This document shows, one piece after another, positions 1 to 64,000 of a stretch of 64,000 nucleotides of DNA; the first letter of the stretch is position 1, and each line of letters begins with the position of its first letter. The notes under the pieces were generated by a model. The model was not told where the DNA came from and did not search any database. It saw only the letters and a program-made list of their open reading frames with translations. The position numbers and the translations under genes were made by a program. The stretch covers positions 1 to 64,000 of the forward strand of contig NZ_VUNN01000009.1 in NCBI RefSeq assembly GCF_009695635.1, read 5' to 3'. The DNA comes from Bullifex porci. GTDB taxonomy: Bacteria > Spirochaetota > Spirochaetia > Sphaerochaetales > Sphaerochaetaceae.

Positions 1-1
1 A

Positions 2-79
2 AGCTTAGATTATCAAACACCAGATGAAGTATATAAACAGGGAACTTTCCCTAATATTAATATAGAAGAGGTAGCTTAA
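2..79 (+). CDS. C-terminal end of an IS3-family transposase (partial)
   Basis: The first 26 codons of the window read through to a TAA at 77-79. They encode a tail with the motif LDYQTPDEVY. This resembles the conserved C-terminal end of IS3-family OrfB (DDE integrase core), where a Leu-x-Tyr-x-Thr-Pro-x-Glu-Val pattern follows the last catalytic Glu. The rest of the gene lies outside the window. The AT-rich stretch after the stop (about 80-125) may hold the element's right end, but I could not define an inverted repeat without the other end. The family call rests on a short motif. Confidence 0.55.
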   Translation, partial: SLDYQTPDEVYKQGTFPNINIEEVA

Positions 80-134
80 ATATTCGGATAATTTTTAACT
101 AATTGTCTTGACATGTCTCTTAGCATACTCATAA

Positions 135-734
135 TTAACCTCCATGATTTCTTTTAAATATTAATAATTGATCTTTTAATTCTTGGATTAGCTTAATCTT
201 GTCACTTGTATAATCAGATAGCGATAGATACATAAAAAATGATGAATAATACTCTCTTGCCATTTGCTCTGCATCTGAGCCCTTTAACTTCTTAACATTA
301 ATAAGGGATTTAAAAACCTTTGCTGTATATTCAATTGGGCCTGTTAGGAAAATACCCCGATAAAGCTCAATCATGTCAATGTTTCTAAATTGCTCAAGCA
401 TTACCATCTTTCTAAAAGCAGAACCAAATTCATCAATTGCATAGAAAGAAAATTGATCAAGAGTAAAGCTTATAAAGTCATCGAGAGATGATACAAAGTA
501 TTCCCCTTCCCTCTCTGTTGGCAAATCATTTTTGATTGCTACATCCTTATCATTTTTAACAACCCTTTGAATAATTTCATCAAAAATAGCTTGCTTACTT
601 TCATAATGCCTATATATAGCACCCTTAGTAACTCCTAATTCATTAGCTAAATAACTAATAGAAACTCCATCATATCCATACTTACTAAATAAATTTAAAG
701 CTGTCATAAGAAGCTTTTCTTTTGTTATTTTCAT
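135..734 (-). CDS. TetR/AcrR-family transcriptional regulator
   Basis: A 199-residue one-domain repressor. Residues 1-50 form the typical TetR N-terminal helix-turn-helix: a KEKLLMTALNLF start, the G-x-x-x-x-S-I-x-x-L-A core, then VTKGAIYRHYESKQAIF, the hallmark recognition helix. The C-terminal ligand domain is helical and not recognisable, so the inducer cannot be named. The ATG at 734 fits the family start. Between it and the divergent lipoprotein gene lie two palindromes overlapping the predicted TetR promoter, so it very likely represses itself and perhaps the neighbour. No efflux pump is adjacent inside the window. An IS3 remnant lies just downstream, so a former target gene may have been lost or displaced. 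Confidence 0.9.
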   Translation of the reverse strand: MKITKEKLLMTALNLFSKYGYDGVSISYLANELGVTKGAIYRHYESKQAIFDEIIQRVVKNDKDVAIKNDLPTEREGEYFVSSLDDFISFTLDQFSFYAIDEFGSAFRKMVMLEQFRNIDMIELYRGIFLTGPIEYTAKVFKSLINVKKLKGSDAEQMAREYYSSFFMYLSLSDYTSDKIKLIQELKDQLLIFKRNHGG

Positions 735-746
735 AGTTTTCTCTTT

Positions 747-796
747 GTAAACGTTCGTTTACATACAAAAGTAAACGATTGTTTATATTTTGTCAA
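747..796 (-). promoter_or_regulatory. TetR promoter with two operator palindromes
   Basis: On the minus strand TTGACA (796-791) and TACTTT (773-768) are 17 bp apart and would drive the TetR gene. Palindrome 1, GTAAACG-TT-CGTTTAC at 747-762, has perfect 7-bp arms. Palindrome 2 at 771-786, GTAAACG-AT-TGTTTAT, is an imperfect copy 24 bp upstream that covers the spacer and -10. On the plus strand TTGTTT (779-784) with TGATAT 17 bp later could serve the lipoprotein gene, so both directions could be repressed. The sites are read directly; binding by the adjacent TetR is inference. Confidence 0.7.
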
Positions 797-860
797 GTAA
801 ATGATATACAACGCTTTTGCAACAATCGTTTTTCAATAATTTCTTCTAAAGGAATTAAAC

Positions 861-1871
861 ATGAAAAAAATTTTATTAATATCGTTAGCAATTTTGTTAG
901 CTTTTATATTCACCTCATGTAGTAATAAGTCACAAGATCCAACTTTAACATCAATTGTATTAGAAAAACCTGTAACTTCTACTATCGAAAATGCAAATGG
1001 ATATGCTATCTTTGCAGGTAATACTTATTCTGCAAATAAAACATTTGTTACAAGAGGTTATTTATCTAATGGTTCTTATTCAAATGTTAATGCAACAATC
1101 AAGGCGAAAAAAAACTTAAATGATGATTCAACTATTACAATTGGCTCAAACTTTAGATTTGAAACAAATGAGATTTATACAGTTTGGGCTGAGTACAACG
1201 GACTAAAGAGTAATTCTTATGATATTTGTGCCTATGAAGCTAATTCAATTTGTTATGCAAAATTGACAGATAAACCTATTGAAGTTGGTAAGACATTGAA
1301 TGATATTAAAAGTATCATTTTTGATGTTAAATATTTCGACGACAGTGGTTCAATAATAACATTACCTGATGCAAGTGGTAGAGATGAAATAATGGTAATG
1401 CTTTACAATAGCAAAACGAATACAGAAATAATGCTTAACAATAATACTAATAAAACCACAAAAGGATATGATTTATTATATGCTTATACTGATTCAACTA
1501 CTCCATTTGTAATAGTTAAGGAAATAGATATATACGATCCTTCTACTGATTTTAACTCAATTGCTATTTTTAATAATACATATTCTACAGTAACTGGCTT
1601 GAGTAATTTGAAATATGCTAAACGATATAATGGAACTACAATTCTTGATAATACTAAAAAACAAGCTAGATTTAGTCCTTTTTCATCAGGAACAATTCTT
1701 GATGCTAATCATTACATTATAATTAGTGATGGTACCACTGAAAAATCTTATAATCCTGGAGATGATGTAAATTATACTTTTGAAAAAAATGTTAATTATT
1801 CAATTACATTGAAAGTTAAAAATGGCGATAAGTATTTCTCTACGACTAGAAATATTACATTTTATAAGTAA
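861..1871 (+). CDS. Putative lipoprotein of unknown function
   Basis: A 336-residue secreted lipoprotein. The first 20 residues are a basic start, a hydrophobic stretch rich in Leu/Ile/Ala and a lipobox FTSC, so Cys20 should be lipid-modified and the protein anchored in a membrane. The rest is rich in Asn, Ser, Thr, Tyr and Asp with repeated beta-like segments, which suggests a beta-sandwich surface protein; I recognise no catalytic motif. An AAAGGA ribosome binding site lies about 8 nt before the ATG. The gene is divergent from the TetR gene, shares its operator region, and is followed by a clear terminator, so it is a single-gene unit. Function unknown. Confidence 0.75.
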   Translation: MKKILLISLAILLAFIFTSCSNKSQDPTLTSIVLEKPVTSTIENANGYAIFAGNTYSANKTFVTRGYLSNGSYSNVNATIKAKKNLNDDSTITIGSNFRFETNEIYTVWAEYNGLKSNSYDICAYEANSICYAKLTDKPIEVGKTLNDIKSIIFDVKYFDDSGSIITLPDASGRDEIMVMLYNSKTNTEIMLNNNTNKTTKGYDLLYAYTDSTTPFVIVKEIDIYDPSTDFNSIAIFNNTYSTVTGLSNLKYAKRYNGTTILDNTKKQARFSPFSSGTILDANHYIIISDGTTEKSYNPGDDVNYTFEKNVNYSITLKVKNGDKYFSTTRNITFYK

Positions 1872-1877
1872 CTAAAC

Positions 1878-1905
1878 GGGGATGAAAAATCATCCCCATT
1901 TTTAT
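1878..1905 (+). terminator. Rho-independent terminator of the lipoprotein gene
   Basis: A perfect 7-bp stem GGGGATG / CATCCCC (1878-1884 and 1891-1897) with a six-base A-rich loop is followed by ATTTTTAT, seven bases after the lipoprotein stop. Confidence 0.85.
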
Positions 1906-2233
1906 GTTTCCATAAATTTAAATATCATAATTACCTTTATATAAATACTAACCATCAATATATTGTAAATCACTCATTTCCACAAAAGGAAGGTTAGAAA
2001 TCAAATAGCATTTAAGTAAAGGTTAAAAAAGAAAGCAATTACTGTTGCATTAATAATTAATTTACTTTAACTTAGGTTGCTTTTAAATATTCTTATTACC
2101 ATATCTTTATTCATTATTGTTTATATTTACAATTTAAAATTGTATGATTTTAAATATTTTTTTAATTAATTCTCCTTTATTAGTAGTGGTGTTACTTAGC
2201 AGTGCAACACTATCTTTAAAGGACTTTTTTACT
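1906..2233. other. AT-rich intergenic stretch with no supported gene
   Basis: This stretch between the lipoprotein and ppdK terminators is very AT-rich, with stops in all frames. An imperfect inverted repeat (AGTGGTGTT near 2186, TGCAACACT near 2202) is the only visible structure. I see no coding pattern, RNA gene or repeat family. Confidence 0.5.
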
Positions 2234-2235
2234 TT

Positions 2236-2270
2236 ACAAAAAAATTCCCGGGTACATAGCGTATCCGGGA
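2236..2270 (-). terminator. Terminator of ppdK
   Basis: A 10-bp stem with one G-T pair (2246-2255 with 2261-2270, core TCCCGGGTAC / GTATCCGGGA) and a 5-nt loop is followed, on the minus strand, by a run of seven T. It lies 22 bases after the ppdK stop. Confidence 0.85.
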
Positions 2271-2292
2271 TAAAGAGTATTTAAATTAATTC

Positions 2293-5001
2293 TCAAGCTT
2301 TCTTCTTTGAAATTGCTGCCTGAGCTGCTGCTAAGCGAGCAATAGGAACACGGAAAGGAGAACATGAAACATAGTTAAGACCAACTTCCTGACAGAATGC
2401 AATAGTCTTTGGATCACCACCATGCTCACCACAAATACCAAGCTTGATATCAGGTCTAACAGATCTACCAAGACCAGCAGCCATCTTAACAAGCTTGCCT
2501 ACACCATCGAAATCGATAGTTGCAAATGGGTCATATTCATAGAACTGCTTGTCAGGGTCATTTACATAGTGACCTAAGAATGATGCAGCATCATCACGTG
2601 AGAAACCACAAGTCATCTGAGTAAGGTCATTAGTACCGAAGCTGAAGAACTCAGCTGTCTTTGCAATCTCATCAGCTGTAATTGCAGCACGTGGAACTTC
2701 AATCATTGTACCAATCTTATATGCAACCTTTAAGCCCTGTTCATCAAATACCTTATTAATAACTTCAATAGCTTTATCACGGCAGAAGTTAAACTCTTTA
2801 TAAATTCCTACGAGTGGAATCATGATTTCTGGCTTAACATCATAGCCCTCTCTCTTAGCCTGGATAGCAGCTTCGATAATAGCTCTAACCTGCATTGCAA
2901 GAATTTCTGGATAGATAACTGCTAAGCGGCAGCCTCTGAAACCAAGCATTGGGTTAAACTCATGGAGCTTAGAAATCTTTTGAGCAATTTCTTCAACTGA
3001 AATACCAAGCTGTAAAGCAGTCTCGTGACGAGTTGTGCTGTCATTTGGAAGGAACTCATGTAGAGGTGGGTCCAAGAGACGGATAGTAACAGGAAGACCA
3101 TTAAGCTCCTTAAAGATATTGTAGAAGTCACCTCTCTGCATTGGGAGAAGCTCTGAAAGAGCCTGCTCTCTAGCACCAATGTTATCAGCAAGAATCATCT
3201 TTCTCATTGAAAGGATTCTGTTTCCACCGAAGAACATGTGCTCTGTTCTACAAAGACCAATACCCTCAGCACCGAGAAGAACTGCGTGATGAGCATCCTT
3301 AGGAGTATCAGCATTAGTTCTAACACCCATAGTCTTAATCTCATTTACGTAGCTCATGAACTTCTTATAGTTCTGGAATAAGAGTGATTCACTCTCTCTC
3401 ATTGTTCCATCGAGTACCTGCATGATTTCACTTGGCTTAACAGGAATCTTCTGTGTATAAACAGCACCTGTGAAACCATCAATTGCCATGTAGTCACCCT
3501 CAGAAAGCATTACACCATTTACAGTTAATGTCTTCTTGATTTCATCAACATGGATTTCGCCACAACCAGATACACAAGGACAACCCATACCACGTGCAAC
3601 TACTGCTGCGTGAGATGTCATACCACCACGACAGGTTACAACACCACGTGATACAGCCATACCACCGATATCTTCAGGAGATGTTTCTTCTCTTACTAGG
3701 ATTACATCCTTACCTTCTGCAGCAGCCTCTTCAGCAGCCTTTGCTGTGAAGTAAATCTGTCCGCAAGCACCACCTGGAGAAGCATTAAGACCTGTAGTAG
3801 CTACCTTACAGTTAAGATCTCTAATAATCTTATTATCGAGAATAGGAGCAAAGAGCTTATTAAATTCTTGAGCAGGAACTCTCTCTACAGCTGTTTCCTT
3901 GCTAATTAAGCCCTCTTCAACCATCTCAACCTGGCTTCTGAGCCATGAGAAGATTGTTCTCTTACCATTTCTAGTCTGGAGCATGTAGAGCTTACCTTCC
4001 TGAATAGTAAATTCAAGGTCCTGCATATCATGGTAGTGCTTCTCAAGAGTTTCACGAATTTCACAAAGCTGAGCATAAACCTCTGGGTTTACATTCTTAA
4101 GTGTATCGATAGTTTGAGGAGTTCTAATACCTGCTACTACGTCTTCACCCTGAGCGTTCATCAAGTATTCACCGAAGAACTTATTCTCACCTGAAGATGG
4201 GTCACGTGTGAAAGCAACACCTGTACCAGAGGTTTCACCCATGTTACCAAATACCATACACTGAACGTTAACAGCAGTACCTAAGAGACCTCTAATATCG
4301 TTCATTAAGCGGTACTTAATAGCTCTTTCATTATTCCAAGAATTAAATACAGCATCGATTGTCTTAAAGAGCTGATACTCTGGATCAACAGGGAACTCTT
4401 CACCTGTAAACTTCTTATAAACAATCTTATATCTCTTAATTACTTCCTTTAAGTTCTCAACATCTAGCTCAGTATCGAATTTCTTACCATTTTCATCCTT
4501 AACAGATTGTAAAACTCTTTCAAATTCTGCATGAGGAACACCCATTACTACATCGCCAAACATCTGAATAAAGCGGCGATAGCTATCCCAAGCAAATCGT
4601 TCATTACCAGTCTTTTTAATAAGTGCCTGGAGTGAATCAGGATTAAGACCTAGGTTAAGTACTGTATCCATCATACCTGGCATAGACTGAGCTGCACCTG
4701 AACGAACAGATACTAGGAGAGGATTTTCTTTGTCACCAAGCTTTGCTCCCATAAGCTTCTCTAGCTTATGAAGATTAGCAATAACCTCATCTCTTAAGCC
4801 CTCTGGGTAACCGCCTTTATGTTGATCAAAATAAGCACATGCTTCTGTCGTGATAGTAAAGCCAGGAGGAACAGGAAGTCCAATACTTGTCATATCTGCA
4901 AGATTTGCACCCTTTCCACCAAGAAGAGCTTTCATGTCTGCTGACCCTTCGGTCATACCTTTTCCGAAGAAATACACATACTTCTTACTTTCTTTTTCCA
5001 T
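2293..5001 (-). CDS. ppdK: Pyruvate, phosphate dikinase
   Basis: A 902-residue cytoplasmic enzyme that interconverts pyruvate, ATP and phosphate with phosphoenolpyruvate, AMP and pyrophosphate; in fermentative anaerobes it often works as a PPi-saving pyruvate kinase. The domains are in the usual order. The N-terminal ATP-grasp domain includes LGGKGANLADM near residue 27. The swivelling phosphohistidine domain has GGMTSHAAVVARG, with His464 carrying the phosphate. The C-terminal TIM barrel contains GICGEHGGDP with the catalytic Cys857. Length is normal (about 870-910). ATG 5001 is preceded by AAGGAAA. The gene stands alone with its own terminator. Nothing is missing, so the call is firm; the physiological direction is not visible. 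Confidence 0.97.
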   Translation of the reverse strand: MEKESKKYVYFFGKGMTEGSADMKALLGGKGANLADMTSIGLPVPPGFTITTEACAYFDQHKGGYPEGLRDEVIANLHKLEKLMGAKLGDKENPLLVSVRSGAAQSMPGMMDTVLNLGLNPDSLQALIKKTGNERFAWDSYRRFIQMFGDVVMGVPHAEFERVLQSVKDENGKKFDTELDVENLKEVIKRYKIVYKKFTGEEFPVDPEYQLFKTIDAVFNSWNNERAIKYRLMNDIRGLLGTAVNVQCMVFGNMGETSGTGVAFTRDPSSGENKFFGEYLMNAQGEDVVAGIRTPQTIDTLKNVNPEVYAQLCEIRETLEKHYHDMQDLEFTIQEGKLYMLQTRNGKRTIFSWLRSQVEMVEEGLISKETAVERVPAQEFNKLFAPILDNKIIRDLNCKVATTGLNASPGGACGQIYFTAKAAEEAAAEGKDVILVREETSPEDIGGMAVSRGVVTCRGGMTSHAAVVARGMGCPCVSGCGEIHVDEIKKTLTVNGVMLSEGDYMAIDGFTGAVYTQKIPVKPSEIMQVLDGTMRESESLLFQNYKKFMSYVNEIKTMGVRTNADTPKDAHHAVLLGAEGIGLCRTEHMFFGGNRILSMRKMILADNIGAREQALSELLPMQRGDFYNIFKELNGLPVTIRLLDPPLHEFLPNDSTTRHETALQLGISVEEIAQKISKLHEFNPMLGFRGCRLAVIYPEILAMQVRAIIEAAIQAKREGYDVKPEIMIPLVGIYKEFNFCRDKAIEVINKVFDEQGLKVAYKIGTMIEVPRAAITADEIAKTAEFFSFGTNDLTQMTCGFSRDDAASFLGHYVNDPDKQFYEYDPFATIDFDGVGKLVKMAAGLGRSVRPDIKLGICGEHGGDPKTIAFCQEVGLNYVSCSPFRVPIARLAAAQAAISKKKA

Positions 5002-5207
5002 TGCAATTTCCTTCTTTGTTTTTGAATAAATAGCACAATAATTGTACCAAAAAATAATTACTTGTCAATTAATTATTCTATTTCTATATAAAAAATAAAT
5101 GAAACTCTGTTTCGATATTAACACTTTATTTTATAAAAAAATTATCGATAAAAAATTAGCTTTTTAGATTAATGTAATACCAATAAGATAATTAAGTAGA
5201 AAACAAA

Positions 5208-5241
5208 AATAAAAAACCTCCAAGATTTTTCATCCTGAAGG
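5208..5241 (-). terminator. Terminator of the sigma factor gene
   Basis: On the minus strand a 9-bp stem with G-T pairs (5217-5225 with 5233-5241) is followed by TTTTTTATTTTTG. It begins 9 bases after the sigma gene stop. Confidence 0.75.
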
Positions 5242-5249
5242 CTTTTAAT

Positions 5250-6125
5250 TTATGCAATTTTATAGCTTTCAATAAGCTTATATCTATTTGGCATTCTCAT
5301 CTTCTCAATTGCTCTCTTCTCGATTTGACGAATTCTTTCCTTAGTTAAACCATATTGGTCACCAATTTCCTTAAGAGACATTGGCTTAACATCGTAAAGA
5401 CCAAAGCGCATTATGATAATCTCTCTTTCCTTATCTGTGAGAGTTGAAAGAAGACTTTCAATATCATTCTTTAATGACTTGTTGATAACCTCTTCCTCTG
5501 GACCAAGTTTTTCATCCTCGATGAAATCACCAACCTTAGAGTCACTAAGCTCACCCTTAGATGCAACAGGTGCGTCAAAGGATACCATCTCTCTTGAAAC
5601 AGCAAGTAAGTCCTTTACTAAGTCTGCCTCAAGCCCGCTAGCATCAGCAATTTCCTCAACAGAAACATCTGTTGAACCAGAATCATGGATAAGTGCTTTT
5701 TGAATCTTCTGAATCTGGAATAGCTCATTTGCTCTATTAAGAGGAAGTCTAACAGCTCTACTCTTCTCACAAACAGCCTTCATAATAGATTGTCTAATCC
5801 ACCAAACAGCATATGAAATAAAGTGATAGCCCTTATCTGGCTCAAACTTATCAATAGCTGTCAAAAGACCAATATTACCTTCATTAATTAAATCCTCAAG
5901 AGGTAAACCTTGACCTTGATATTTCTTTGCAACAGTTACAACAAAGCGAAGATTTGAATTAATTAGCTTCTCCCTAGCCTTTTTATCACCTTGCTGTGCT
6001 TTCAGAGCTAATTCATATTCTTCTTCATGTGAAATCATTGGAATCTTATTAATTTGTTTTAGATATATTGATAATACATCCTTATCATCATCCATGTAGT
6101 ATTCTGAATTTAACATTTTTGCCAT
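5250..6125 (-). CDS. RNA polymerase sigma-70 factor, RpoD/RpoS-like, lacking region 1.1
   Basis: A 291-residue sigma-70 factor. Region 1.2 starts near residue 17 (DVLSIYLKQINKIPMIS). Region 2 carries NLRFVVTVAKKYQ, LEDLINEGNIGLLTAIDKF and the -10 recognition helix FISYAVWWIRQSI. Region 3 follows, and region 4.2 has the helix-turn-helix SLKEIGDQYGLTKERIRQIE. It lacks the acidic region 1.1 and the long insertion of large RpoD proteins. This compact form is annotated RpoD/SigA in some spirochaetes and group 2 (RpoS-like) elsewhere; the sequence alone does not decide. The TTGACA/TATAAT-like boxes found here match the specificity expected of either. The start at 6125 has AAGGAG 8-9 nt upstream. 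Confidence 0.9.
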   Translation of the reverse strand: MAKMLNSEYYMDDDKDVLSIYLKQINKIPMISHEEEYELALKAQQGDKKAREKLINSNLRFVVTVAKKYQGQGLPLEDLINEGNIGLLTAIDKFEPDKGYHFISYAVWWIRQSIMKAVCEKSRAVRLPLNRANELFQIQKIQKALIHDSGSTDVSVEEIADASGLEADLVKDLLAVSREMVSFDAPVASKGELSDSKVGDFIEDEKLGPEEEVINKSLKNDIESLLSTLTDKEREIIIMRFGLYDVKPMSLKEIGDQYGLTKERIRQIEKRAIEKMRMPNRYKLIESYKIA

Positions 6126-6281
6126 AGTCTAGCTCCTTACGTCTATATACTAAGCAAAAAACGTGCCAACATTAATATTATTATATTTAATTATTTATAT
6201 TATAATAAGTTAACTAATATAATATTTTATGAAGTTTATATGAAGCAAGTATCAAATTGACACAAAATTATTTTTACAAAT

Positions 6282-6307
6282 AAAAAATGGGTCTTTTTGA
6301 CCCGTTT
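6282..6307 (-). terminator. Terminator of the small unknown gene at 6310-6690
   Basis: The stem AAATGGGTC / GACCCGTTT (6285-6293 and 6299-6307) has one T-G pair and a five-base loop. On the minus strand the stem ends in ATTT and runs on into TTTATTTG, immediately after the stop codon. Confidence 0.75.
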
Positions 6308-6309
6308 AG

Positions 6310-6690
6310 TTAAAATGAGCTACATTTTGAGTCTTTTTGACTCGGAAAACAAATTTCAAAATTATTACAAATGTTCTTAAAGCCATCGGCAGTAATATTA
6401 AATATACTATCCTCTACATCTGAAATAAGATTTAAATAGGTTTCTTTAATTAAATCAGAAACCATATCACCCTCAGGTAAAGACATAATAAGCTGTTTTT
6501 TACATTGAAGGTATCTAAAGAATTGGTGAGCAAAAAAATTTAAGAAGGAAACATCCTGTAGATTTTCAGCACAGCGAATAAAAAAGGTTCTAGCATAAAG
6601 CTTTGCTGCTTCGCGCTTTGATCCCTCCTTGGCCTTCTCTGATGCCATATCATAGTAATGTAAACTCATCTCTAAAAGCTCTTTTTTCAT
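6310..6690 (-). CDS. Conserved-looking hypothetical protein
   Basis: A 126-residue, mostly helical cytoplasmic protein of unknown function. I chose ATG 6690 (start MKKELLEMS); the alternative TTG at 6717 adds nine residues but has no ribosome binding site. The helix rich in Ala, Lys and Glu around residues 15-35 (YDMASEKAKEGSKREAAKLYAR) looks TPR- or MIT-like. Cysteines are scattered without a CxxC metal motif. It has its own terminator and is separated from its neighbours, so context says little. No family recognised. Confidence 0.55.
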   Translation of the reverse strand: MKKELLEMSLHYYDMASEKAKEGSKREAAKLYARTFFIRCAENLQDVSFLNFFAHQFFRYLQCKKQLIMSLPEGDMVSDLIKETYLNLISDVEDSIFNITADGFKNICNNFEICFPSQKDSKCSSF

Positions 6691-6803
6691 ACTATTTATT
6701 TGCCCTATTGAATTCAAATATAGTTTGTTTTTTTCTCAAGGCAAGAGGAAAAATATAAAATTTTGTAACAGTGTGAAAAATAATTACACATTCTGTTTTC
6801 TAC

Positions 6804-6832
6804 TTGCCGATTTATCGTCTCTTGGATATATT
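6804..6832 (+). promoter_or_regulatory. groES promoter
   Basis: TTGCCG (6804-6809) and TATATT (6827-6832) are 17 bp apart and end 45 bases before the groES start. I looked for a CIRCE element (TTAGCACTC-N9-GAGTGCTAA) and did not find one. A weak dyad TGTG-N11-CACA at 6772-6790 lies just upstream; its role is unknown. Confidence 0.65.
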
Positions 6833-6877
6833 AGACTCTGTGTTAAAAAAGCAAAATAACATCTAAGGAGATATAAA

Positions 6878-7141
6878 ATGAAGATTATTCCATTGAATGA
6901 CAGAGTTCTCGTAAAGAGCACAGTTACAGAAGAAAAGACAGCTAGCGGACTTTTCATTCCTCAGACAAGCCAGGAAAAGACTCAGATCGCAGTTGTTGAA
7001 GCAGTTGGTGATGATGAATCAATCAAGGTAAAGGTTGGTGATAAGGTTCTTCACGATAAATATGCAGGAACAACAGTAAAGGTTGATGGAGATGATTACC
7101 TCATTCTCTCAATGGGTGATATTCTTGCAATTGTTGAGTAA
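6878..7141 (+). CDS. groES: Co-chaperonin GroES
   Basis: An 87-residue GroES, the lid of the GroEL folding chamber. The family pattern is complete: PLNDRVLVK at residues 5-13, the mobile loop around residues 16-35 with TASGLFIPQTSQEK, VEAVGDD, VKVGDKVLHDKYAGTTVKVDG and the terminal DDYLILSMGDILAIVE. Strong ribosome binding site (AAGGAGATATAAA before ATG). groEL does not follow: a terminator comes 20 bases after the stop and then a transposable element. Separate groES and groEL loci are also known in treponemes, so this need not be a disruption by the insertion. Confidence 0.96.
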   Translation: MKIIPLNDRVLVKSTVTEEKTASGLFIPQTSQEKTQIAVVEAVGDDESIKVKVGDKVLHDKYAGTTVKVDGDDYLILSMGDILAIVE

Positions 7142-7160
7142 GATAATAAAATTTTAAGCT

Positions 7161-7194
7161 ATGTGCCTGACTTAATTTTCAGGCACATTTTTTT
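7161..7194 (+). terminator. Terminator of groES
   Basis: A perfect 10-bp stem ATGTGCCTGA / TCAGGCACAT (7161-7170 and 7179-7188) is followed by a T run. The TnpB element begins within a few bases after it, so groES termination is left intact. Confidence 0.88.
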
Positions 7195-7270
7195 ACAAAT
7201 TAACCGCCGAGAAAGCCCACGCGCCTTGGCCATGGGATGAAAGGCGGTAATGCGTAATACCACAAAAATG

Positions 7271-7279
7271 TGCTATAAT
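7271..7279 (+). promoter_or_regulatory. Extended -10 promoter of tnpB
   Basis: TGC-TATAAT, an extended -10 with consensus hexamer at 7274-7279, lies six bases before the ATG at 7286. It supports that start over the in-frame ATG at 7250 and predicts a leaderless or nearly leaderless tnpB message. Confidence 0.6.
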
Positions 7280-7285
7280 GATGTC

Positions 7286-8419
7286 ATGCGGACACTGACA
7301 GTAAAACTGTATGGCAGCGATGACTTCGGATACCTTAGTGATATGATAAATATCGCCGGGATCATATACAACACGGCACTGACAATCATACAGGACCACT
7401 ACGATGCGACAGGGAAGCTTTTGGATAAATACGAACTCCAGAAACAGCTCCGTGGTCTTCGCAACGCGGATGAAAACCGCCACTGGCGATATGTGGGAAG
7501 TCAGGCGGTACAGGAGATAACCGACAGGATATACAGGGCGTACCGGCTGTTTTTCACTAACAGGGAGAAGGGAGTCAAATGTTCGCCACCGCGTCGTCGC
7601 AAGGTCAAAAAGTACAAAAGCGTCACCTACAAACAGGCGGGATACAGATTCCTTACTGGCGGACGTATCAGCATAAACGGACACATCTATAGATACTGGG
7701 ACTCCTATGACGGACTCCTGGAACGGATCAAAATCAAGACCGTAACGGTAAAGCGCAACATACTCGGAGAGTTTTTCGTCTACGTCACCACCGACAGCCC
7801 CGTCACCATGCGTGAAACCAGGGACGAGCGCGGTGAGGTCGGCATGGACTTCGGACTCAAGATGTTCCTTTCGCTGTCGGACGGCAGTGTGATTAGGTCC
7901 CCGGAGTTTTTCAGACAAGGAGTGGCAGGTATCCGCAAGGCTAGCCGTGCCCTGAGCCGTAAGGTGATGGGAAGTAACGGATACGACCGTGCACTGAAGG
8001 CACTGTACCGCAGGCATCAGGACATTGCGAACAGACGCAGGGACTGGTTCTGGAAGCTAAGCCATGAACTCTGTTCAAGGTACGGCGTCATAGCCATAGA
8101 AGACCTTAATATCAAGGGTATGGCGAGGATGTGGGGACGCAAGGTCCACGACTATGCGTTTTCGGAGTTTGTGGAAATACTTGAGTGGTGTGCCCGAAAG
8201 TACGGGACCAGGGTCATTAGGATTGGACGGTACTACCCGTCGTCCCAAACCTGCTCCGTCTGCGGACATGTGTGGCCGAGCACCAAAGACCTCAGTGTCC
8301 GTGAGTGGACCTGCCCGGAATGCGGGGTGCATCACGACAGGGACGTGAATGCCGCGGTGAACATTCTCGCTGAGGCAAAGCGTATCATGAATCGAATGGA
8401 ACAGGCGAAGAACGCCTAG
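7286..8419 (+). CDS. tnpB: TnpB, RNA-guided DNA endonuclease of IS605-type elements
   Basis: A 377-residue TnpB, the compact ancestor-like relative of Cas12 that cuts DNA using an RNA made from the element's right end. The RuvC residues are all present: GMDFG with Asp188, EDL with Glu272, and HDRDVNAA with Asp353. A zinc ribbon sits between the last two (CSVC and CPEC at 323/326 and 343/346). The N-terminal wedge starts MRTLTVKLY, which matches family starts and fixes the start at 7286. Length is normal and there are no frameshifts, so it could be active. Codon and base use differ sharply from neighbouring genes. Known family work (ISDra2, IS200/605) supports the nuclease role; activity of this copy is inferred. 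Confidence 0.93.
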   Translation: MRTLTVKLYGSDDFGYLSDMINIAGIIYNTALTIIQDHYDATGKLLDKYELQKQLRGLRNADENRHWRYVGSQAVQEITDRIYRAYRLFFTNREKGVKCSPPRRRKVKKYKSVTYKQAGYRFLTGGRISINGHIYRYWDSYDGLLERIKIKTVTVKRNILGEFFVYVTTDSPVTMRETRDERGEVGMDFGLKMFLSLSDGSVIRSPEFFRQGVAGIRKASRALSRKVMGSNGYDRALKALYRRHQDIANRRRDWFWKLSHELCSRYGVIAIEDLNIKGMARMWGRKVHDYAFSEFVEILEWCARKYGTRVIRIGRYYPSSQTCSVCGHVWPSTKDLSVREWTCPECGVHHDRDVNAAVNILAEAKRIMNRMEQAKNA

Positions 8420-8537
8420 ACTATAAGGCGAGGCCGGACGGGTCTCGCGGGCCAGAGATGGTGTAAGACATCCTTCGGGACGCAGCCGTCGTTACCATGG
8501 CCAGATTCCCATGGGCTTGCCCGTGGGAGTACGTCAA
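8390..8537 (+). ncRNA. Predicted omega/reRNA of the TnpB element
   Basis: In characterised elements the guide RNA covers the end of tnpB and the right end, with the scaffold stopping at the element boundary and the guide reading into flanking DNA. Here the non-coding 3' part (8420-8537) is GC-rich and structured, including CCTTCGGGACGC and the terminal hairpin at 8508-8527. If the boundary is 8537, the guide would be the AT-rich sequence starting ACAGATAAATG. The 5' end is arbitrary; the whole feature is inference from the family. Confidence 0.45.
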
Positions 8538-8934
8538 ACAGATAAATGAAATAAAAAATCTATTTAATGAGGTTTTTATAGAGGCTATAGGGCCAAATGC
8601 TGCAATAATAGAAAAAGAAATAGAGGGCGAAAAAATCTATGCATATTACAACCCAAATTTAGCTGGCTTTGCAACAATTTGGGAAGGTGATGAAATATTT
8701 CTACACTTCCTTTTTATCAAAAAAAGTGAAAGAAGGAAGAGAATTGGAACAGCTCTAATAAAAGCTTTGTTAGAATATTATAAAAAACCTATTAAGCTTA
8801 AATGCTTAATTAAAAATAAAAATGCATTAGCCTTTTATAAAAAGCTAGGAGCTAAGGAATGTAGCTTTGGTGAATCTATAGATGGACCATATGTTCTTTT
8901 ATCAATAGAGAAAATCCTCGATCCTACGCTCTAA
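8497..8934 (+). pseudogene. GNAT acetyltransferase, 5' end replaced by the TnpB element
   Basis: From about 8539 on the reading frame encodes a GNAT N-acetyltransferase: helix 1 (INEIKNLFNEVF), then IFLHFLFIKKSERRKRIGTALIKALLEYY with the R/K-x-x-G-x-G/A acetyl-CoA loop, and NKNALAFYKKLGAKE near the end. The first beta strand (the usual M-I-R-x-A segment) is missing. The only in-frame ATG (8497) lies inside the element's right end and would add 14 element-encoded residues; it has no ribosome binding site. No native start remains left of the element. The gene is therefore probably inactive, though a fusion product is possible. The 3' end overlaps the convergent helicase gene by 33 bases. Confidence 0.7.
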
Positions 8935-10992
8935 TGACTCATCGATAAAATCCTCAGGACAGTTACATGCTGGTAGCTGAGATAATATATAATCACGATT
9001 TCTATTAATTCTACCATCTAGAATAAAAGCAACACCCTTATCATCCTTACTTCTAATTAATCGACCTAAGCCCTGCTTAAGCTTCATTATCATACTTGGA
9101 ACACTTAAGAGCATATAAGAGCTCTGACCTTCACTATCTATCTTTTCACATCTAGATTTAAATAAAGGCTCATTAACCTGTGGATATGGAAGCTTTGTTA
9201 ATATTAAAAGTCTTAAGGAATCACCTGGGATATCAACGCCCTCCCAGAAGGATTGAGTTGCAAATAAGACACTATCCTTATCCTCTCTAAATCTATTTAG
9301 AAGCTGAGATCGGCTTAATTCTCCATTTTGAATTAATATATTCATTCCATCTAATTCAGATAGAGCCCTTGAGCTAACGTAAGATAGCATCTTATAGGAG
9401 GTAAAGAGAACTAAAGCTCCACCGCCACTAGCCTTTATAGCTGTTACAATCTTATTTGTAGCATGCTCAAAATACTCTTCCTCTTGATCATTTTTATATA
9501 TTACCTTTCCATTATCGATTAGCAGTAATAGATTTCTTCTATAATCGAATGGAGACTCATAGCACCCTGATAATATCTCTCTATCATCAAGCCCTACCTG
9601 ATGGCGGAAGAAATCAAACTCTCTATCAACCTTTAAGGTAGCTGATAAGCAAATTACAGTTCCAAGCTTATCAAAAATAGATTCTCTTAAAATATCATTT
9701 ACCTCTAATGGTGATATTCTTAAGCCAACCTCTTCTCTATTTCTAGTTTTTTCTCTTACAAGGTAATATACCTTATCCTTAAATTCCTTAACATTTAAAA
9801 ACTCAAGTATAAAGCTTGAAAAGCCCTCGAAGGTACAAATAGAGGAAGTAATCCCCTGCTGGATATAAGCATCCTCATCGGAAAAGGCACTCTTAGAAAT
9901 AATATAATTTAAGGTTGCAGAAATTAAGTCTAAGCTGTGCTTTATTGCTATTAATGAATCCTGATATTTTTTTAAAAATAGAGCGTAGTTTCCTCTATCA
10001 ACTCTTTGCTCTGAGCCATTTAACGATAAAACTAGAGTTGAATTAAAGTGGTTGAAAAGCTTCTCACAGCTTTCAAGCTCCTTTATAACCTCAATAGCCT
10101 TCTCCTCTGTTCCCTTACTATGACCAGCTGCTAAGGTAATTAAATTATTAGCATTAGCACCATGCTTAACGCCAACTAGCTTTCTAAACTCCCAAAGAAA
10201 GGAGCTATAGGATAAGACCTTAGTAAATAGAGAGGTCGCGTTCTTATCCATATTGTGACACTCATCTATGATAAGTCTATTGTATGGAGGAAGAAGAGCT
10301 TTCTCAGAATAATCCTCATCATTTTCATCTCTTTTTTTAGCATCTAAAAAGAGTAGATGGTGGTTAGTTATGATAATACCTGCACCATCTGCCTTTCTTC
10401 TACTCTTATAAAAAAAGCATTTATTGTAGTATGGACATTTTGAGCCTAAGCATAGCTCGTAATCAGAGGCAATATCACTCTTTAAAACACCCTTTGGAAG
10501 GCTTTCAAGCTCATCTAATACACCCTCCTCAGTGCTTCTTACCCATGATAAAAGCTTACTCTCACTAGACTCTATATCATTTAAGAAAATTGATGCTGAT
10601 ACACTATTATCATAATATCTTCTAAGGCAGAGATAGTTTGCTCTACCCATTACTAGCGCATATGGGATATCTAAAGAAAGAGCATTAGCTAGAGTTGGTA
10701 AATCCTTATCAACTAGCTGCTTTTGAAGAGTAATAGTGCTAGTAGCAACTACTGTTTTTTCACCTGTTTCTTTATAGTGAAGAATTGCAGGCACTAAATA
10801 TCCAAAGCTCTTTCCTATACCGGTACCAGCCTCTATGACCTCCGCCATATTCTTCTCATACCCCTCAAGGACAAGCTTAGACATTTCAATTTGGTCACCT
10901 CGCTCCTCATAGGAGGTAAAATAATTTGATAGCGCTCCTCCTGCACCTAAGATATCATCAATTTTAAGAGGATCAATCATCGGCCTTTCCAT
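8902..10992 (-). CDS. dinG: DinG/XPD-type ATP-dependent DNA helicase
   Basis: A 696-residue superfamily 2 helicase of the DEAD_2 (DinG/XPD/YoaA) group. It has Walker A EAGTGIGKS (Lys61), a four-cysteine iron-sulfur site (CLRRYY... and CLGSKCPYYNKCFFY), Walker B DECHN, and C-terminal motifs SATL, TQSFWEGVDIPG and the arginine finger region LKQGLGRLIRS. These enzymes unwind DNA 5' to 3' in repair and resolve R-loops and D-loops. There is no N-terminal exonuclease domain, unlike Gram-positive DinG. It is the last gene of the murG operon; its start overlaps the response regulator by 20 bases (an alternative ATG at 10980 would leave an 8-base overlap). It ends convergently with the acetyltransferase remnant. 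Confidence 0.9.
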   Translation of the reverse strand: MERPMIDPLKIDDILGAGGALSNYFTSYEERGDQIEMSKLVLEGYEKNMAEVIEAGTGIGKSFGYLVPAILHYKETGEKTVVATSTITLQKQLVDKDLPTLANALSLDIPYALVMGRANYLCLRRYYDNSVSASIFLNDIESSESKLLSWVRSTEEGVLDELESLPKGVLKSDIASDYELCLGSKCPYYNKCFFYKSRRKADGAGIIITNHHLLFLDAKKRDENDEDYSEKALLPPYNRLIIDECHNMDKNATSLFTKVLSYSSFLWEFRKLVGVKHGANANNLITLAAGHSKGTEEKAIEVIKELESCEKLFNHFNSTLVLSLNGSEQRVDRGNYALFLKKYQDSLIAIKHSLDLISATLNYIISKSAFSDEDAYIQQGITSSICTFEGFSSFILEFLNVKEFKDKVYYLVREKTRNREEVGLRISPLEVNDILRESIFDKLGTVICLSATLKVDREFDFFRHQVGLDDREILSGCYESPFDYRRNLLLLIDNGKVIYKNDQEEEYFEHATNKIVTAIKASGGGALVLFTSYKMLSYVSSRALSELDGMNILIQNGELSRSQLLNRFREDKDSVLFATQSFWEGVDIPGDSLRLLILTKLPYPQVNEPLFKSRCEKIDSEGQSSYMLLSVPSMIMKLKQGLGRLIRSKDDKGVAFILDGRINRNRDYILSQLPACNCPEDFIDESLERRIEDFLY

Positions 10993-12334
10993 ATTCCTCT
11001 AGCTTTCTATGAAGAGTCTTTCTTCCAATCTTAAGCATCTCACTTGCTTTAGTTTTATTTCCACCGCAATAATCGAGAGTACTCATTATAAATAGCTTTT
11101 CAGCTTCATCTAGAGAAAGCCCAACCTTAATACTTAGCTCACTCTCATTTTCATGGTTTACAACCTGCTCTGGAAGATCCTCGACATCAATAAGCTTACC
11201 CCTAGAAAGTACTACTGCAGACTCTATAGAGTTTCTTAGCTGCCTAATATTTCCTGGCCAAGAGTAGGAGCAAAGTAGCTTTCTTGCTTGAGGTGTAAAG
11301 CCCTCAATATTCTTTGAGTTTTCGCTATTAAATTCATTAAGAAATGAGTTTAATAGTAGCGGGATATCCTCCTTTCTCTCTCTTAGTGGAGGAACCTCAA
11401 TATGGACAACATTTAAGCGGTAATATAAATCCTCTCTGAAGTTACCCTTCTTAACCTCCTCCTCAAGATTTCTATTTGTAGCTGCAACAACTCTTACATC
11501 TGTGTGGATAGTCTGTGTTCCACCTACTCTTTCAAACTCTCTCTCCTGAAGGACTCTTAATATCTTTACTTGAGTATTAGCATCGATTTCACCAATTTCA
11601 TCTAAAAATATAGTTCCCCCATTAGCTAACTCAAAGCGTCCCTTCTTCTGGCTAACAGCACCTGTGAAGCTTCCCTTTTCATGACCAAAGAGCTCTGACT
11701 CTAATAGATTTGCAGAGAGAGATGCACAATGGACCTTAATAAAAGGACCATCCTTTCTATCTGATAAGCTATGAAGAGCATCAGCAACTAGCTCCTTACC
11801 AACACCAGATTCTCCAGTTATTAGTACAGTCGCCTTAGTCGGAGCAACCTGCTCAATAGTACTCATCATCTTAGTAAGCTTTTCGCTTTTTCCTATGATA
11901 GTCTTAGAAAGCTTAGCCTTTTGCTTTAAGGTTGTAATTTCTTGAGTAAGCTTAATGTTTTGCTCAATTATCTTACTATTATTTAAAGCCTTCTTAGCTG
12001 TGAGCATTATATGATCTAGGTCAACAGGCTTAGTAAAGAAGTCTATCGCACCATCCTGCATAGCCTTTACAGCATCCTCTATAGAGCCATGACCAGTAAG
12101 AACTATGATAGGAAGTGTTGGAAAGGTAGAAGCAGCTCTCTTTAAAAGCTCATAGCCAGACATTACAGGCATTCTTAAATCTGTAATAACTAAGTCAACA
12201 CTCTTTTTATTAATTATATTCCAAGCAACCTCACCATTTTCAGCTTCTAAGGTATCATAGCCCTCATCCTCAAAGGCAAGTGCTAACCCTGAACGAATAT
12301 TCTTTTCGTCATCAACAATTAATACACAAGCCAT
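10973..12334 (-). CDS. NtrC-family sigma-54-dependent response regulator
   Basis: A 453-residue three-domain regulator. Residues 1-120 are a receiver domain with DDE near the start, the phosphoacceptor in LVITDLRMP, and LTG/Lys further on. The central AAA+ domain has GESGVGKE (Walker A), the sigma-54 contact loop GSFTGA, and DEIGEI (Walker B). The C-terminus is a Fis-type helix-turn-helix ([26 protein letters not shown]). It would activate sigma-54 promoters when phosphorylated by the histidine kinase encoded immediately upstream (one base apart). sigma-54 itself is not in the window. Target genes unknown; no clear -24/-12 promoter was found nearby. Confidence 0.93.
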
Positions 12335-12335
12335 A

Positions 12336-13508
12336 TTAAGCCTCCTCTATATGGTCTAGCTGCATACGCTCTGTAGTTGGAACAGGTAGACGGATATTAA
12401 AGGTAGTACCAACTCCAACCTTACTCTCAACAGAGATATCACCATTATGCTCCTTAACGATCTTATATACATTTGTTAAGCCAAGACCAGTTCCAGTCTC
12501 CTTAGTTGTGAAGTATGGCTCAAATATCTTTGCTAAATTTTCTTCAGCAATACCACAGCCAGTATCTTCAACAGAAAAGAGCACATAGTCCCCATCATTC
12601 TTTACAGTAAGAGTTAAGGTTCCTCCATTACTCATTGCATGAATTGCATTTTGAATAATATTTAATAGAGCCTGGTTAATATGGTTTTTATCCATCATTA
12701 GCTTTGGAAGGTACTTTTCTACATTCCAAATTAGCTTAATTCCATGGCTTTCTATCTCAGGAGAGATAAAGTCACATAGTCCACTTAAAATTTCATCTAC
12801 ACTAATTAGCTTTAAATCTATATTTACAGGTCTAACAGCAAATAAGAAATCAACAGCGATACGATTTAATCTCTCTATCTCTTCCTCAATGACATCAAGA
12901 TATCTAGAAGCATCCTCCTCATTAAGTACACCCTTCTTTTGGAATGCCTTATGCATAAGCTGGATATGAATCTGCATTGCTGCTAATGGGTTCTTTATCT
13001 CATGAGCAATTCCTGCAGCCATAGTAGTCATACTAGCTAGTGACTCACTTCTTCTTAATCTTGCCTCTCTACGCTTTTCCTCTGTGATATCGCGAACATT
13101 GATATCAAGATAATCCCCCTCCTCTGTTTCAACAATACGGTGGGTAATTAGCATAGTTCTAACCTCACTACCAAGCTGGAAATTAAATTCCTTTTCCTCT
13201 CTTACATTTTTCTCACTTAGAGTAACAAGGTAATCAAGGACCTCCTTATCAACAACTAGGTCCTTAATATGCTTACCCTCTGCATTCTTTCTTAAATATC
13301 TTCTATCTGTAGGAAGAAGTGTGCAGAAGGAGGTGTTAACATATCTAATAATTTTATTTTTAAGTAGAAGATGCCCAATAGGACTTTCCTCTAAAATAGC
13401 ATCTAGCATATCGGCTTCAGCAATTTGAAGACGTACTAATTTCTCTACTTCCTTTTTAGGAAATTGCTCGAGTCTATCAATGGCTCTCTTTAATAATTTG
13501 TTACTCAA
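12336..13508 (-). CDS. PAS-domain sensor histidine kinase (NtrB-like)
   Basis: A 390-residue soluble kinase without transmembrane segments. A PAS-like sensor covers about residues 30-150. The HisKA box is AAGIAHEIKNPLAAMQ (phosphorylated His), and the HATPase domain has the N box (LLNIIQNAIHAM), DTGCGIAEENLAKIFEPYFTTK and GTGLGL. It should phosphorylate the NtrC-type regulator next to it. The start is TTG 13508 with AAAGGAG 8 nt upstream; it overlaps the end of the delta' gene by 8 bases, so translation is probably coupled. What the PAS domain senses is not visible. Confidence 0.92.
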   Translation of the reverse strand: MSNKLLKRAIDRLEQFPKKEVEKLVRLQIAEADMLDAILEESPIGHLLLKNKIIRYVNTSFCTLLPTDRRYLRKNAEGKHIKDLVVDKEVLDYLVTLSEKNVREEKEFNFQLGSEVRTMLITHRIVETEEGDYLDINVRDITEEKRREARLRRSESLASMTTMAAGIAHEIKNPLAAMQIHIQLMHKAFQKKGVLNEEDASRYLDVIEEEIERLNRIAVDFLFAVRPVNIDLKLISVDEILSGLCDFISPEIESHGIKLIWNVEKYLPKLMMDKNHINQALLNIIQNAIHAMSNGGTLTLTVKNDGDYVLFSVEDTGCGIAEENLAKIFEPYFTTKETGTGLGLTNVYKIVKEHNGDISVESKVGVGTTFNIRLPVPTTERMQLDHIEEA

Positions 13509-14625
13509 ATCTTAGACTCCTTTCTACTCTATCAATCATAATTTTTTTATTTTGATTATACACAGATGAATCAATATTCATTGTCGTTAAGCTTTTTAGC
13601 ACCTTCATAGCTCTTGTATCGTGAGAGTATAGTGCTTTTTCCTGAACCTTTTCATACAAAGCTCTCATAAAAAGAGAATATGTATCAAACTCTTCTAAAA
13701 AGCTATTTAGCTCATTTAAATCCTCATAGTATTGATGCTCTCTTCTTACAAAAGATTTTTCAAAGAAGGAATCTACATAGCTCTTTAATTTATCGCTATC
13801 AAAGCCAGCTTGAGTATAGAAGAACTCCTCTAATGAAAGGGATGACTTTTTAAAGAAGCTATCAAGGATAAAGCCTTGGGTCAGAGCTGAATCAATTGCA
13901 TTAAACTCATACTTTCTAACTCTAGAGAGGATAGTATCTAATATTCTCGATTGATCCTTACTTATTAATATTAGATAAGCCTTATCCATAGGCTCCTCTA
14001 ATAGCTTTAATAGGCTATTCATAGCACCTACAGTTACATCCTCAATATTTTCTAAAATAACAGCCTTACCACGCTTACTTTCAAGCTGAAGAAAAGCCTG
14101 CACATCTCTAATTTGATCTATAGTAAACCCTGATTTCTTCTTTGATGAATTTAAAAGTGCATTTAAAGCTTTATCATAATCTGAAATAAATTTATCAATT
14201 TCACTTTGAGACATATCACTTTTATATGAGTAAAGTAAATCAGATAAATCTCCAGCTAATTTAAATGTATCCTTATCACCACTTTGAGAGAGTGCACTAT
14301 GGTAGGATAGTAGTAATAGCCTTGTTTCATGCAAAAGCATATTCCAGGTTTTCTGGTTTCTAGCTGCTGCAAAAGCATTTCTTAACGCTTTAAGCCTTAA
14401 GCTATGATTTCTATTAGAAAGAATTATTAAATCATTTACATCGAGTGCCTGGTAGTGCTCCTCCTCTCCTAAAAGATTTAAAGCAAGCTCTATAGCTCCA
14501 CTCATTCTTGAAGAAAAGGATGGTCCTAGGAACATAATTGACTGAGGAACTACGTTCTTTTCTAATTCCTCATTAAGTCTTTCAGCTATATGTGGTTGTG
14601 TACGCTTTAATCTTTCTAAACTCAT
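13501..14625 (-). CDS. holB: DNA polymerase III delta' subunit-like clamp-loader protein
   Basis: A 374-residue AAA+-fold protein that I read as delta' of the replicative clamp loader. Expected features: PQSIMFLGPSFSSRMSGA in place of a Walker A (delta' does not bind ATP), AVILENIEDVTVGAMNSLLKLLEEP and the SRILDTILSRVRKYEF segment typical of delta'/DnaX domains. There is no zinc module with four cysteines. It lies in a tight operon after cvpA (4-base ATGA overlap). The divergence from model delta' makes the symbol likely rather than certain. Confidence 0.78.
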   Translation of the reverse strand: MSLERLKRTQPHIAERLNEELEKNVVPQSIMFLGPSFSSRMSGAIELALNLLGEEEHYQALDVNDLIILSNRNHSLRLKALRNAFAAARNQKTWNMLLHETRLLLLSYHSALSQSGDKDTFKLAGDLSDLLYSYKSDMSQSEIDKFISDYDKALNALLNSSKKKSGFTIDQIRDVQAFLQLESKRGKAVILENIEDVTVGAMNSLLKLLEEPMDKAYLILISKDQSRILDTILSRVRKYEFNAIDSALTQGFILDSFFKKSSLSLEEFFYTQAGFDSDKLKSYVDSFFEKSFVRREHQYYEDLNELNSFLEEFDTYSLFMRALYEKVQEKALYSHDTRAMKVLKSLTTMNIDSSVYNQNKKIMIDRVERSLRFE

Positions 14626-15146
14626 AAGCTCAATACACTCTCAAGTGTTGAGATAGTCTCAGGGAGTAATGGTTCAATTACTCTTGTGATAAATATTGAT
14701 GATGAAAAGATATTTGAAAAATCAAATACTGTTTGTAGTGTAAGCACATACATTATTACAGACAAGAAGAAGATTGAAGAAAATAGGCCCCAAAAGAATC
14801 CTAAAATATTGTTAATGGCTCCTAAATGGAAGCTATCAACAATAGTTTCTACAGCATTTCCTAATAATCTAATTATTAAATATCCAATTAATACTAAGAT
14901 AACAAAGGATAATAAGCTTGAAACCCATAGTGGAAGAGAATATGTAATTACTTCATTTAATTTTACAGCAAGAGTAGAAGTAAACATTATTCCTGTAAAA
15001 AAGCCAGCAATTAAACCGCCAACATGACTAAATTCAGAGACAAAGCCTCTAATACAGTTTACTACTGCACTTATCATTACAATTAGAAAGATAACCATAT
15101 CTACTATTCCAATAGTATGAGATCCAATATTTATAGCAAAATCCAT
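14622..15146 (-). CDS. cvpA: CvpA-family inner membrane protein
   Basis: A 174-residue protein with four hydrophobic segments, starting with the CvpA signature region (IVDMVIFLIVMISAVVNCIRGFVSE). CvpA-family proteins are linked to envelope homeostasis, bile-salt tolerance and, in E. coli, colicin V production; the molecular role is unsettled. It lies 4 bases after murG and overlaps holB by 4 bases, so it is co-transcribed with both. Confidence 0.85.
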   Translation of the reverse strand: MDFAINIGSHTIGIVDMVIFLIVMISAVVNCIRGFVSEFSHVGGLIAGFFTGIMFTSTLAVKLNEVITYSLPLWVSSLLSFVILVLIGYLIIRLLGNAVETIVDSFHLGAINNILGFFWGLFSSIFFLSVIMYVLTLQTVFDFSNIFSSSIFITRVIEPLLPETISTLESVLSL

Positions 15147-15150
15147 AATT

Positions 15151-16176
15151 CTACTCCTTTCTTAAGATGACCTTACATATTTCCATTGAGCCATCTCTAT
15201 CATCTAGCCTCTTAGCAGCCTCTTCTAGCTTAGCTAAAAGCTCATCATTTGTGATAATACTGCATATATCCTTTAAGAAAGCTTCTTTATCCTTCATTAC
15301 TATAGCACAAGCGTTACTTTCTGCCCACTTTGAATTCTCAATTTGGTCCCCCCTACTTGCATTTAACGAAAGAGGGATTAGGTACATAGGTATGTGGACA
15401 CTAATTAGCTCAGAGAGTGCATTTGCTCCAGAGCGTGATATAACTAAAGTTGCTCTTGCTAAAACATCCTTAAATTCACTACCGATAAACTCTGTTTGAT
15501 AGTACCCTTCTCTTTTAATAGTTTTATCTAAAAACCTTCCCGCTTGATGATAAACATCTGCATACTCTAAAAGCTTATCGAGGTTTTTATATATTAACTC
15601 ATTAATTTCAACAGCGCCCTGAGAGCCACCTAATACTAGTATTAGCTTTCTTTCTCCTTTAACGCGCTTAAGATTTTTTATATCACGTCTTATAGGATTA
15701 CCTGTATATACATATTTAGGTGGTTTTAAATTCTCATTTTTAAAGCCTAAACAGACACACTCACAAAATCTTGAATTAATTTTGTTTGCAAGTCCCATTG
15801 ATCTATCTGATTCATGAGTAATACATCTAATTTTTAATAGATGTGCCGCGATAACAGGAGGAACAGATACAAAGCCGCCTTTAGAAAATAATACATCTGG
15901 TCTTTCTTTTCTTAAAATTCTATAGGATTGAAAAAAGCCAATAATAATTAAAAAGCAATCAACGAAGTTTTTTAAGGAGAAATATCTTCTTAGCTTTCCT
16001 GTTTTTACACTATAGTATTTTATTCCTCTATTAGTAACTAGAGCCTTTTCATTCTCCTTTTCGCTACCTATATAGAAGAAATTTATATTGGGATCTATTT
16101 CCTTTAAGGTATCCATCACACTTAAGCACGGTATTACGTGTCCAAGTGTGCCTCCTCCTGTAAGAGCTATCTTCAT
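15151..16176 (-). CDS. murG: Lipid II synthase MurG (UDP-GlcNAc transferase)
   Basis: A 341-residue GT28 enzyme that adds GlcNAc to lipid I on the inner membrane face, giving lipid II. The N-terminal MKIALTGGGTLGHVIP is the GGTGGH-like donor/acceptor loop; later GGSQGAVEIN and SRSGANALSEL (with Glu contacting UDP-GlcNAc) are in place. I start the gene at ATG 16176, where the family sequence begins, not at the upstream 16239, because a promoter (TTGACT/TACACT) ends just before 16176. It heads the six-gene operon with cvpA, holB, the two-component pair and dinG, and is divergent from secA. It lies outside the main division cluster at 24-38 kb. Confidence 0.95.
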   Translation of the reverse strand: MKIALTGGGTLGHVIPCLSVMDTLKEIDPNINFFYIGSEKENEKALVTNRGIKYYSVKTGKLRRYFSLKNFVDCFLIIIGFFQSYRILRKERPDVLFSKGGFVSVPPVIAAHLLKIRCITHESDRSMGLANKINSRFCECVCLGFKNENLKPPKYVYTGNPIRRDIKNLKRVKGERKLILVLGGSQGAVEINELIYKNLDKLLEYADVYHQAGRFLDKTIKREGYYQTEFIGSEFKDVLARATLVISRSGANALSELISVHIPMYLIPLSLNASRGDQIENSKWAESNACAIVMKDKEAFLKDICSIITNDELLAKLEEAAKRLDDRDGSMEICKVILRKE

Positions 16177-16183
16177 AAGAATG

Positions 16184-16212
16184 AGTGTATTTCCTATCAC
16201 ATAGAGAGTCAA
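16184..16212 (-). promoter_or_regulatory. murG operon promoter, directly before the start codon
   Basis: On the minus strand TTGACT (16212-16207) and TACACT (16189-16184) are 17 bp apart. Seven bases separate the -10 from ATG 16176, so the predicted transcript starts at or beside the start codon. Confidence 0.65.
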
Positions 16213-16303
16213 TAAGAAACAGTTGTTTCTTTTTGACACGATTTAATCACCTTTTAATCATTCATTCTTTTCTTTTGTCTCATCCTTTTGTATTATATGG
16301 ACT

Positions 16304-19057
16304 ATGGCAAATAAATTTCTCGCTGCCTTATTTGGTGGCACAAAGCAAGATAAAGATATTAAAAGGCTAAAGCCTATTGTAGAAAAAGTTAATTCCTTAT
16401 CCACTTGGGCTGAGGGACTTTCTCATGAAGATATATTAAACCAGACTCAAGAATGGAAAGAAGAGATACAAAGCGGTCAAAAGAAGCTAGATGATATTCT
16501 TCCTTGGGCCTTCGCTGTTGCTCGTGAAGCTTCAGCTAGAGTACTTGGTGAAAGACACTATGATGTACAAATAATGGGTGCAATTGTACTTCATGAGGGG
16601 TCAATCCTTGAGCTTAAAACAGGTGAAGGTAAGACATTAACCTGTGTACCTGCAGCATATTTAAATGCTCTTTCAGGTGAAGGCGTTCATATTGTTACTG
16701 TAAATGATTACCTAGCACAGCGTGATGCTACCTGGATGGGTCCGATTTATGAGTATCTTGGCTTATCTGTTGGAGTTATTTTATCAACACAGGATAACCA
16801 AAGAAAGAAGGAAGCCTATAGTAAGGATATTACATACGGAACTAATAATGAATTTGGCTTTGACTATCTAAGAGATAATATGAAGTGGAGAATGGAGGAT
16901 AAAATCCAGCCTAAGCACCACTTCTGTATCGTCGATGAAATAGACTCTATTTTAATTGATGAGGCTAGAACCCCTCTTATCATCTCAGGTCAAGCTGAGG
17001 ATGACTCAAAATCAGTAAGAACTGCTGATTCTATTGTTCAATTCTTAAAGGAATGTGAAAAGGATCCTGCAACTGGAGAGTACTATGAGCTTTCAAAGTT
17101 TGAAATGCTCGATAAGGATGCAGTAGCTGCCTTTGATGAAAAGGGTGACTATAGAATCGATGAAAAGAGTAAAAATATTACCTTTACTAAGCAGGGTATT
17201 ACACACCTAGAAAATATTTTAAAGAGCCAAGGTCTACTTATTACTAGCAAGGATGAAAATGGAGAGGATACTACAAGTATTTATGATGATGGAAACTTCG
17301 AGTATATCCACTATGTAACTGAGGCTGTAATAGCTCATAAGATGTTTGAAAAGGATGTCGATTACGTCGTTAAGGATGGAGAGGTCCAAATCGTAGATCA
17401 ATTTACAGGAAGAATATTACCTGGTAGAAGATATAACAATGGCTTACACCAAGCAATTGAAGCTAAGGAAGGTGTCAAGATTCAAGCACAGAGTAAGACC
17501 TTTGCAACTATTACCTTCCAAAACTTCTTTAGAATGTATGATAAGCTCTCAGGTATGACAGGTACTGCTGATACTGAAGCAACAGAGTTTAAGCAAATTT
17601 ATGATCTCGATGTAGTTGTAGTTCCTACTAATAAGCCAGTAAAAAGAGTTGATCTTCCAGATTTAATTTATTTCGATGAAAAGCAAAAGTTTAATGCAAT
17701 TGTTGAAGAAGTAAAGAAGATACATTTAACAGGACAGCCAGTTTTAATTGGTACTGTATCAATTGAGAAATCAGAGGTACTCTCTGCCCTATTTAGAAGA
17801 GCTGGTATTAAGCATGAGGTATTAAATGCTAAAAACCATGCACGTGAAGCCTTTATCATTGGTGAGGCTGGTGCTAAGGGCGCTGTAACTATTTCAACTA
17901 ACATGGCTGGTCGTGGTACCGATATTAAGCTTGGTGGTTCTCTTGAGCATCTAGCACTTAAGAAGGTTGGAACAGAGGCATCCTCAGAGGAGCTAAAGCA
18001 GGCTATGGAGGATCTACGTCCTGAATGGTTAAAGGCTAATGAGGAGGTAAAAGCCTTAGGAGGCTTATACATCATTGGCTCAGAGCGCCATGAATCAAGA
18101 AGAATTGATAACCAGCTCAGAGGACGTTCAGGCCGTCAAGGGGACCCAGGTACTTCACGCTTCTTTGTTTCACTCGATGACTCTCTAATGAGACTCTTTG
18201 CTTCCGATAGCGTTAAAAATGTTGTAGGAAAGCTTGGACTTAAGGATGGTGAGCCTCTTGAAAACAAGATGCTTACTAATGCAATTGAGAAGGCACAGCT
18301 AAGAGTTGAGGAGAGAAACTTTGAAATAAGAAAGCGTCTCCTTGATTATGATAATGTTCTCAATGAGCAGAGAAATTATATCTATGAGCAGCGTGATGAA
18401 ATCCTAAAGGATGAGGATTTATCTAAGAGAGTATTAGATAATATCTCAGACCTAGTTAATAGCCTTTATGAAGAAAACAAAAAGGATATTAATAGCTTTA
18501 GAGATAGTCTTTTAAGAGAGTTTACTACTGACTTTAGCCTCTCAGAGGAGGAGCTAAATAGTAGCGATGTATTAAATATTATTAATCAAAGAGCTGAAAG
18601 GATTATCCAGGATAAGGAAAACCTTATTTCTAAGGAGCAATTTAATATCTTCTTAAGGTCCCTATATCTTAGAAATATCGATAAGCGCTGGATCGACCAT
18701 CTTGATGCACTTGAGGATATTAAGGATGCAGCATCACTTCGTAGCTATGCTCAGAAGAACCCTCTAGTTGAGTATAAAAATGAAGCTGGAGATGCTTATG
18801 ATAGAATGCTTAATGATATTACAGAGAATATCTGTAGAATGGCAATTGCTGTAAAGTTTACTCTTAGAACACCAACAAGAACTCAGAGTGCTGGTCCTCA
18901 GATAACTCTTGGTCCAAAGAGAAGAGAGAGTCATATCACAGCACAGGCTCAGCAGAATAATACTATTATTAGAACAACTGCAAAGGTTGGTAGAAATGAT
19001 CCATGCCCTTGTGGAAGTGGTAAAAAATATAAAAACTGCTGCGGAAGAAATATTTAA
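16304..19057 (+). CDS. secA: Protein translocase ATPase SecA
   Basis: A 917-residue preprotein translocase motor that drives unfolded proteins through SecYEG. The features are all standard: Walker A LKTGEGKTLTCV near residue 106, DEIDSILIDEARTPLIISG (Walker B and joint), the preprotein cross-linking region, GRILPGRRYNNGLHQAIEAKE, TNMAGRGTDIKLGG, the RRIDNQLRGRSGRQGDPG arginine finger region, and a C-terminal zinc motif CPCGSGKKYKNCC. Normal length. The ATG at 16304 comes seven bases after TATTAT, with no ribosome binding site, so the message may be leaderless. galM starts 11 bases after the stop. Confidence 0.97.
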   Translation: MANKFLAALFGGTKQDKDIKRLKPIVEKVNSLSTWAEGLSHEDILNQTQEWKEEIQSGQKKLDDILPWAFAVAREASARVLGERHYDVQIMGAIVLHEGSILELKTGEGKTLTCVPAAYLNALSGEGVHIVTVNDYLAQRDATWMGPIYEYLGLSVGVILSTQDNQRKKEAYSKDITYGTNNEFGFDYLRDNMKWRMEDKIQPKHHFCIVDEIDSILIDEARTPLIISGQAEDDSKSVRTADSIVQFLKECEKDPATGEYYELSKFEMLDKDAVAAFDEKGDYRIDEKSKNITFTKQGITHLENILKSQGLLITSKDENGEDTTSIYDDGNFEYIHYVTEAVIAHKMFEKDVDYVVKDGEVQIVDQFTGRILPGRRYNNGLHQAIEAKEGVKIQAQSKTFATITFQNFFRMYDKLSGMTGTADTEATEFKQIYDLDVVVVPTNKPVKRVDLPDLIYFDEKQKFNAIVEEVKKIHLTGQPVLIGTVSIEKSEVLSALFRRAGIKHEVLNAKNHAREAFIIGEAGAKGAVTISTNMAGRGTDIKLGGSLEHLALKKVGTEASSEELKQAMEDLRPEWLKANEEVKALGGLYIIGSERHESRRIDNQLRGRSGRQGDPGTSRFFVSLDDSLMRLFASDSVKNVVGKLGLKDGEPLENKMLTNAIEKAQLRVEERNFEIRKRLLDYDNVLNEQRNYIYEQRDEILKDEDLSKRVLDNISDLVNSLYEENKKDINSFRDSLLREFTTDFSLSEEELNSSDVLNIINQRAERIIQDKENLISKEQFNIFLRSLYLRNIDKRWIDHLDALEDIKDAASLRSYAQKNPLVEYKNEAGDAYDRMLNDITENICRMAIAVKFTLRTPTRTQSAGPQITLGPKRRESHITAQAQQNNTIIRTTAKVGRNDPCPCGSGKKYKNCCGRNI

Positions 19058-19067
19058 GGATAAAGCT

Positions 19068-19997
19068 ATGGAGAAAGTTGAAACCTATTTAATTCAAGCT
19101 GGAAGCTATAAAGCTGAAATCATAAATTATGGTGCTATGATTAAATCATTCTATATCGATGATATAGATGTAGTACTTGGCCTACAGGATTATGACACCT
19201 TTGCAAGTGAAAGAGGCTTTTTATCTCAAGTAGTTGGTCCATTTGCTAATAGAATTAGTAATGCACAATTTGAGATGGATGGAATTATTTATAAGCTTGA
19301 AAATAATAGAGGCTCATATAATATCCACTCAGGCTCTCGAACCTTTGGTAAGCAGTTTTGGTCAGCTGTAGAAAAGACAGATAGCTCTGTAACACTATTC
19401 TTACACTCTCCTGAAAGTGCGGGCTTCCCAGGTGATATCGATACAACACTCAAGTATTCAATAACACAAGAGGGAGAGTTAAAACTTCATTACACAATGA
19501 CATCAACAAAGAAGACACCTGTTAATATCACTAATCATGTGTATTTTACACTTGGAAAGAAGGACTCACGAGAAATTAATATTACTCTTCCAGCTGATAG
19601 TTATGTTGCAACAGATGAAGAAGGAATTCCAACAGAGATAACAAGTGTTGAAAATACTGAATTTGATTTAAGAAAGCCTGTTAGAGTTGGCTCATTAAGA
19701 AATGGCTACTTTGATCACTGCTTTGTATTAAATAAGGATGCAATAATTAAAGCAGAAACAGATGCTTTAGTTTTAACATGTACAACAGACCTTCCAGGTG
19801 TTCAATTCTATACTGCAGGTGGTATGAATAAAAAGGAAAAGGCTAAGGATGGCTCAAGTCTTGTTCCATTCTCAGGCTTTGCTTTAGAGAGTGAGTACTT
19901 CCCGAACTTCCCTAACCGTCCAGATTTTAAAGGTAAATATTTAATGCCTGGAGAAATCTATGAGACAGAAACTGTTTATCAGCTAAATAGAAAGTAG
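19068..19997 (+). CDS. galM: Aldose 1-epimerase (galactose mutarotase)
   Basis: A 309-residue cytoplasmic enzyme that interconverts alpha and beta aldoses, the entry step for galactose and glucose use. Recognisable are GPFANRISNAQFEMDG, the substrate His motifs in NIHSG and NITNHVYF, and the catalytic Glu in GFALESEYFPNFPNR. The start at ATG 19068 is preceded by AAGGA at 19056-19060, overlapping the secA stop, and matches family N-termini; an upstream in-frame extension runs through secA sequence and should be ignored. Probably co-transcribed with secA, although the functions are unrelated. Confidence 0.93.
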   Translation: MEKVETYLIQAGSYKAEIINYGAMIKSFYIDDIDVVLGLQDYDTFASERGFLSQVVGPFANRISNAQFEMDGIIYKLENNRGSYNIHSGSRTFGKQFWSAVEKTDSSVTLFLHSPESAGFPGDIDTTLKYSITQEGELKLHYTMTSTKKTPVNITNHVYFTLGKKDSREINITLPADSYVATDEEGIPTEITSVENTEFDLRKPVRVGSLRNGYFDHCFVLNKDAIIKAETDALVLTCTTDLPGVQFYTAGGMNKKEKAKDGSSLVPFSGFALESEYFPNFPNRPDFKGKYLMPGEIYETETVYQLNRK

Positions 19998-20003
19998 CAA
20001 ATT

Positions 20004-20020
20004 GGGGTGGATAACACCCC
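20004..20020. terminator. Hairpin between galM and the convergent phosphoesterase
   Basis: GGGGTG / CACCCC with a five-base loop sits in the 30-base gap between two convergent genes. It has T-rich but interrupted tails on both sides, so it is a plausible weak bidirectional terminator. Confidence 0.5.
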
Positions 20021-20027
20021 TATTTAT

Positions 20028-21254
20028 TTAAAATATTAAACGAGTATTATCCTCTTTATTCTCATTCACGATAGAATATAAATAAGAGTAAAACGAGACA
20101 TTAGAAAGCTTTTCTTCCCATAGCTTCCACCCTGCATCATTTTTATTTGCTTTCACATGACCAGCAAAATACTCTCTATTAAGTTTAGCAGCATAATTAA
20201 GAGCTAATTGCACTTCACTACTACTTAAGCCCTTTATACTTTCAACCTTACCCTTTAGCTTGTTAATAGTTGTGTTATCAAAGAAGGACTCAGAATATGA
20301 TGAAAAATTAAGAAGCTCTGAAGAATTAATATTATTGCTCTTAGCCCAAGCAGAAACATCAACACTTTTAGTTTCATAGCTAATTAGCTTATTATCCTTT
20401 ATCTTAATAATCCCATATTGATTAGGACTAACAACTAGTGATGATGCTGCAATATCAACAAAGCTATCTTCCTTAGTAATATGCTGTAGGTGAAGATGCC
20501 CTGAAAGATTTAGTTTTACCCCATACTTTTTTAAAAGTGGTAGCACTTCATTTGAATTAGAAACCTGATAGCCAAAAGTAAAGCGTTTATTATGAATAGT
20601 TAATGGCTGATGTGTTGAGCTTATTACTAAAGCACCCTCTTTCTTTGCTTTCTTTAGATTTTCTTCAAGCCAAACTAACGACTCATCTTTTACTCTATAA
20701 AAAGTAGCGTTTGCATTAACATCTAGCATTAAAATCCAAAGCTTATCAGAAAGCTTATAAAAATAACTTAAGGAATGGTTATCAAGAATAGTATTAGAGT
20801 ACCCAAAATCCTTATATAGCTTTAGAAAATCAGAAGAGGTAATAGAGTCTATTTCATAGGTTTCATTATCTTTGAAAACATATGCGGATCCATCACAATC
20901 ATGGTTACCTGGGATAACTAATACTGGGATATTTGCTTTAACTAACGGCTTTAACGTTTTTATTAAATCCTCATGGCTTTCTAATGCACCATTTAAAGTT
21001 AAATCACCACTTAAAATAATAGCATCGGGTTTTAGCTTAAGCATATCGTAGACAAAAGCACTGGTAAGCTCTGGTGTTAAATGAGTTACCTTTCCATCTG
21101 CATTTTGTATTACCTTCATAAAATGCTCATCTACTTCTGCTATTCGATGTGATAGAAAGTGGATATCACTTGCATGAACAATTGTATAATCCTTTGCGAC
21201 TAAAAAGCTTAAGATCGTGCAAAGGAATATTAGAGTAAAAATAAATCTTTTCAA
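20028..21254 (-). CDS. Exported calcineurin-like metallophosphoesterase
   Basis: A 408-residue protein with an N-terminal signal peptide (MKRFIFTLIFLCTILSFLVA), then a complete dinuclear metallophosphatase core: DIHF near residue 31, GDLTLNG, GNHD, and GHLHLQH. These residues bind two metal ions for phosphoester hydrolysis. The protein should act outside the cytoplasmic membrane; its substrate (nucleotide, phospholipid or phosphosugar) is not apparent. The start is TTG 21254, one base after the stop of the LysM gene, so translation is probably coupled. A C-terminal helical region of about 120 residues is family-specific. Confidence 0.87.
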   Translation of the reverse strand: MKRFIFTLIFLCTILSFLVAKDYTIVHASDIHFLSHRIAEVDEHFMKVIQNADGKVTHLTPELTSAFVYDMLKLKPDAIILSGDLTLNGALESHEDLIKTLKPLVKANIPVLVIPGNHDCDGSAYVFKDNETYEIDSITSSDFLKLYKDFGYSNTILDNHSLSYFYKLSDKLWILMLDVNANATFYRVKDESLVWLEENLKKAKKEGALVISSTHQPLTIHNKRFTFGYQVSNSNEVLPLLKKYGVKLNLSGHLHLQHITKEDSFVDIAASSLVVSPNQYGIIKIKDNKLISYETKSVDVSAWAKSNNINSSELLNFSSYSESFFDNTTINKLKGKVESIKGLSSSEVQLALNYAAKLNREYFAGHVKANKNDAGWKLWEEKLSNVSFYSYLYSIVNENKEDNTRLIF

Positions 21255-21255
21255 C

Positions 21256-22320
21256 TTAAATAAAAATCTCTGGATTTAAAGTAATACCACTTTGCTCAAG
21301 TAGGAAGTATAGTGTTGATGGAATTAGTGATGATAATCCAACAGATGCAATAATATCACCCTGCTCTACTTCATTTCCAACCTTTACTTCAACTCTTTCC
21401 AGGTAAGCATATGTAGTTTTATATCCCTCATCGTGGCTTATTACTACGAATCTTCCAAACTCATCATTTACACCAGCATCAACAACGGCACCCTTTCCTG
21501 CTGCCATAACTGGAGAACCTGCAGAGGCTGAAATATAAATTCCCTTTACATTTTTACCATCTACTGTTTGGCCAAAGGAAGCTGTAATAGAGCCCTTTAA
21601 TGGAGACTTAAAGCTAATTGATGATGCTGAAACAGCACCAACTGTTTGAATAGGATCAGGGATAAATAGCTCTTGTCCAACCTTAATATTTTCACTCTTT
21701 AGGCCATTTAGCTCCTGAAGCTCCTTCCAAGTCATATCGAGCTCAAAGCGTCTTACAATCTTTGATAGCATATCACCATCTTTTACAGTGTAGTAAACAC
21801 CATCACGATCTGGAATCATGAGCTTTACACCAGGTGTAATTGCAGCAATATTTTTAATTCTATTAACACTTATTAGTGTTTCTGGCTTTAAGGAATAAAG
21901 CTCTGCAATAGATACTAGGCTCTCTCCATCCTGTACAATGTGCTCTTTAAATGTAAGCTTATTACTAGGTGAAATATCATTTTTAATTGCAGAGGAAAGC
22001 TCTCTAGCAACTACAGGAGCAACTGTGCTCTCTTCCTTCACACTCTGAACTGGGGCTTCAGTCTTTACTTCGACTACTTCCTTTGTCTCCGGCTCAACAA
22101 CCTTTACAGGCTCCTTAACTTCAACACTAATTGGTTCATGAGAGGTTGTAATAGCTTCCACCTTCTCTTCCTGAGGAGGAGCAAACAAAAGATATAATAC
22201 AACAGCAACTAGACATATTAATACGCAGAATGCTGCTATAAGACCCACCTTAGAGGAGCTAGAGCCTCTTCTCATCCGTGGATCTGGACTTACCATATCA
22301 TCATAACTATCTCTCGCCAT
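21256..22320 (-). CDS. LysM protein with degenerate M23 (LytM) domain, NlpD/EnvC-like
   Basis: A 354-residue envelope protein: a short cytoplasmic tail, one membrane span (residues about 26-48), a linker rich in Glu, Val, Pro and Lys, two LysM domains for peptidoglycan binding (from HIVQDGESLVSIAELY and YYTVKDGDMLSKIV), and a C-terminal M23 fold. The M23 metal ligands look lost: the H-x-G-x-D motif reads VKGIY, YAHL reads YAYL, and HLHF reads TLYF. In known families such LytM domains activate amidases rather than cut peptidoglycan themselves. It is divergent from the class B PBP gene, which suits a role in cell separation. The phosphoesterase follows one base later. Confidence 0.87.
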   Translation of the reverse strand: MARDSYDDMVSPDPRMRRGSSSSKVGLIAAFCVLICLVAVVLYLLFAPPQEEKVEAITTSHEPISVEVKEPVKVVEPETKEVVEVKTEAPVQSVKEESTVAPVVARELSSAIKNDISPSNKLTFKEHIVQDGESLVSIAELYSLKPETLISVNRIKNIAAITPGVKLMIPDRDGVYYTVKDGDMLSKIVRRFELDMTWKELQELNGLKSENIKVGQELFIPDPIQTVGAVSASSISFKSPLKGSITASFGQTVDGKNVKGIYISASAGSPVMAAGKGAVVDAGVNDEFGRFVVISHDEGYKTTYAYLERVEVKVGNEVEQGDIIASVGLSSLIPSTLYFLLEQSGITLNPEIFI

Positions 22321-22328
22321 TTATTTTT

Positions 22329-22357
22329 TTGACAAACCTCTCTATTAAGAATAATAT
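22329..22357 (+). promoter_or_regulatory. Promoter of the class B PBP gene, directly before the start codon
   Basis: TTGACA (22329-22334) and TAATAT (22352-22357) are exactly 17 bp apart and end eight bases before ATG 22366. No Shine-Dalgarno is present, so a leaderless message is predicted. Confidence 0.75.
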
Positions 22358-22365
22358 ACTTCTTG

Positions 22366-24024
22366 ATGAGTTCCAATAGCAAAAAACTTCCTTTTTTCTT
22401 ACTTATCATCACAATAGTTCTATTTGTGATTCTTTTTTTGCATATAGCCTATATGGTGATAACAAATATAAAAATTGTCAAATATGACGATCCAGTAGTC
22501 TCTTCAAATGTTGTAAGAGGCGAAATAACCGATAGAAATGGAAAGCTATTAGCTATACAAACTAGTAAGTACAATCTATATTTTCGCTTAACTGAAATAA
22601 GTGATTTAAACTCTGCAGCCCTCTTTATCTCTCCATATTTAAATATGAGCCAAAACGATATATTAAAGCGAGCAGCCCTATACAATAGAATTGCTTTAAT
22701 AAAGAGAGGGCTTAGCTTAAGTGAAGCCCAGGAGATAGAAGAGGTACTTAAGCAATCAGAATATAAAAATTCAATTTATCTTGAGCGCTACGATGGTAGG
22801 ACCTATCCATCAACGTTCCATGCTTGCCAAACTATTGGCTTTGTAAATAGCTCTAATGTTGGCTTAGAGGGTATAGAGCTATCCTGTGATGATATTCTAC
22901 TTCCATATCCAAAGCTTGGAAGCGACACAACCTATGGAAATGATATCTCTTTAACTCTTGATTTAGATATGCAATATCTTTTAGATGTTCAGGTTCAGGA
23001 AATTAGTGAAACTCATAAGCCTGACTACATCATGGCAATGATAATGGGAGCTAAGGATGGAGAAATTTATGCAGCCTCCTCCTATCCTTGGTATGACTTA
23101 GCATATGCATCAGCAAGCAGTGACTCAGAAAGGATGAATAGAAATGTTTCCTACACCTATGAGCCAGGAAGTGTATTTAAGATATTTACACTTGCTTGGT
23201 GTATAGAGCAGGGAGTTGATATAGATACTCCATTTTTTTGTGATGGAGAAGAAACCTTTACTGTAAATAATAAAAGCTTCACAATTAGCTGCCACGAAGC
23301 ACATGGAGAGGTCGATGGAAAAGCTATGATCTCAAAGAGCTGTAATGGTGCAATAGCATATTGGGTAATGCAAACAGATCCTGAGGCCTTTAGAGAGTAT
23401 TTAACTAAGCTTGGCTTTTCTAAAAAAATAGATATTGAAATACCTGGTGTTACTAGTGGATATCTCTCACCTGTTTCAGCATGGTCAAATAGAACTCAAG
23501 CTACTATCGCATTTGGTCAAGAAATAAGTGTAAATGCTCTTCAAATTGCAAGAGCTGCAACAGCATTAACTAATGATGGAAAGCTTATAGCCCCTTCTAT
23601 TATAAAAAGAATTAAGGAACATGATGGCACTGTAATTAGTACAAATAGCTTTACAGAGGAAAGAGTATTACAAAGTGCAACCTGTGAAAAAATCCTTAGC
23701 TATATGGAGGAGGCTGTAAAGAGTGGAACTGCTCAAAAAGCAGGTGTTGAGGGTGTAAGGGTTGCAGCTAAAACCGGTACAGCTGAGATTATAAATGAGG
23801 TCACAAAAAGCTATGAAGATGGCTCATCACTTGCCTCCACTATTGCATTTGTCCCAGCAGATGCCCCTAAATATATTATTTATTTTGCTGTATCTGCTCC
23901 TAAGGGAGATAGCATATGGGGTGCTAATGTAGCAGCCCCATCTATTTCAGCTATAATCCAAGGCCTTGTAAACCAAGGTAAGGTTAGAAGCTCATCTCAA
24001 GAATTAGTTCAGTTAAGTAATTGA
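22366..24024 (+). CDS. Class B penicillin-binding protein (FtsI/PBP2 type transpeptidase)
   Basis: A 552-residue bitopic transpeptidase. It has one N-terminal membrane span (residues about 10-32), a dimerisation domain starting VVRGEITDRNGKLLA, and a transpeptidase domain with SVFK (catalytic Ser in YEPGSVFKIF), SCN in ISKSCNGAIAYW, and KTGT in AAKTGTAEI. It cross-links peptidoglycan; the layout fits FtsI better than an elongation PBP2, but that is not decided. The division cluster at 29-38 kb lacks ftsI between ftsL and murF, so this is the best candidate for the septal enzyme. It starts at ATG 22366 (a TTG one codon upstream is possible) and its end overlaps flhF convergently. Confidence 0.9.
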   Translation: MSSNSKKLPFFLLIITIVLFVILFLHIAYMVITNIKIVKYDDPVVSSNVVRGEITDRNGKLLAIQTSKYNLYFRLTEISDLNSAALFISPYLNMSQNDILKRAALYNRIALIKRGLSLSEAQEIEEVLKQSEYKNSIYLERYDGRTYPSTFHACQTIGFVNSSNVGLEGIELSCDDILLPYPKLGSDTTYGNDISLTLDLDMQYLLDVQVQEISETHKPDYIMAMIMGAKDGEIYAASSYPWYDLAYASASSDSERMNRNVSYTYEPGSVFKIFTLAWCIEQGVDIDTPFFCDGEETFTVNNKSFTISCHEAHGEVDGKAMISKSCNGAIAYWVMQTDPEAFREYLTKLGFSKKIDIEIPGVTSGYLSPVSAWSNRTQATIAFGQEISVNALQIARAATALTNDGKLIAPSIIKRIKEHDGTVISTNSFTEERVLQSATCEKILSYMEEAVKSGTAQKAGVEGVRVAAKTGTAEIINEVTKSYEDGSSLASTIAFVPADAPKYIIYFAVSAPKGDSIWGANVAAPSISAIIQGLVNQGKVRSSSQELVQLSN

Positions 24025-25103
24025 GCCGCTAAACGCTTTACGTCTATTCCAAAGCCCTTTAGATATTCAAGTACTACAGTTGTAGAAGCCTTCTTAAGGT
24101 CCTGTGGTACCTTTTGTCCACAGGTAGCAAAGCTAATTGGCTTACCACTTTCATAAGCAAAGGTTAAGAAGGAGCCAATAGACTCTGTTTCATCTAGCTT
24201 AGTAACAATTAATGAAGAGATATTAAAGGCATTGTAGCTCTTATATTGCTTCATCATATCACCACTCTTTAAATTTGCTGCGAGTGTTAAAATAAATGAA
24301 GTTTCATTTGATCTAAATAGTGATAATAGTCCCTTGAGCTTAAGGTTTAACGCACCATCCTCAGGACTAATACCCATAGTATCGACAAGGACTAATTCAT
24401 AGCCTCTTAGCTTCTCCTGAGCTAGGATAACCTCATCCTCATCCTTTACAAGCAGTACAGGGATATCAAATGCATCCCCGAAGGCCTTAACCTGCTCATA
24501 GGCACCAACTCTGTAGCTGTCGAGAGTGATAATAGCCACACTCTTTCCTACATTCTTATATAGTGAGCCTATCTTAGCTAGAGTTGTTGTCTTTCCAGAG
24601 CCTGTTGGTCCCAAAAATACCATATACCTTTTTGGGTGGGCCTGTGAAAGATGGTCAATAGAGACATTAGAAATTATCCTATCTGAAAGCTCTAGTGGGA
24701 TATCTGATACACTGAAATCAAAGTCGAGTAAAACCTTATCTCTAAAAGGTCCCTTAATATCATTCTCATCTAAGAGTGCATCAACTACTCTACTTTTTTC
24801 ACCTTCATTCTTTCTAAGATTAGTTTCCAGCTTCTCCTCAAGTGTTAGGGAACTTGGATCAGGAGTACGAGCTTCCTTCTCAAATTCCTTTAAATCCTCT
24901 TTTGTGACATTTTGTGAATTAGCTACTGCCTTTTCTGGTGCAAGATAACAAACAATTTCACATTTGTTTCTTTTTTTAGCAAATAATCCACCCCCGACAG
25001 TGTAATCTCTGCGGGAATGGATGCGTACTCTTTCACCATATTTAGCTTTAGCTTCACTAACACAACTCTCATAAGAGTCAGAGGTTATAGTGATATATTC
25101 CAT
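24009..25103 (-). CDS. flhF: Flagellar SRP-like GTPase FlhF
   Basis: A 364-residue SRP-type GTPase. The basic N-terminal domain starts MEYITITSDSYESCVSEAKAKYG and contains the FlhF-typical GGGLFAKKRNKCEI. The NG domain has GPTGSGKTTTLAKIG (P-loop), DSYRVGAYEQVK, LVDTMG, and VTKLDETESIGS. FlhF controls the site and number of flagella in motile bacteria. It starts at ATG 25103 with GGAG six bases upstream. It is the last gene of the long division/protease run. No other flagellar gene is in the window, unlike the flhA-flhF-fleN arrangement of many motile species. Confidence 0.9.
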   Translation of the reverse strand: MEYITITSDSYESCVSEAKAKYGERVRIHSRRDYTVGGGLFAKKRNKCEIVCYLAPEKAVANSQNVTKEDLKEFEKEARTPDPSSLTLEEKLETNLRKNEGEKSRVVDALLDENDIKGPFRDKVLLDFDFSVSDIPLELSDRIISNVSIDHLSQAHPKRYMVFLGPTGSGKTTTLAKIGSLYKNVGKSVAIITLDSYRVGAYEQVKAFGDAFDIPVLLVKDEDEVILAQEKLRGYELVLVDTMGISPEDGALNLKLKGLLSLFRSNETSFILTLAANLKSGDMMKQYKSYNAFNISSLIVTKLDETESIGSFLTFAYESGKPISFATCGQKVPQDLKKASTTVVLEYLKGFGIDVKRLAAQLLN

Positions 25104-25117
25104 TATCTTCTCCAATA

Positions 25118-26458
25118 TTAGAGAATATAGCGAGAAAGATCCTGACTTTGAGCTATATCCTTTAATCTCTCATCAACATAATTAGGAGTAATAGTTACTG
25201 TCTGTCCAACAATTTGGTCGGCAGAGAAGCTAACCTCCTCAAGAAGCTTTTCCATGATAGTATGAAGTCTTCTAGCTCCAATATTCTCATTAGTTTGGTT
25301 TACCTCATGAGCAAGCTCAGCAATTCTCTTTAAGCCACCTTCAGTAAATTCGAGGTTTACACCCTCTGTTCCAATTAATGCCTTATATTGCTTTGTAATT
25401 GCATTGTTAGGCTCTGTGAGGATTCTATAAAAATCATCTGCAGAGAGATCACTTAGCTCTACTCTAATTGGGAATCTTCCCTGTAGCTCAGGGATAAGAT
25501 CTGATGGCTTAGAGAGTGAGAAGGCACCAGCTGCGATAAATAGAATATTTGTAGTATCGATAGCACCCCACTTAGTTGAAACCTTAGTTCCTTCAACAAT
25601 TGGAAGGATATCTCTCTGAACACCCTCACGAGATACCTCACCACGGCCACCACCGTCACCACCCTTTTGAGCAATCTTATCGATCTCATCGATAAAGATA
25701 ATACCCATTTCCTGGCATCTTACCTTTGCTTCATCGATAGCTCTTTCTGGGTCTACTGCCTTATCTAGCTCCTCTTCTCTAATTATCTCACGAGCTCTTT
25801 TAATTGTTACCTTTCTAGTCTTTGGCTTTTGGAAAAGTGAAGAGAGTGAGCTCATAGCATCCTGGATATCATCGGTCATATTACCATTACCCATAACACC
25901 AATTTCGACACGAGTAGAAGGATTTACCTTCATCTCAACCTCTTTATCATCAAAGGCACCACTTAAGAGAAGAGTCTTAAACTTATCTCTAGTTTGTGTG
26001 ATACTCTCCTCCATTGCATTATCCTGTGTTGATACAGTAGGAAGAAGAAGATCGACTAAGCGGTTATTAACACGATCTGTTACTTCATCCTCCTTACTCT
26101 TTGCCATCTCATCACGAACCATTTGAATTGAGGTTGCCATAAGATCTCTAACCATTGACTCTACATCACGACCAACGTAACCAACCTCTGTATATTTGGT
26201 TGCTTCAATCTTGATAAAAGGTGCATTAGCAAGCTTTGCAATTCTTCTTGCGATCTCTGTCTTACCAACACCAGTTGGACCAATCATCATGATGTTCTTT
26301 GGTGAAACCTCTTCTCTAATTGAATCAGGAAGCATCTTACGTCTAGAGCGATTTCTAATTGCAATTGCAATCATCTTCTTCGCTTCATCCTGACCAATAA
26401 TATATTTATCAAGCTCCTTCACTATTTCGCGAGGAAACATCTCATCTAGCTTTTTCAT
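25118..26458 (-). CDS. hslU: ATP-dependent protease ATPase subunit HslU
   Basis: A 446-residue Clp/Hsp100 ATPase that unfolds proteins and feeds them to HslV. It starts with the substrate-contact region and IIGQDEAKKMIAIAIRNR, then Walker A GPTGVGKTEIARR, the pore motif KYTEVGYVGRDVE, the I domain (about residues 110-240), Walker B IIFIDEIDKIAQK, and the C-terminal sensor 2 ENIGARRLHT. The C-terminal RYIL should dock into HslV. Length is normal. It overlaps hslV by one base, so the two are translationally coupled. Confidence 0.97.
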   Translation of the reverse strand: MKKLDEMFPREIVKELDKYIIGQDEAKKMIAIAIRNRSRRKMLPDSIREEVSPKNIMMIGPTGVGKTEIARRIAKLANAPFIKIEATKYTEVGYVGRDVESMVRDLMATSIQMVRDEMAKSKEDEVTDRVNNRLVDLLLPTVSTQDNAMEESITQTRDKFKTLLLSGAFDDKEVEMKVNPSTRVEIGVMGNGNMTDDIQDAMSSLSSLFQKPKTRKVTIKRAREIIREEELDKAVDPERAIDEAKVRCQEMGIIFIDEIDKIAQKGGDGGGRGEVSREGVQRDILPIVEGTKVSTKWGAIDTTNILFIAAGAFSLSKPSDLIPELQGRFPIRVELSDLSADDFYRILTEPNNAITKQYKALIGTEGVNLEFTEGGLKRIAELAHEVNQTNENIGARRLHTIMEKLLEEVSFSADQIVGQTVTITPNYVDERLKDIAQSQDLSRYIL

Positions 26459-26985
26459 TAAATGACCTCTGTAATAATATTAGAATTTGTATATATGCAA
26501 ATGTTTGAAGCAATCTTAACACTTCTCTTCGCAATTTCTTCAGCAGATAAATCTGCCTTACTATCTAAGTAAGCTTCAGCAGCAGAACGAGCAAAGTCTC
26601 CACCTGAACCAATTGCCAATGTGTCACCCTCTGGCTCTAGTACATCACCAACTCCAGAAATTAAAAACATCTTAACTCCATCTGAAGCAATCATCATAGC
26701 TTCAAGGTTTCTTAGCTGCTTATCCATTCTCCACTGCTTAGCAAGCTCTACAGCAGCTCTAGTTAAATCACCAGAGTATGTCTTTAGCTTAGCTTCAAAA
26801 AGCTCAAACAATGTAAAAGCATCTGCTGTTGATCCAGCAAACCCTATGATAACCTTTGAATCATAAAGTCTTCTGACCTTTCTAGCATTACCCTTAACTA
26901 CTGTATTTCCCTGTGTTACTTGTCCATCTCCTGCGATAGCTATGTGTCCATCCTTTCTGACACAGCAGATTGTTGTTCCCTGCAT
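26458..26985 (-). CDS. hslV: ATP-dependent protease peptidase subunit HslV
   Basis: A 175-residue proteasome-type peptidase that forms double hexamers capped by HslU. The sequence [24 protein letters not shown] starts after a three-residue leader MQG, so the active N-terminal threonine (Thr4 here) appears after processing. Catalytic Lys (in [10 protein letters not shown]) and the GSGG turn are present. An AGGAG-type site precedes ATG 26985. The order xerC-hslV-hslU is the classic codV-clpQ-clpY arrangement of Bacillus. Confidence 0.96.
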
Positions 26986-26996
26986 TTGCTTTTCTC

Positions 26997-27884
26997 CTAT
27001 CCTTTAGCATGTGGATGGGCCTTATCATATGTCTCATGGAGACGAGCCTTAGTCACATGCGTATATATTTGAGTCGTTGATATACTCTCATGTCCGAGTA
27101 GCTCCTGAACGACTCTAATGTCTGCACCCCTGTCCAACAAATGAGTTGCAAAGCTATGCCTCAAGGTATGAGGCGTAAACTCCTTATCAAAACCACAAAG
27201 GCGTGCATACTTTTCAAAAATAATATGACTTGAACTGAAAGGCAACCTGTTTCCCCTAGAAGAAACTAGAAAAGCTCTTTCATCACCTTTTCCCTTTTCA
27301 AGTAAAAAAGATTCTCTTAACTTAATATATTCTTTGATTTCTTCACAAGTAGATTTTGAAAAAAATAAATATCTATACTTTCTACCCTTTCCTCTAATTA
27401 ATACTCTTCTTTTTAGAAAATCAAAGTCATCAACATCTATCTCTAAGGCCTCACTAATTCGGGCTCCACTATTATATATAAAGAGAAACATAATATGGTC
27501 TCTTTCATCCTCAAAGCAGGAACGAGGAACACTTAATAATCTTTTAACCTCATCCTCTGAAAGAAAGGATGGAAGATGAAAGCCCCTATCCTTTACAGAG
27601 ATATCCTGAAAGATATTATGCTTTACTACTTCTCTTTTAACGAGATATGTAAAATATGTTCTAAGTGCTGAAATCTTTCTTGATACACTCTTTTTTGAAT
27701 ATTTATCATTTAAGGTCTTAATATATAAGCGAGCATCATGAATAGTAAACTCATTAAGAGGGATATTCTTTTCCTCTAAATAAGTAAGTAGCTCCTTAAG
27801 ATCCTCTCCATAAGCAATTAAGGTTGAATCTGTAAGGTTTTTAACGCCCTTTAAATATGTAAGATATTCTTCATATAGATCCAT
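26997..27884 (-). CDS. xerC: Tyrosine recombinase XerC-like
   Basis: A 295-residue site-specific recombinase. The N-terminal SAM-like core-binding domain spans residues 1-90. The catalytic set is complete: Arg in [10 protein letters not shown], Lys in [21 protein letters not shown], the second His in [12 protein letters not shown] and nucleophile Tyr in QIYTHV. With XerD it resolves chromosome dimers at dif during division. Its position next to hslVU matches xerC/codV in other phyla, which is why I assign C rather than D; the assignment between the two copies is tentative. Confidence 0.85.
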
Positions 27885-27902
27885 AAGCTAATAATATCCT
27901 TT

Positions 27903-28622
27903 TTATATTTTGAGAAATAGAGGATTTTTATCTTTATCAAAGTAAAGATACCCATTTGGTGTTTTACCACATCTAATAAGTAAATCAGAAAAGCTATCTG
28001 TTACTATCGCTCCCTCAACTACTAATCTTCTTGCATATTTATATTTTAATGCATTTCGATGAATTACTATATCACTCCCTCTATCTAAAGCATTACATGC
28101 CAATATATATTCTCTTTTTGTGAATGAGAAAAATACAATTAGAGGAATACTCTCAATAAGAGAATCACATAGTCTTGCTGTTTCACGGCTTGAAGCTATA
28201 TCTGGCTCAAAGGGTGATAATATTTGCCCATCATTTATCAAAACTGAGCTTATTAAATAACGATATTTCTTAAGAGCTAAGCTTAAGCCCATATCAGCTA
28301 TAACTCTTACTCTTCCTCCAGATATAAAGGCTCCATTTAGAGCTGAGTAGGTAGAGCCAAATAGAGATCGAAGAGTAACTATATACCCATTTAAGCACGC
28401 TTCAGAGGTATATGTACGAATTGCATTCTTATCCTCATCACAAGGAAAATCCTTTCCAATAAATGCAATCTCTGACTGACATGAGTTACCTAGTGTCATA
28501 AAGACCTCACACTCATCTGAGAGCTTTGGAAAGTTAACTTCTCCCTTCTCGATAAAGCTTATGCCTTGAGCAAATTGCTTTTTATAGCATTCTCTATAGT
28601 TGCACGATTTTAATGTATCCAT
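27903..28622 (-). CDS. Diverged DprA/Smf-like Rossmann-fold protein
   Basis: A 239-residue protein that resembles a shrunken DprA (Smf), the loader of RecA on single-stranded DNA in transformation. The order of segments fits: FPKLSDECEVFMTLGN, EIAFIGKDFP (the usual VAIVGSR strand), LNGYIVTLRSLFGSTYSALNGAFISGGRVRVIADMGL, then ILSPFEPDIASSRETARL where DprA has E-x-P-P-G and F-x-x-R-N-R, and VVEGAIVTDSF near the end where DprA has LIREGA. The canonical GSR and G-x-A-x-G-I-D motifs are eroded, and both SAM and winged-helix domains are absent. dprA commonly lies beside xerC-hslVU, which supports the reading. Homology is probable; function may have changed. Confidence 0.6.
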   Translation of the reverse strand: MDTLKSCNYRECYKKQFAQGISFIEKGEVNFPKLSDECEVFMTLGNSCQSEIAFIGKDFPCDEDKNAIRTYTSEACLNGYIVTLRSLFGSTYSALNGAFISGGRVRVIADMGLSLALKKYRYLISSVLINDGQILSPFEPDIASSRETARLCDSLIESIPLIVFFSFTKREYILACNALDRGSDIVIHRNALKYKYARRLVVEGAIVTDSFSDLLIRCGKTPNGYLYFDKDKNPLFLKI

Positions 28623-28659
28623 ACTAATAATACAAAAAAATAGTGAAAAAATTAAAAAG

Positions 28660-29613
28660 CTAAGATAGATGAGAAAATTTATCGAATATATCTAATAGCT
28701 CATCCTTCTCGATATGTGTATAAATCTGTGTTGTTTTAATATCACTATGGCCAAGTAGAGTTTGAACCTCTCTAATATTTGCACCATGGTTTAAAAGGTG
28801 CGTTGCAAAGCTATGACGCAATGTATGTACAGTTGCTTTAATACCATATTTCTCTAGTAAAGCATGGTAGCGCTTATGCATAGCTTGTCTAGTTAGCTTC
28901 TGCCCCCTTCTTCCTAAAAAGAGTGCATCCTCACTCTCTCTATTCTTTTTAACTCTTCTATCCTGGTTTTCCTTTCTTCTAGAAGCAAGAACAGGTCTAA
29001 CATCTCTTAAATATTCATCTAAGGCTTCAGCAGCAACCTCCCCTACAAAGGTAATTCGCTCCTTACTTCTTTTACCAATAACTCTTAGAGTTTTTTCATC
29101 TGGATTATAGGAATTTAATTCAAGATTAACTGCTTCACTAATTCTTAAGCCACATGAGTAAATTACTTCAAAGAAGGTGTAATCACGAAATGAAAGATTT
29201 ACATCACCCTCTTCATTTTTAAAAATTGATAAAACATCATTTACCTCTTCTTCTGTGAGAGTATATGGTAAATAGTCCTCCTTTTTAGGCTTTTCAATTA
29301 ATAGTGTTGGATTATCCTCTCTAATTTTTTCTACAATTAAAAACTTAAAAAAGGATCGAAGGGCGGATTCAATTTTAGATACCGTTCTTGCCTTCATATC
29401 CTTAGTATGAGTAACTATGTAAGACTCTAAATCATTTAGAGTAAGTGTAGAGATATCTAGCTCATTCTCTTCACAATAAGTTAAAAGGGAGGTCACTTCC
29501 CTTGAATAGACCTCCCTTGTCTTCTCATCTAATCGTCTCTCATGCTCGAGATAATCAAGGTAATTAGTAATTAATTCCTTGGACTGAAAAGTAAGCTTAT
29601 TTGTCACTATCAT
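28660..29613 (-). CDS. xerD: Tyrosine recombinase XerD-like
   Basis: A 317-residue tyrosine recombinase, second of two in this cluster. The N-terminal core-binding domain is followed by the catalytic domain with Arg in YSCGLRISEAVNLEL, Lys in [25 protein letters not shown], and LGHSDIKTTQIYTHI with the Tyr nucleophile. A charged insertion rich in Arg, Lys and Glu (near residues 210-228) is not typical. The start is ATG 29613 (or GTG 29616), overlapping the end of ftsZ, so its translation follows ftsZ. Likely partner of XerC at dif. Confidence 0.87.
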   Translation of the reverse strand: MIVTNKLTFQSKELITNYLDYLEHERRLDEKTREVYSREVTSLLTYCEENELDISTLTLNDLESYIVTHTKDMKARTVSKIESALRSFFKFLIVEKIREDNPTLLIEKPKKEDYLPYTLTEEEVNDVLSIFKNEEGDVNLSFRDYTFFEVIYSCGLRISEAVNLELNSYNPDEKTLRVIGKRSKERITFVGEVAAEALDEYLRDVRPVLASRRKENQDRRVKKNRESEDALFLGRRGQKLTRQAMHKRYHALLEKYGIKATVHTLRHSFATHLLNHGANIREVQTLLGHSDIKTTQIYTHIEKDELLDIFDKFSHLS

Positions 29614-30853
29614 CACCAGAACGATATCTCATTACTGCTGGAATGCTGTAATCATTTGGCTGTACACCACGCTTTCCAAGCTGCTGCTGTAAATCCTGCC
29701 AGCGATTAACAGTAATTGATTCAGCATCAGAGACTGAGCTCTTTGGAGGCTGAGAAGCCTCTGGCTTCTGAGCTCTCTGATCAATGTGATATTGCTGTTC
29801 CTTTGGCTGCTCATTATTTACAAATCTTCTTACAGCAGATTCTGTATCGGCCTCCCCTCCCATTACATCTGTCTTAGGCTCAAAGCCTGTAGCAACTACA
29901 GTAACCTTAATTCTATCACCAAGCTCAGGATTATAAGCCTGACCAGCGATGATCAATGCATCATCAGCACAGTTTTCTGTGATGAGCTCAACTACATCCT
30001 GATACTCCTGGAGTGTAAGGTTATCACTTCCTGCAAGGTTTACTAGAACGCTCTTAGCACCATCAATTGAGGCATTCTCAAGTAGAGGATTACTAATAGC
30101 CTCCTTAGCTGCATCGATTGCACGGTTAGCACCCTCACCAAAGCCAATACCCATTAGAGCATCACCCTTACCCTTCATTACAGTCTTAACATCTGCGAAG
30201 TCAATGTTAATTTCACCAGGCTCAGTAATTAACTCACTAATACCCTGTACGCCCTGATAAAGTACATCGTCTGCAATTAAGAATGCTTGCTTAATTGGAG
30301 TATTATTCTCTACTACCTTTAGCAAATACTGGTTTGGAATAAGAATAAGTGTATCAACCTGCTTTCTTAAGCGTTCGATACCAGCCTGAGCTAGCATGAA
30401 CTTCTTCTTACCCTCAAAGGCAAATGGAGTTGTAACAACTGCAACTGTTAAAGCATTACAGCTCTTAGCAATTTCAGCAACTACTGCAGCAGCACCTGTA
30501 CCTGTACCACCACCCATACCAGCTGTGATAAATACCATATCGGTATTCTCTAGCTCAGCTTTAATCTCTTCCTTTGATTCAATTGCAGCCTTTTCACCTA
30601 CATCTGGCTGACCACCAGCACCAAGACCACCTGTTAGCTCCTTACCAATTGCGATACGGGTCTGCGCATTTGATCTCTGCAGTGCTTGGACATCTGTATT
30701 TAAAGCAACGAATGATACCTTCTTTAGGCCAGATGCGATCATTCTATTTACCGCGTTTCCACCGGCTCCACCTACTCCTACGACCTTAATAATTGTTGGA
30801 ACTGCCTGTTCCCCTGTAGTAGTGTCTTCAATATCAAAAATACCAAATCCCAT
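29597..30853 (-). CDS. ftsZ: Cell division protein FtsZ
   Basis: A 418-residue tubulin-like GTPase that forms the division ring. Signature GMGGGTGTGAAAVVAE near residue 115, the N-terminal VGVGGAGGNAVNRM, the T7 loop region EINIDFADVKTVM, and a C-terminal disordered linker followed by the conserved tail YSIPAVMRYR, the docking peptide for FtsA. Length is normal. It lies nine bases after ftsA in the division run, with xerD overlapping its 3' end. Confidence 0.98.
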   Translation of the reverse strand: MGFGIFDIEDTTTGEQAVPTIIKVVGVGGAGGNAVNRMIASGLKKVSFVALNTDVQALQRSNAQTRIAIGKELTGGLGAGGQPDVGEKAAIESKEEIKAELENTDMVFITAGMGGGTGTGAAAVVAEIAKSCNALTVAVVTTPFAFEGKKKFMLAQAGIERLRKQVDTLILIPNQYLLKVVENNTPIKQAFLIADDVLYQGVQGISELITEPGEINIDFADVKTVMKGKGDALMGIGFGEGANRAIDAAKEAISNPLLENASIDGAKSVLVNLAGSDNLTLQEYQDVVELITENCADDALIIAGQAYNPELGDRIKVTVVATGFEPKTDVMGGEADTESAVRRFVNNEQPKEQQYHIDQRAQKPEASQPPKSSVSDAESITVNRWQDLQQQLGKRGVQPNDYSIPAVMRYRSGDDSDK

Positions 30854-30862
30854 ATCTATCTC

Positions 30863-32095
30863 CTAAAATAACTTTCCAAAAAAACCTTTAAGCTTAGAGC
30901 CAAAGGAGCTCTTCTCTTCCTTCCTTGTGCCCTGTGAGCCTTGATTACTGAGCTTCTTAGCTTCACTCTTTAATAAACCTAAAACCGTTGAATACCTTGG
31001 ATCAATGTAGCTTCTGTCTAAGCCCCCAATTGCTTCAGGAAAACCAATTCTAGCAGGGAGTCTAAAGATTTCACTTGCTAAATCTGTAACACCTGAAAGC
31101 AATGAGCCACCACCAACAAGAACAATGCCACCACCAAAGTTTCCTTTAGTTTCACACTTTTCAAGCTCCATAGAGAGGAGAGTGAAAATCTCTGCCATAC
31201 GAGGCTCAATTATTTCAGCTAAAGCTCTCTTAGGCATCTTAATTGAAGGCAGTCCTCCAACCTGTGGGATGATAATCATATCATCTGGATTCACAGATGG
31301 AACATAGCATGAGCCCGATTGACACTTAATTTGCTCTGCAACCTGCTTAGGCTTATTTAAAATATATGATAAATCGCTAGTAATTGAGTCTCCTCCAAAG
31401 GCAACTCCACCAGCATATATTGGGCTACCACCTGAATATGCAATCATATTAGTAGTTCCATATCCAATATTAATAATGATAGTTCCCATCTCTTTATCTT
31501 CACTTGATAAAACTACTTCACTATCAGCTACAGATTGAAGCATCAATCTTTGAACCTGCAAGCCTGCACGCTGCACACACTTTCTTTGGTTCTGACAAAT
31601 AGAAGAGGAGCCTGTAATCAATAGAACTCTACTCTCAAGACGGCGTCCTAGCATATCGATAGGATCCTTAATTCCACTTCTACTATCTACCTGGAAATCT
31701 TGAACTAGTGTGTGTAAAAACTCTCTATCCTGAGGAAGCTCACGAGCACGTGCAACATCTAAGCTTCTATAGATATCATCCTTTTTTATCTCCTGCTCTT
31801 TTGAGTTGATACCAACAACACCTACAGACTGAATACCTTGAATGTGGTCTCCTCCAACACCCAATATAGCTGAATGTACCTCACAGCCAGCCTGTAGCTC
31901 TGCATCTGAGATAACTGAGTTTATGGTTCTTAAGGTTTGTTCAATATTTACGATGGTACCTGAGCGTACACCCTCTGTTGGCTTTTCACAAAGGGCATCA
32001 ATCATAAGATTGCCTTCACGGCCTACAGAACCGATAACTGCACGAGTCCAGCTAGACCCAATATCAAGTCCCATCATTATCCTATCACTTGCCAT
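30863..32095 (-). CDS. ftsA: Cell division protein FtsA
   Basis: A 410-residue actin-like protein that tethers FtsZ to the membrane. The phosphate-1 loop (MGLDIGSSWTRAVIG), the 1C domain, phosphate-2 (IINIGYGTTNMIAY), and GGIVLVGGGSLLSGV (adenosine loop) are present. The last 15 residues (SFGSKLKGFFGKLF) form an amphipathic helix that should bind the membrane. It overlaps ftsQ by 11 bases. Confidence 0.97.
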   Translation of the reverse strand: MASDRIMMGLDIGSSWTRAVIGSVGREGNLMIDALCEKPTEGVRSGTIVNIEQTLRTINSVISDAELQAGCEVHSAILGVGGDHIQGIQSVGVVGINSKEQEIKKDDIYRSLDVARARELPQDREFLHTLVQDFQVDSRSGIKDPIDMLGRRLESRVLLITGSSSICQNQRKCVQRAGLQVQRLMLQSVADSEVVLSSEDKEMGTIIINIGYGTTNMIAYSGGSPIYAGGVAFGGDSITSDLSYILNKPKQVAEQIKCQSGSCYVPSVNPDDMIIIPQVGGLPSIKMPKRALAEIIEPRMAEIFTLLSMELEKCETKGNFGGGIVLVGGGSLLSGVTDLASEIFRLPARIGFPEAIGGLDRSYIDPRYSTVLGLLKSEAKKLSNQGSQGTRKEEKSSFGSKLKGFFGKLF

Positions 32096-32864
32096 AATTT
32101 ATATCTCCTGACGATAAGCGTTTCACGAGTGCGTCCTTATATAAATCATATCGTATCATAGACTTCTTCGTGTAAGTGCTTACCTCACTCTCCGCTTCTT
32201 TTCTAATAACTTTTATACTATCACTGATTCGATCCTTTGACACTCTCTCTTTGACAAAAAGTTGACTAGAAAGAGATGCTAATGTTATCACTATCTGACC
32301 AAAGCTATCACTATTGTTATTATCATACTTTATTCGAGATATCAATGCACCATTTTCTTCTCCAACTGATGCAATTAATGATAGTACATTATCTAATTGA
32401 CCCCTAATACCATAGGTTTTTAAATATGAAACATATTCTGGTAATACCTCTATTATTACCATTTTATCCTTTAAAAAGGCTGCTTCATCACTATCAAGCT
32501 CAACTAGACGCCCAGCTTTATTCATATAGTATCCATTCTCATCAAATAGTAGACATTTTTCCTGAGTCTCTGTGATATGTATTTCTATTGTTGAAGGAAA
32601 TTTCCACCTAATTATCGCATCCTCAACCTGGCAAAAGGCTTTAATTTTTTCCTCCTCCTTAGAAAAATCAATTTTAAAGCGATTAACATTATAATATGAA
32701 GAAATTAATTTTTCTAAGGGAGCACTAACCTCACTTACTCCATACATTTTAATTGCTGAAATATTAAATAATGGTATGTAAGAAAGAGAATAAAGCACTA
32801 TGATTGCGAATATTGAGAGCAATATCAAGCTAATGATATAAACCATAGTTTTGCTCTTAGCCAT
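32085..32864 (-). CDS. ftsQ: Cell division protein FtsQ/DivIB
   Basis: A 259-residue bitopic protein: a short cytoplasmic tail, one membrane span (residues about 8-30), a POTRA domain (LFNISAIKMYGVSEVSAPLEKLI) and a beta domain containing ENGYYMNKAGRLVELD. It is weakly conserved in sequence but is identified by topology, the POTRA pattern and its place between ftsW and ftsA. It would recruit late division proteins together with FtsL. Confidence 0.85.
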   Translation of the reverse strand: MAKSKTMVYIISLILLSIFAIIVLYSLSYIPLFNISAIKMYGVSEVSAPLEKLISSYYNVNRFKIDFSKEEEKIKAFCQVEDAIIRWKFPSTIEIHITETQEKCLLFDENGYYMNKAGRLVELDSDEAAFLKDKMVIIEVLPEYVSYLKTYGIRGQLDNVLSLIASVGEENGALISRIKYDNNNSDSFGQIVITLASLSSQLFVKERVSKDRISDSIKVIRKEAESEVSTYTKKSMIRYDLYKDALVKRLSSGDINYGK

Positions 32865-34035
32865 TTTTCACCTTCACGGAATCTTTTATCACTCTATATA
32901 AAAGGCCACACTCTATTATTACAACAAATAGGTTTGTTCCACCTTGACTAAAGAAAGGAAGAGGAATTCCTGTTGGAGGTAATAATCCAGTTACAACACA
33001 AATATTAATTAAGACTTGAATTATTATCATTGCAGTTATTCCAAGAGCTAAATTACTAAAAAACTCATCCTTAAGTCTCTCTCTCATAAAGCCTCTAAGT
33101 CCTAAGATCGTAAATAAAAGAAAGAGTGTAAAGAGAATGAACACACCAACTAATCCACACTCCTCAACAAAGGAAGAGAAGATAAAATCATTTTGAACCT
33201 CAGGAAGTGAGCCTAGCTTATAAAAGCCATTTCCAAGGCCTTTTCCAAAGAGTCCACCCTCCTTGATAGCATTAAGAGACATATTTACCTGCCACTCTAA
33301 GCCAGTAGGATCAATACCTGGAAATAAAAATGATGCGATACGCTTAACTCTATAGCTCTCACTCAATAGTAAAAGTAATGCAGGAGGAACTAAGAATGCT
33401 AGGAAGGTAATAATATATCTTAGTCTAAAGCCGCCAGCTAAGCACAGGATTAATCCTGTTAGTAAAAATAGAATAGTTGTTGTATATGCCTTTTGCATCA
33501 ATATTAATGCTGAGAAGATACATATTATTAAAATTGGAATTAAATAATACCAGCCCATATATTTCTTTGATCTTTCATCAGCAAAAAAGTTACTTAAAAA
33601 TATAATTAATGCAAGCTTTGCTATCTCACTTGGCTGGAAGGATGGTAGCATTGGAAGATCTAGCCATCTACGGGCACCTAACACACTAACACCAAAGGGA
33701 GTAAAGAGAGTTAGTAATAGCGCTATAAAGGATATTACTAATAGTGGTATAGAAGAAAGCTTAATCCACTTTTTAGGAACAATATTAATTATTATGCTAC
33801 AAATAATTCCTAGAACAGCAAATATACTCTGCTTAAGGATGTAGTAATAGTGAGGAAGACCTTGAGAAATTGCTTCAGGATAGCTTGCTGAATAAAGCGT
33901 AACTCCACCCATTAGGATTAAAATTAGAACTACACAAATAAAGGTAAAAGGAGATAGAGCTCCTTCATTTTTATCTCTTACAAGCTCTAGAGTATCACGA
34001 TAGTCACTGTAGTCATAAAACTGCTCTTCTCTCAT
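32857..34035 (-). CDS. ftsW: Lipid II polymerase FtsW (SEDS family)
   Basis: A 392-residue SEDS membrane glycosyltransferase with about ten spans. Diagnostic motifs: GARRWLDL, FQPSEIAKLALIIFLS, the extracellular loop with PGIDPTGLEWQVNMSLNAIKEGGLFGKGLGNG (catalytic Asp), HDFIFS-like NDFIFSSFVEE, and TGIPLPFFSQGGT. The correct start is ATG 34035 in a 4-base ATGA overlap with mraY. It should act with the class B PBP at 22.4 kb in septal peptidoglycan synthesis. Confidence 0.95.
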   Translation of the reverse strand: MREEQFYDYSDYRDTLELVRDKNEGALSPFTFICVVLILILMGGVTLYSASYPEAISQGLPHYYYILKQSIFAVLGIICSIIINIVPKKWIKLSSIPLLVISFIALLLTLFTPFGVSVLGARRWLDLPMLPSFQPSEIAKLALIIFLSNFFADERSKKYMGWYYLIPILIICIFSALILMQKAYTTTILFLLTGLILCLAGGFRLRYIITFLAFLVPPALLLLLSESYRVKRIASFLFPGIDPTGLEWQVNMSLNAIKEGGLFGKGLGNGFYKLGSLPEVQNDFIFSSFVEECGLVGVFILFTLFLLFTILGLRGFMRERLKDEFFSNLALGITAMIIIQVLINICVVTGLLPPTGIPLPFFSQGGTNLFVVIIECGLLYRVIKDSVKVKNG

Positions 34036-34919
34036 AATAACCCCTTTAAAAGAGTAGCAGAAAATATTGAGAAGAAAAATGATAAACAAGCTGCTCTATC
34101 ACAGATTTTTTCTTCATTCATTCCTTTCTTTTCAAGTGCATGATGAAGAGGTGCGATGGAAAACACCTTCTTCTTAAATAATCTTATACTAAATATTTGA
34201 ATAAATGATGATAATAGCTCAAGTGCAAAGACACCACATGAAATAGTAACTATAATTGGTCTTTGGCTTAAGAGTGCTAAGGTAGCTAAGGTAGCTCCTA
34301 ATATATGGCTTCCACCATCACCCATAAATATTGAAGCCTTTGGACAGTTATAAAATAAAAAGGCTACATATACACTGATTACTATCAAGGAAACAGCTTT
34401 TAAAGATGAAAAGCATAGTGTAAGCATCACTAAAGGTGGAATAGCACTTTTAACAGCAAGAGAATCTAAGCCATCTGTAATATTTACACCATTAACAAAA
34501 AAGATGATTAAGAAAATAGAGAATGGATAATAAATATAGCTATTAAAATTAATGTAGTAGCCCTGCTCTCTTATTAAATATGAAATTACTATAGCTCCAA
34601 GGCTTTGTAATATTAGCTTTGAAATACTTTTTAAGCCATCACTTGACGTTCTCTTAACCTTAAGAAAATCATCAATAAAGCCAATTAGGAAAAATATAAT
34701 TATTGCTGGTAAGAAAATATCTCTTTGCTCTTTACTTAAAAATAAAGCTATAGAAATTATTAAAGAAAAGACTATCGCTATAGAGCCAAAGGCTGGAGTT
34801 CCTGCTTTTTTTGCATGCTCACCTAACTCCGATTTTATTGGAGATGTAAATCTCTTCGATGCCTTAATTACTAAAGGCATCGAAATGAAACAAAGTAGGA
34901 ATGAGATAAGCAGTGACAA
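34032..34919 (-). CDS. mraY: Phospho-MurNAc-pentapeptide transferase MraY
   Basis: A 295-residue integral membrane enzyme that makes lipid I from UDP-MurNAc-pentapeptide and undecaprenyl phosphate. Motifs: HAKKAGTPAFGSIAI, IGFIDDFLKVKR (catalytic Asp pair), NITDGLDSLAVKSA, MGDGGSHILGATLA, and PLHHALEKKGMNEEKI. I choose TTG 34919: it follows the murF stop directly and has GGGAGG nine bases upstream; a TTG at 34958 inside murF would add 13 residues. Even so the protein is about 60 residues shorter than typical MraY at the N-terminal first span. Confidence 0.92.
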   Translation of the reverse strand: MSLLISFLLCFISMPLVIKASKRFTSPIKSELGEHAKKAGTPAFGSIAIVFSLIISIALFLSKEQRDIFLPAIIIFFLIGFIDDFLKVKRTSSDGLKSISKLILQSLGAIVISYLIREQGYYINFNSYIYYPFSIFLIIFFVNGVNITDGLDSLAVKSAIPPLVMLTLCFSSLKAVSLIVISVYVAFLFYNCPKASIFMGDGGSHILGATLATLALLSQRPIIVTISCGVFALELLSSFIQIFSIRLFKKKVFSIAPLHHALEKKGMNEEKICDRAACLSFFFSIFSATLLKGLL

Positions 34920-34920
34920 C

Positions 34921-36264
34921 TTAACATACCTCCCTAAGTGTAGGATATAGTCGTTCAAGAGCCATGACTCGACTTCCCTTCAATAGGACGATATCCCCCT
35001 TCTTTGCCCTTTTCTTTGTTTCTTCGCATAGAGTATTAAAGTCTGGAGTGTAAAAGACCTTATCCTTTAAGCCTAATTCAATAAGTGTGTTGTAGGTAGC
35101 TTTAACTTCATTGCCATAGAGTAGGATATCATCTACATCTGCACATGATAGCTCCTGAGCAAGTCTTTTATGAGAAGGAACGCTTTCGCACCCCAGCTCT
35201 CTCATATCAGCTAATACTACATGCTTATTACCCTTAGTATTTATTGAGCTAATAGTTCTAATTGCATCTATTGAGGATGGCAAATTAGCATTGTAGCAAT
35301 CCTCAATTATCTCAAGTCCACTCTCCTTTACTAATCTACTTCGGCCAAAGAGAGTATTTACACTCTTAAGTCCAGAAATTATTTCTTCATCCTCAAAGCC
35401 AAGATATGAAGCAACACTAATTGCTAAGCTTGCATCTAATAGCTTTGCTTTACCAATTACAGGAATAGTAAATTTTTTATTATTAAAGCTAACCTCAAAG
35501 CCATTAAGTCCGAGGTCCTTAACACTATCAAAGGCGTAAGCAGCTCTATAAAGCTTTGGATAGCTTTTTTGAATTGTACTGCTCCACTCACAGTCTTTTA
35601 GCATAAAGCCCTTAGCACCAAGAGAGAGAAGCTTAGATTTTTCTCTAGCTGTTATATCCATTGAACCAAATGCTTCTAGGTGGCTATTTGATATATTTGT
35701 AATAATAGCGATATCTGGATCTAGGGTTTTAACCATACTATCCATTTCACCAATATGATCAATGCCACATTCAAAGACACAGTAGGCTGTATCCTTTTTA
35801 AGCTGCATCATGCTTATTGCTAAGCCATATTCACTATTTAGATTTCCAATAGTTGAAACACAGCTATTTCTTTGAGCTAAAATTGAAGAAAGCATCTCCT
35901 TAGTAGTTGTTTTACCACAGCTACCTGTTATTCCAATTGAGATAAGATTATTAATTTCCTTCTTCTTTATCTCAAGCATTTTATGTATGCTAAGAAGTGG
36001 GTTTTCTGCAAAAGCGATAGGAAAGCCTTTTGCAATTATTTCTTTTGCTTTAAAAAAATTACTATTGGTTGTTAATATAGCTGAGGCACCATTTCCTATA
36101 GCGTCCTTTACCCAATCAAAGCCATCACTATTTTTTCCCTTAATAGCGACAAAAAGAGTTCCCTTTTTGACATTTCTCGAGTCAAAGGAGATGCTGTCAA
36201 TCATAGCAGAACCAAAGTGTTTTGATGCTGTTAGAAAGGAAAACTCTTTAAGGGTAAATCTCAT
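34921..36264 (-). CDS. murF: UDP-MurNAc-tripeptide D-Ala-D-Ala ligase MurF
   Basis: A 447-residue cytoplasmic Mur ligase that adds D-Ala-D-Ala to the UDP-MurNAc-tripeptide with ATP. N-terminal substrate domain SFDSRNVKKGTLFVAIKGKNSDGFD, P-loop GITGSCGKTTTKEML, the middle-domain AIITNISNSHLEAFGS, and the C-terminal EDCYNANLPSSIDAI with VLADMRELG. Complete. It lies directly after ftsL (4-base overlap). The other Mur ligases (C, D, E) are not in the window. Confidence 0.96.
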   Translation of the reverse strand: MRFTLKEFSFLTASKHFGSAMIDSISFDSRNVKKGTLFVAIKGKNSDGFDWVKDAIGNGASAILTTNSNFFKAKEIIAKGFPIAFAENPLLSIHKMLEIKKKEINNLISIGITGSCGKTTTKEMLSSILAQRNSCVSTIGNLNSEYGLAISMMQLKKDTAYCVFECGIDHIGEMDSMVKTLDPDIAIITNISNSHLEAFGSMDITAREKSKLLSLGAKGFMLKDCEWSSTIQKSYPKLYRAAYAFDSVKDLGLNGFEVSFNNKKFTIPVIGKAKLLDASLAISVASYLGFEDEEIISGLKSVNTLFGRSRLVKESGLEIIEDCYNANLPSSIDAIRTISSINTKGNKHVVLADMRELGCESVPSHKRLAQELSCADVDDILLYGNEVKATYNTLIELGLKDKVFYTPDFNTLCEETKKRAKKGDIVLLKGSRVMALERLYPTLREVC

Positions 36265-36575
36265 ACTCCCTCCACTGAGGCAAGTAGGATAGATTTATTA
36301 TCTATTTCTTCATAGGTAACTAGCTTTTTAACTGAGCGCTCTATTAATGCCTCGGGGCTCTTAGATATAGCTATCTCACTCTCTATTATTCTAGCCTTGT
36401 CCTCAAGAATTAAAACTCTCTCCTCACTGAGTCGTATTTTATTTTCTAAATCGTGCTTAGCTGCTCTTTGGAAAAGAGGTATAAATACAGATAAAAAAAC
36501 AAACAAAATGATAAACAGAACTAGAACTTTATTAGGTGTTGTTAACCATCTATTTATTTCTTTTTCATTACTCAT
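36261..36575 (-). CDS. ftsL: FtsL-like septum protein
   Basis: A 104-residue bitopic protein with a short cytoplasmic tail, one membrane span (residues about 17-36) and an extracytoplasmic leucine-rich coiled coil (LENKIRLSEERVLILEDKARIIESEI). Such proteins have little sequence identity; the call rests on topology, size and position between rsmH and murF, with 4-base overlaps on both sides. It should bridge FtsQ and the FtsW/PBP pair. Confidence 0.78.
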   Translation of the reverse strand: MSNEKEINRWLTTPNKVLVLFIILFVFLSVFIPLFQRAAKHDLENKIRLSEERVLILEDKARIIESEIAISKSPEALIERSVKKLVTYEEIDNKSILLASVEGV

Positions 36576-37456
36576 AATTTCTCAACTATCCTCAGCTTTG
36601 CGCTTCTACTAGGTGAATTCACACTAGTCTCTTCTTCACTTGGGCAAATCGGTTTTTTAGTCAAAATCGATATAGTATTATTCTCAGAGGCTTCATCCTT
36701 AAAGAACCATTTAACCTTTCGATCCTCTAAGGAGTGGAACGTTATTACTCCAATACGTCCTCCCTTTTTAACAACTCTTACCGCCTCTTTTAAAGCAGGC
36801 TCAATTCTATCGAGCTCCTTATTTACCTCAATTCTTATTGCTTGGAAGGTTCTGGTTGCCGGATTTATCCTTCCATAGCGATAAGCAGCAGGGACAGCTG
36901 CCGCAATAATATCTGCTAATTGCTTAGCTGTTGTTATTCTTTTTTCTAAGCGCTCTCGACAAATTCTCTCTGCTATTCGCCTTGAATATCTCTCTTCACC
37001 ATATTTGTAGATGATATTTGCAAGCTCTGTTTCAGGATAAATATTTACAATATCCTCAGCACTTAACTCTTGCTCTGCATTAAGACGCATATCTAATCTC
37101 TCATCATGTGCAAAGGAAAAGCCTCTTTCAGACTCAACATAGTGGTAAACACTTATTCCTAAATCAAAGAGAATCATATCGGCACTATCACTTTCACGAT
37201 TCTTTAGATAGTCATTAAACCAACAGTTTTGAGGCTCAAAGCGATCCTTATAATCCTTAAAGCGTTCAATTGCTTTCTTTTGTATCTCTTTATCTCTATC
37301 GAGACCAATAACCTTAAGGCTTGGGTATTTTTCTAAAAATAGAGCGGTATGCCCACCCTCTCCCGTAGTACAGTCAATCATAATAGGCTCTTCAGAAACA
37401 GGCTTAAGGTATTCAAGTACTTCCTTGTGCATTACTGGGTAGTGACAAATTTCCAT
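36572..37456 (-). CDS. rsmH: 16S rRNA (cytosine-1402-N4)-methyltransferase RsmH
   Basis: A 294-residue SAM-dependent methyltransferase for C1402 of 16S rRNA in the decoding centre. It has HYPVMHKEVLEYL, the SAM loop IDCTTGEGGHTALFL, LFDLGISVYHYVESERGFSF, GRINPATRTFQAIRIEVN, and VITFHSLEDRKVK. Formerly called MraW. It starts one base after mraZ, the usual partner. Confidence 0.97.
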   Translation of the reverse strand: MEICHYPVMHKEVLEYLKPVSEEPIMIDCTTGEGGHTALFLEKYPSLKVIGLDRDKEIQKKAIERFKDYKDRFEPQNCWFNDYLKNRESDSADMILFDLGISVYHYVESERGFSFAHDERLDMRLNAEQELSAEDIVNIYPETELANIIYKYGEERYSRRIAERICRERLEKRITTAKQLADIIAAAVPAAYRYGRINPATRTFQAIRIEVNKELDRIEPALKEAVRVVKKGGRIGVITFHSLEDRKVKWFFKDEASENNTISILTKKPICPSEEETSVNSPSRSAKLRIVEKL

Positions 37457-37457
37457 T

Positions 37458-37913
37458 TCAACTCCTATTCATTCTTGAAAGCTCTTGCGCTAAATCTGAT
37501 ATAGATTCATCTGAATCTAAAGCCTCATATTTCTCTTTATTCCAAAGCTCAATATACTTACCCATTCCGATGAGAACTATTTCCTGCTTAAGCTCAAGCT
37601 GGGCATGCTCTCTTAAGGATGGTGGTATATTAATTCTTCCATTAGAATCGAGATCTACGTTCTGTGATGGAGAGACGAACTTTCTTGTAAATTTTCTTAC
37701 CGTTGGGGATAGAATCTGGAGACCATCAGCACCGGCAATTGCATTTGTTACTGTCTCATCAAAAAATTGAGGTGTAAAAATTGCAAGACATTCGCCATCA
37801 AAGCCCTTTGTTACTACAACCTGAGAAACACCTAAAAGAGCACGAAGCTTTGAAGGTATAGATACTCTACCCTTCTCATCGATTCTTACAATGTACTCTC
37901 CAGTAAGCAACAT
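37458..37913 (-). CDS. mraZ: Transcriptional regulator MraZ
   Basis: A 151-residue protein with two AbrB-like SpoVT repeats (GEYIVRIDEKGRVSIPSKLR at the start and VDLDSNGRINIPPSLREHA in the second half). MraZ rings bind spaced TGGG-type repeats upstream of their own gene and control the division cluster. Such repeats are present just before this start, so autoregulation of the whole run is likely. Confidence 0.96.
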   Translation of the reverse strand: MLLTGEYIVRIDEKGRVSIPSKLRALLGVSQVVVTKGFDGECLAIFTPQFFDETVTNAIAGADGLQILSPTVRKFTRKFVSPSQNVDLDSNGRINIPPSLREHAQLELKQEIVLIGMGKYIELWNKEKYEALDSDESISDLAQELSRMNRS

Positions 37914-37919
37914 AGTTTC

Positions 37920-37976
37920 ACCACTTTATGGGATTTTGACCCACTTTTTACCACAGTTTACCCCAAATTTCCCCAC
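37920..37976 (-). promoter_or_regulatory. MraZ box: GTGGG-type repeats at 10-bp spacing
   Basis: Read on the minus strand, GTGGG or GGGG-type pentamers start at regular steps: plus-strand positions 37920-37924 (ACCAC), 37940-37944 (CCCAC), 37950-37954 (ACCAC), 37960-37964 (ACCCC) and 37970-37974 (TCCCC). The 10-bp register matches the helical spacing known for MraZ rings. The nearest copy is seven bases from the mraZ start. No clear core promoter was identified among them. Confidence 0.8.
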
Positions 37977-38021
37977 TTGGGAGAAATAATAAAAAAGGAA
38001 CTTTTGATTTCTAGGTTATAA

Positions 38022-38053
38022 ATAAAAAAACTACCTAAATTTAATTAGGTAGT
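38022..38053 (-). terminator. Terminator of the GH57/DUF4912 operon
   Basis: A perfect 9-bp stem ACTACCTAA / TTAGGTAGT (38030-38038 and 38045-38053) is followed on the minus strand by a T run, 21 bases after the GH57 stop. Confidence 0.88.
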
Positions 38054-38074
38054 TTTTATAGGTTACTTTATAAG

Positions 38075-39673
38075 CTATTTTGTAGATCTAGGTAGGAATA
38101 TGTTGTAATCAATATCTGGGAAAATAGCATTTCTTCTTTCAGCTTTTATCAACCACTCAGTATTTACTGCATTCTTACACATATTTGAGTATACAACATT
38201 AAATGAGCCTAAATGGTTTCTTAGTCTCTTCTCAGCATATCCTACACTTGTTTTATCGTATAAGATATATGGCCAGTCAGAAGCCATTGCTAATACAACC
38301 TCTCTAGCAGCTTGATTTAAGAATCTAGCCTTGAGAGATGATTGATTTGGGAACCTAAAGGCAAGCTCCTGCATTCTCTCGATAGCCTTATGAGTATGAC
38401 GATAAATCCAAGCGTTTGAACCATCAAGCCAAACATCTGAGAAACCACCATGACCCCATGAGCACTCATTAAAATATCCTCTTTCACTTTCAATTGTGTA
38501 ATTTAAGCACTCTGAAGGAGTTGTGAAATTAATTCCTGTTTCTTTTGTATCAGAAAGTAAGATATTCTTAATGAAATTAATTCCTTCAAACCATCTATGA
38601 CCAAATAAATCAGCGTCAAAGCAGATAGTATAGGTTGGAATCTCATTAGTCTCTGCAGCTAAGGATAAGCCTCTTCTCCTTATATGATATAAGAAGTTAT
38701 TAGCATGCAATATGACCTTTGTATTTGCCTTTTGAGCATCATAGAATTTCTTATTTACAGCACTCTTAGAGGTAATAGCCCAATATTTAAAGCCAGTAAA
38801 TACACGAATATCATCATGGATATATGGCTGTATATAGCTCATTGGTAAATCATATCCAATATCTCTATAGAACTCTCTGTAATCTGAATCACAAGGATAT
38901 CCATATGCATCTGACCAAACAAGGTTAGTAAGTGACCAGTCTCTAACAAAGCTATGAATTGTAGAGTCTCCTACTAAGGTTGGTGCATGATCTGCTCTTA
39001 TAAGCTTATTTTTTGCTGTAATAACAGATTGGCTTGGAAGCTGTATCCACTTAATTCCATATTCCTCTAGAATATCTTCAACTCCTGGATAGTAGCCACA
39101 CTCAGGAAGCCAAAAGCCCTTTGGCTGCTCACCAAAGACCTTAACATGACTCATGACACCTAAATCGATCTGAGCTCTAATAGCTGTTTCATAGTTTCTA
39201 TATAGAGGAAGATATGCATTAGTTGCTGCTGTAGCGACTAACTCGATACAACCCTTTTTCGAAAGGCTTGCATAACGAGCTAATATATTTCTACCGCAAT
39301 CTTCATAGTATTGAAGATTCTCCTTTGCTGCCTTTAAATACATTAAAGCACTCTTATATGCTTCAGGACACTCTCGCTGAGTTCTTAATACTTCCTTCTC
39401 TCCAAGCTCAATTCTTGAAGTAAGATAGTTTACAAATCTCTCTTGAAGAGGTTGGTCAAGACACATTGTTGTGAAGGTTGGAGAAAAACAAATAGTAAGC
39501 TTGAATCTCTTATTACTTTCTTCAAGCTCCTCTAGAACTCTTAAAAGAGGAATATATGTTTCATGTAGTGCCTCAAACAACCAATCCTCTTCCAAGAACT
39601 TTGGATATTCAAGATGTCTAACATAAGGTAAATGTGCGTGAAGTATTAAATTAACATTAGCTGTAATATCCAT
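38075..39673 (-). CDS. GH57 1,4-alpha-glucan branching enzyme
   Basis: A 532-residue GH57 enzyme that I read as a glucan branching enzyme, adding alpha-1,6 branches to glycogen-like polymer. Start motif NLILHAHLPYVRH, the nucleophile region GFWLPECGYYPG (Glu), the acid/base region FDADLFGHRWFEG (Asp), and the C-terminal DUF1957-type helical domain (GFSDVWLDGSNAWIYRH). No signal peptide, so it acts in the cytoplasm. It follows the DUF4912 gene without a gap. This pairing recurs in spirochaetes and Thermotogae. Confidence 0.9.
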   Translation of the reverse strand: MDITANVNLILHAHLPYVRHLEYPKFLEEDWLFEALHETYIPLLRVLEELEESNKRFKLTICFSPTFTTMCLDQPLQERFVNYLTSRIELGEKEVLRTQRECPEAYKSALMYLKAAKENLQYYEDCGRNILARYASLSKKGCIELVATAATNAYLPLYRNYETAIRAQIDLGVMSHVKVFGEQPKGFWLPECGYYPGVEDILEEYGIKWIQLPSQSVITAKNKLIRADHAPTLVGDSTIHSFVRDWSLTNLVWSDAYGYPCDSDYREFYRDIGYDLPMSYIQPYIHDDIRVFTGFKYWAITSKSAVNKKFYDAQKANTKVILHANNFLYHIRRRGLSLAAETNEIPTYTICFDADLFGHRWFEGINFIKNILLSDTKETGINFTTPSECLNYTIESERGYFNECSWGHGGFSDVWLDGSNAWIYRHTHKAIERMQELAFRFPNQSSLKARFLNQAAREVVLAMASDWPYILYDKTSVGYAEKRLRNHLGSFNVVYSNMCKNAVNTEWLIKAERRNAIFPDIDYNIFLPRSTK

Positions 39674-40393
39674 TTACTTTTCCACCTCATTTTTGACTTT
39701 ATCAACAATCTCTTCAACGATGTCACTTGGAATAATATATCCATCTCTATTTGTTAAAGGAGCAACATAATGTCTAAATAAAGCTTCATCATAGATTTTA
39801 TCAATAGGATTATTTAGCCAATAGCAATATACAAGAGGAACAGATTCACTCATTGCTAATAGATATCTCTTCTCTTTAGTTTGAAGTACAAGAGAAACTC
39901 TACAGTCTCCATTTACTAGAGGAACACTGATATTCCATTCAACGTCATCACGTCCAATTAAAATATCGTATTTCTCGCTTTTATCCTTACCTGTTACATT
40001 AACATTTAAATAAAGCTCGTATGAACCAAATTTTAAATCATATGACTCTAAATCGCCTGGTGCAATTGACCAATAACAATAAAGCCATGACGCATTTTTA
40101 TTTAATACATGTATTGCTGTTTCTGGATAAAGCTCAGGTAGCTTTTCAACGCCAGGTAAGCTAGGGAGCTCCTCATTAACATCTCCTCTATAAGCACTTA
40201 GGCCAGCCACATAACGTTTATTTACATTTTCGCCTGTAACACTCAAACTCTCTGAGTAATCGTCATCATAGATTTCTTTCAACTCATCGATAAGCTCTTC
40301 GCGTGAGAGCGTATCAAAATCCTTAATCCCCTCTTGTTGCGCAATGTACTCAAGTTCATTTTGCGAGAGGGAATCAATTTTGATTAAAACCAT
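39674..40393 (-). CDS. DUF4912 protein
   Basis: A 239-residue protein of unknown function. Residues 1-50 resemble a SAP or Rho-N-like helix pair (LSQNELEYIAQQEGIKDFDTLSREELIDELKEI). The middle and C-terminal part is DUF4912, with AIHVLNKNASWLYCYWSIAPGDLESY and VPLVYCYWLNNPID. DUF4912 is suspected to bind carbohydrate or glucan-acting enzymes because it travels with GH57 genes. ATG 40393 is preceded by AAGGGG six bases upstream. It is the first gene of the pair. Confidence 0.85.
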   Translation of the reverse strand: MVLIKIDSLSQNELEYIAQQEGIKDFDTLSREELIDELKEIYDDDYSESLSVTGENVNKRYVAGLSAYRGDVNEELPSLPGVEKLPELYPETAIHVLNKNASWLYCYWSIAPGDLESYDLKFGSYELYLNVNVTGKDKSEKYDILIGRDDVEWNISVPLVNGDCRVSLVLQTKEKRYLLAMSESVPLVYCYWLNNPIDKIYDEALFRHYVAPLTNRDGYIIPSDIVEEIVDKVKNEVEK

Positions 40394-40572
40394 TTGCAAC
40401 CCCTTAACTTCCTTAGGTTAAGGATAAATTAAAATTTAGTCAACCAATGCATAATATATAGAATAATCGCGCAGCTAAGAAAAGCGTGTATTTTTTTGCA
40501 TAATCCCTCAAATTGAATTTAAAAATCGGAAAAAATTTTCAAAAAAAAAGTAAAATGTTTACAACTATTTTC

Positions 40573-40601
40573 TTGAGAGTGCATATTTCCTTTGTTAATA
40601 T
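40573..40601 (+). promoter_or_regulatory. Promoter of the second GH57 gene, directly before the start codon
   Basis: TTGAGA (40573-40578) and TAATAT (40596-40601) are 17 bp apart and end seven bases before ATG 40609. There is no ribosome binding site, so the message is predicted leaderless. Confidence 0.7.
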
Positions 40602-40608
40602 TCTCCTT

Positions 40609-42924
40609 ATGGACACACAAAAAACATCATTAATTCTCCATGGTCACTTCTATCAGCCACCTAGAGAGAATCCATATACAGGTATAATTGAAAAGCAAAC
40701 AAGTGCAGCTCCATTTGATAACTGGAATGAAAGAATTTGTTCTGAGTGCTATGGTGCAAATGCATTTTCACGATATTTAGGCCCAGATGGAAGAATCCTT
40801 TCATTAACTAACAACTATAGCTACATCTCATTTAACTTTGGACACACTATACTTAGCTGGCTAAAGGATAAGCACCCTATTTATCATGAGATGATTATAG
40901 AGGCTGATAAGGAAAGTGTTAAAAGACTTGGACACGGAAATGGTATGGCAATGGGCTACAACCATACTATTTTACCATTAGATAAAATAAGCGATGCAAA
41001 ACGTCAAATTGAATGGGGTATAGAGGATTTTATTTATCGCTTTGGAAGAATGCCAGAGGGAATGTGGCTTCCTGAAGCGGGAATAAATGAGGACGTAATC
41101 GACCTATTAAGTGAAAGTGGAATAAAGTTTGTAGTTTTATCTCCATGGCAGTGTAAGAGCGTTGAAAATCCATACACAAAGAAAATTGAGGATTTAAATG
41201 GCCGCCCTGCCCCTTATTCAGAGCCTTTCATTCTAACAGGTAAAAAGGGTAAAGAAATCGCTGGCTTCTTCTACCATCCAGGTCTTGCAGAAAGCATTAG
41301 CTTTGGTCATGCACTTAGAAATGCAGATGAGCTTTATAATACTCTATTAAATATTAAGCACACAGATAATCAAAGCCTAATCCATACAGCTACAGATGGT
41401 GAAATTTATGGTCACCATGAACCATTTGGGGATATGGCTCTTGCTGCCTTAATCAAAAAGGTAAAGGAAAGAGATGACTTTGAGTTTACAAACTATGGAG
41501 CCTACTTAGCATCACACCAGCCTAAGCTACACGCTATCCTACATGAGGGAGAAGAAGGAAAGGGAACCTCATGGTCCTGCTCTCACGGTGTATCAAGATG
41601 GTATAAGGATTGTGGCTGTCACACTGGTGGTGAGGAGGGCTGGAACCAAAAGTGGAGAACTCCATTAAGAAATGCATTAAGAGAGCTTTCCAGTAAGCTA
41701 GATTTAATCTTTGAGCAGGAGTGTAAAAAGATATTCCAAAAGGGTATTACTGCTTCCATGATCTTAGATGAGGCAGGTAGCGTTTATATTGGTAAAGATA
41801 CTATGCCAGAGGTAATAAAGAGAATTCATGAGAAATATAGCTATTCAACTATATATGATAGTGAAATCTCTGCCCTACTCTCAGGTATCCAATATAAGCA
41901 TTTCTCATTTACTAGCTGTGGATTCTTCTTTAATGATATTTCAGGAATAGAGCCAAGACAGAACATTAGATATGCACTCTATGCAATAAAGATGTTCCAG
42001 CCATATTCTACTGAGGATTTACTACTTCCATTTTTATCTGAATTAAGAAATGCAAAAAGTAATATTAAGGCTCAGGGTGATGGAATGAGTATTGCGCAAG
42101 GAGAGCTTAAGGATTTATCTGGAGAGTGCGAAGCAGCTATTTACTTCTATTTAAATAGAGTTATCGCAGTTAAGGATGATTATGAGGATAGCTATGGACG
42201 ATTCAAAATTGATAACTACATTAGTGAATGTCCTGATAATGCAAGAATTAAATTTCATGACTCTATTTCATTAATCAATTATGACTTTACAGTATTATCA
42301 TCATCCTCTATTCAGGGTGGTTTAAATTTATATCTAGCATCAAATAAAGCTCCGATGGAAAGATATAGAATTACAAATGATGAAATACCTCTCTTAGTAA
42401 TTGATAGATATAATAAATGGGTTGATAAGGCTGCATCATACCTTCCACTATCTCAAATACAGTCTATTGTTAATGCACTTTACCACTTCTCTGTATTAAC
42501 AAAGAATAGTAAGTATCTTCCAATGAAGACTCAGATTCTTGAAAATCTAGGACTTTCCTTGAAGATCTTTAAGTCATTAAATTCATTCCATAGCGATGAG
42601 CTAAGCTGGAATGAGAAGAAGGCTTATTTAACTGTTCTTTTAGATATTATTAGAAAGTATGGAAGAGCAAATGAGATTAAGATTGTATTAGAGTACTTAA
42701 ACTCTGATGTAACTCAGCTTGCGTTCTCTATGAGAAATAACGGCTTAGATGATAACCTAGCCGATTTAATCATCGATTACTTTGCTTTAATCAGAAGCTT
42801 TGGCTTTGAGCCAGATAGCAAGAGCCTTCAAAATGAGGTTTATCAATATGTCTCTGGTGCAAAGCCTCTTACAATCGCAAAAGAGAAAGCTAGAGAAGTA
42901 TATAATGTATTAAACTTCTATTAA
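40609..42924 (+). CDS. GH57 family alpha-amylase-type glycoside hydrolase
   Basis: A 771-residue cytoplasmic GH57 protein with a C-terminal DUF3536-like region. It starts at MDTQKTSLILHGHFYQPPRENPY (the family start); the longer open frame upstream (from 40513) contains the promoter and should be excluded. Catalytic regions: MPEGMWLPEAGI (Glu nucleophile) and IHTATDGEIYGHHEPFGD (Asp acid/base). The subgroup is usually called alpha-amylase/alpha-mannosidase; the exact substrate is not visible. Divergent from the branching-enzyme operon, so the two units may jointly handle storage glucan. Its 3' end overlaps recN convergently by 15 bases. Confidence 0.88.
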   Translation: MDTQKTSLILHGHFYQPPRENPYTGIIEKQTSAAPFDNWNERICSECYGANAFSRYLGPDGRILSLTNNYSYISFNFGHTILSWLKDKHPIYHEMIIEADKESVKRLGHGNGMAMGYNHTILPLDKISDAKRQIEWGIEDFIYRFGRMPEGMWLPEAGINEDVIDLLSESGIKFVVLSPWQCKSVENPYTKKIEDLNGRPAPYSEPFILTGKKGKEIAGFFYHPGLAESISFGHALRNADELYNTLLNIKHTDNQSLIHTATDGEIYGHHEPFGDMALAALIKKVKERDDFEFTNYGAYLASHQPKLHAILHEGEEGKGTSWSCSHGVSRWYKDCGCHTGGEEGWNQKWRTPLRNALRELSSKLDLIFEQECKKIFQKGITASMILDEAGSVYIGKDTMPEVIKRIHEKYSYSTIYDSEISALLSGIQYKHFSFTSCGFFFNDISGIEPRQNIRYALYAIKMFQPYSTEDLLLPFLSELRNAKSNIKAQGDGMSIAQGELKDLSGECEAAIYFYLNRVIAVKDDYEDSYGRFKIDNYISECPDNARIKFHDSISLINYDFTVLSSSSIQGGLNLYLASNKAPMERYRITNDEIPLLVIDRYNKWVDKAASYLPLSQIQSIVNALYHFSVLTKNSKYLPMKTQILENLGLSLKIFKSLNSFHSDELSWNEKKAYLTVLLDIIRKYGRANEIKIVLEYLNSDVTQLAFSMRNNGLDDNLADLIIDYFALIRSFGFEPDSKSLQNEVYQYVSGAKPLTIAKEKAREVYNVLNFY

Positions 42925-44568
42925 TTCTTTAGCATGTATTAATGCACTATCGCTCGCTTTACCAGATAATAAGCGAGCGATTTCTTTTACTCTCTCATCG
43001 CCTTCAATTTTCTTCACATGAGATAGAGTTCTACCATCCTCCTCTGCTTTATAGACAAGGAAATGCTCATTCGCCTTTGCAGCAATTTGGGCACTATGGG
43101 TAATAGCAAGAACCTGATGAGCCTTACTTAGCTCTACTATTTCATCACCTACACTTGTGGCAACTACACCACCAATACCACTATCTACCTCATCAAATAG
43201 TAGAGTCTCTGTTTCATCCTCCTTAGCAAGGACTGCCTTTAAGGCTAGTAATATTCTTGAAAGCTCACCACCTGAAGCAACGTCCTTTACAGGACCCATC
43301 TTTTCACCAGTATTTGCACGAATTAAAAACTCTATTTTATCTATTCCATCCTGAGTATAGGAAATACTATCAAATTGAATAGAAAAATCTGCGCCATTCA
43401 TTGAAAGCTTATGAAGTACTTCAAGAATTTTTTCCTCTAAAATTCTTGCTCCAGCCCTTCTTCTTTCACTTAATGCTTTAGCACATTTATCAAGAATACT
43501 CTTTTTCTTTTCAACCTCTCTCTCAAGGTCCAAGATAATAGTATCAGCATTATCAGCACTATCGATAAAGGATCTGTACTCCTCTCTCTTATTAATTGCA
43601 TCCCCTATAGAAGGTCCATATTTTTTCTTTATTCTTTGAAGCTGTGATAGTCTAGCATTTTTCTCCTCTAATTCACTTTCACTAAATGTTAATGAGGATA
43701 GATAATCTCTTAACGATGCTGCTATATCCTCTGCTTCAATTTGACATGACTCTAAACGTGAGCATAGCTCATCTAAGCTACTATCCTTACTAGAAGCCTT
43801 CTTTAACGCTGAAACGCTATGAGAAAGCTGCGATAGTGCACCCTCCCCTATATCACCCTTAAGTAAGTCAATAGCACTAGTTACCTCATCTGTTAAGGCC
43901 TCACTTAAGCTTATTTTTTTTAGCTCCTGACTAAGCTCATCATCCTCACCCTTTTTAAGCTGAGCCTTATCTAGCTCATTTAGACAAAATGAGTAGTAAT
44001 CATAATCTCTCTTAGCCTTTTCGCTTTTTTCCTTTAGCTCCTCAAGCTCCTTAACAGAGGATATATATTCATCATAGGAGGCTTTATAGTCTTCAAGCTC
44101 AGAAAAACACTTTGAAAACTTATCTAAAAGCTGAAGCTGTACTTCACTCTTTAGTAAGCCTTGATGAGCTGCCTGAGAGGAGATATCTATAAGCTGAGAG
44201 CCTAGAGTAACTAATAGCTCTCTAGTAACAGCCTTTGAGTTTACTTTATTAATTGTTCTTCCATTATCTTTTATAGTTCTAGTAATAATTATTCGGTTAT
44301 CCTCTGAAGCTAAATCCTCACTCTCAAGAAAAGCCTTAATTTGTGAAGCTTTATCAGAATAAGAGAAGACACCTGTTAAAACAGCTTCCTTTTCACCCCT
44401 TCTAATTACATCACTTTTACAACGTTCACCTAAAATTAGAGAAATAGCAGATAAAATAATAGATTTACCAGCACCAGTTTCACCACTAATAACACTAAAG
44501 CCAGAGGAGAAATCAATAGAAAGATGATTAATTAAAACAAAATTCTTTATATCAAGTAGCTCAAGCAT
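42910..44568 (-). CDS. recN: DNA repair protein RecN
   Basis: A 552-residue SMC-like ATPase for double-strand break repair. N-terminal LLDIKNFVLINHLSIDFSSGFSVISGETGAGKSIIL (Walker A), a central coiled coil, DVASGGELSRILLALKAV (signature) and LLFDEVDSGIGG (Walker B). Full length. It overlaps nadK by 8 bases; recN next to nadK is common across bacteria. Confidence 0.96.
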   Translation of the reverse strand: MLELLDIKNFVLINHLSIDFSSGFSVISGETGAGKSIILSAISLILGERCKSDVIRRGEKEAVLTGVFSYSDKASQIKAFLESEDLASEDNRIIITRTIKDNGRTINKVNSKAVTRELLVTLGSQLIDISSQAAHQGLLKSEVQLQLLDKFSKCFSELEDYKASYDEYISSVKELEELKEKSEKAKRDYDYYSFCLNELDKAQLKKGEDDELSQELKKISLSEALTDEVTSAIDLLKGDIGEGALSQLSHSVSALKKASSKDSSLDELCSRLESCQIEAEDIAASLRDYLSSLTFSESELEEKNARLSQLQRIKKKYGPSIGDAINKREEYRSFIDSADNADTIILDLEREVEKKKSILDKCAKALSERRRAGARILEEKILEVLHKLSMNGADFSIQFDSISYTQDGIDKIEFLIRANTGEKMGPVKDVASGGELSRILLALKAVLAKEDETETLLFDEVDSGIGGVVATSVGDEIVELSKAHQVLAITHSAQIAAKANEHFLVYKAEEDGRTLSHVKKIEGDERVKEIARLLSGKASDSALIHAKELIEV

Positions 44569-45412
44569 GTAACTCTCCTGTCCAATTGAGCTTTGCTCTA
44601 ATTATTTCAGTGTAGTTTCTAACATTGGAAGCTACTAATAAAATTCTACTTCTACTCTTTTCTACTATTACGTCATCACCCTCTTCGAGGTCGAATGTCT
44701 GTTGACCATCAACAGTAAGCATTAATTCTGTTCTCTGTCCCTCAACAACATTTATTGTGATCATCTCACTACTACCAAGAACTAAAGGTCTATTTGAGAG
44801 AGTAAATGGACATATTGGAGTAATAATCAAAGCAGACATTTCACTATCTATGATAGGACCACCTGCAGCAAGAGAGTATCCTGTTGAGCCTGTAGGAGTT
44901 GCGATGATAAGTCCATCACTTCTGAAGGTTCCTGCAAAGGTATTATTTATAGAAAGGTCTAGCTTTACTACCTTTGAAATACCAGCACTTGATACTACTG
45001 CTTCATTTAAGCCAGTAGCCTGGTAAACCTTTAGCCCCTTTCTAATTACACTTACTCTTAGCATCAATCTTCTAGATAGTCTTTCTCTATCGCCAAAGAT
45101 ATCCTCAAAGACACTCTTCCACTCATGGCATCCAATTTCAGTTATATAACCAAAGGTTCCAAGATTAACTGCTAAAATTGGAATTCCAAGGTTTTGAACA
45201 AGTCTTGCACAATAAAGTACGGTACCATCTCCACCAACAGATACTACCAAATCAGTTCTTATAGAGAGTGGAATATTTTCCTCACAGTCCTTTGTAATAT
45301 AGACTTGAGTTACTATCCCATGTAATGCAAGATAATCATTAATCTCCTTAGCTATTGCTGGAGCTTGACTCTTACCTCCATTTGCAATTATTACAACATA
45401 CTTTAGTTCCAT
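44561..45412 (-). CDS. nadK: NAD kinase
   Basis: A 283-residue enzyme that phosphorylates NAD to NADP. Motifs: VSVGGDGTVLYCAR (GGDG), NLGTFGYI, NEAVVSSAG, and TPTGSTGYSLAAGGPI. Complete length. It lies between recN (8-base overlap) and the DegT-like gene (7-base gap) in one operon. Confidence 0.96.
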   Translation of the reverse strand: MELKYVVIIANGGKSQAPAIAKEINDYLALHGIVTQVYITKDCEENIPLSIRTDLVVSVGGDGTVLYCARLVQNLGIPILAVNLGTFGYITEIGCHEWKSVFEDIFGDRERLSRRLMLRVSVIRKGLKVYQATGLNEAVVSSAGISKVVKLDLSINNTFAGTFRSDGLIIATPTGSTGYSLAAGGPIIDSEMSALIITPICPFTLSNRPLVLGSSEMITINVVEGQRTELMLTVDGQQTFDLEEGDDVIVEKSRSRILLVASNVRNYTEIIRAKLNWTGELHA

Positions 45413-45419
45413 AAAAACC

Positions 45420-46448
45420 TCACTGTGGAAGATGCGAAAGCACCTTTATTATAGCTTCTGTTTCCTTCGGCTGAAGAAATGGATATAGAGGAAATGATAC
45501 ACCTCTTGAGAGAGGAATAACACCATTAGGATAAAGATCAAATTTATCTTGATAATTAATACCTACACTTGTTGTAAAGGAGCGCTTTACACTAACTGTA
45601 TATTTAGCAGCAAATGATATTAAATCATCAGGCTTTGAGTTAGCAATAATTGGAAAGCTATAGCCAGATGAGAGGAAATCAAGATTTCTCATTCCAAAGA
45701 GCTTTACATCACTCTTCATAGCGGCCTGTGTAAAAAGGTTATATAGCTCCCTTCTCTTTTTTAAATTTTCTTCGCAATTTGTAAGCTGTACGATTCCTAA
45801 AGCCGCATTCATATCTGCAAGCTCAAAATAAGGGTCGTAGCGTCTTGCATATTTTTTTATTATTTCAATGTATTCGCTCTTCTTTGAAAGTACTACAGCC
45901 CCACCTCCAGTTGAGATCAAGGACTCCTCCTCAAGTGCGCATACAACAATATTTCCGATAGTACCTGCTTGGAGGTTTTTATATGATGAGCCAATCGATT
46001 GTGTTATGTCCTCAATAATAGGAATACTTAAGGTAGCTTCACTAAATGAAACTGGTAGCTGAGAAAGAGGCTCATGAAGCAAAATAGCTTTTAAGCCTTC
46101 TGCCTTTGTTGCTTCCTCAGCACTAATACAACCATCTTCACTACTTATATCTAGTAAGACCATCTTAAGGTTCATATCACTTAAAACTACTCTATAAATC
46201 TCTGGTGAGAGGATAGAAACACCAACGCTATCACCTTCATTTAAAGCTAAAGCAGTAAGCGCTGCTCGAAGAGCATCTGTATATGAACGCACAGCAATAC
46301 CATCTTTTAAATTAAGATACTCTGCCATTAGCTTTAAAAACTGTTTTCTCCTCTCCCCTGGTCCGATTTTTTCATCGACCATAGTTTGGAGAACCGCATC
46401 CATATCTCTTCTTCTTAATGTTGGTTTATAGAATCTTACTAGTGCCAT
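45420..46448 (-). CDS. DegT/DnrJ/EryC1-fold protein lacking the PLP lysine
   Basis: A 342-residue protein with the overall layout of sugar aminotransferases of the DegT family: RFYKPTLRRRDMDAVLQ near the start, GIAVRSYTDALRAALTAL (the phosphate-contact helix), IPIIEDITQSIGSSYKNLQAGTIG (Asp-Gln motif), and ALEEESLISTGGGAVV. In active relatives the last segment reads S-F-x-x-x-K-x-x-x-x-G-E-G-G with the Schiff-base lysine; here that position aligns with Glu. The protein is therefore probably not a normal aminotransferase. The gene directly precedes nadK in the operon, and TATTAT lies six bases before ATG, so it may be leaderless. Confidence 0.75.
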   Translation of the reverse strand: MALVRFYKPTLRRRDMDAVLQTMVDEKIGPGERRKQFLKLMAEYLNLKDGIAVRSYTDALRAALTALALNEGDSVGVSILSPEIYRVVLSDMNLKMVLLDISSEDGCISAEEATKAEGLKAILLHEPLSQLPVSFSEATLSIPIIEDITQSIGSSYKNLQAGTIGNIVVCALEEESLISTGGGAVVLSKKSEYIEIIKKYARRYDPYFELADMNAALGIVQLTNCEENLKKRRELYNLFTQAAMKSDVKLFGMRNLDFLSSGYSFPIIANSKPDDLISFAAKYTVSVKRSFTTSVGINYQDKFDLYPNGVIPLSRGVSFPLYPFLQPKETEAIIKVLSHLPQ

Positions 46449-46482
46449 ATACTAATAATACAAAATAATTTGATTTTTTTCA

Positions 46483-46782
46483 TTAAATGAAGAATTCAAG
46501 TATGTATGCTGCTAAGCAGCTTACTAAAGCAACCAATGGTAATGAGCCCTTATATAATGAAAAACAAATAGCTACTATAAATCCAACGCCACCAAGATAA
46601 ATGTTTCCTGTAGCATTTAATATTGCTGGGAAGGTCATTACAGACAAGGTAACGTAAGGTACATAGTATAGAAAGGAACGAATAAACTTATTTTTTATTG
46701 GCTTTCTAAATACTGCTAAAGGAAGAACTCTTATAATGTATGTAACGACAGCCATAATAATTATAGCAATTATAATATTCAT
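46483..46782 (-). CDS. azlD: AzlD-type branched-chain amino acid exporter subunit
   Basis: A 99-residue membrane protein with three to four spans and the AzlD pattern (YIIRVLPLAVFRK, SFLYYVPYVTLSVMTFPAIL). It forms a two-part exporter with AzlC for branched-chain amino acids and their analogues. It overlaps azlC by 4 bases. Confidence 0.9.
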   Translation of the reverse strand: MNIIIAIIIMAVVTYIIRVLPLAVFRKPIKNKFIRSFLYYVPYVTLSVMTFPAILNATGNIYLGGVGFIVAICFSLYKGSLPLVALVSCLAAYILEFFI

Positions 46783-47495
46783 TTTTCTTCCTCCTCTGCA
46801 TGTGGAAAAGCTAGAGCAAATATAGCTCCTAAAATAATTGTTAAAATTATTATTCTATTTCCTTCGCTTAGCTTTGATAGATAAGGTAGCTTTGCAAAGG
46901 CGAAGCTTAATACCATACTGCTAGCAACTACTAAAATGAGCTTCTTATCCTTTTTACATGGTGGTATTACTACAGCTACAAACATAGCATAAAGAGCAAC
47001 AGATAGAGCCTTTACTACAGCAGCTGGTAAAATATTTCCAAACATTATTCCTAAGGCTGTGCCAGCTGCCCAAAAAGGTATAGTCGAGCACATTACACCA
47101 TATGAAAAGAATGGAGATAGAGGATGTGGCTGAGTAATTGAGAGTGCAAATACCTCATCTGTGATATCGAGACTCATCAAAAGACGATGCTTTAAGGAAA
47201 GGTTTTTATCGATATGCAGGATTAAAGCTGCACTCATCAATAAATAACGAAGGTTAATAATAAGCTGTGACATAGCAAGCTCAATGTATGAACCGTTATT
47301 GCCTATTATCACAGTACCGGCAGCTTCACCAGCAGATGTATTATTTAATAGACTCATTAAAGCCCCCTCAAAGGCTGTGAGTCCCGCATTTTGCATTACA
47401 ATACCAAGAGTAAAGGAGACAGCAAAATACCCAATCCCTATTGGTAAGCCTCCCCTTAGCCCTGATATAAAATAGTTTCTATTATCATTTGGCAT
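46779..47495 (-). CDS. azlC: AzlC-type branched-chain amino acid exporter subunit
   Basis: A 238-residue membrane protein with about seven hydrophobic segments. Typical AzlC features are GLRGGLPIGIGYFAVSFTLGIV at the N-terminus, LRYLLMSAALILHI and DITDEVFALSI. Partner of AzlD. TTTATA (47531-47526) and TATTAT (47508-47503) are 17 bp apart and end seven bases before ATG 47495 with no ribosome binding site. Confidence 0.92.
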   Translation of the reverse strand: MPNDNRNYFISGLRGGLPIGIGYFAVSFTLGIVMQNAGLTAFEGALMSLLNNTSAGEAAGTVIIGNNGSYIELAMSQLIINLRYLLMSAALILHIDKNLSLKHRLLMSLDITDEVFALSITQPHPLSPFFSYGVMCSTIPFWAAGTALGIMFGNILPAAVVKALSVALYAMFVAVVIPPCKKDKKLILVVASSMVLSFAFAKLPYLSKLSEGNRIIILTIILGAIFALAFPHAEEEEK

Positions 47496-47546
47496 GCAAA
47501 TGATAATATTACTTTAACTCGTTTGTATAAAGATGAAAAATGAAAA

Positions 47547-47960
47547 TCATAGCACCATTATTAAGGTTCCAGCTGTAAGTAAGATACATCCAATTACACT
47601 CTTAATTGTAATTTGTTCATGTAGGATTACAACAGCTAGAATTATTGATAGCACTGTACTCATTTTATCTATAGGTACAACCTTACTAACGCTTCCTAGC
47701 TGAATAGCTTTATAGTAGCAAAGCCAAGAAAGCCCTGTTGCTAAGCCAGATAAAATTAAAAAGATCCAACTCTTCTTACTTATCTCAAGAATTCCATTTT
47801 GAGTATTTGTTATAAATACCATTCCCCAAGAAAGTAAGACAACAACTACTGTTCTTATAGCAGTTGCAAGAGTTGAATCTACTCCATCAATACCTATTTT
47901 TGCCAAAATAGATGTAAGTGCAGCAAAAAGTGCTGAACAAATAGCTAATATTAACCACAT
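47547..47960 (-). CDS. Half-size EamA-family transporter
   Basis: A 137-residue protein with one EamA (DMT) repeat of about five spans, ending in the typical IILAVVILHEQITIKSVIGCILLTAGTLIMVL. Single-repeat members work as dimers; substrates range widely. I start at ATG 47960 (MWLILAICSALFAALTSILAKIG), the usual beginning of the family; a TTG at 47996 overlapping the upstream gene's stop would add 12 residues and could allow coupling. Confidence 0.85.
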   Translation of the reverse strand: MWLILAICSALFAALTSILAKIGIDGVDSTLATAIRTVVVVLLSWGMVFITNTQNGILEISKKSWIFLILSGLATGLSWLCYYKAIQLGSVSKVVPIDKMSTVLSIILAVVILHEQITIKSVIGCILLTAGTLIMVL

Positions 47961-47992
47961 AAAGGCTATGTTAGCCCTATATAGCTTTATTA

Positions 47993-48394
47993 TCAATCAG
48001 CATCTACATTATTTTGTTCGTAAAAGGACTCTATAGCATGTTGCAGTGTTTCAGGATCTACACTCATTCTAATCATTTTAATGACCTTGGGCTTTCTTAG
48101 TGTTGCTCTAAAGGTGTTAGCAATTAAAATAGATGTATTTATTGCTTGGTCGAAATATAAATCAGGATCCTCAACAAAAAGGACACAATAAATAAAATCT
48201 GCACTTTCCTTTACAACACACTCATCTCTGTACTTTTCGAATTTCCTAAGGGACCTTCCAGTTGCCTCTTTTGGAATTACAAGATTAAAAGTAGCGATAT
48301 CGCTAGCAGTTAAATTCTCTTCTTGCAGTTGATACTTAACAATTGCTGCAAATGCATCATCATTTGAAAATAGGTTCATAAGGTAATTAATCAT
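47993..48394 (-). CDS. Hypothetical protein
   Basis: A 133-residue soluble protein of mixed alpha/beta predicted character with no motif I recognise. AGGAGGAGAG lies seven bases before ATG 48394, so it is translated efficiently. The core (KESADFIYCVLFVEDPDLYFDQAINTSILIANTFR) looks like a small folded domain rather than noise. It is the first gene before the EamA transporter, with adjoining ends. Function unknown. Confidence 0.6.
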   Translation of the reverse strand: MINYLMNLFSNDDAFAAIVKYQLQEENLTASDIATFNLVIPKEATGRSLRKFEKYRDECVVKESADFIYCVLFVEDPDLYFDQAINTSILIANTFRATLRKPKVIKMIRMSVDPETLQHAIESFYEQNNVDAD

Positions 48395-48580
48395 ATGAAT
48401 CTCTCCTCCTAAAAATTTTTGTTCTACTAATAATCACCAAAAAAATTAAAAAAATCGTAATTCGGGCATCTGGCACCTATTATTTCCTTATTCAAAAATA
48501 AAATAAAAATTTGGTAATAATTTTTTCTATATTCTATTGACTAACCAATAGTTTTCTTGGTAGAGTATCACACGTTGCGA

Positions 48581-48653
48581 GGGCCGCTAGCTCAGTAGGT
48601 AGAGCAACGCCCTTTTAAGGCGTGGGTCACTGGTTCGAATCCAGTGCGGCTCA
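48581..48653 (+). tRNA. tRNA-Lys (anticodon UUU)
   Basis: A full cloverleaf: acceptor GGGCCGC/GCGGCTC (one G-U), D stem GCTC/GAGC, anticodon stem ACGCC/GGCGT around CTTTTAA (UUU), T arm ACTGG-TTCGAAT-CCAGT. CCA is not encoded. It lies six bases before tRNA-Glu. Confidence 0.95.
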
Positions 48654-48659
48654 CATAAT

Positions 48660-48731
48660 GTCTCCGTCGTATAGTGGTTAGTACACCGGGTTTTCATCCC
48701 AGCAACAGGGGTTCAATTCCCCTCGGAGATG
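48660..48731 (+). tRNA. tRNA-Glu (anticodon UUC)
   Basis: A cloverleaf with acceptor GTCTCCG/CGGAGAT (one G-U), D arm GTAT/GTAC, anticodon loop TTTTCAT (UUC) on a five-pair stem with one C-A mismatch, and T arm AGGGG-TTCAATT-CCCCT. CCA is not encoded. Confidence 0.93.
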
Positions 48732-48738
48732 TCCCTAG

Positions 48739-48778
48739 AAGTCAGAATCTGGAATAAACGGGTTCTGACTTTTTTTTC
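48739..48778 (+). terminator. Terminator of the tRNA pair
   Basis: A stem AAGTCAGAA / TTCTGACTT (48739-48747 and 48763-48771) with a 15-base apical region is followed by a run of T, eight bases after tRNA-Glu. Confidence 0.85.
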
Positions 48779-48953
48779 ACCTCATAAGTTGTAAACGTTC
48801 TGAAACGTAATCCCATGTACTCAGATTATTAAACCCATTGTGACACTCCGCAGAATTGTATGAGACCAACCGTACGATAAATCATAATGTAAAAAGAGTA
48901 AGATTTCTTGTAATACATTTAAAAAATTGGTAATTTTTTCACGGAGGACGATA

Positions 48954-50207
48954 ATGAAAAGACTATCAATTTACTTACTTCTTATACTGATGATAATCAT
49001 CATGACCGTGAGCTGTACCACGGTTAAGGCTGAGAAAGAGAGGGCAGATATCACGAAGGACTTCATTGCTATCATGGATTCAGATCCTGAGCTGAAAGCC
49101 CTTATGGAAAAATCAATCGAAAAGGGTGTTGCCGTCAATCCCGATAGGAAAACTAACCCGGTCCAGTCCCTGGATGAGTTCTATGACTACCTTGACTGGT
49201 GCGCGGTTTGCATGCCATGGGAGATGATCGATGTATCTGAAACCTATCCGTCCATCTATGATCAGATAGATCAGTCCCTAATTTATTTCTACTACTATTT
49301 AGATCAGCCGCTTAAGGAGCTTGAAGACAGGGGCTATTACTACCCGACAGTCCAGTACTGTCCTGCAATCGTAGAATGGTGCATCAAGTATGCTTCCTCG
49401 TGGGGTGAATATCTTTCAACACCTGAAAGCTGGAATGATGATTACTTCAATGCAGTGGTTGAAAGCGGTGACTTCGGTTTTTCCGAAGGTTGGTACGGAG
49501 ATGAAAACAGGTGGAAAACGTTCAATGAATTCTTTGCCCGCCATCTCATAAGTCCCGATGTAAGGCCGATTGCTGAAACTGAGCTTGTTGCACCGGCAGA
49601 CTCAAAGCCTCAGGGCATCTGGAAGATCGACGAAAAAGGTGACATCATCCAGCCTGAGGGCGTGTTAATCAAGTCAAGACAGTTCAACAGGGTTTCCGAC
49701 CTTCTCGGTCCGGACAGCAGCTACGGAGATGCCTTTGCCGGAGGTACTCTCACTCACACCTTCCTTGACGTGAATGACTACCACCGTTATCACTTCCCAG
49801 TTTCCGGAACAGTGGTTGAGATGAACAAAATCCCCGCAATGGATGCCGCAGGCGGAATCACGGTGTGGGATGAGGAGAGCGGAAGGTATGTGCTGCAGTC
49901 TCAGGTAATCGGTTGGCAGGCAATAGAGACACGTGACTCAATCGTACTTGATACCGATTACGGTCTTGTCGCGATAATCCCTGTAGGTATGAGTCAGGTA
50001 TCTTCATGCAACTTCACCGAGGGGCTGTCCGTTGGTGATAAAGTGGATAAGGGGGATGAGCTTGGTTACTTCCTTTTCGGAGGCAGCGATATCGTCATGA
50101 TCTTCCAGGATGGTGTGGATGTAAACATGGTGGTTCCTGAGGACGGAAATGGAGGATACTCTCATGTCCTCATGGGCGAACCTTATGCTGAGTTAACAAA
50201 AAAATAA
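48954..50207 (+). CDS. Phosphatidylserine decarboxylase-like lipoprotein
   Basis: A 417-residue protein with a lipoprotein signal (MKRLSIYLLLILMIIIMTVSC, Cys21) followed by a phosphatidylserine-decarboxylase-type domain. RWKTFNEFFARHL is the entry motif, DVNDYHRYHFPVSG carries the family His, GLVAIIPVGMSQVSS follows, and the C-terminal FGGSDIVMIF corresponds to the L/G-G-S-T self-cleavage site whose Ser becomes the pyruvoyl group. The Thr of the usual GST motif is Asp here. The start is ATG 48954 with GGAGG upstream. Base composition (near half G+C) is clearly higher than the host's, which suggests transfer. Such an enzyme on the outside of the membrane would be unusual; substrate and activity are uncertain. 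Confidence 0.75.
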   Translation: MKRLSIYLLLILMIIIMTVSCTTVKAEKERADITKDFIAIMDSDPELKALMEKSIEKGVAVNPDRKTNPVQSLDEFYDYLDWCAVCMPWEMIDVSETYPSIYDQIDQSLIYFYYYLDQPLKELEDRGYYYPTVQYCPAIVEWCIKYASSWGEYLSTPESWNDDYFNAVVESGDFGFSEGWYGDENRWKTFNEFFARHLISPDVRPIAETELVAPADSKPQGIWKIDEKGDIIQPEGVLIKSRQFNRVSDLLGPDSSYGDAFAGGTLTHTFLDVNDYHRYHFPVSGTVVEMNKIPAMDAAGGITVWDEESGRYVLQSQVIGWQAIETRDSIVLDTDYGLVAIIPVGMSQVSSCNFTEGLSVGDKVDKGDELGYFLFGGSDIVMIFQDGVDVNMVVPEDGNGGYSHVLMGEPYAELTKK

Positions 50208-50238
50208 TCAGATTCTACAACAATACTTAATCAGATAG

Positions 50239-50294
50239 ACTCCATCCGCTTTCGACAAAATATACAATGTAAGGAATATGCGGATGGAGTTTTA
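50239..50294 (+). terminator. Long-armed hairpin after the decarboxylase-like gene
   Basis: An 11-bp perfect inverted repeat ACTCCATCCGC / GCGGATGGAGT (50239-50249 and 50280-50290) with a 30-base loop is followed by TTTATTTAT. A likely terminator, though the loop is long; it could also be the remains of a mobile-element end. Confidence 0.6.
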
Positions 50295-50851
50295 TTTATG
50301 CATTCTGTTTTCGGTTCATGATGATACAGAGTCAGTCCTGAGGATAATACCTGACCTCCATAGCTGAAGACCTTACCCAATCAATGAGAACCATTAAGAA
50401 AATAATGGAGTAGTGAAAGAAGCTGACAGATGAATAGCTCCGTCATCTTTCTTCTTACCTCATTAATGGGGATTCTTGGCTACCATTTTCCTGTATGAAA
50501 GTAACAGTATTCAGGCTATAAGGAGCTATTTCCTTAATATATATCCCCATATGCAGAATGTATCTCTTCATATTCCCCATGTAGGTATATATAATCGTTA
50601 AAGGTTGTTCGTACACAGAAGAATTTATCGAAAGAGTGATTAGAGATGTAATCACTACTTTCAAATTAGAAGGTAGTGATTTTTTCAAAAAAGTTCAAAT
50701 ATACTTTCTTGACTTTTAAAATTTAATCAGAATAATTTAAGTATATCGAGTAGCATTTACTTATATAATACAGAATTAATGCTATTCTATTTTCTATTCG
50801 TGCGAAAAAAATTGCCGTAATCAGAGAGATATTTAACGAGGAGGTGATTAA
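50295..50851 (+). other. Intergenic stretch with decayed-looking sequence and one hairpin
   Basis: No gene is supported here. The minus-strand frame at 50455-50688 gives a low-complexity hydrophobic translation without a ribosome binding site. A plus-strand fragment ending at about 50716 encodes a plausible tail (TEEFIERVIRDVITTFKLEG) but has no start and is cut by stops upstream, so it may be a gene remnant. A perfect 9-bp hairpin AATCACTAC / GTAGTGATT (50650-50681) with a T tail lies inside it. The patch fits a site of past insertion beside the tRNAs. Confidence 0.5.
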
Positions 50852-51091
50852 ATGAAGAGAGTACAAGCTGCATGTATTTGCCAAACACTGCATTTCGAGC
50901 TAAAGGAAGATATTCCACATGAATATGCTGTTGAGCTAGCTGATAAGGAATATCAGCAGTACAAGGAAGGCATGACTAAGAAAGGAACTCTGTACAGGAT
51001 TATCGAAGAAAGTAAACAGCCAGATGGTTCCACAGTTGTTAAAATAATTAAGCAGTATAATAGCAGTCCTGTTGGCGATTATCTAAACTGA
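50852..51091 (+). CDS. Small conserved-type protein of unknown function
   Basis: A 79-residue protein behind a textbook ribosome binding site (GAGGAGGTGATTA then ATG). It starts MKRVQAACICQTLHFELKEDI and ends IKQYNSSPVGDYLN; charged helices lie between. From memory, proteins with this start and end occur in gut Firmicutes, also uncharacterised; I could not check this. A terminator hairpin follows 25 bases after the stop, so it is a single-gene unit in the patch of foreign-looking DNA after the tRNAs. Confidence 0.7.
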   Translation: MKRVQAACICQTLHFELKEDIPHEYAVELADKEYQQYKEGMTKKGTLYRIIEESKQPDGSTVVKIIKQYNSSPVGDYLN

Positions 51092-51115
51092 AAGACCTAT
51101 TTATGTTAAGAATTG

Positions 51116-51152
51116 GCTCATGAGTAAATTAAGAACTCATGAGTCTTATTTA
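51116..51152 (+). terminator. Terminator of the small gene
   Basis: The repeat CTCATGAGT / ACTCATGAG (51117-51125 and 51135-51143) forms a nine-pair stem with a nine-base loop followed by CTTATTTATTC. The same hairpin lies downstream of the convergent Rpn gene. Confidence 0.7.
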
Positions 51153-51293
51153 TTCTACTCCAAGAATCTATTACTTAGAAAAGTAAGCCTTCATATTCTT
51201 TTCAAACTTTTCAACAGTAATATTAAGCTTATTTGCAGCTATTTCCTTTGTAATTATTCCATCACGAGTTAATTCATATAGAGTTTCGCACTT

Positions 51294-52103
51294 TCATTCG
51301 CGTTTACCTTCGCGTTTCCCCTCACGCTTACCTTCACGTTTTCCTTCTCGCTTTCCCTCGAGTAGACCCTCAAGCTTACCATCATTTTTTATATCTTCAA
51401 TTGCCTTACACATGTTATAACCTCCATCATTTGGAATATCTACCTTCATTATTGTTTCTAATAACTTAGCTGTTCTATAATCAAGGTTCTTAAAGGCCTC
51501 TTCACTATTAATATAACTTAAAAGCGCATTTTTATCTCCTTGGTTTTTAATAATATTTAATACTAGCTTTAATGGCTTACTTATTTTATTTAACTTTTCG
51601 CCCTTTAGCTCATGAGGATCTAATACATAGTATCCTGAGTTTACTAATGGATATCCAAAGGCATTTATCGCTTCATCTGATAAAAGCTTTCTTAAATCAG
51701 TTGCATTACTCCATTTCCTATCTAGCATATTAAACACTATGATATACACTGGCTTTAGCTTCTCACCCTCCTTGATAATAGCTATTTGATTATCATAGAT
51801 TAATAGTGATGCAATGCCTGCTCTTATTACCATATGCTTATCACTATATGCTTGTGACTCAAGACCAATGATTGCATATACATTTTCATCACTCTCCTTT
51901 ACTGTTGAATCATAAAGATTATCTACTAATACCTCTAAGGATTTATTCTTAGTAAACACTGTAGAATTAACAGGGTCTATTTCTCTTAGGTCTTCAGCTT
52001 TTATTCTTTCTTCTCCATTAAATAGAGATAGATTAACAAACTCTGAAAAGATCTTAGGATCAGAGAAAAAATTCTTTGCTGCGCGATCTTTTTCCTTTGC
52101 CAT
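51294..52103 (-). CDS. Rpn-family PD-(D/E)XK nuclease, tail interrupted by TGA
   Basis: A 269-residue member of the Rpn (recombination-promoting nuclease, formerly PDDEXK transposase) family. The nuclease core is VYAIIGLESQAYSDKHMVIRAGIASLL, where GLESQ supplies the E-x-Q/K part and the upstream acidic residue lies in the preceding helix. The C-terminus is five tandem GKRE units of 12 bp with many synonymous differences, then TGA at 51296-51294. The same frame stays open for 40 more codons to TAA at 51171, encoding a helical domain (TLYELTRDGIITKEIAANKLNI). The TGA sits where a sixth unit would begin, so it looks like a GGA-to-TGA change. The protein may therefore be truncated. Confidence 0.82.
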   Translation of the reverse strand: MAKEKDRAAKNFFSDPKIFSEFVNLSLFNGEERIKAEDLREIDPVNSTVFTKNKSLEVLVDNLYDSTVKESDENVYAIIGLESQAYSDKHMVIRAGIASLLIYDNQIAIIKEGEKLKPVYIIVFNMLDRKWSNATDLRKLLSDEAINAFGYPLVNSGYYVLDPHELKGEKLNKISKPLKLVLNIIKNQGDKNALLSYINSEEAFKNLDYRTAKLLETIMKVDIPNDGGYNMCKAIEDIKNDGKLEGLLEGKREGKREGKREGKREGKRE

Positions 52104-52385
52104 CGCTGCCTCCTTTTTTTGGTTTCTATTAATAATTCAAATAAAAGTTAAAAAAATCGTAATAAAAATGAGGTAAAAACATGAAATTCCAAGCCTTAAG
52201 ATTTATTATTTCTTTAAGATAAAATGAATTAAAAATTTTTTATTATTTTTTTAGGAGGTACAAAAAATCCTTCCTGGAAAACCAAAGAAGGATAAAGAAT
52301 ATTTTAATCTAGAATTTGAATTTCTTAGCACTTTTCTTAAAAATCATTTCCCTATTTTATTTAATTTCATACGTGTCTAGTTTTA
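52104..52385. other. Intergenic stretch, no gene supported
   Basis: AT-rich DNA between the divergent Rpn and aldehyde dehydrogenase genes (the total gap is 317 bases). AGGAGGT at about 52253-52259 followed by an inverted repeat ATCCTTC / GAAGGAT (near 52267-52293) resembles a ribosome binding site and hairpin, but no start codon or sustained frame follows. A 38-codon frame ending at 52380 lacks a start. Possibly a decayed gene. Confidence 0.45.
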
Positions 52386-52414
52386 TTGACAGCTAATACA
52401 TTATTTGTCAAAAT
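52386..52414 (+). promoter_or_regulatory. Promoter of the aldehyde dehydrogenase gene
   Basis: TTGACA (52386-52391) and CAAAAT (52409-52414) are 17 bp apart and end six bases before ATG 52421, without a ribosome binding site. The -35 is consensus, the -10 is weak. Confidence 0.55.
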
Positions 52415-52420
52415 AAAATT

Positions 52421-53800
52421 ATGAATGAAGAATATTTAATTGTTCGTAAGAAACAAGATGAGTACTTTAAGAGTGGTAAAACTCTTTTAATAAAAGAGCG
52501 AATTAAGAATTTAAAGACTCTTAAAAGTGCTATGAAATCTAATGAAGCTCTTTTATTAGATGCGTTATATAAGGATTTAGGAAAAACTCATTTTGAAGGC
52601 TATGAGACAGAGCTAGGTGTTGTATATAGTGAAATTAATCATTTAATAAAGCATACAAAGAAATGGGCTAAAAAGAAGAGAGTCGGAACTCCTTTAGCAC
52701 ACTTTCCTTCAAGCTCATATATTCTCAAGCAGCCAAAGGGTAATGTTTTAATTTTTTCACCTTGGAACTACCCTATTCAATTAGCATTAAATCCATTAGC
52801 AGCTGCACTTGCAGCTGGCTGTACTGTAATACTGAAGCCTTCAAGATATTCAGAATATACTAGTAAGGCCTTAAAGAAGGTACTTGGAGAGTTCTTTGAG
52901 GAAGGACTTGTATATGTTGTTGAGGGTGGTCACCAAGCAAACCAAGACTTACTCGATTTAAGATTTGACCACATCTTCTTTACAGGAAGTCCTAATGTTG
53001 GTCGTGTAGTAATGGCAGCTGCTAGTAAAAATGTAACTCCAGTTACACTTGAGCTAGGAGGAAAAAGCCCTGTAATTATTGATGAGAGTGCAAACATTAA
53101 GCTAAGTGCAACTAGACTTGCATGGGGAAAATATTTAAATGCAGGACAAACCTGTGTAGCACCTGACTATCTTTTAATAGATGAAAAGGTAAAGGATAGA
53201 TTTGTAGTAGAGTTTAAAAATGCTATTACAAAAATGTTCTCAACTAATCCTATTACATCACCTGATTTACCAAAGATAATTAATGAAAAGCACTTTGAAA
53301 GAGCAAAGAGCCTTCTTAAGTGTGGTAAAATAGTAATTGGCGGAGGATTTGATAACAACACATTAAAAATTGAACCAACCTTAATTGAGAAGCCTGATTT
53401 ATCATCACCACTTATGTGTGATGAAATCTTTGCTCCAATTTTACCTTTAATTACTTATAAATCCTTTGACGATGCATTAGAATTTATAAGACAAAGAGAA
53501 AAGCCTCTTGCATTCTATATTTTCTCAAAGAATAATGAGAGAGTAAAAAAAGCTCATGAGGTTCTTACCTTTGGTGGTGGATGTGTCAATGACTGTGTTG
53601 TACATCTAACTAATCCGAATATGCCTTTTGGAGGAGTTGGTAACTCAGGTCTTGGTTCATACCACTCAAAGCAGGGCTTTGATACCTTCACACATGAGAA
53701 GAGTATCCTAAGAAAGAGTCTTCTTTTAGACATACCAGTTAGGTATGCACCATATAAAAGTAATCTAAAGGATAAAATTGTAAGATTACTAATGCACTAG
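52421..53800 (+). CDS. Aldehyde dehydrogenase (class 3-like)
   Basis: A 459-residue NAD(P)-dependent aldehyde dehydrogenase. Rossmann segment GNVLIFSPWNYPIQLALNPLAAALAAG, cofactor motif FTGSPNVGRVVM, general base LELGGKSP (Glu), and nucleophile YLNAGQTCVAPDY (Cys). The short length and C-terminal hydrophobic/basic tail match the class 3 or fatty-aldehyde branch, which oxidises medium and long aldehydes to acids. Ten bases separate it from the next gene, which has its own ribosome binding site, so the two are probably co-transcribed. Confidence 0.93.
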   Translation: MNEEYLIVRKKQDEYFKSGKTLLIKERIKNLKTLKSAMKSNEALLLDALYKDLGKTHFEGYETELGVVYSEINHLIKHTKKWAKKKRVGTPLAHFPSSSYILKQPKGNVLIFSPWNYPIQLALNPLAAALAAGCTVILKPSRYSEYTSKALKKVLGEFFEEGLVYVVEGGHQANQDLLDLRFDHIFFTGSPNVGRVVMAAASKNVTPVTLELGGKSPVIIDESANIKLSATRLAWGKYLNAGQTCVAPDYLLIDEKVKDRFVVEFKNAITKMFSTNPITSPDLPKIINEKHFERAKSLLKCGKIVIGGGFDNNTLKIEPTLIEKPDLSSPLMCDEIFAPILPLITYKSFDDALEFIRQREKPLAFYIFSKNNERVKKAHEVLTFGGGCVNDCVVHLTNPNMPFGGVGNSGLGSYHSKQGFDTFTHEKSILRKSLLLDIPVRYAPYKSNLKDKIVRLLMH

Positions 53801-53810
53801 GAGATAAAAA

Positions 53811-54716
53811 ATGAAAAAACTATTAGCTATTGTGATGATGTTAATCATTGCATCAACACTATTTGCAGCATTTAATCCTGCTTATAGTGATTACCAGTTC
53901 TACAATGTTCATGACTATCAAACAGATAAGGCGTACCTTGAGAAAAGTCTTAACCAGGCAGCTGATAACAGTGAAAAGGCTGAGATCTTATGGAGACTTT
54001 CAAGAAACGTATTAACCTTAACAGATGATATTGAGAAAACTAGTGAAAACAAGCAGGCTAGACTTGATGGATATGAAAAGGCCCAGGAGCTTGCTCAGCA
54101 ATCTGTTGATTTAGTTGAAAGCTACAATGCTTACCACTGGTTAGCAAGTGCTATTGGTAGAATTGGACAAGTAAATGGACCTCTCAATAGCTTAAGCAAG
54201 GCTAAACCGATGAGAGCCTTAGTAGAAAAGGTTCAAAATGACTTTAATGCCGATTACACAGATTCCTGGTATGTTTTAGGTATTTTATATAACCAGCTTC
54301 CAGGTGGTATTAGCTTTGGTGATAAGGACTTTGCAATTAGCTATATGAGAAGATGTGTCGATACTCAAGATAACGTAAATAGAAATAACCTTACTAACTA
54401 TCTTGAGCTTGCCCAGCAGCTTGTTGATAGAGATTGGAGTGCATCTAAGAGAGCTAAAGAATTTGATAAAATGCAGAAGAAATATAATGCTGAGACAGTG
54501 CCTACAGAGAAGATGAAGTACTATGAGGGTAAGGATGGAAAGAATGGAAAGCCATTCTACTCAACTGTTACTCAGGATAAAATCTCAGATAAGCAGGAAG
54601 CTGTAATGATTTTAAAATACGCTTTAGCATTCTATGAAAAAACTCCTGTAAAGTTTGACTCTGATGCATCTAAGCTTGATGAAATTAATAAGCTTCTAGC
54701 AGCTATAACAAAATAA
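53811..54716 (+). CDS. Secreted TPR-like helical protein (TatT-like)
   Basis: A 301-residue exported protein: signal peptide MKKLLAIVMMLIIASTLFAA, then helical repeats. The region YHWLASAIGRIGQVNGPL followed by DSWYVLGILYNQLPGGISFGDKDFAISYMRRCV resembles TPR-like repeats of the treponemal TatT/RMD family, which partners periplasmic TRAP substrate-binding proteins. No TRAP transporter is nearby, so the partner is unknown. It follows aldehyde dehydrogenase and ends in its own terminator. Confidence 0.7.
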   Translation: MKKLLAIVMMLIIASTLFAAFNPAYSDYQFYNVHDYQTDKAYLEKSLNQAADNSEKAEILWRLSRNVLTLTDDIEKTSENKQARLDGYEKAQELAQQSVDLVESYNAYHWLASAIGRIGQVNGPLNSLSKAKPMRALVEKVQNDFNADYTDSWYVLGILYNQLPGGISFGDKDFAISYMRRCVDTQDNVNRNNLTNYLELAQQLVDRDWSASKRAKEFDKMQKKYNAETVPTEKMKYYEGKDGKNGKPFYSTVTQDKISDKQEAVMILKYALAFYEKTPVKFDSDASKLDEINKLLAAITK

Positions 54717-54727
54717 CTATTTTAGGT

Positions 54728-54755
54728 TGTAGGACTTTTCCTACAGCTTTTTTTT
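54728..54755 (+). terminator. Terminator of the TPR-like gene
   Basis: A 7-bp stem TGTAGGA / TCCTACA (54728-54734 and 54739-54745) with a four-base loop is followed by a run of eight T. Confidence 0.87.
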
Positions 54756-54776
54756 AACTATAATGCCATGCTTGTT

Positions 54777-56027
54777 ATGGAATACAATTCAAATAAGCTT
54801 AATTGGCTCTTCCAATTATTTAGAGGTTTTTTAACAGGTGCACTTGTTGGTGTCCTTATGACCATATTTGCACTCTCTATTAATGTTGTCGGTAAAATAA
54901 ACTCCTCTTACCCTTTCTTGGTTTTTCTAATTCCACTAGGAGCTGTTGCAACTACCTTTTTATATAAGGTAGCAGGAACAAGATATAGAAATAGTACAAC
55001 AGAAGCTATTGATGATATTAATAATAGAAGTCGTAACCTAGCAAAATCACAGGTACAGCATGCTGTATGCCCTCAAATGGGAGCAATTGCCTATATTGCT
55101 ACTTTAATCACACATATTACTGGTGCTTCAGGTGGTAAGGAGGGATCTGGTGTTCAAATTGGACTTGCCGGTGCCTCTGCTGTTGAAATGCTAGAAAATA
55201 AGCTATTTAAATTAAATTCAAATAATAATAGCGAATATTATTTAATGTGCGGAGCATCTGCAGCCTTTGGTGCCCTATTTTCATCTCCTATAGCAGGAGT
55301 TATGTTTGGAACACAATTTGCATCTCCAAAGACAACAAGACTCGATGCTTGGCTTCCTTGCACGATTTCTTCATTTACAGCAGTAATAATTTCAAAGCTA
55401 TTAAATATTCATATATTACATATACCTGAGTTTATTCCTCTCGATGTAACAGTAAGTAACTATTTAATAGTAGCAATATTTGCAGTTTTAGCTGGATTTT
55501 ATTCAAGGTTATTCTGCTTCATTACTCACTCTATTAAGCACATATTCCAGAGCAAGATAAAAAATGAATATTTACAGGTATTAGTACCAAGTATCATCCT
55601 ACTTGGAGTTTCTATGATTACCTATGCCTTTACAAAATCATTTAAATATAACGGCTTAGGTGGTGCTTTACTTTCAGATATTATTGAAGGAAAAGCAAAT
55701 CATGTAGCAGACCTTATGAAGCTCTTAATGGTTGCATTTACCTTTGCAGCTGGATTTGCTGGAGGTGAGGTTGTCCCTCTTTTAATTGTAGGAGCTGGCT
55801 TTGGCATGAGCTTTGCATCTCTCTTCTCTCTTCCAGTTTCTGCGTTTGCAGTATTAGGAGCTATTTCAATGCTATCTGGAGGAACTAACCTTCCACTTGC
55901 ATGCTTTGCTTTAGGCCTTGAGCTATTTGGCTACAGTGAGCCTACACTACTATTCCTAGCTGCAGCACTGAGCTTCTTAGCCTCAGGAACAAGTGGAATA
56001 TATAACCACCAGAAAAAGCCTTATTAA
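54777..56027 (+). CDS. ClC-family chloride channel/transporter
   Basis: A 416-residue polytopic ClC protein with about ten hydrophobic segments. The selectivity-filter regions are recognisable: GASGGKEGSGVQIG, in place of GREGP with the gating Glu kept, and GGEVVPLLIVGAGFG, in place of GGxFxP. The first filter motif GSGIP is replaced by a polar segment (RNSTTEAIDDINN), as in divergent ClC branches that include fluoride exporters; substrate is therefore open (chloride or fluoride). TATAAT lies at 54759-54764, which makes ATG 54777 more likely than ATG 54768 only three bases from it. No fluoride riboswitch is visible. Confidence 0.85.
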   Translation: MEYNSNKLNWLFQLFRGFLTGALVGVLMTIFALSINVVGKINSSYPFLVFLIPLGAVATTFLYKVAGTRYRNSTTEAIDDINNRSRNLAKSQVQHAVCPQMGAIAYIATLITHITGASGGKEGSGVQIGLAGASAVEMLENKLFKLNSNNNSEYYLMCGASAAFGALFSSPIAGVMFGTQFASPKTTRLDAWLPCTISSFTAVIISKLLNIHILHIPEFIPLDVTVSNYLIVAIFAVLAGFYSRLFCFITHSIKHIFQSKIKNEYLQVLVPSIILLGVSMITYAFTKSFKYNGLGGALLSDIIEGKANHVADLMKLLMVAFTFAAGFAGGEVVPLLIVGAGFGMSFASLFSLPVSAFAVLGAISMLSGGTNLPLACFALGLELFGYSEPTLLFLAAALSFLASGTSGIYNHQKKPY

Positions 56028-56034
56028 GCCTTTA

Positions 56035-56072
56035 AACACCTCCTTAGATAATCTTTGGAGGTGTTAATTTTT
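56035..56072 (+). terminator. Terminator of the ClC gene
   Basis: A 9-bp stem AACACCTCC / GGAGGTGTT (56035-56043 and 56057-56065) is followed by AATTTTTAT, seven bases after the stop. Confidence 0.87.
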
Positions 56073-56101
56073 ATAAAATACTAAATTAATTATCTTTCAT
56101 G

Positions 56102-56156
56102 TTGACAATAGTAATATAGGTATATAATATATGAATAGTTGCTCATATATTCATAT
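56102..56156 (+). promoter_or_regulatory. Promoter and ArsR/SmtB-type operator of the metal ATPase gene
   Basis: TTGACA (56102-56107) and TAATAT (56125-56130) are 17 bp apart. Overlapping and following the -10 is the dyad ATATGA-N8-TCATAT (56129-56148), plus a further TTCATAT half-site at 56150-56156; a second reading is a nine-base inverted repeat ATATGAATA / TATTCATAT. This layout is characteristic of ArsR/SmtB metal sensors that block P-type ATPase genes until metal binds. No such regulator gene lies in the window, so it would act from elsewhere. Confidence 0.72.
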
Positions 56157-56168
56157 ATTGGAGGATCT

Positions 56169-58355
56169 ATGACAAAGCATACATTTAATATTTCTATTGA
56201 CTGTCCACACTGTGCTCAAAAAATTGAAAGCACACTAAATAGTGATAAAAGAGTCGAAAAAGCAATACTCGACTTTAATAATAAAAAATTAACTGTAAAT
56301 AGCGAGCTTTCTCGAGAAGAGATTATTAAAATAGCTACAGCTATCTCCGATGAAATAAGCTTTGAGAAAACCTATAGCTTTAATGCTAAAATCGATTGTG
56401 CAGATTGCGCTAAAAAGGTTGAAAGAGCTCTAAGCGGAAATAAGAATGTATCATATGCATCCTTCGATTTTCCAAAGGGTAAGCTAGTTGTAAAAACTAC
56501 ATTAAATAAAGCAGAAATTGAAAAGCTCTGTAAAGAGTGTGAGGATGATATTGAGCTTTCAGAACATGAAGAGATAGAAAATGATCAAAAGCTAGAACTA
56601 ATAAGAATATGTGTTTCTCTAGCTATTTTTATAGTTGCATTTACTTTTAAGCTCCATTATCTTTTTTTACTTTCCTATGTAATAGCTGGTTATGATGTAT
56701 TAATAAATGCAGTTAAAAATATTTTCAAAGGAAAGATTTTTGATGAAAACTTCTTAATGAGTATTGCAACTGTTGGAGCATTAATTCTTTCCTCCTACTC
56801 AGAAGCCGCTGCTGTAATGATCTTCTACCAGATAGGTGAATACTTCCAAGCAAAGGCAGTTAGAAAAAGTAGAAAATCAATTAAAGCTCTTCTCGATATA
56901 ACAGCTAAGGAAGCTCTACTTGAGAATGGAGAATTAATTAGTGTTGAGAAAATAGAGGTAGGAACAATTATCGTTGTAAGACCTGGTGAAAAGGTTGCTC
57001 TTGACGGTGTTGTAGTTGAAGGCACCTCTGCACTCGATGAAAAGGCATTAACAGGAGAGAGCTTACCAGTTGATGTTGAAGTAGGCTCTAATGTTTTATC
57101 AGGCTCTGTAAACCTTTCATCATTAATAAAGGTAAAAGTTACAAAGAGATATGATGAATCAACAGCTACAAAGATTATAGAGCTAATTGAAACTAGTAGC
57201 GATAAAAAGAGTAAGAGTGAGCAGTTTATTACACGCTTTTCAAGATACTACACTCCACTTGTTTGTCTCTTAGCTTTAATAATTGCCTTTATAGTTCCAT
57301 TAATTACAAAGGATCCTTTTAATATGTGGATTTATAGAGCTATGGAGCTATTAGTTATTTCATGTCCTTGTGCTTTAGTACTTTCTATTCCACTCTCCTA
57401 TTTTGCTTCAATTGGCGCATATGCTAAGAATGGAATCTTAGTTAAGGGCTCTGATGTTGTTGAAAAGCTCTCTAAGGTAAGTAAAATTGCATTTGATAAA
57501 ACAGGAACTCTAACTAAAGGAGAATTAACCTGTACAAGTGTTATTAATCTTACAAGCTTAAATATCATGCCTTATTTAGCATCACTTGAAAGCTCATCAA
57601 CACACCCAATAGCAAAAGCAATTGTAAAGAGTAATAAGGAGCAGCTTTTTAAGGTTGATCATCTTACAGAGCTTCCTGGAAAGGGTATTAAGGGTGATAT
57701 TAATGGAGTTACCTACTATGCAGGAAATAGTAAGCTATTTAGTAATGTAAATGAGTCTAAAGAGACAGCTGTATACTTTGGTACCTCAGATGAGGTTCTT
57801 GGATATGTTACACTCTCTGATACAGTTAAGGATGACTCAGTAAAGGCTATAGAGGATTTAAAGAGCTTAGGAATTAAGGAATTAACTATGATTTCAGGTG
57901 ATAAAAAGGAAACCTGTGAAAGCATAGCTAAAAAGCTTAAGCTTGATTCCTTCCACTATTCACTGCTCCCTGACCAAAAGCTTGACACTCTAAAGGCTAT
58001 GATGAGTAGTGATAGCATTGTAGCTTATTGTGGTGATGGTATTAATGATGCACCAAGCCTTGCTCAAGCCGATATTGGAATATCTATGGGTGGCTGTGGA
58101 AGTGATGCTGCAATTGAACAAAGTGATATGGTTATAATCTCTGATAGTCTTACAAAGATTAGCGATGCAATTAAAATAAGCAGAAGAACAGAGCTAATTG
58201 TAAAGGAGAACATAGTCTTTTCATTAGCAGTAAAGCTTTTAGTTATCATATTAGCGATTATTGGCTTATCATCGATGTGGCTTGCAATTTTCTCTGATGT
58301 TGGAGTTGCACTAATTGCTGTTATCAATGCTATGAGGTCTGGTAAAAAGCTTTAA
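56169..58355 (+). CDS. zntA: Zn/Cd/Pb-exporting P1B-type ATPase (ZntA/CadA type)
   Basis: A 728-residue heavy-metal efflux pump. It has two N-terminal metal-binding HMA domains (CPHC at 12-15 and CADC at 77-80). About eight membrane spans follow, with the CPC site in ISCPCALVLSIP. The catalytic motifs are TGES, DKTGTLTKGE (phosphorylated Asp), SSTHPIAKA and GDGINDAPSLAQADIG. The last span holds SDVGVALIAVINAMR, where the Asp is the ZntA-type ligand for divalent Zn/Cd/Pb rather than Cu. ATG 56169 has GGAGG five bases upstream; a longer frame to 56139 includes the operator. Likely induced by metal through the ArsR-type site. No terminator follows before the EF-G promoter. Confidence 0.95.
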   Translation: MTKHTFNISIDCPHCAQKIESTLNSDKRVEKAILDFNNKKLTVNSELSREEIIKIATAISDEISFEKTYSFNAKIDCADCAKKVERALSGNKNVSYASFDFPKGKLVVKTTLNKAEIEKLCKECEDDIELSEHEEIENDQKLELIRICVSLAIFIVAFTFKLHYLFLLSYVIAGYDVLINAVKNIFKGKIFDENFLMSIATVGALILSSYSEAAAVMIFYQIGEYFQAKAVRKSRKSIKALLDITAKEALLENGELISVEKIEVGTIIVVRPGEKVALDGVVVEGTSALDEKALTGESLPVDVEVGSNVLSGSVNLSSLIKVKVTKRYDESTATKIIELIETSSDKKSKSEQFITRFSRYYTPLVCLLALIIAFIVPLITKDPFNMWIYRAMELLVISCPCALVLSIPLSYFASIGAYAKNGILVKGSDVVEKLSKVSKIAFDKTGTLTKGELTCTSVINLTSLNIMPYLASLESSSTHPIAKAIVKSNKEQLFKVDHLTELPGKGIKGDINGVTYYAGNSKLFSNVNESKETAVYFGTSDEVLGYVTLSDTVKDDSVKAIEDLKSLGIKELTMISGDKKETCESIAKKLKLDSFHYSLLPDQKLDTLKAMMSSDSIVAYCGDGINDAPSLAQADIGISMGGCGSDAAIEQSDMVIISDSLTKISDAIKISRRTELIVKENIVFSLAVKLLVIILAIIGLSSMWLAIFSDVGVALIAVINAMRSGKKL

Positions 58356-58360
58356 AGCAA

Positions 58361-58390
58361 GTGACAAGCTACACCGTTTTTTGGTATGCT
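58361..58390 (+). promoter_or_regulatory. Promoter of fusA, directly before the start codon
   Basis: GTGACA (58361-58366) and TATGCT (58385-58390) are 18 bp apart and end seven bases before ATG 58398. No ribosome binding site is present; a leaderless message is predicted. Confidence 0.55.
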
Positions 58391-58397
58391 TTTCTCT

Positions 58398-60425
58398 ATG
58401 AATGAAAAAGAGATAAGAAACATCGGTATCATGGCGCATATCGATGCAGGAAAAACAACTACAACAGAAAGAATTCTATATTATACAGGTGAAAACCATA
58501 AAATTGGTGAGGTAGATAATGGTGAAGCTACCATGGACTTTATGCAGCAAGAGCAGGATAGAGGTATTACTATTGCTTCTGCTGCAACTACCTGCTATTG
58601 GAGAGACCACCAAATAAATATTATCGATACTCCGGGACACGTTGACTTTACAGCAGAGGTTGAACGTAGCTTAAGAGTTCTTGATGGTGCTATTGGAGTA
58701 TTTTGTGCTGTAGGAGGTGTTGAGCCTCAGACAGAAACAGTATGGAAGCAAGCCGATACCTATAAGGTTCCTCGTATTGCCTTTGTAAATAAAATGGATC
58801 GCTTAGGAGCTAATTTCTATGAAGTATTAAACGAGATGGAAAAGAAGCTCGGAGCAACACCAGTACCTCTATTTATTCCAATTGGGGCTGAAAGTAATTT
58901 TACAGGTATCATCTCACTTTTAGAGATGAAGGCACTATACTTCTCTAGCGAGGATAAGGGCTCAACTATTACAAAAGAGGATATCCCAGCTGATTACCAA
59001 GCAAAGGCAGAGGAATATAGAGAAAAGCTAATAGATGCTTGTGCTTCATATTCAGATGAAATTACAGAGCTATACTTTGAGGGAGAAGAAATTCCAACTA
59101 ATTTAATTATTTCAACACTTAGAAAGTGTACTCTAGAGAGAACACTACTTCCTGTATTTGTTGGCTCCTCCTTAAAGAATATTGGTGTACAGCCTCTTCT
59201 TGATGGAGTTGTTGACTTACTTCCAGCACCTAATGAGGTTCCACCTTTAAAGGGCTATTGGGAGAAGAAGGATAAGGAAATTGAAGTAATCCACGATGAG
59301 AAGGGTCCAATGCTTGGCCTTATCTTTAAGATTGTTGTAGACCCAAAGGCTGGTCCGCTCTGCTTTGTTAGAATGTACTCTGGTATTCTTAAAAAGGGTG
59401 TTGCTATTCAAAACATTACTAAGAACAAGAAGGAAAGAGTTAATAGAATTGTTAGAATGCATGCCGATATCATGACAGATTTAACAGAGCTAAAGGCTGG
59501 AGATATTGGTGTTATCATTGGCTTTAAGATGGCTCAAACAGGTGATACTATTGGTACAGAAGCTCATCCATACCTACTTGAAAAGATGCACTTCCCTAAC
59601 CCAGTTATCTCAGTTGCTATCGAGCCAGAGAGCACAGAGGAGCAGGAGAAGCTTAAAAAGGCTCTTGAAAGCTTATCATTAGAGGATCCAACCTTCACAT
59701 ACAAAGATGATGCAGAAACTGGTCAGCTAGTTATTTCAGGTATGGGAGAGCTACATCTAGATGTTCTAGTAACTAGAATTACTAAGGAGATGAAAATTAA
59801 AGCTCGTGTAGGTAATCCTCAAGTATCTTATAGAGAGTCTATTACCGGAGAGGCTGAAGAGGAATTCTCCTTTGATAGAACTATCGCTAATAAAGAAAAC
59901 TGGGCAAAGCTCACACTTTCTGCTAAGCCTCTTCCTGCAGGCAGTGGAAATGTACTTAAGATTAGTGCAAACACAAGAGATATTCCTGAAGAAATTATTG
60001 CTGCTGTAAAAAGCGGTATTGAGGGTGCATTTAAGAGTGGTATTAAGTTTGGTTATGAGACAACAGATATCGAAATAGATGTCAAGGATATTGCTTATAA
60101 TGAATTAACTAGTACTCCATTTGCAAATGAGGCTTGTGCAAACATGGCATTTGATGCAGTATGCCAAAAGGCTGGAGCAGTTCTTATGGAACCAATTATG
60201 AATGTAAAGCTTTCTGCACCAACACAATATGTAGGTGATGTAATTTCATCTATAACCAGTAGAGGTGGTATTGTAAATAGTATGGAGTCTAGAGTTGGTT
60301 CTGATTTAATTAGTGCAGAGGTTCCACTTCAAAAGATGTTTGGTTATACAACAGTTCTTCGCTCCTCAACACAAGGTAGAGGAACCTTCAGTATGGAATT
60401 CTCACACTATGCCCCAAAGGCTTAA
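58398..60425 (+). CDS. fusA: Translation elongation factor G
   Basis: A 675-residue five-domain GTPase that catalyses tRNA-mRNA translocation (and ribosome recycling with RRF). [22 protein letters not shown] (G1), [10 protein letters not shown] (G2), [14 protein letters not shown] with the catalytic His (G3), [10 protein letters not shown] (G4), then domains II to V including [12 protein letters not shown] start at ATG 58398 ([18 protein letters not shown]); the in-frame ATG at 58386 overlaps the -10 box and would not be transcribed. A hairpin terminator follows. A second, diverged EF-G gene is 2.3 kb downstream, with the hydrogenase between. Confidence 0.96.
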
Positions 60426-60446
60426 TTTAAGAGATAGAAAAGAGAT

Positions 60447-60475
60447 AAGGAGCTGCCGAAACAGCTCCTTTTTTT
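60447..60475 (+). terminator. Terminator of fusA
   Basis: A perfect 9-bp stem AAGGAGCTG / CAGCTCCTT (60447-60455 and 60462-60470) with a six-base loop is followed by five T. It may also stop the convergent hydrogenase transcript. Confidence 0.88.
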
Positions 60476-60481
60476 GTTTAA

Positions 60482-62524
60482 TCAGATCTTATGAACCTCA
60501 AAGAAGGACTGAGAATACTTACAAACTGGACAAACCTCTGGAGCCTTAAGACCAACACAGATATGACCACATACTCTACACTCCCAAATAGTTACACTAC
60601 TCTTCTCGAAAACCTGCTTTGTTTTAACATCGTTTAAAAGCTTTCTGTAGCGTTCCTCATGGCGCTTCTCGATATCTCCAACAGCTCTGAATCTCTTAGC
60701 AAGGTCAGTAAAGCCCTCTTCTTCAGCTTCCTTAGCCATTCTGTCATACATATCTGTCCACTCATAGTTTTCACCCTCAGCAGCAGCTAATAGATTTTCT
60801 GCTGATGAACCGATGTGACCAAGCTCCTGGAACCATACTCTAGCATGCTCCTGCTCATTTCTAGCTGTCTTTAAGAAGATTTCAGCTAATTCCTCATAAC
60901 CCTCTCTCTGAGCAACCTCAGCAAAATAAGTATATTTATTTCTTGCCTGGCTCTCTCCTGCAAAGGCTTCAAGAAGATTCTTTTCAGTCTTTGTTCCTGC
61001 ATAAGGATTACCATTTGACTTTACCTCTTCCTCTATCTTTTCAAATGAGGAAGCTGGCTGCTTACAGATTGGACACTTGAAATCTGCTGGTAATTCATCA
61101 CCTTCATAAACATAGCCACAAACTTTACATTTAAATTTTGCCATTTTTTTATCTCCTATATTTAAATCTTTTGATCTATCAATATAAGCAGTATGTAACA
61201 TACGCTCAGATAGCTTACTTAATGGTTTTCCATAGAACTCTTTATAGAGGAGCTTAATCTCTTCATTTTCATGACTGAACTTATTTGCAAGCTCATTATC
61301 ACGTTTATAAAGAGCGTTAACTCTTTTTTCTCTAATGCTTTCAATTTCCTCAAGATTCTTTGGCTGTCCACCTCCACCGATACATCCATTAGGACATGTC
61401 ATAACCTCAACAAAGTGGTAGGTCTTATCGCCCTTTTTCATCCTTTCAATAAATTTTTTAGCATTTGCAGTTCCATAGATTACTGCGACATTTACTGTTA
61501 AGCCCTTAATATCAATTGAAGCCTCTCTAATGCCGTCATTACCTCTAACACTCTCTAGCTTTGATAGTGACTCTTTTGGAATATTTTCTCCTGTTAAATA
61601 GAAATATGCGGTTCTTAGAGCTGCCTCCATAACACCACCAGTGTTACCAAATATTACACCAGATCCCGATGCTTCACCCATAAGAGAGTCATACTTACCA
61701 TCCTCAAGAGAGTTAAAATCGATATTTTCTTCTCTTGCCCACATAGCAAGCTCTCTAGTGGTAATAACATTATCCATATCCCTTAAAGAAGGAATATTTA
61801 GATACTTACCGGCACTATTCATTTCACTTCTTCTAATTTCAAACTTTTTAGCGGTACATGGAGTTAATGCGACATTAACGATTTTTGTAGGGTCTATGCC
61901 TCTTTTCTTAGCAAAATAAGTCTTTATAGTAGGACCTTGCATTCCAATAGGACTTTTAGCAGATGAAATGTTAGGAATTATTTCAGGGTAATATGTTTCA
62001 ACATACTTAACCCAAGCAGGACAGCATGATGTGAACTGTGGAAGATTTCTATTTTCCTTTATTCTCTCAATTAATTCGCTTGCTTCCTCAACAATTGTTA
62101 AATCAGCACCAAAGTTTGTATCAAGGACATAATCAACACCAAGCTTTCTTAATAAAGAAATCATTTTACCTTCACTAAAGGTTCCTGCTGGAAGATTAAA
62201 CTCTTCACCTAATGCAACTCTTACAGATGGAGAGGTACTAACAATTACAGTCTTTTCTTTATTTCTTATAGCCTCTTTTACACTTTGATACTCATAAACC
62301 TCAGTAATACTATTTGTTGGACAGACATTTGCACATTGTCCACAATTAATACAAATAGCATTATCTCCTGTTTTTAATAAATCATAGGTGCCGTGTACTC
62401 CAATTTGCTCTGTGCAAATGTTTTTACATTGTCCACATTTAATGCACTTTGATTCATCTCTTTTAATACTTGGGTTGTCTTTTTCAATAGCAACTCTTAC
62501 AGATAAAGGAAGATGTTTTGACAC
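60482..62524 (-). CDS. FeFe hydrogenase fused to rubredoxin-rubrerythrin-rubredoxin
   Basis: A 680-residue open frame. Residues 20-72 hold a 2[4Fe-4S] ferredoxin (cysteines 27/30/33/37 and 58/61/64/68). The H-cluster domain follows with TSCCPAW (Cys167, 168; the second is the proton-shuttle Cys), TPCTAKKFE (Cys223) and [14 protein letters not shown] (Cys377, 381), all ligands intact. The hydrogenase seems to end near HTAYIDR (450). From Met461 comes a complete oxidative-stress protein: N-terminal rubredoxin (CKVC/CPIC), a diiron rubrerythrin domain ([29 protein letters not shown]), and a C-terminal rubredoxin (CRVC/CPVC). The start is GTG 62524 with AAGGAG upstream. The internal ATG at 61144 has its own strong ribosome binding site, so two products are possible. 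Confidence 0.9.
61144..61157 (-). promoter_or_regulatory. Internal ribosome binding site for a separate rubrerythrin
   Basis: On the minus strand AGGAG (61157-61153) is followed, after eight bases, by A 61144 of an in-frame ATG that begins [11 protein letters not shown], the normal start of a rubredoxin-rubrerythrin. It would yield a 220-residue stand-alone protein from 61144 to 60482. Confidence 0.7.
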
Positions 62525-62647
62525 TTTATGTAGCTCCTTATTAGTAATGATTACTATTTAGGTATAAAACAAAATAAAAGATAATTCAATTAGTAAGAAA
62601 AAAAAATACATATAAACTACGTATTTACATTTAATTATCTTTTTTTC

Positions 62648-62676
62648 TTTACATTCAATTCTTTGGGCTTTAAGAT
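62648..62676 (+). promoter_or_regulatory. Promoter of the second EF-G gene
   Basis: TTTACA (62648-62653) and TAAGAT (62671-62676) are 17 bp apart; the start codon is 37 bases further on, with AAAGGAGGAAATT directly before it. A conventional leader with a strong ribosome binding site, in contrast to fusA. Confidence 0.55.
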
Positions 62677-62713
62677 TTTTTAATAGACGCATTTTTTTCA
62701 AAAGGAGGAAATT

Positions 62714-64000
62714 ATGAGCGTTCAATCAAAAGACCTCAGAAACGTGGCTCTTGTAGGCCATAATGGGACAGGAAAAACTAACTTAGTAGAGCAGATGCTT
62801 TATTATGCGAACGTCCTGTCTAAACCTGAAACAGTAGAAAGTGGAAAGACCACATCAGACTACACAGATGAAGAAATAGCAAGAAAGATTTCAGTACATG
62901 CTTCCCTTAATTCATTTACATGGGAAGGTAAGACAATAAATATTATTGATACTCCGGGTACAGCAGATTTTATCGGTGAAGCTATTTGTGCTTTCCGTTC
63001 ATGTGAGGCTGCGTTGATGGTTGTTGATGGACGTATCGGTGCCCAGATTGAGACAATCAAATTATGGAGAAGACTTGATTCAAGAAATAAACCACGTGCT
63101 GTATTCATCAACAAGATGGATAAAGAGCGTGCTAGCTATAGACATGTAATCGATTCACTTGAAAGTGAATTCCAATCACACTTTGTTCCAGTTGTAATGG
63201 CACTTGGTGAGGCTGAAGAGTTTAAAGGTGTTATTAACCTTATTGAGAACCAGGCTTATGAATTTGTTCCAGGTGGCAAGGAAAAGGCTATCCCTATTCC
63301 TGAAAAGTATTCAGCAGTTGTTGAAGATTTCAGAAACCGCTTAATTGAAAATGCAGCTGAAGGTGCAGATGATTTAATCGAGAAGTTCTTTGAAGAAGGA
63401 ACTTTAACTAGCGATGAAATTAGACGAGGTCTCAGAGAAGGCTTAAAGGATAATCGTGTTGTACCTGTATTCTGTGGTGCTACAGATAAGGGTGCTGGTA
63501 TTACTTCACTTCTTAACTTTATTAGAAATAACTTCCCTAACCCACTCGATGGCTTTGATTTCAAAATTGATGAACAAGGTATCGAGCATACAACTCCAAT
63601 TGATCCAAATGGTCCTGTTGCTGCATATTGCTTCAAGACAACTATCGACCAGTTCAGTGGTAAGCTTAGCTTTATCAAGGTTGTTGCAGGAAAGATTACT
63701 CCTGAAACAGATCTCTACAACCCAGATTTAAAGAAGAAAGAAAAACCAGGTAAGCTCTATAGAGCACTTGGTAAGAAGCTTATTGAGGTTGATGCTTTAG
63801 AGGCAGGTGATATCGGTATTATTGCTAAGAGTAACATTACCTCTACTAACTGTTCTCTCCTCTCTGGTCCAGATGTTAACTATGTATTTAGACCAGTTAG
63901 ACTTCCTCAGCCAGTATTCCAGCTTGCTGTAAGCACAGAGGATAAGAAGAGTGCTGATAAGATGAATGAAGCTCTCTACAAGATTGCTGAAGAGGATTTA
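62714..64000 (+). CDS. EF-G-like GTPase (second EF-G), truncated by the window end
   Basis: At least 429 residues of an EF-G paralogue; the 3' end lies beyond the window. The G domain begins VALVGHNGTGKTNLVEQML (G1, Lys21), and NKMD (G4) is present. G3 reads DTPGTADF where canonical EF-G has DTPGHVDF, so the switch-II His used in GTP hydrolysis is Thr83. G1 also departs from the [14 protein letters not shown] pattern. It fits the second, EF-G-like branch found in spirochaetes and others, some members of which have specialised functions; I cannot tell whether this one acts in recycling, translocation or something else. Confidence 0.9.
   Translation, partial: MSVQSKDLRNVALVGHNGTGKTNLVEQMLYYANVLSKPETVESGKTTSDYTDEEIARKISVHASLNSFTWEGKTINIIDTPGTADFIGEAICAFRSCEAALMVVDGRIGAQIETIKLWRRLDSRNKPRAVFINKMDKERASYRHVIDSLESEFQSHFVPVVMALGEAEEFKGVINLIENQAYEFVPGGKEKAIPIPEKYSAVVEDFRNRLIENAAEGADDLIEKFFEEGTLTSDEIRRGLREGLKDNRVVPVFCGATDKGAGITSLLNFIRNNFPNPLDGFDFKIDEQGIEHTTPIDPNGPVAAYCFKTTIDQFSGKLSFIKVVAGKITPETDLYNPDLKKKEKPGKLYRALGKKLIEVDALEAGDIGIIAKSNITSTNCSLLSGPDVNYVFRPVRLPQPVFQLAVSTEDKKSADKMNEALYKIAEEDL

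What the first reader, a model, noticed from the sequence alone, without database searches (positions are those of the whole stretch)
51171..51360. Rpn nuclease tail: GKRE repeats ended by an in-frame TGA with 40 more codons open
Five 12-bp units encode GKRE with varied codons. A sixth unit reads TGA-AAG-TGC-GAA, that is GKRE with GGA to TGA and CGC to TGC, and the frame continues for 40 codons as a sensible helical domain. TGA is a normal stop elsewhere here, so this looks like a fresh nonsense change, or a switch that sheds the C-terminal domain.
Basis: seen in the sequence. Interest (0 to 1): 0.5.

Follow-up and report, generated by a model that had tools for sequence, protein, structure and literature searches.

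The report
Nonsense mutation in Rpn toxin–antitoxin gene
One of several near-identical DNA-cutting defence genes in a bacterium carries a premature stop codon that removes the tail of both the nuclease and the small inhibitor encoded inside it; intact copies remain elsewhere in the same genome, so this looks like ordinary gene decay in a known kind of defence system.

Summary
A minus-strand Rpn-family nuclease (52103-51294, 269 aa) ends at an in-frame TGA (51296-51294) just after its GKRE repeats, and 40 homologous codons stay open to a TAA (51173-51171). Seven other loci of the same genome carry the same tail: four full-length genes (94-97% identical), two partial antitoxin-only copies with an open tail, and one broken partial copy. 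None has this TGA, so it is a private nonsense change or a sequence error. A conserved GGAGG-N7-ATG at 51425-51411 starts the putative small antitoxin RpnS, as described in E. coli and C. difficile (Zhong et al. 2023). The stop therefore truncates nuclease and antitoxin alike. By analogy with published E. coli mutants, this should kill the antitoxin and weaken the nuclease without fully abolishing it. I found no sign of recoding, readthrough or a switch. A side result is that the tail appears to be exchanged between otherwise diverged rpn paralogues. Most likely this is a decaying allele in a churning rpn family. It is ordinary, though useful as a natural experiment.

The parts
51294..52103 (-). 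Rpn-family nuclease gene as it stands (RpnL truncated to 269 aa), stop TGA
   Evidence: ORF; PF04754 E=2.7e-7, 30.8 bits over the 21-bit cut-off; residues D6, D61, E82, Q84 align with RpnA D11, D63, E82, Q84
52109..52113 (-). Shine-Dalgarno-like GGAGG of the long product
   Evidence: sequence
51421..51425 (-). GGAGG before the internal start of the putative antitoxin RpnS
   Evidence: sequence; same motif in all clade A and B copies, partial copies included
51297..51413 (-). putative RpnS as it stands: 39 codons from internal ATG 51413-51411 to the premature stop
   Evidence: analogy with E. coli and C. difficile RpnS (Zhong et al.)
51297..51380 (-). four-residue repeat array GKLE GLLE (GKRE)x5
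51294..51296 (-). premature in-frame TGA, absent from all paralogues
51171..51293 (-). orphaned 3' part: 40 codons + TAA, the RpnS tail domain, with no usual in-frame start codon except one ATG 7 codons before the TAA
   Evidence: three predicted helices at RpnS residues 42-50, 56-62, 67-78

Best explanation
This is one of five near-identical rpn genes in a genome rich in rpn copies. It is built as a gene within a gene: a PD-(D/E)XK-type DNase (RpnL) whose C-terminal part is also made separately from an internal start (RpnS) and acts as its antitoxin. In this copy a single nonsense change at the end of the four-residue repeat array truncates both products just before the folded tail. The most likely effect is a dead RpnS and a weakened but perhaps not wholly dead RpnL, that is, a decaying or hypomorphic allele tolerated because the nuclease is crippled together with its inhibitor and because intact paralogues exist. 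Shown: the stop, the homology of the tail, the absence of the stop from paralogues, and the conserved internal start. Inferred: translation of RpnS, loss of antitoxin activity, residual nuclease activity, and decay as the fate.
For: Four intact full-length paralogues at 94-97% protein identity and the intact partial copies L008 and L010 carry the tail in frame. Of the 5 intact copies of this type that have the last repeat unit (L002, L004, L005, L008, L010), 5 of 5 have a glycine codon where the window has TGA; L003 lacks that unit. The internal start GGAGG-N7-ATG is the same in all clade A and B copies, and the block YNMCKAIED around it is invariant in the window, L023, L024 and L025, which are only 25-28% identical overall. 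TGA ends 13 of 41 long ORFs in the window, this one included; no tRNA-Sec match passes Rfam's cut-off in the genome; RNA after the stop does not fold better than shuffles (z 0.25 and 0.06). Published analogues: a stop at codon 25 of RpnAS abolishes its repressive effect, and an RpnD lacking its last 45 residues is weaker but not dead. Decay is common around it: IS110 and frameshift in L014/L017, a DDE transposase in L011/L018, lost N-domains in L008 and L010.
Against: No reads or second strain were available, so an assembly or base-call error remains possible. The N-terminal part on this branch is not visibly degraded (5 nonsynonymous to 10 synonymous private changes), which fits either a very recent stop or a truncated protein that still serves a purpose. 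The window protein scores far below the NCBIfam Rpn model (11.8 against 52.1 bits). I found no test of activity for this Rpn subfamily.
Confidence: 0.72

Rival explanations
1. Sequencing or assembly error: the genome is a 67-contig draft with five near-identical copies, so one wrong base or a collapsed copy could create the TGA.
For: Draft genome of 67 contigs, 96.7% complete, 2.3% contamination; a single base separates the codon from the GGA found in L002 and L008.
Against: The window's array is unlike any other copy (8 units with their own codons), so it is not a simple chimera of another copy.
Confidence: 0.13
2. A functional split: the stop makes a truncated nuclease that needs no fused tail, and its antitoxin is supplied in trans by separate RpnS copies such as L008, which shares the Cys unit.
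For: Antitoxin-only copies with the same internal start exist in the genome (L008, L010, and L012 behind L007); separate rpnS genes are known in E. coli; the N-domain is still constrained.
Against: L008 has 6 repeat units against 8 in the window (by eye), and a one-repeat mismatch abolished inhibition in E. coli RpnC; the truncated RpnL lacks much of the region proposed for oligomerisation with RpnS.
Confidence: 0.09
3. A reversible contingency state: exchange with intact paralogues or contraction of the repeat array turns the tail on and off.
For: The tail appears to be exchanged between paralogues and repeat number differs between copies.
Against: No other copy carries the stop; units differ at synonymous sites, so simple slippage is not recent; 12-bp units never shift the frame; no population data.
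Confidence: 0.04
4. TGA is read through or recoded (Trp, Sec or other), so the full protein is made.
For: The tail is open and similar to intact copies.
Against: TGA is an ordinary stop here, no tRNA-Sec over the cut-off, no structure after the stop, no stop inside any of the 43 matches in 17 other genomes of the family.
Confidence: 0.02

Closest known systems
RpnL/RpnS intragenic toxin-antitoxin systems (E. coli RpnA-E, RpnP2; C. difficile Rpn; Zhong et al. 2023, PMC10327210, whole text read)
   Same: PD-(D/E)XK-type residues, internal start with Shine-Dalgarno, four-residue repeats just after the RpnS start, repeat number variable, separate rpnS copies behind some genes
   Different: This copy has a natural stop between repeats and folded tail; here the tail is the well conserved, apparently exchanged part while N-domains differ strongly between subfamilies; activity untested
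Engineered RpnAS E25-stop and RpnBS D29-stop (same paper)
   Same: Premature stop at or after the repeat insertion region of RpnS
   Different: Made in the laboratory in an overexpressed RpnS only; here natural and in both products
RpnD lacking its last 45 residues (Kingston et al. 2017, PMC5350276, passages and section 17 read)
   Same: Nuclease without its variable tail, a similar number of residues lost (40 codons plus the stop position here)
   Different: E. coli RpnD; deletion, not a stop; RpnS was not yet known

Membership tests
Rpn / YhgA-like nuclease (PF04754) | Match to Transposase_31 over the gathering score | tested here: met
   30.8 bits against 21. The six-frame genome search with the same model listed only two C34 places, so it missed this one
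Rpn / YhgA-like nuclease (PF04754) | PD-(D/E)XK residues equivalent to RpnA D11, D63, E82, Q84 | tested here: met
   D6, D61, E82, Q84 in the alignment with RpnA of K-12
NCBIfam TIGR01784 Rpn subfamily | Score over the curated cut-off | tested here: not met
   11.8 bits against 52.1
RpnLS intragenic toxin-antitoxin | Internal start with Shine-Dalgarno before the variable tail | tested here: met
   GGAGG-N7-ATG at 51425-51411, conserved in all clade A and B copies; translation itself not tested
RpnLS intragenic toxin-antitoxin | Four-residue repeats beginning 8-20 residues after the RpnS start | tested here: met
   array begins at residue 12
RpnLS intragenic toxin-antitoxin | Complete C-terminal helical bundle in both products | tested here: not met
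   TGA at RpnS codon 40, before all three confident helices of the tail; the tail is present in the four intact full-length paralogues
RpnLS intragenic toxin-antitoxin | Structural match to RpnAS (PDB 7TH0) | tested here: inconclusive
   single-sequence model, no PDB match at E<=0.001
RpnLS intragenic toxin-antitoxin | RpnL toxic, RpnS neutralises it | not testable with these tools
   needs expression
Anti-phage defence gene (PADLOC) | Match to a PADLOC-DB model | tested here: not met
   0 families at E<=1

The most novel reading that the evidence does not exclude
The rpn family of this genome is a shuffling system: tails (antitoxin bundles) are exchanged between diverged nuclease genes through the repeat region, partial copies serve as donors and as antitoxins in trans, and the stop-bearing copy is a nuclease-only state that exchange can create or undo.
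Probability: 0.07. Interest if true: 0.7.

Novelty: new member of a known kind. Interest (0 to 1): 0.3.

Why it matters
RpnLS systems must keep toxin and antitoxin matched, because one DNA stretch encodes parts of both. A natural stop that removes the shared part shows how such a gene can fail without obvious harm to the cell, and gives a natural test of whether a tail-less Rpn nuclease is still toxic. The tail exchange between diverged paralogues bears on the open question (raised by Zhong et al.) of how the repeats and extra rpnS copies arise. As a finding in itself it is a single decayed gene.

Tried and rejected
Recoding and readthrough: TGA is a normal stop, no tRNA-Sec over the cut-off, no hairpin; rejected. 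Re-initiation behind the stop: the only in-frame ATG is 7 codons before the TAA, and the out-of-frame ATG overlapping the stop gives 7 codons (by eye); rejected. Close relatives elsewhere: none in viral contigs, 2 plasmid records at under 30% identity, 3 genome-contig loci at 22-27%, 3 of 16 genomes of the genus including its own, so strains could not be compared. Constraint on synonymous sites as the cause of the similar tails: rejected, because within clade A the tail changes faster than the N-domain (0.175 against 0.106). Structure of the truncated 269-residue protein: pLDDT 40.6, not used. Structure search with the RpnS model and sequence search of the PDB found nothing of use. PF04754 search of the own genome under-reports this subfamily.

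Full report
What is there. On the minus strand an ORF of 269 aa runs from 52103 to a TGA at 51296-51294. It matches Pfam Transposase_31/YhgA-like over the gathering score, and four residues at which changes inactivate E. coli RpnA (D11A, D63A, E82A, Q84K; Kingston et al. 2017, passages) align with D6, D61, E82 and Q84 here. After GKLE-GLLE come five GKRE units, the TGA, then AAG-TGC-GAA and the rest of 40 open codons to TAA.

Is the tail real? Openness alone is weak evidence: 130 of 2527 TGA trinucleotides in the window are followed by 40 or more open codons. Homology settles it. The own genome (67 contigs) gave 18 matching places to the read-through protein. Four full-length genes (L002-L005; 94-97% identical, L005 in two pieces) have the tail in frame. 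So do the partial copies L008 and L010; a third, L014, is frameshifted. More distant genes L006 and L007 (51-52% identical over the whole protein) also have it. In the family search, 56 matches to the small protein were listed, 13 in the own genome and 43 in 17 other genomes, out of 139 genomes searched; stops inside were reported in 2 of 56, both in the own genome (the window and the frameshifted C34 copy). The TGA is therefore private to this copy. The Cys codon next to it is not: L008 has Cys too.

Seven bases after a GGAGG (51425-51421) lies an in-frame ATG (51413-51411). The same GGAGG-N7-ATG stands in every clade A and B copy, including partial copies that have lost the nuclease domain. 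In distant homologues only 25-28% identical overall, the residues around this ATG (YNMCKAIED) are invariant in all 4 sequences compared, and most of the distant loci matched by motif also have a GGAG- or GAGG-like stretch before the ATG (L025 and the second L032 copy are weaker cases). This is the layout of RpnL/RpnS systems, in which the internal product RpnS neutralises the nuclease RpnL (Zhong et al. 2023 preprint, whole text). [quoted passage not shown] here at residue 12. The stop is codon 40 of RpnS. In a single-sequence model of the read-through RpnS, the three confident helices (42-50, 56-62, 67-78; pLDDT about 85-88) all lie behind the stop, while the repeats are low-confidence.

Likely effect. 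A stop at codon 25 of RpnAS or 29 of RpnBS abolished repression in E. coli, and RpnD without its last 45 residues was weaker but not dead. By analogy, the window's RpnS should be inactive and its RpnL hypomorphic. Both statements are inference. The simplest fate is decay, and decay is common among the rpn copies here: an IS110-type insertion and frameshift (L014/L017), a DDE transposase inserted with an 80-bp direct duplication (L011/L018), and N-domain losses (L008, L010). Against old decay, the N-terminal part of the window copy has 5 nonsynonymous and 10 synonymous private codon changes, the most of the five clade A genes but not a relaxed pattern, so the stop is probably recent, or the truncated protein still matters.

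Alternatives tested. TGA ends 13 of 41 ORFs of at least 200 aa in the window. tRNA-Sec: 8 weak matches in the genome, none over the cut-off, while 5 of 14 controls pass. RNA behind the stop folds no better than shuffles. No related gene was found in viral contigs; other collections gave only distant relatives. A base error cannot be excluded.

Side result. Between clade A (L001-L005) and clade B (L006, L007), the nuclease part has mean synonymous difference 0.613 and the 36-codon tail 0.271, while within clade A the tail (0.175) exceeds the nuclease part (0.106). The tail value is below the minimum of all 198 sliding 36-codon windows of the nuclease part in 10 of 10 A-B pairs. Of 5000 random draws of 36 nuclease codons, 4 were as low, and none had as low a between/within ratio. 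The pairs are not independent. I read this as exchange of tails between diverged rpn genes. I found no paper joining Rpn with gene conversion of tails (search: one paper, unrelated by its listing), but most subscription papers are not in that library.

Verdict. Confirmed observation; a private nonsense allele in a known kind of gene; interest modest.

Noticed in passing
G000:C34:97300-100500 (L047), also L011/L018: A DDE-transposase element of about 2 kb sits inside an rpn gene, flanked by an exact 80-bp direct duplication. From memory, such long duplications are typical of IS1634-like elements; not tested.
   Followed up: partly
L014/L017 (G000:C34:72500-74400): An rpn remnant lacking the nuclease domain is interrupted by an IS110-family transposase and is frameshifted in RpnS.
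   Followed up: partly
L007/L012, L009, L016, L023, L032, L041: Two RpnS-like starts lie in tandem with different repeat numbers; in L007/L012, L009, L023 and L032 the second lies behind a longer rpn frame, as known for E. coli rpnE and rpnC. The second copy in L016 is frameshifted.
   Followed up: partly
L008 positions 117-1268: A TnpB-like (OrfB_IS605) gene lies directly upstream of the partial antitoxin-only copy.
   Followed up: no
L001-L007, about 100 bases before the start codon: The region upstream of the start is more alike between clades A and B than the nuclease part that follows it.
   Followed up: partly
51116-51144: The ten-base palindrome ACTCATGAGT and a near copy of it (ACTCATGAGC) lie just behind the gene; no terminator-like site was found in the scan.
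   Followed up: no
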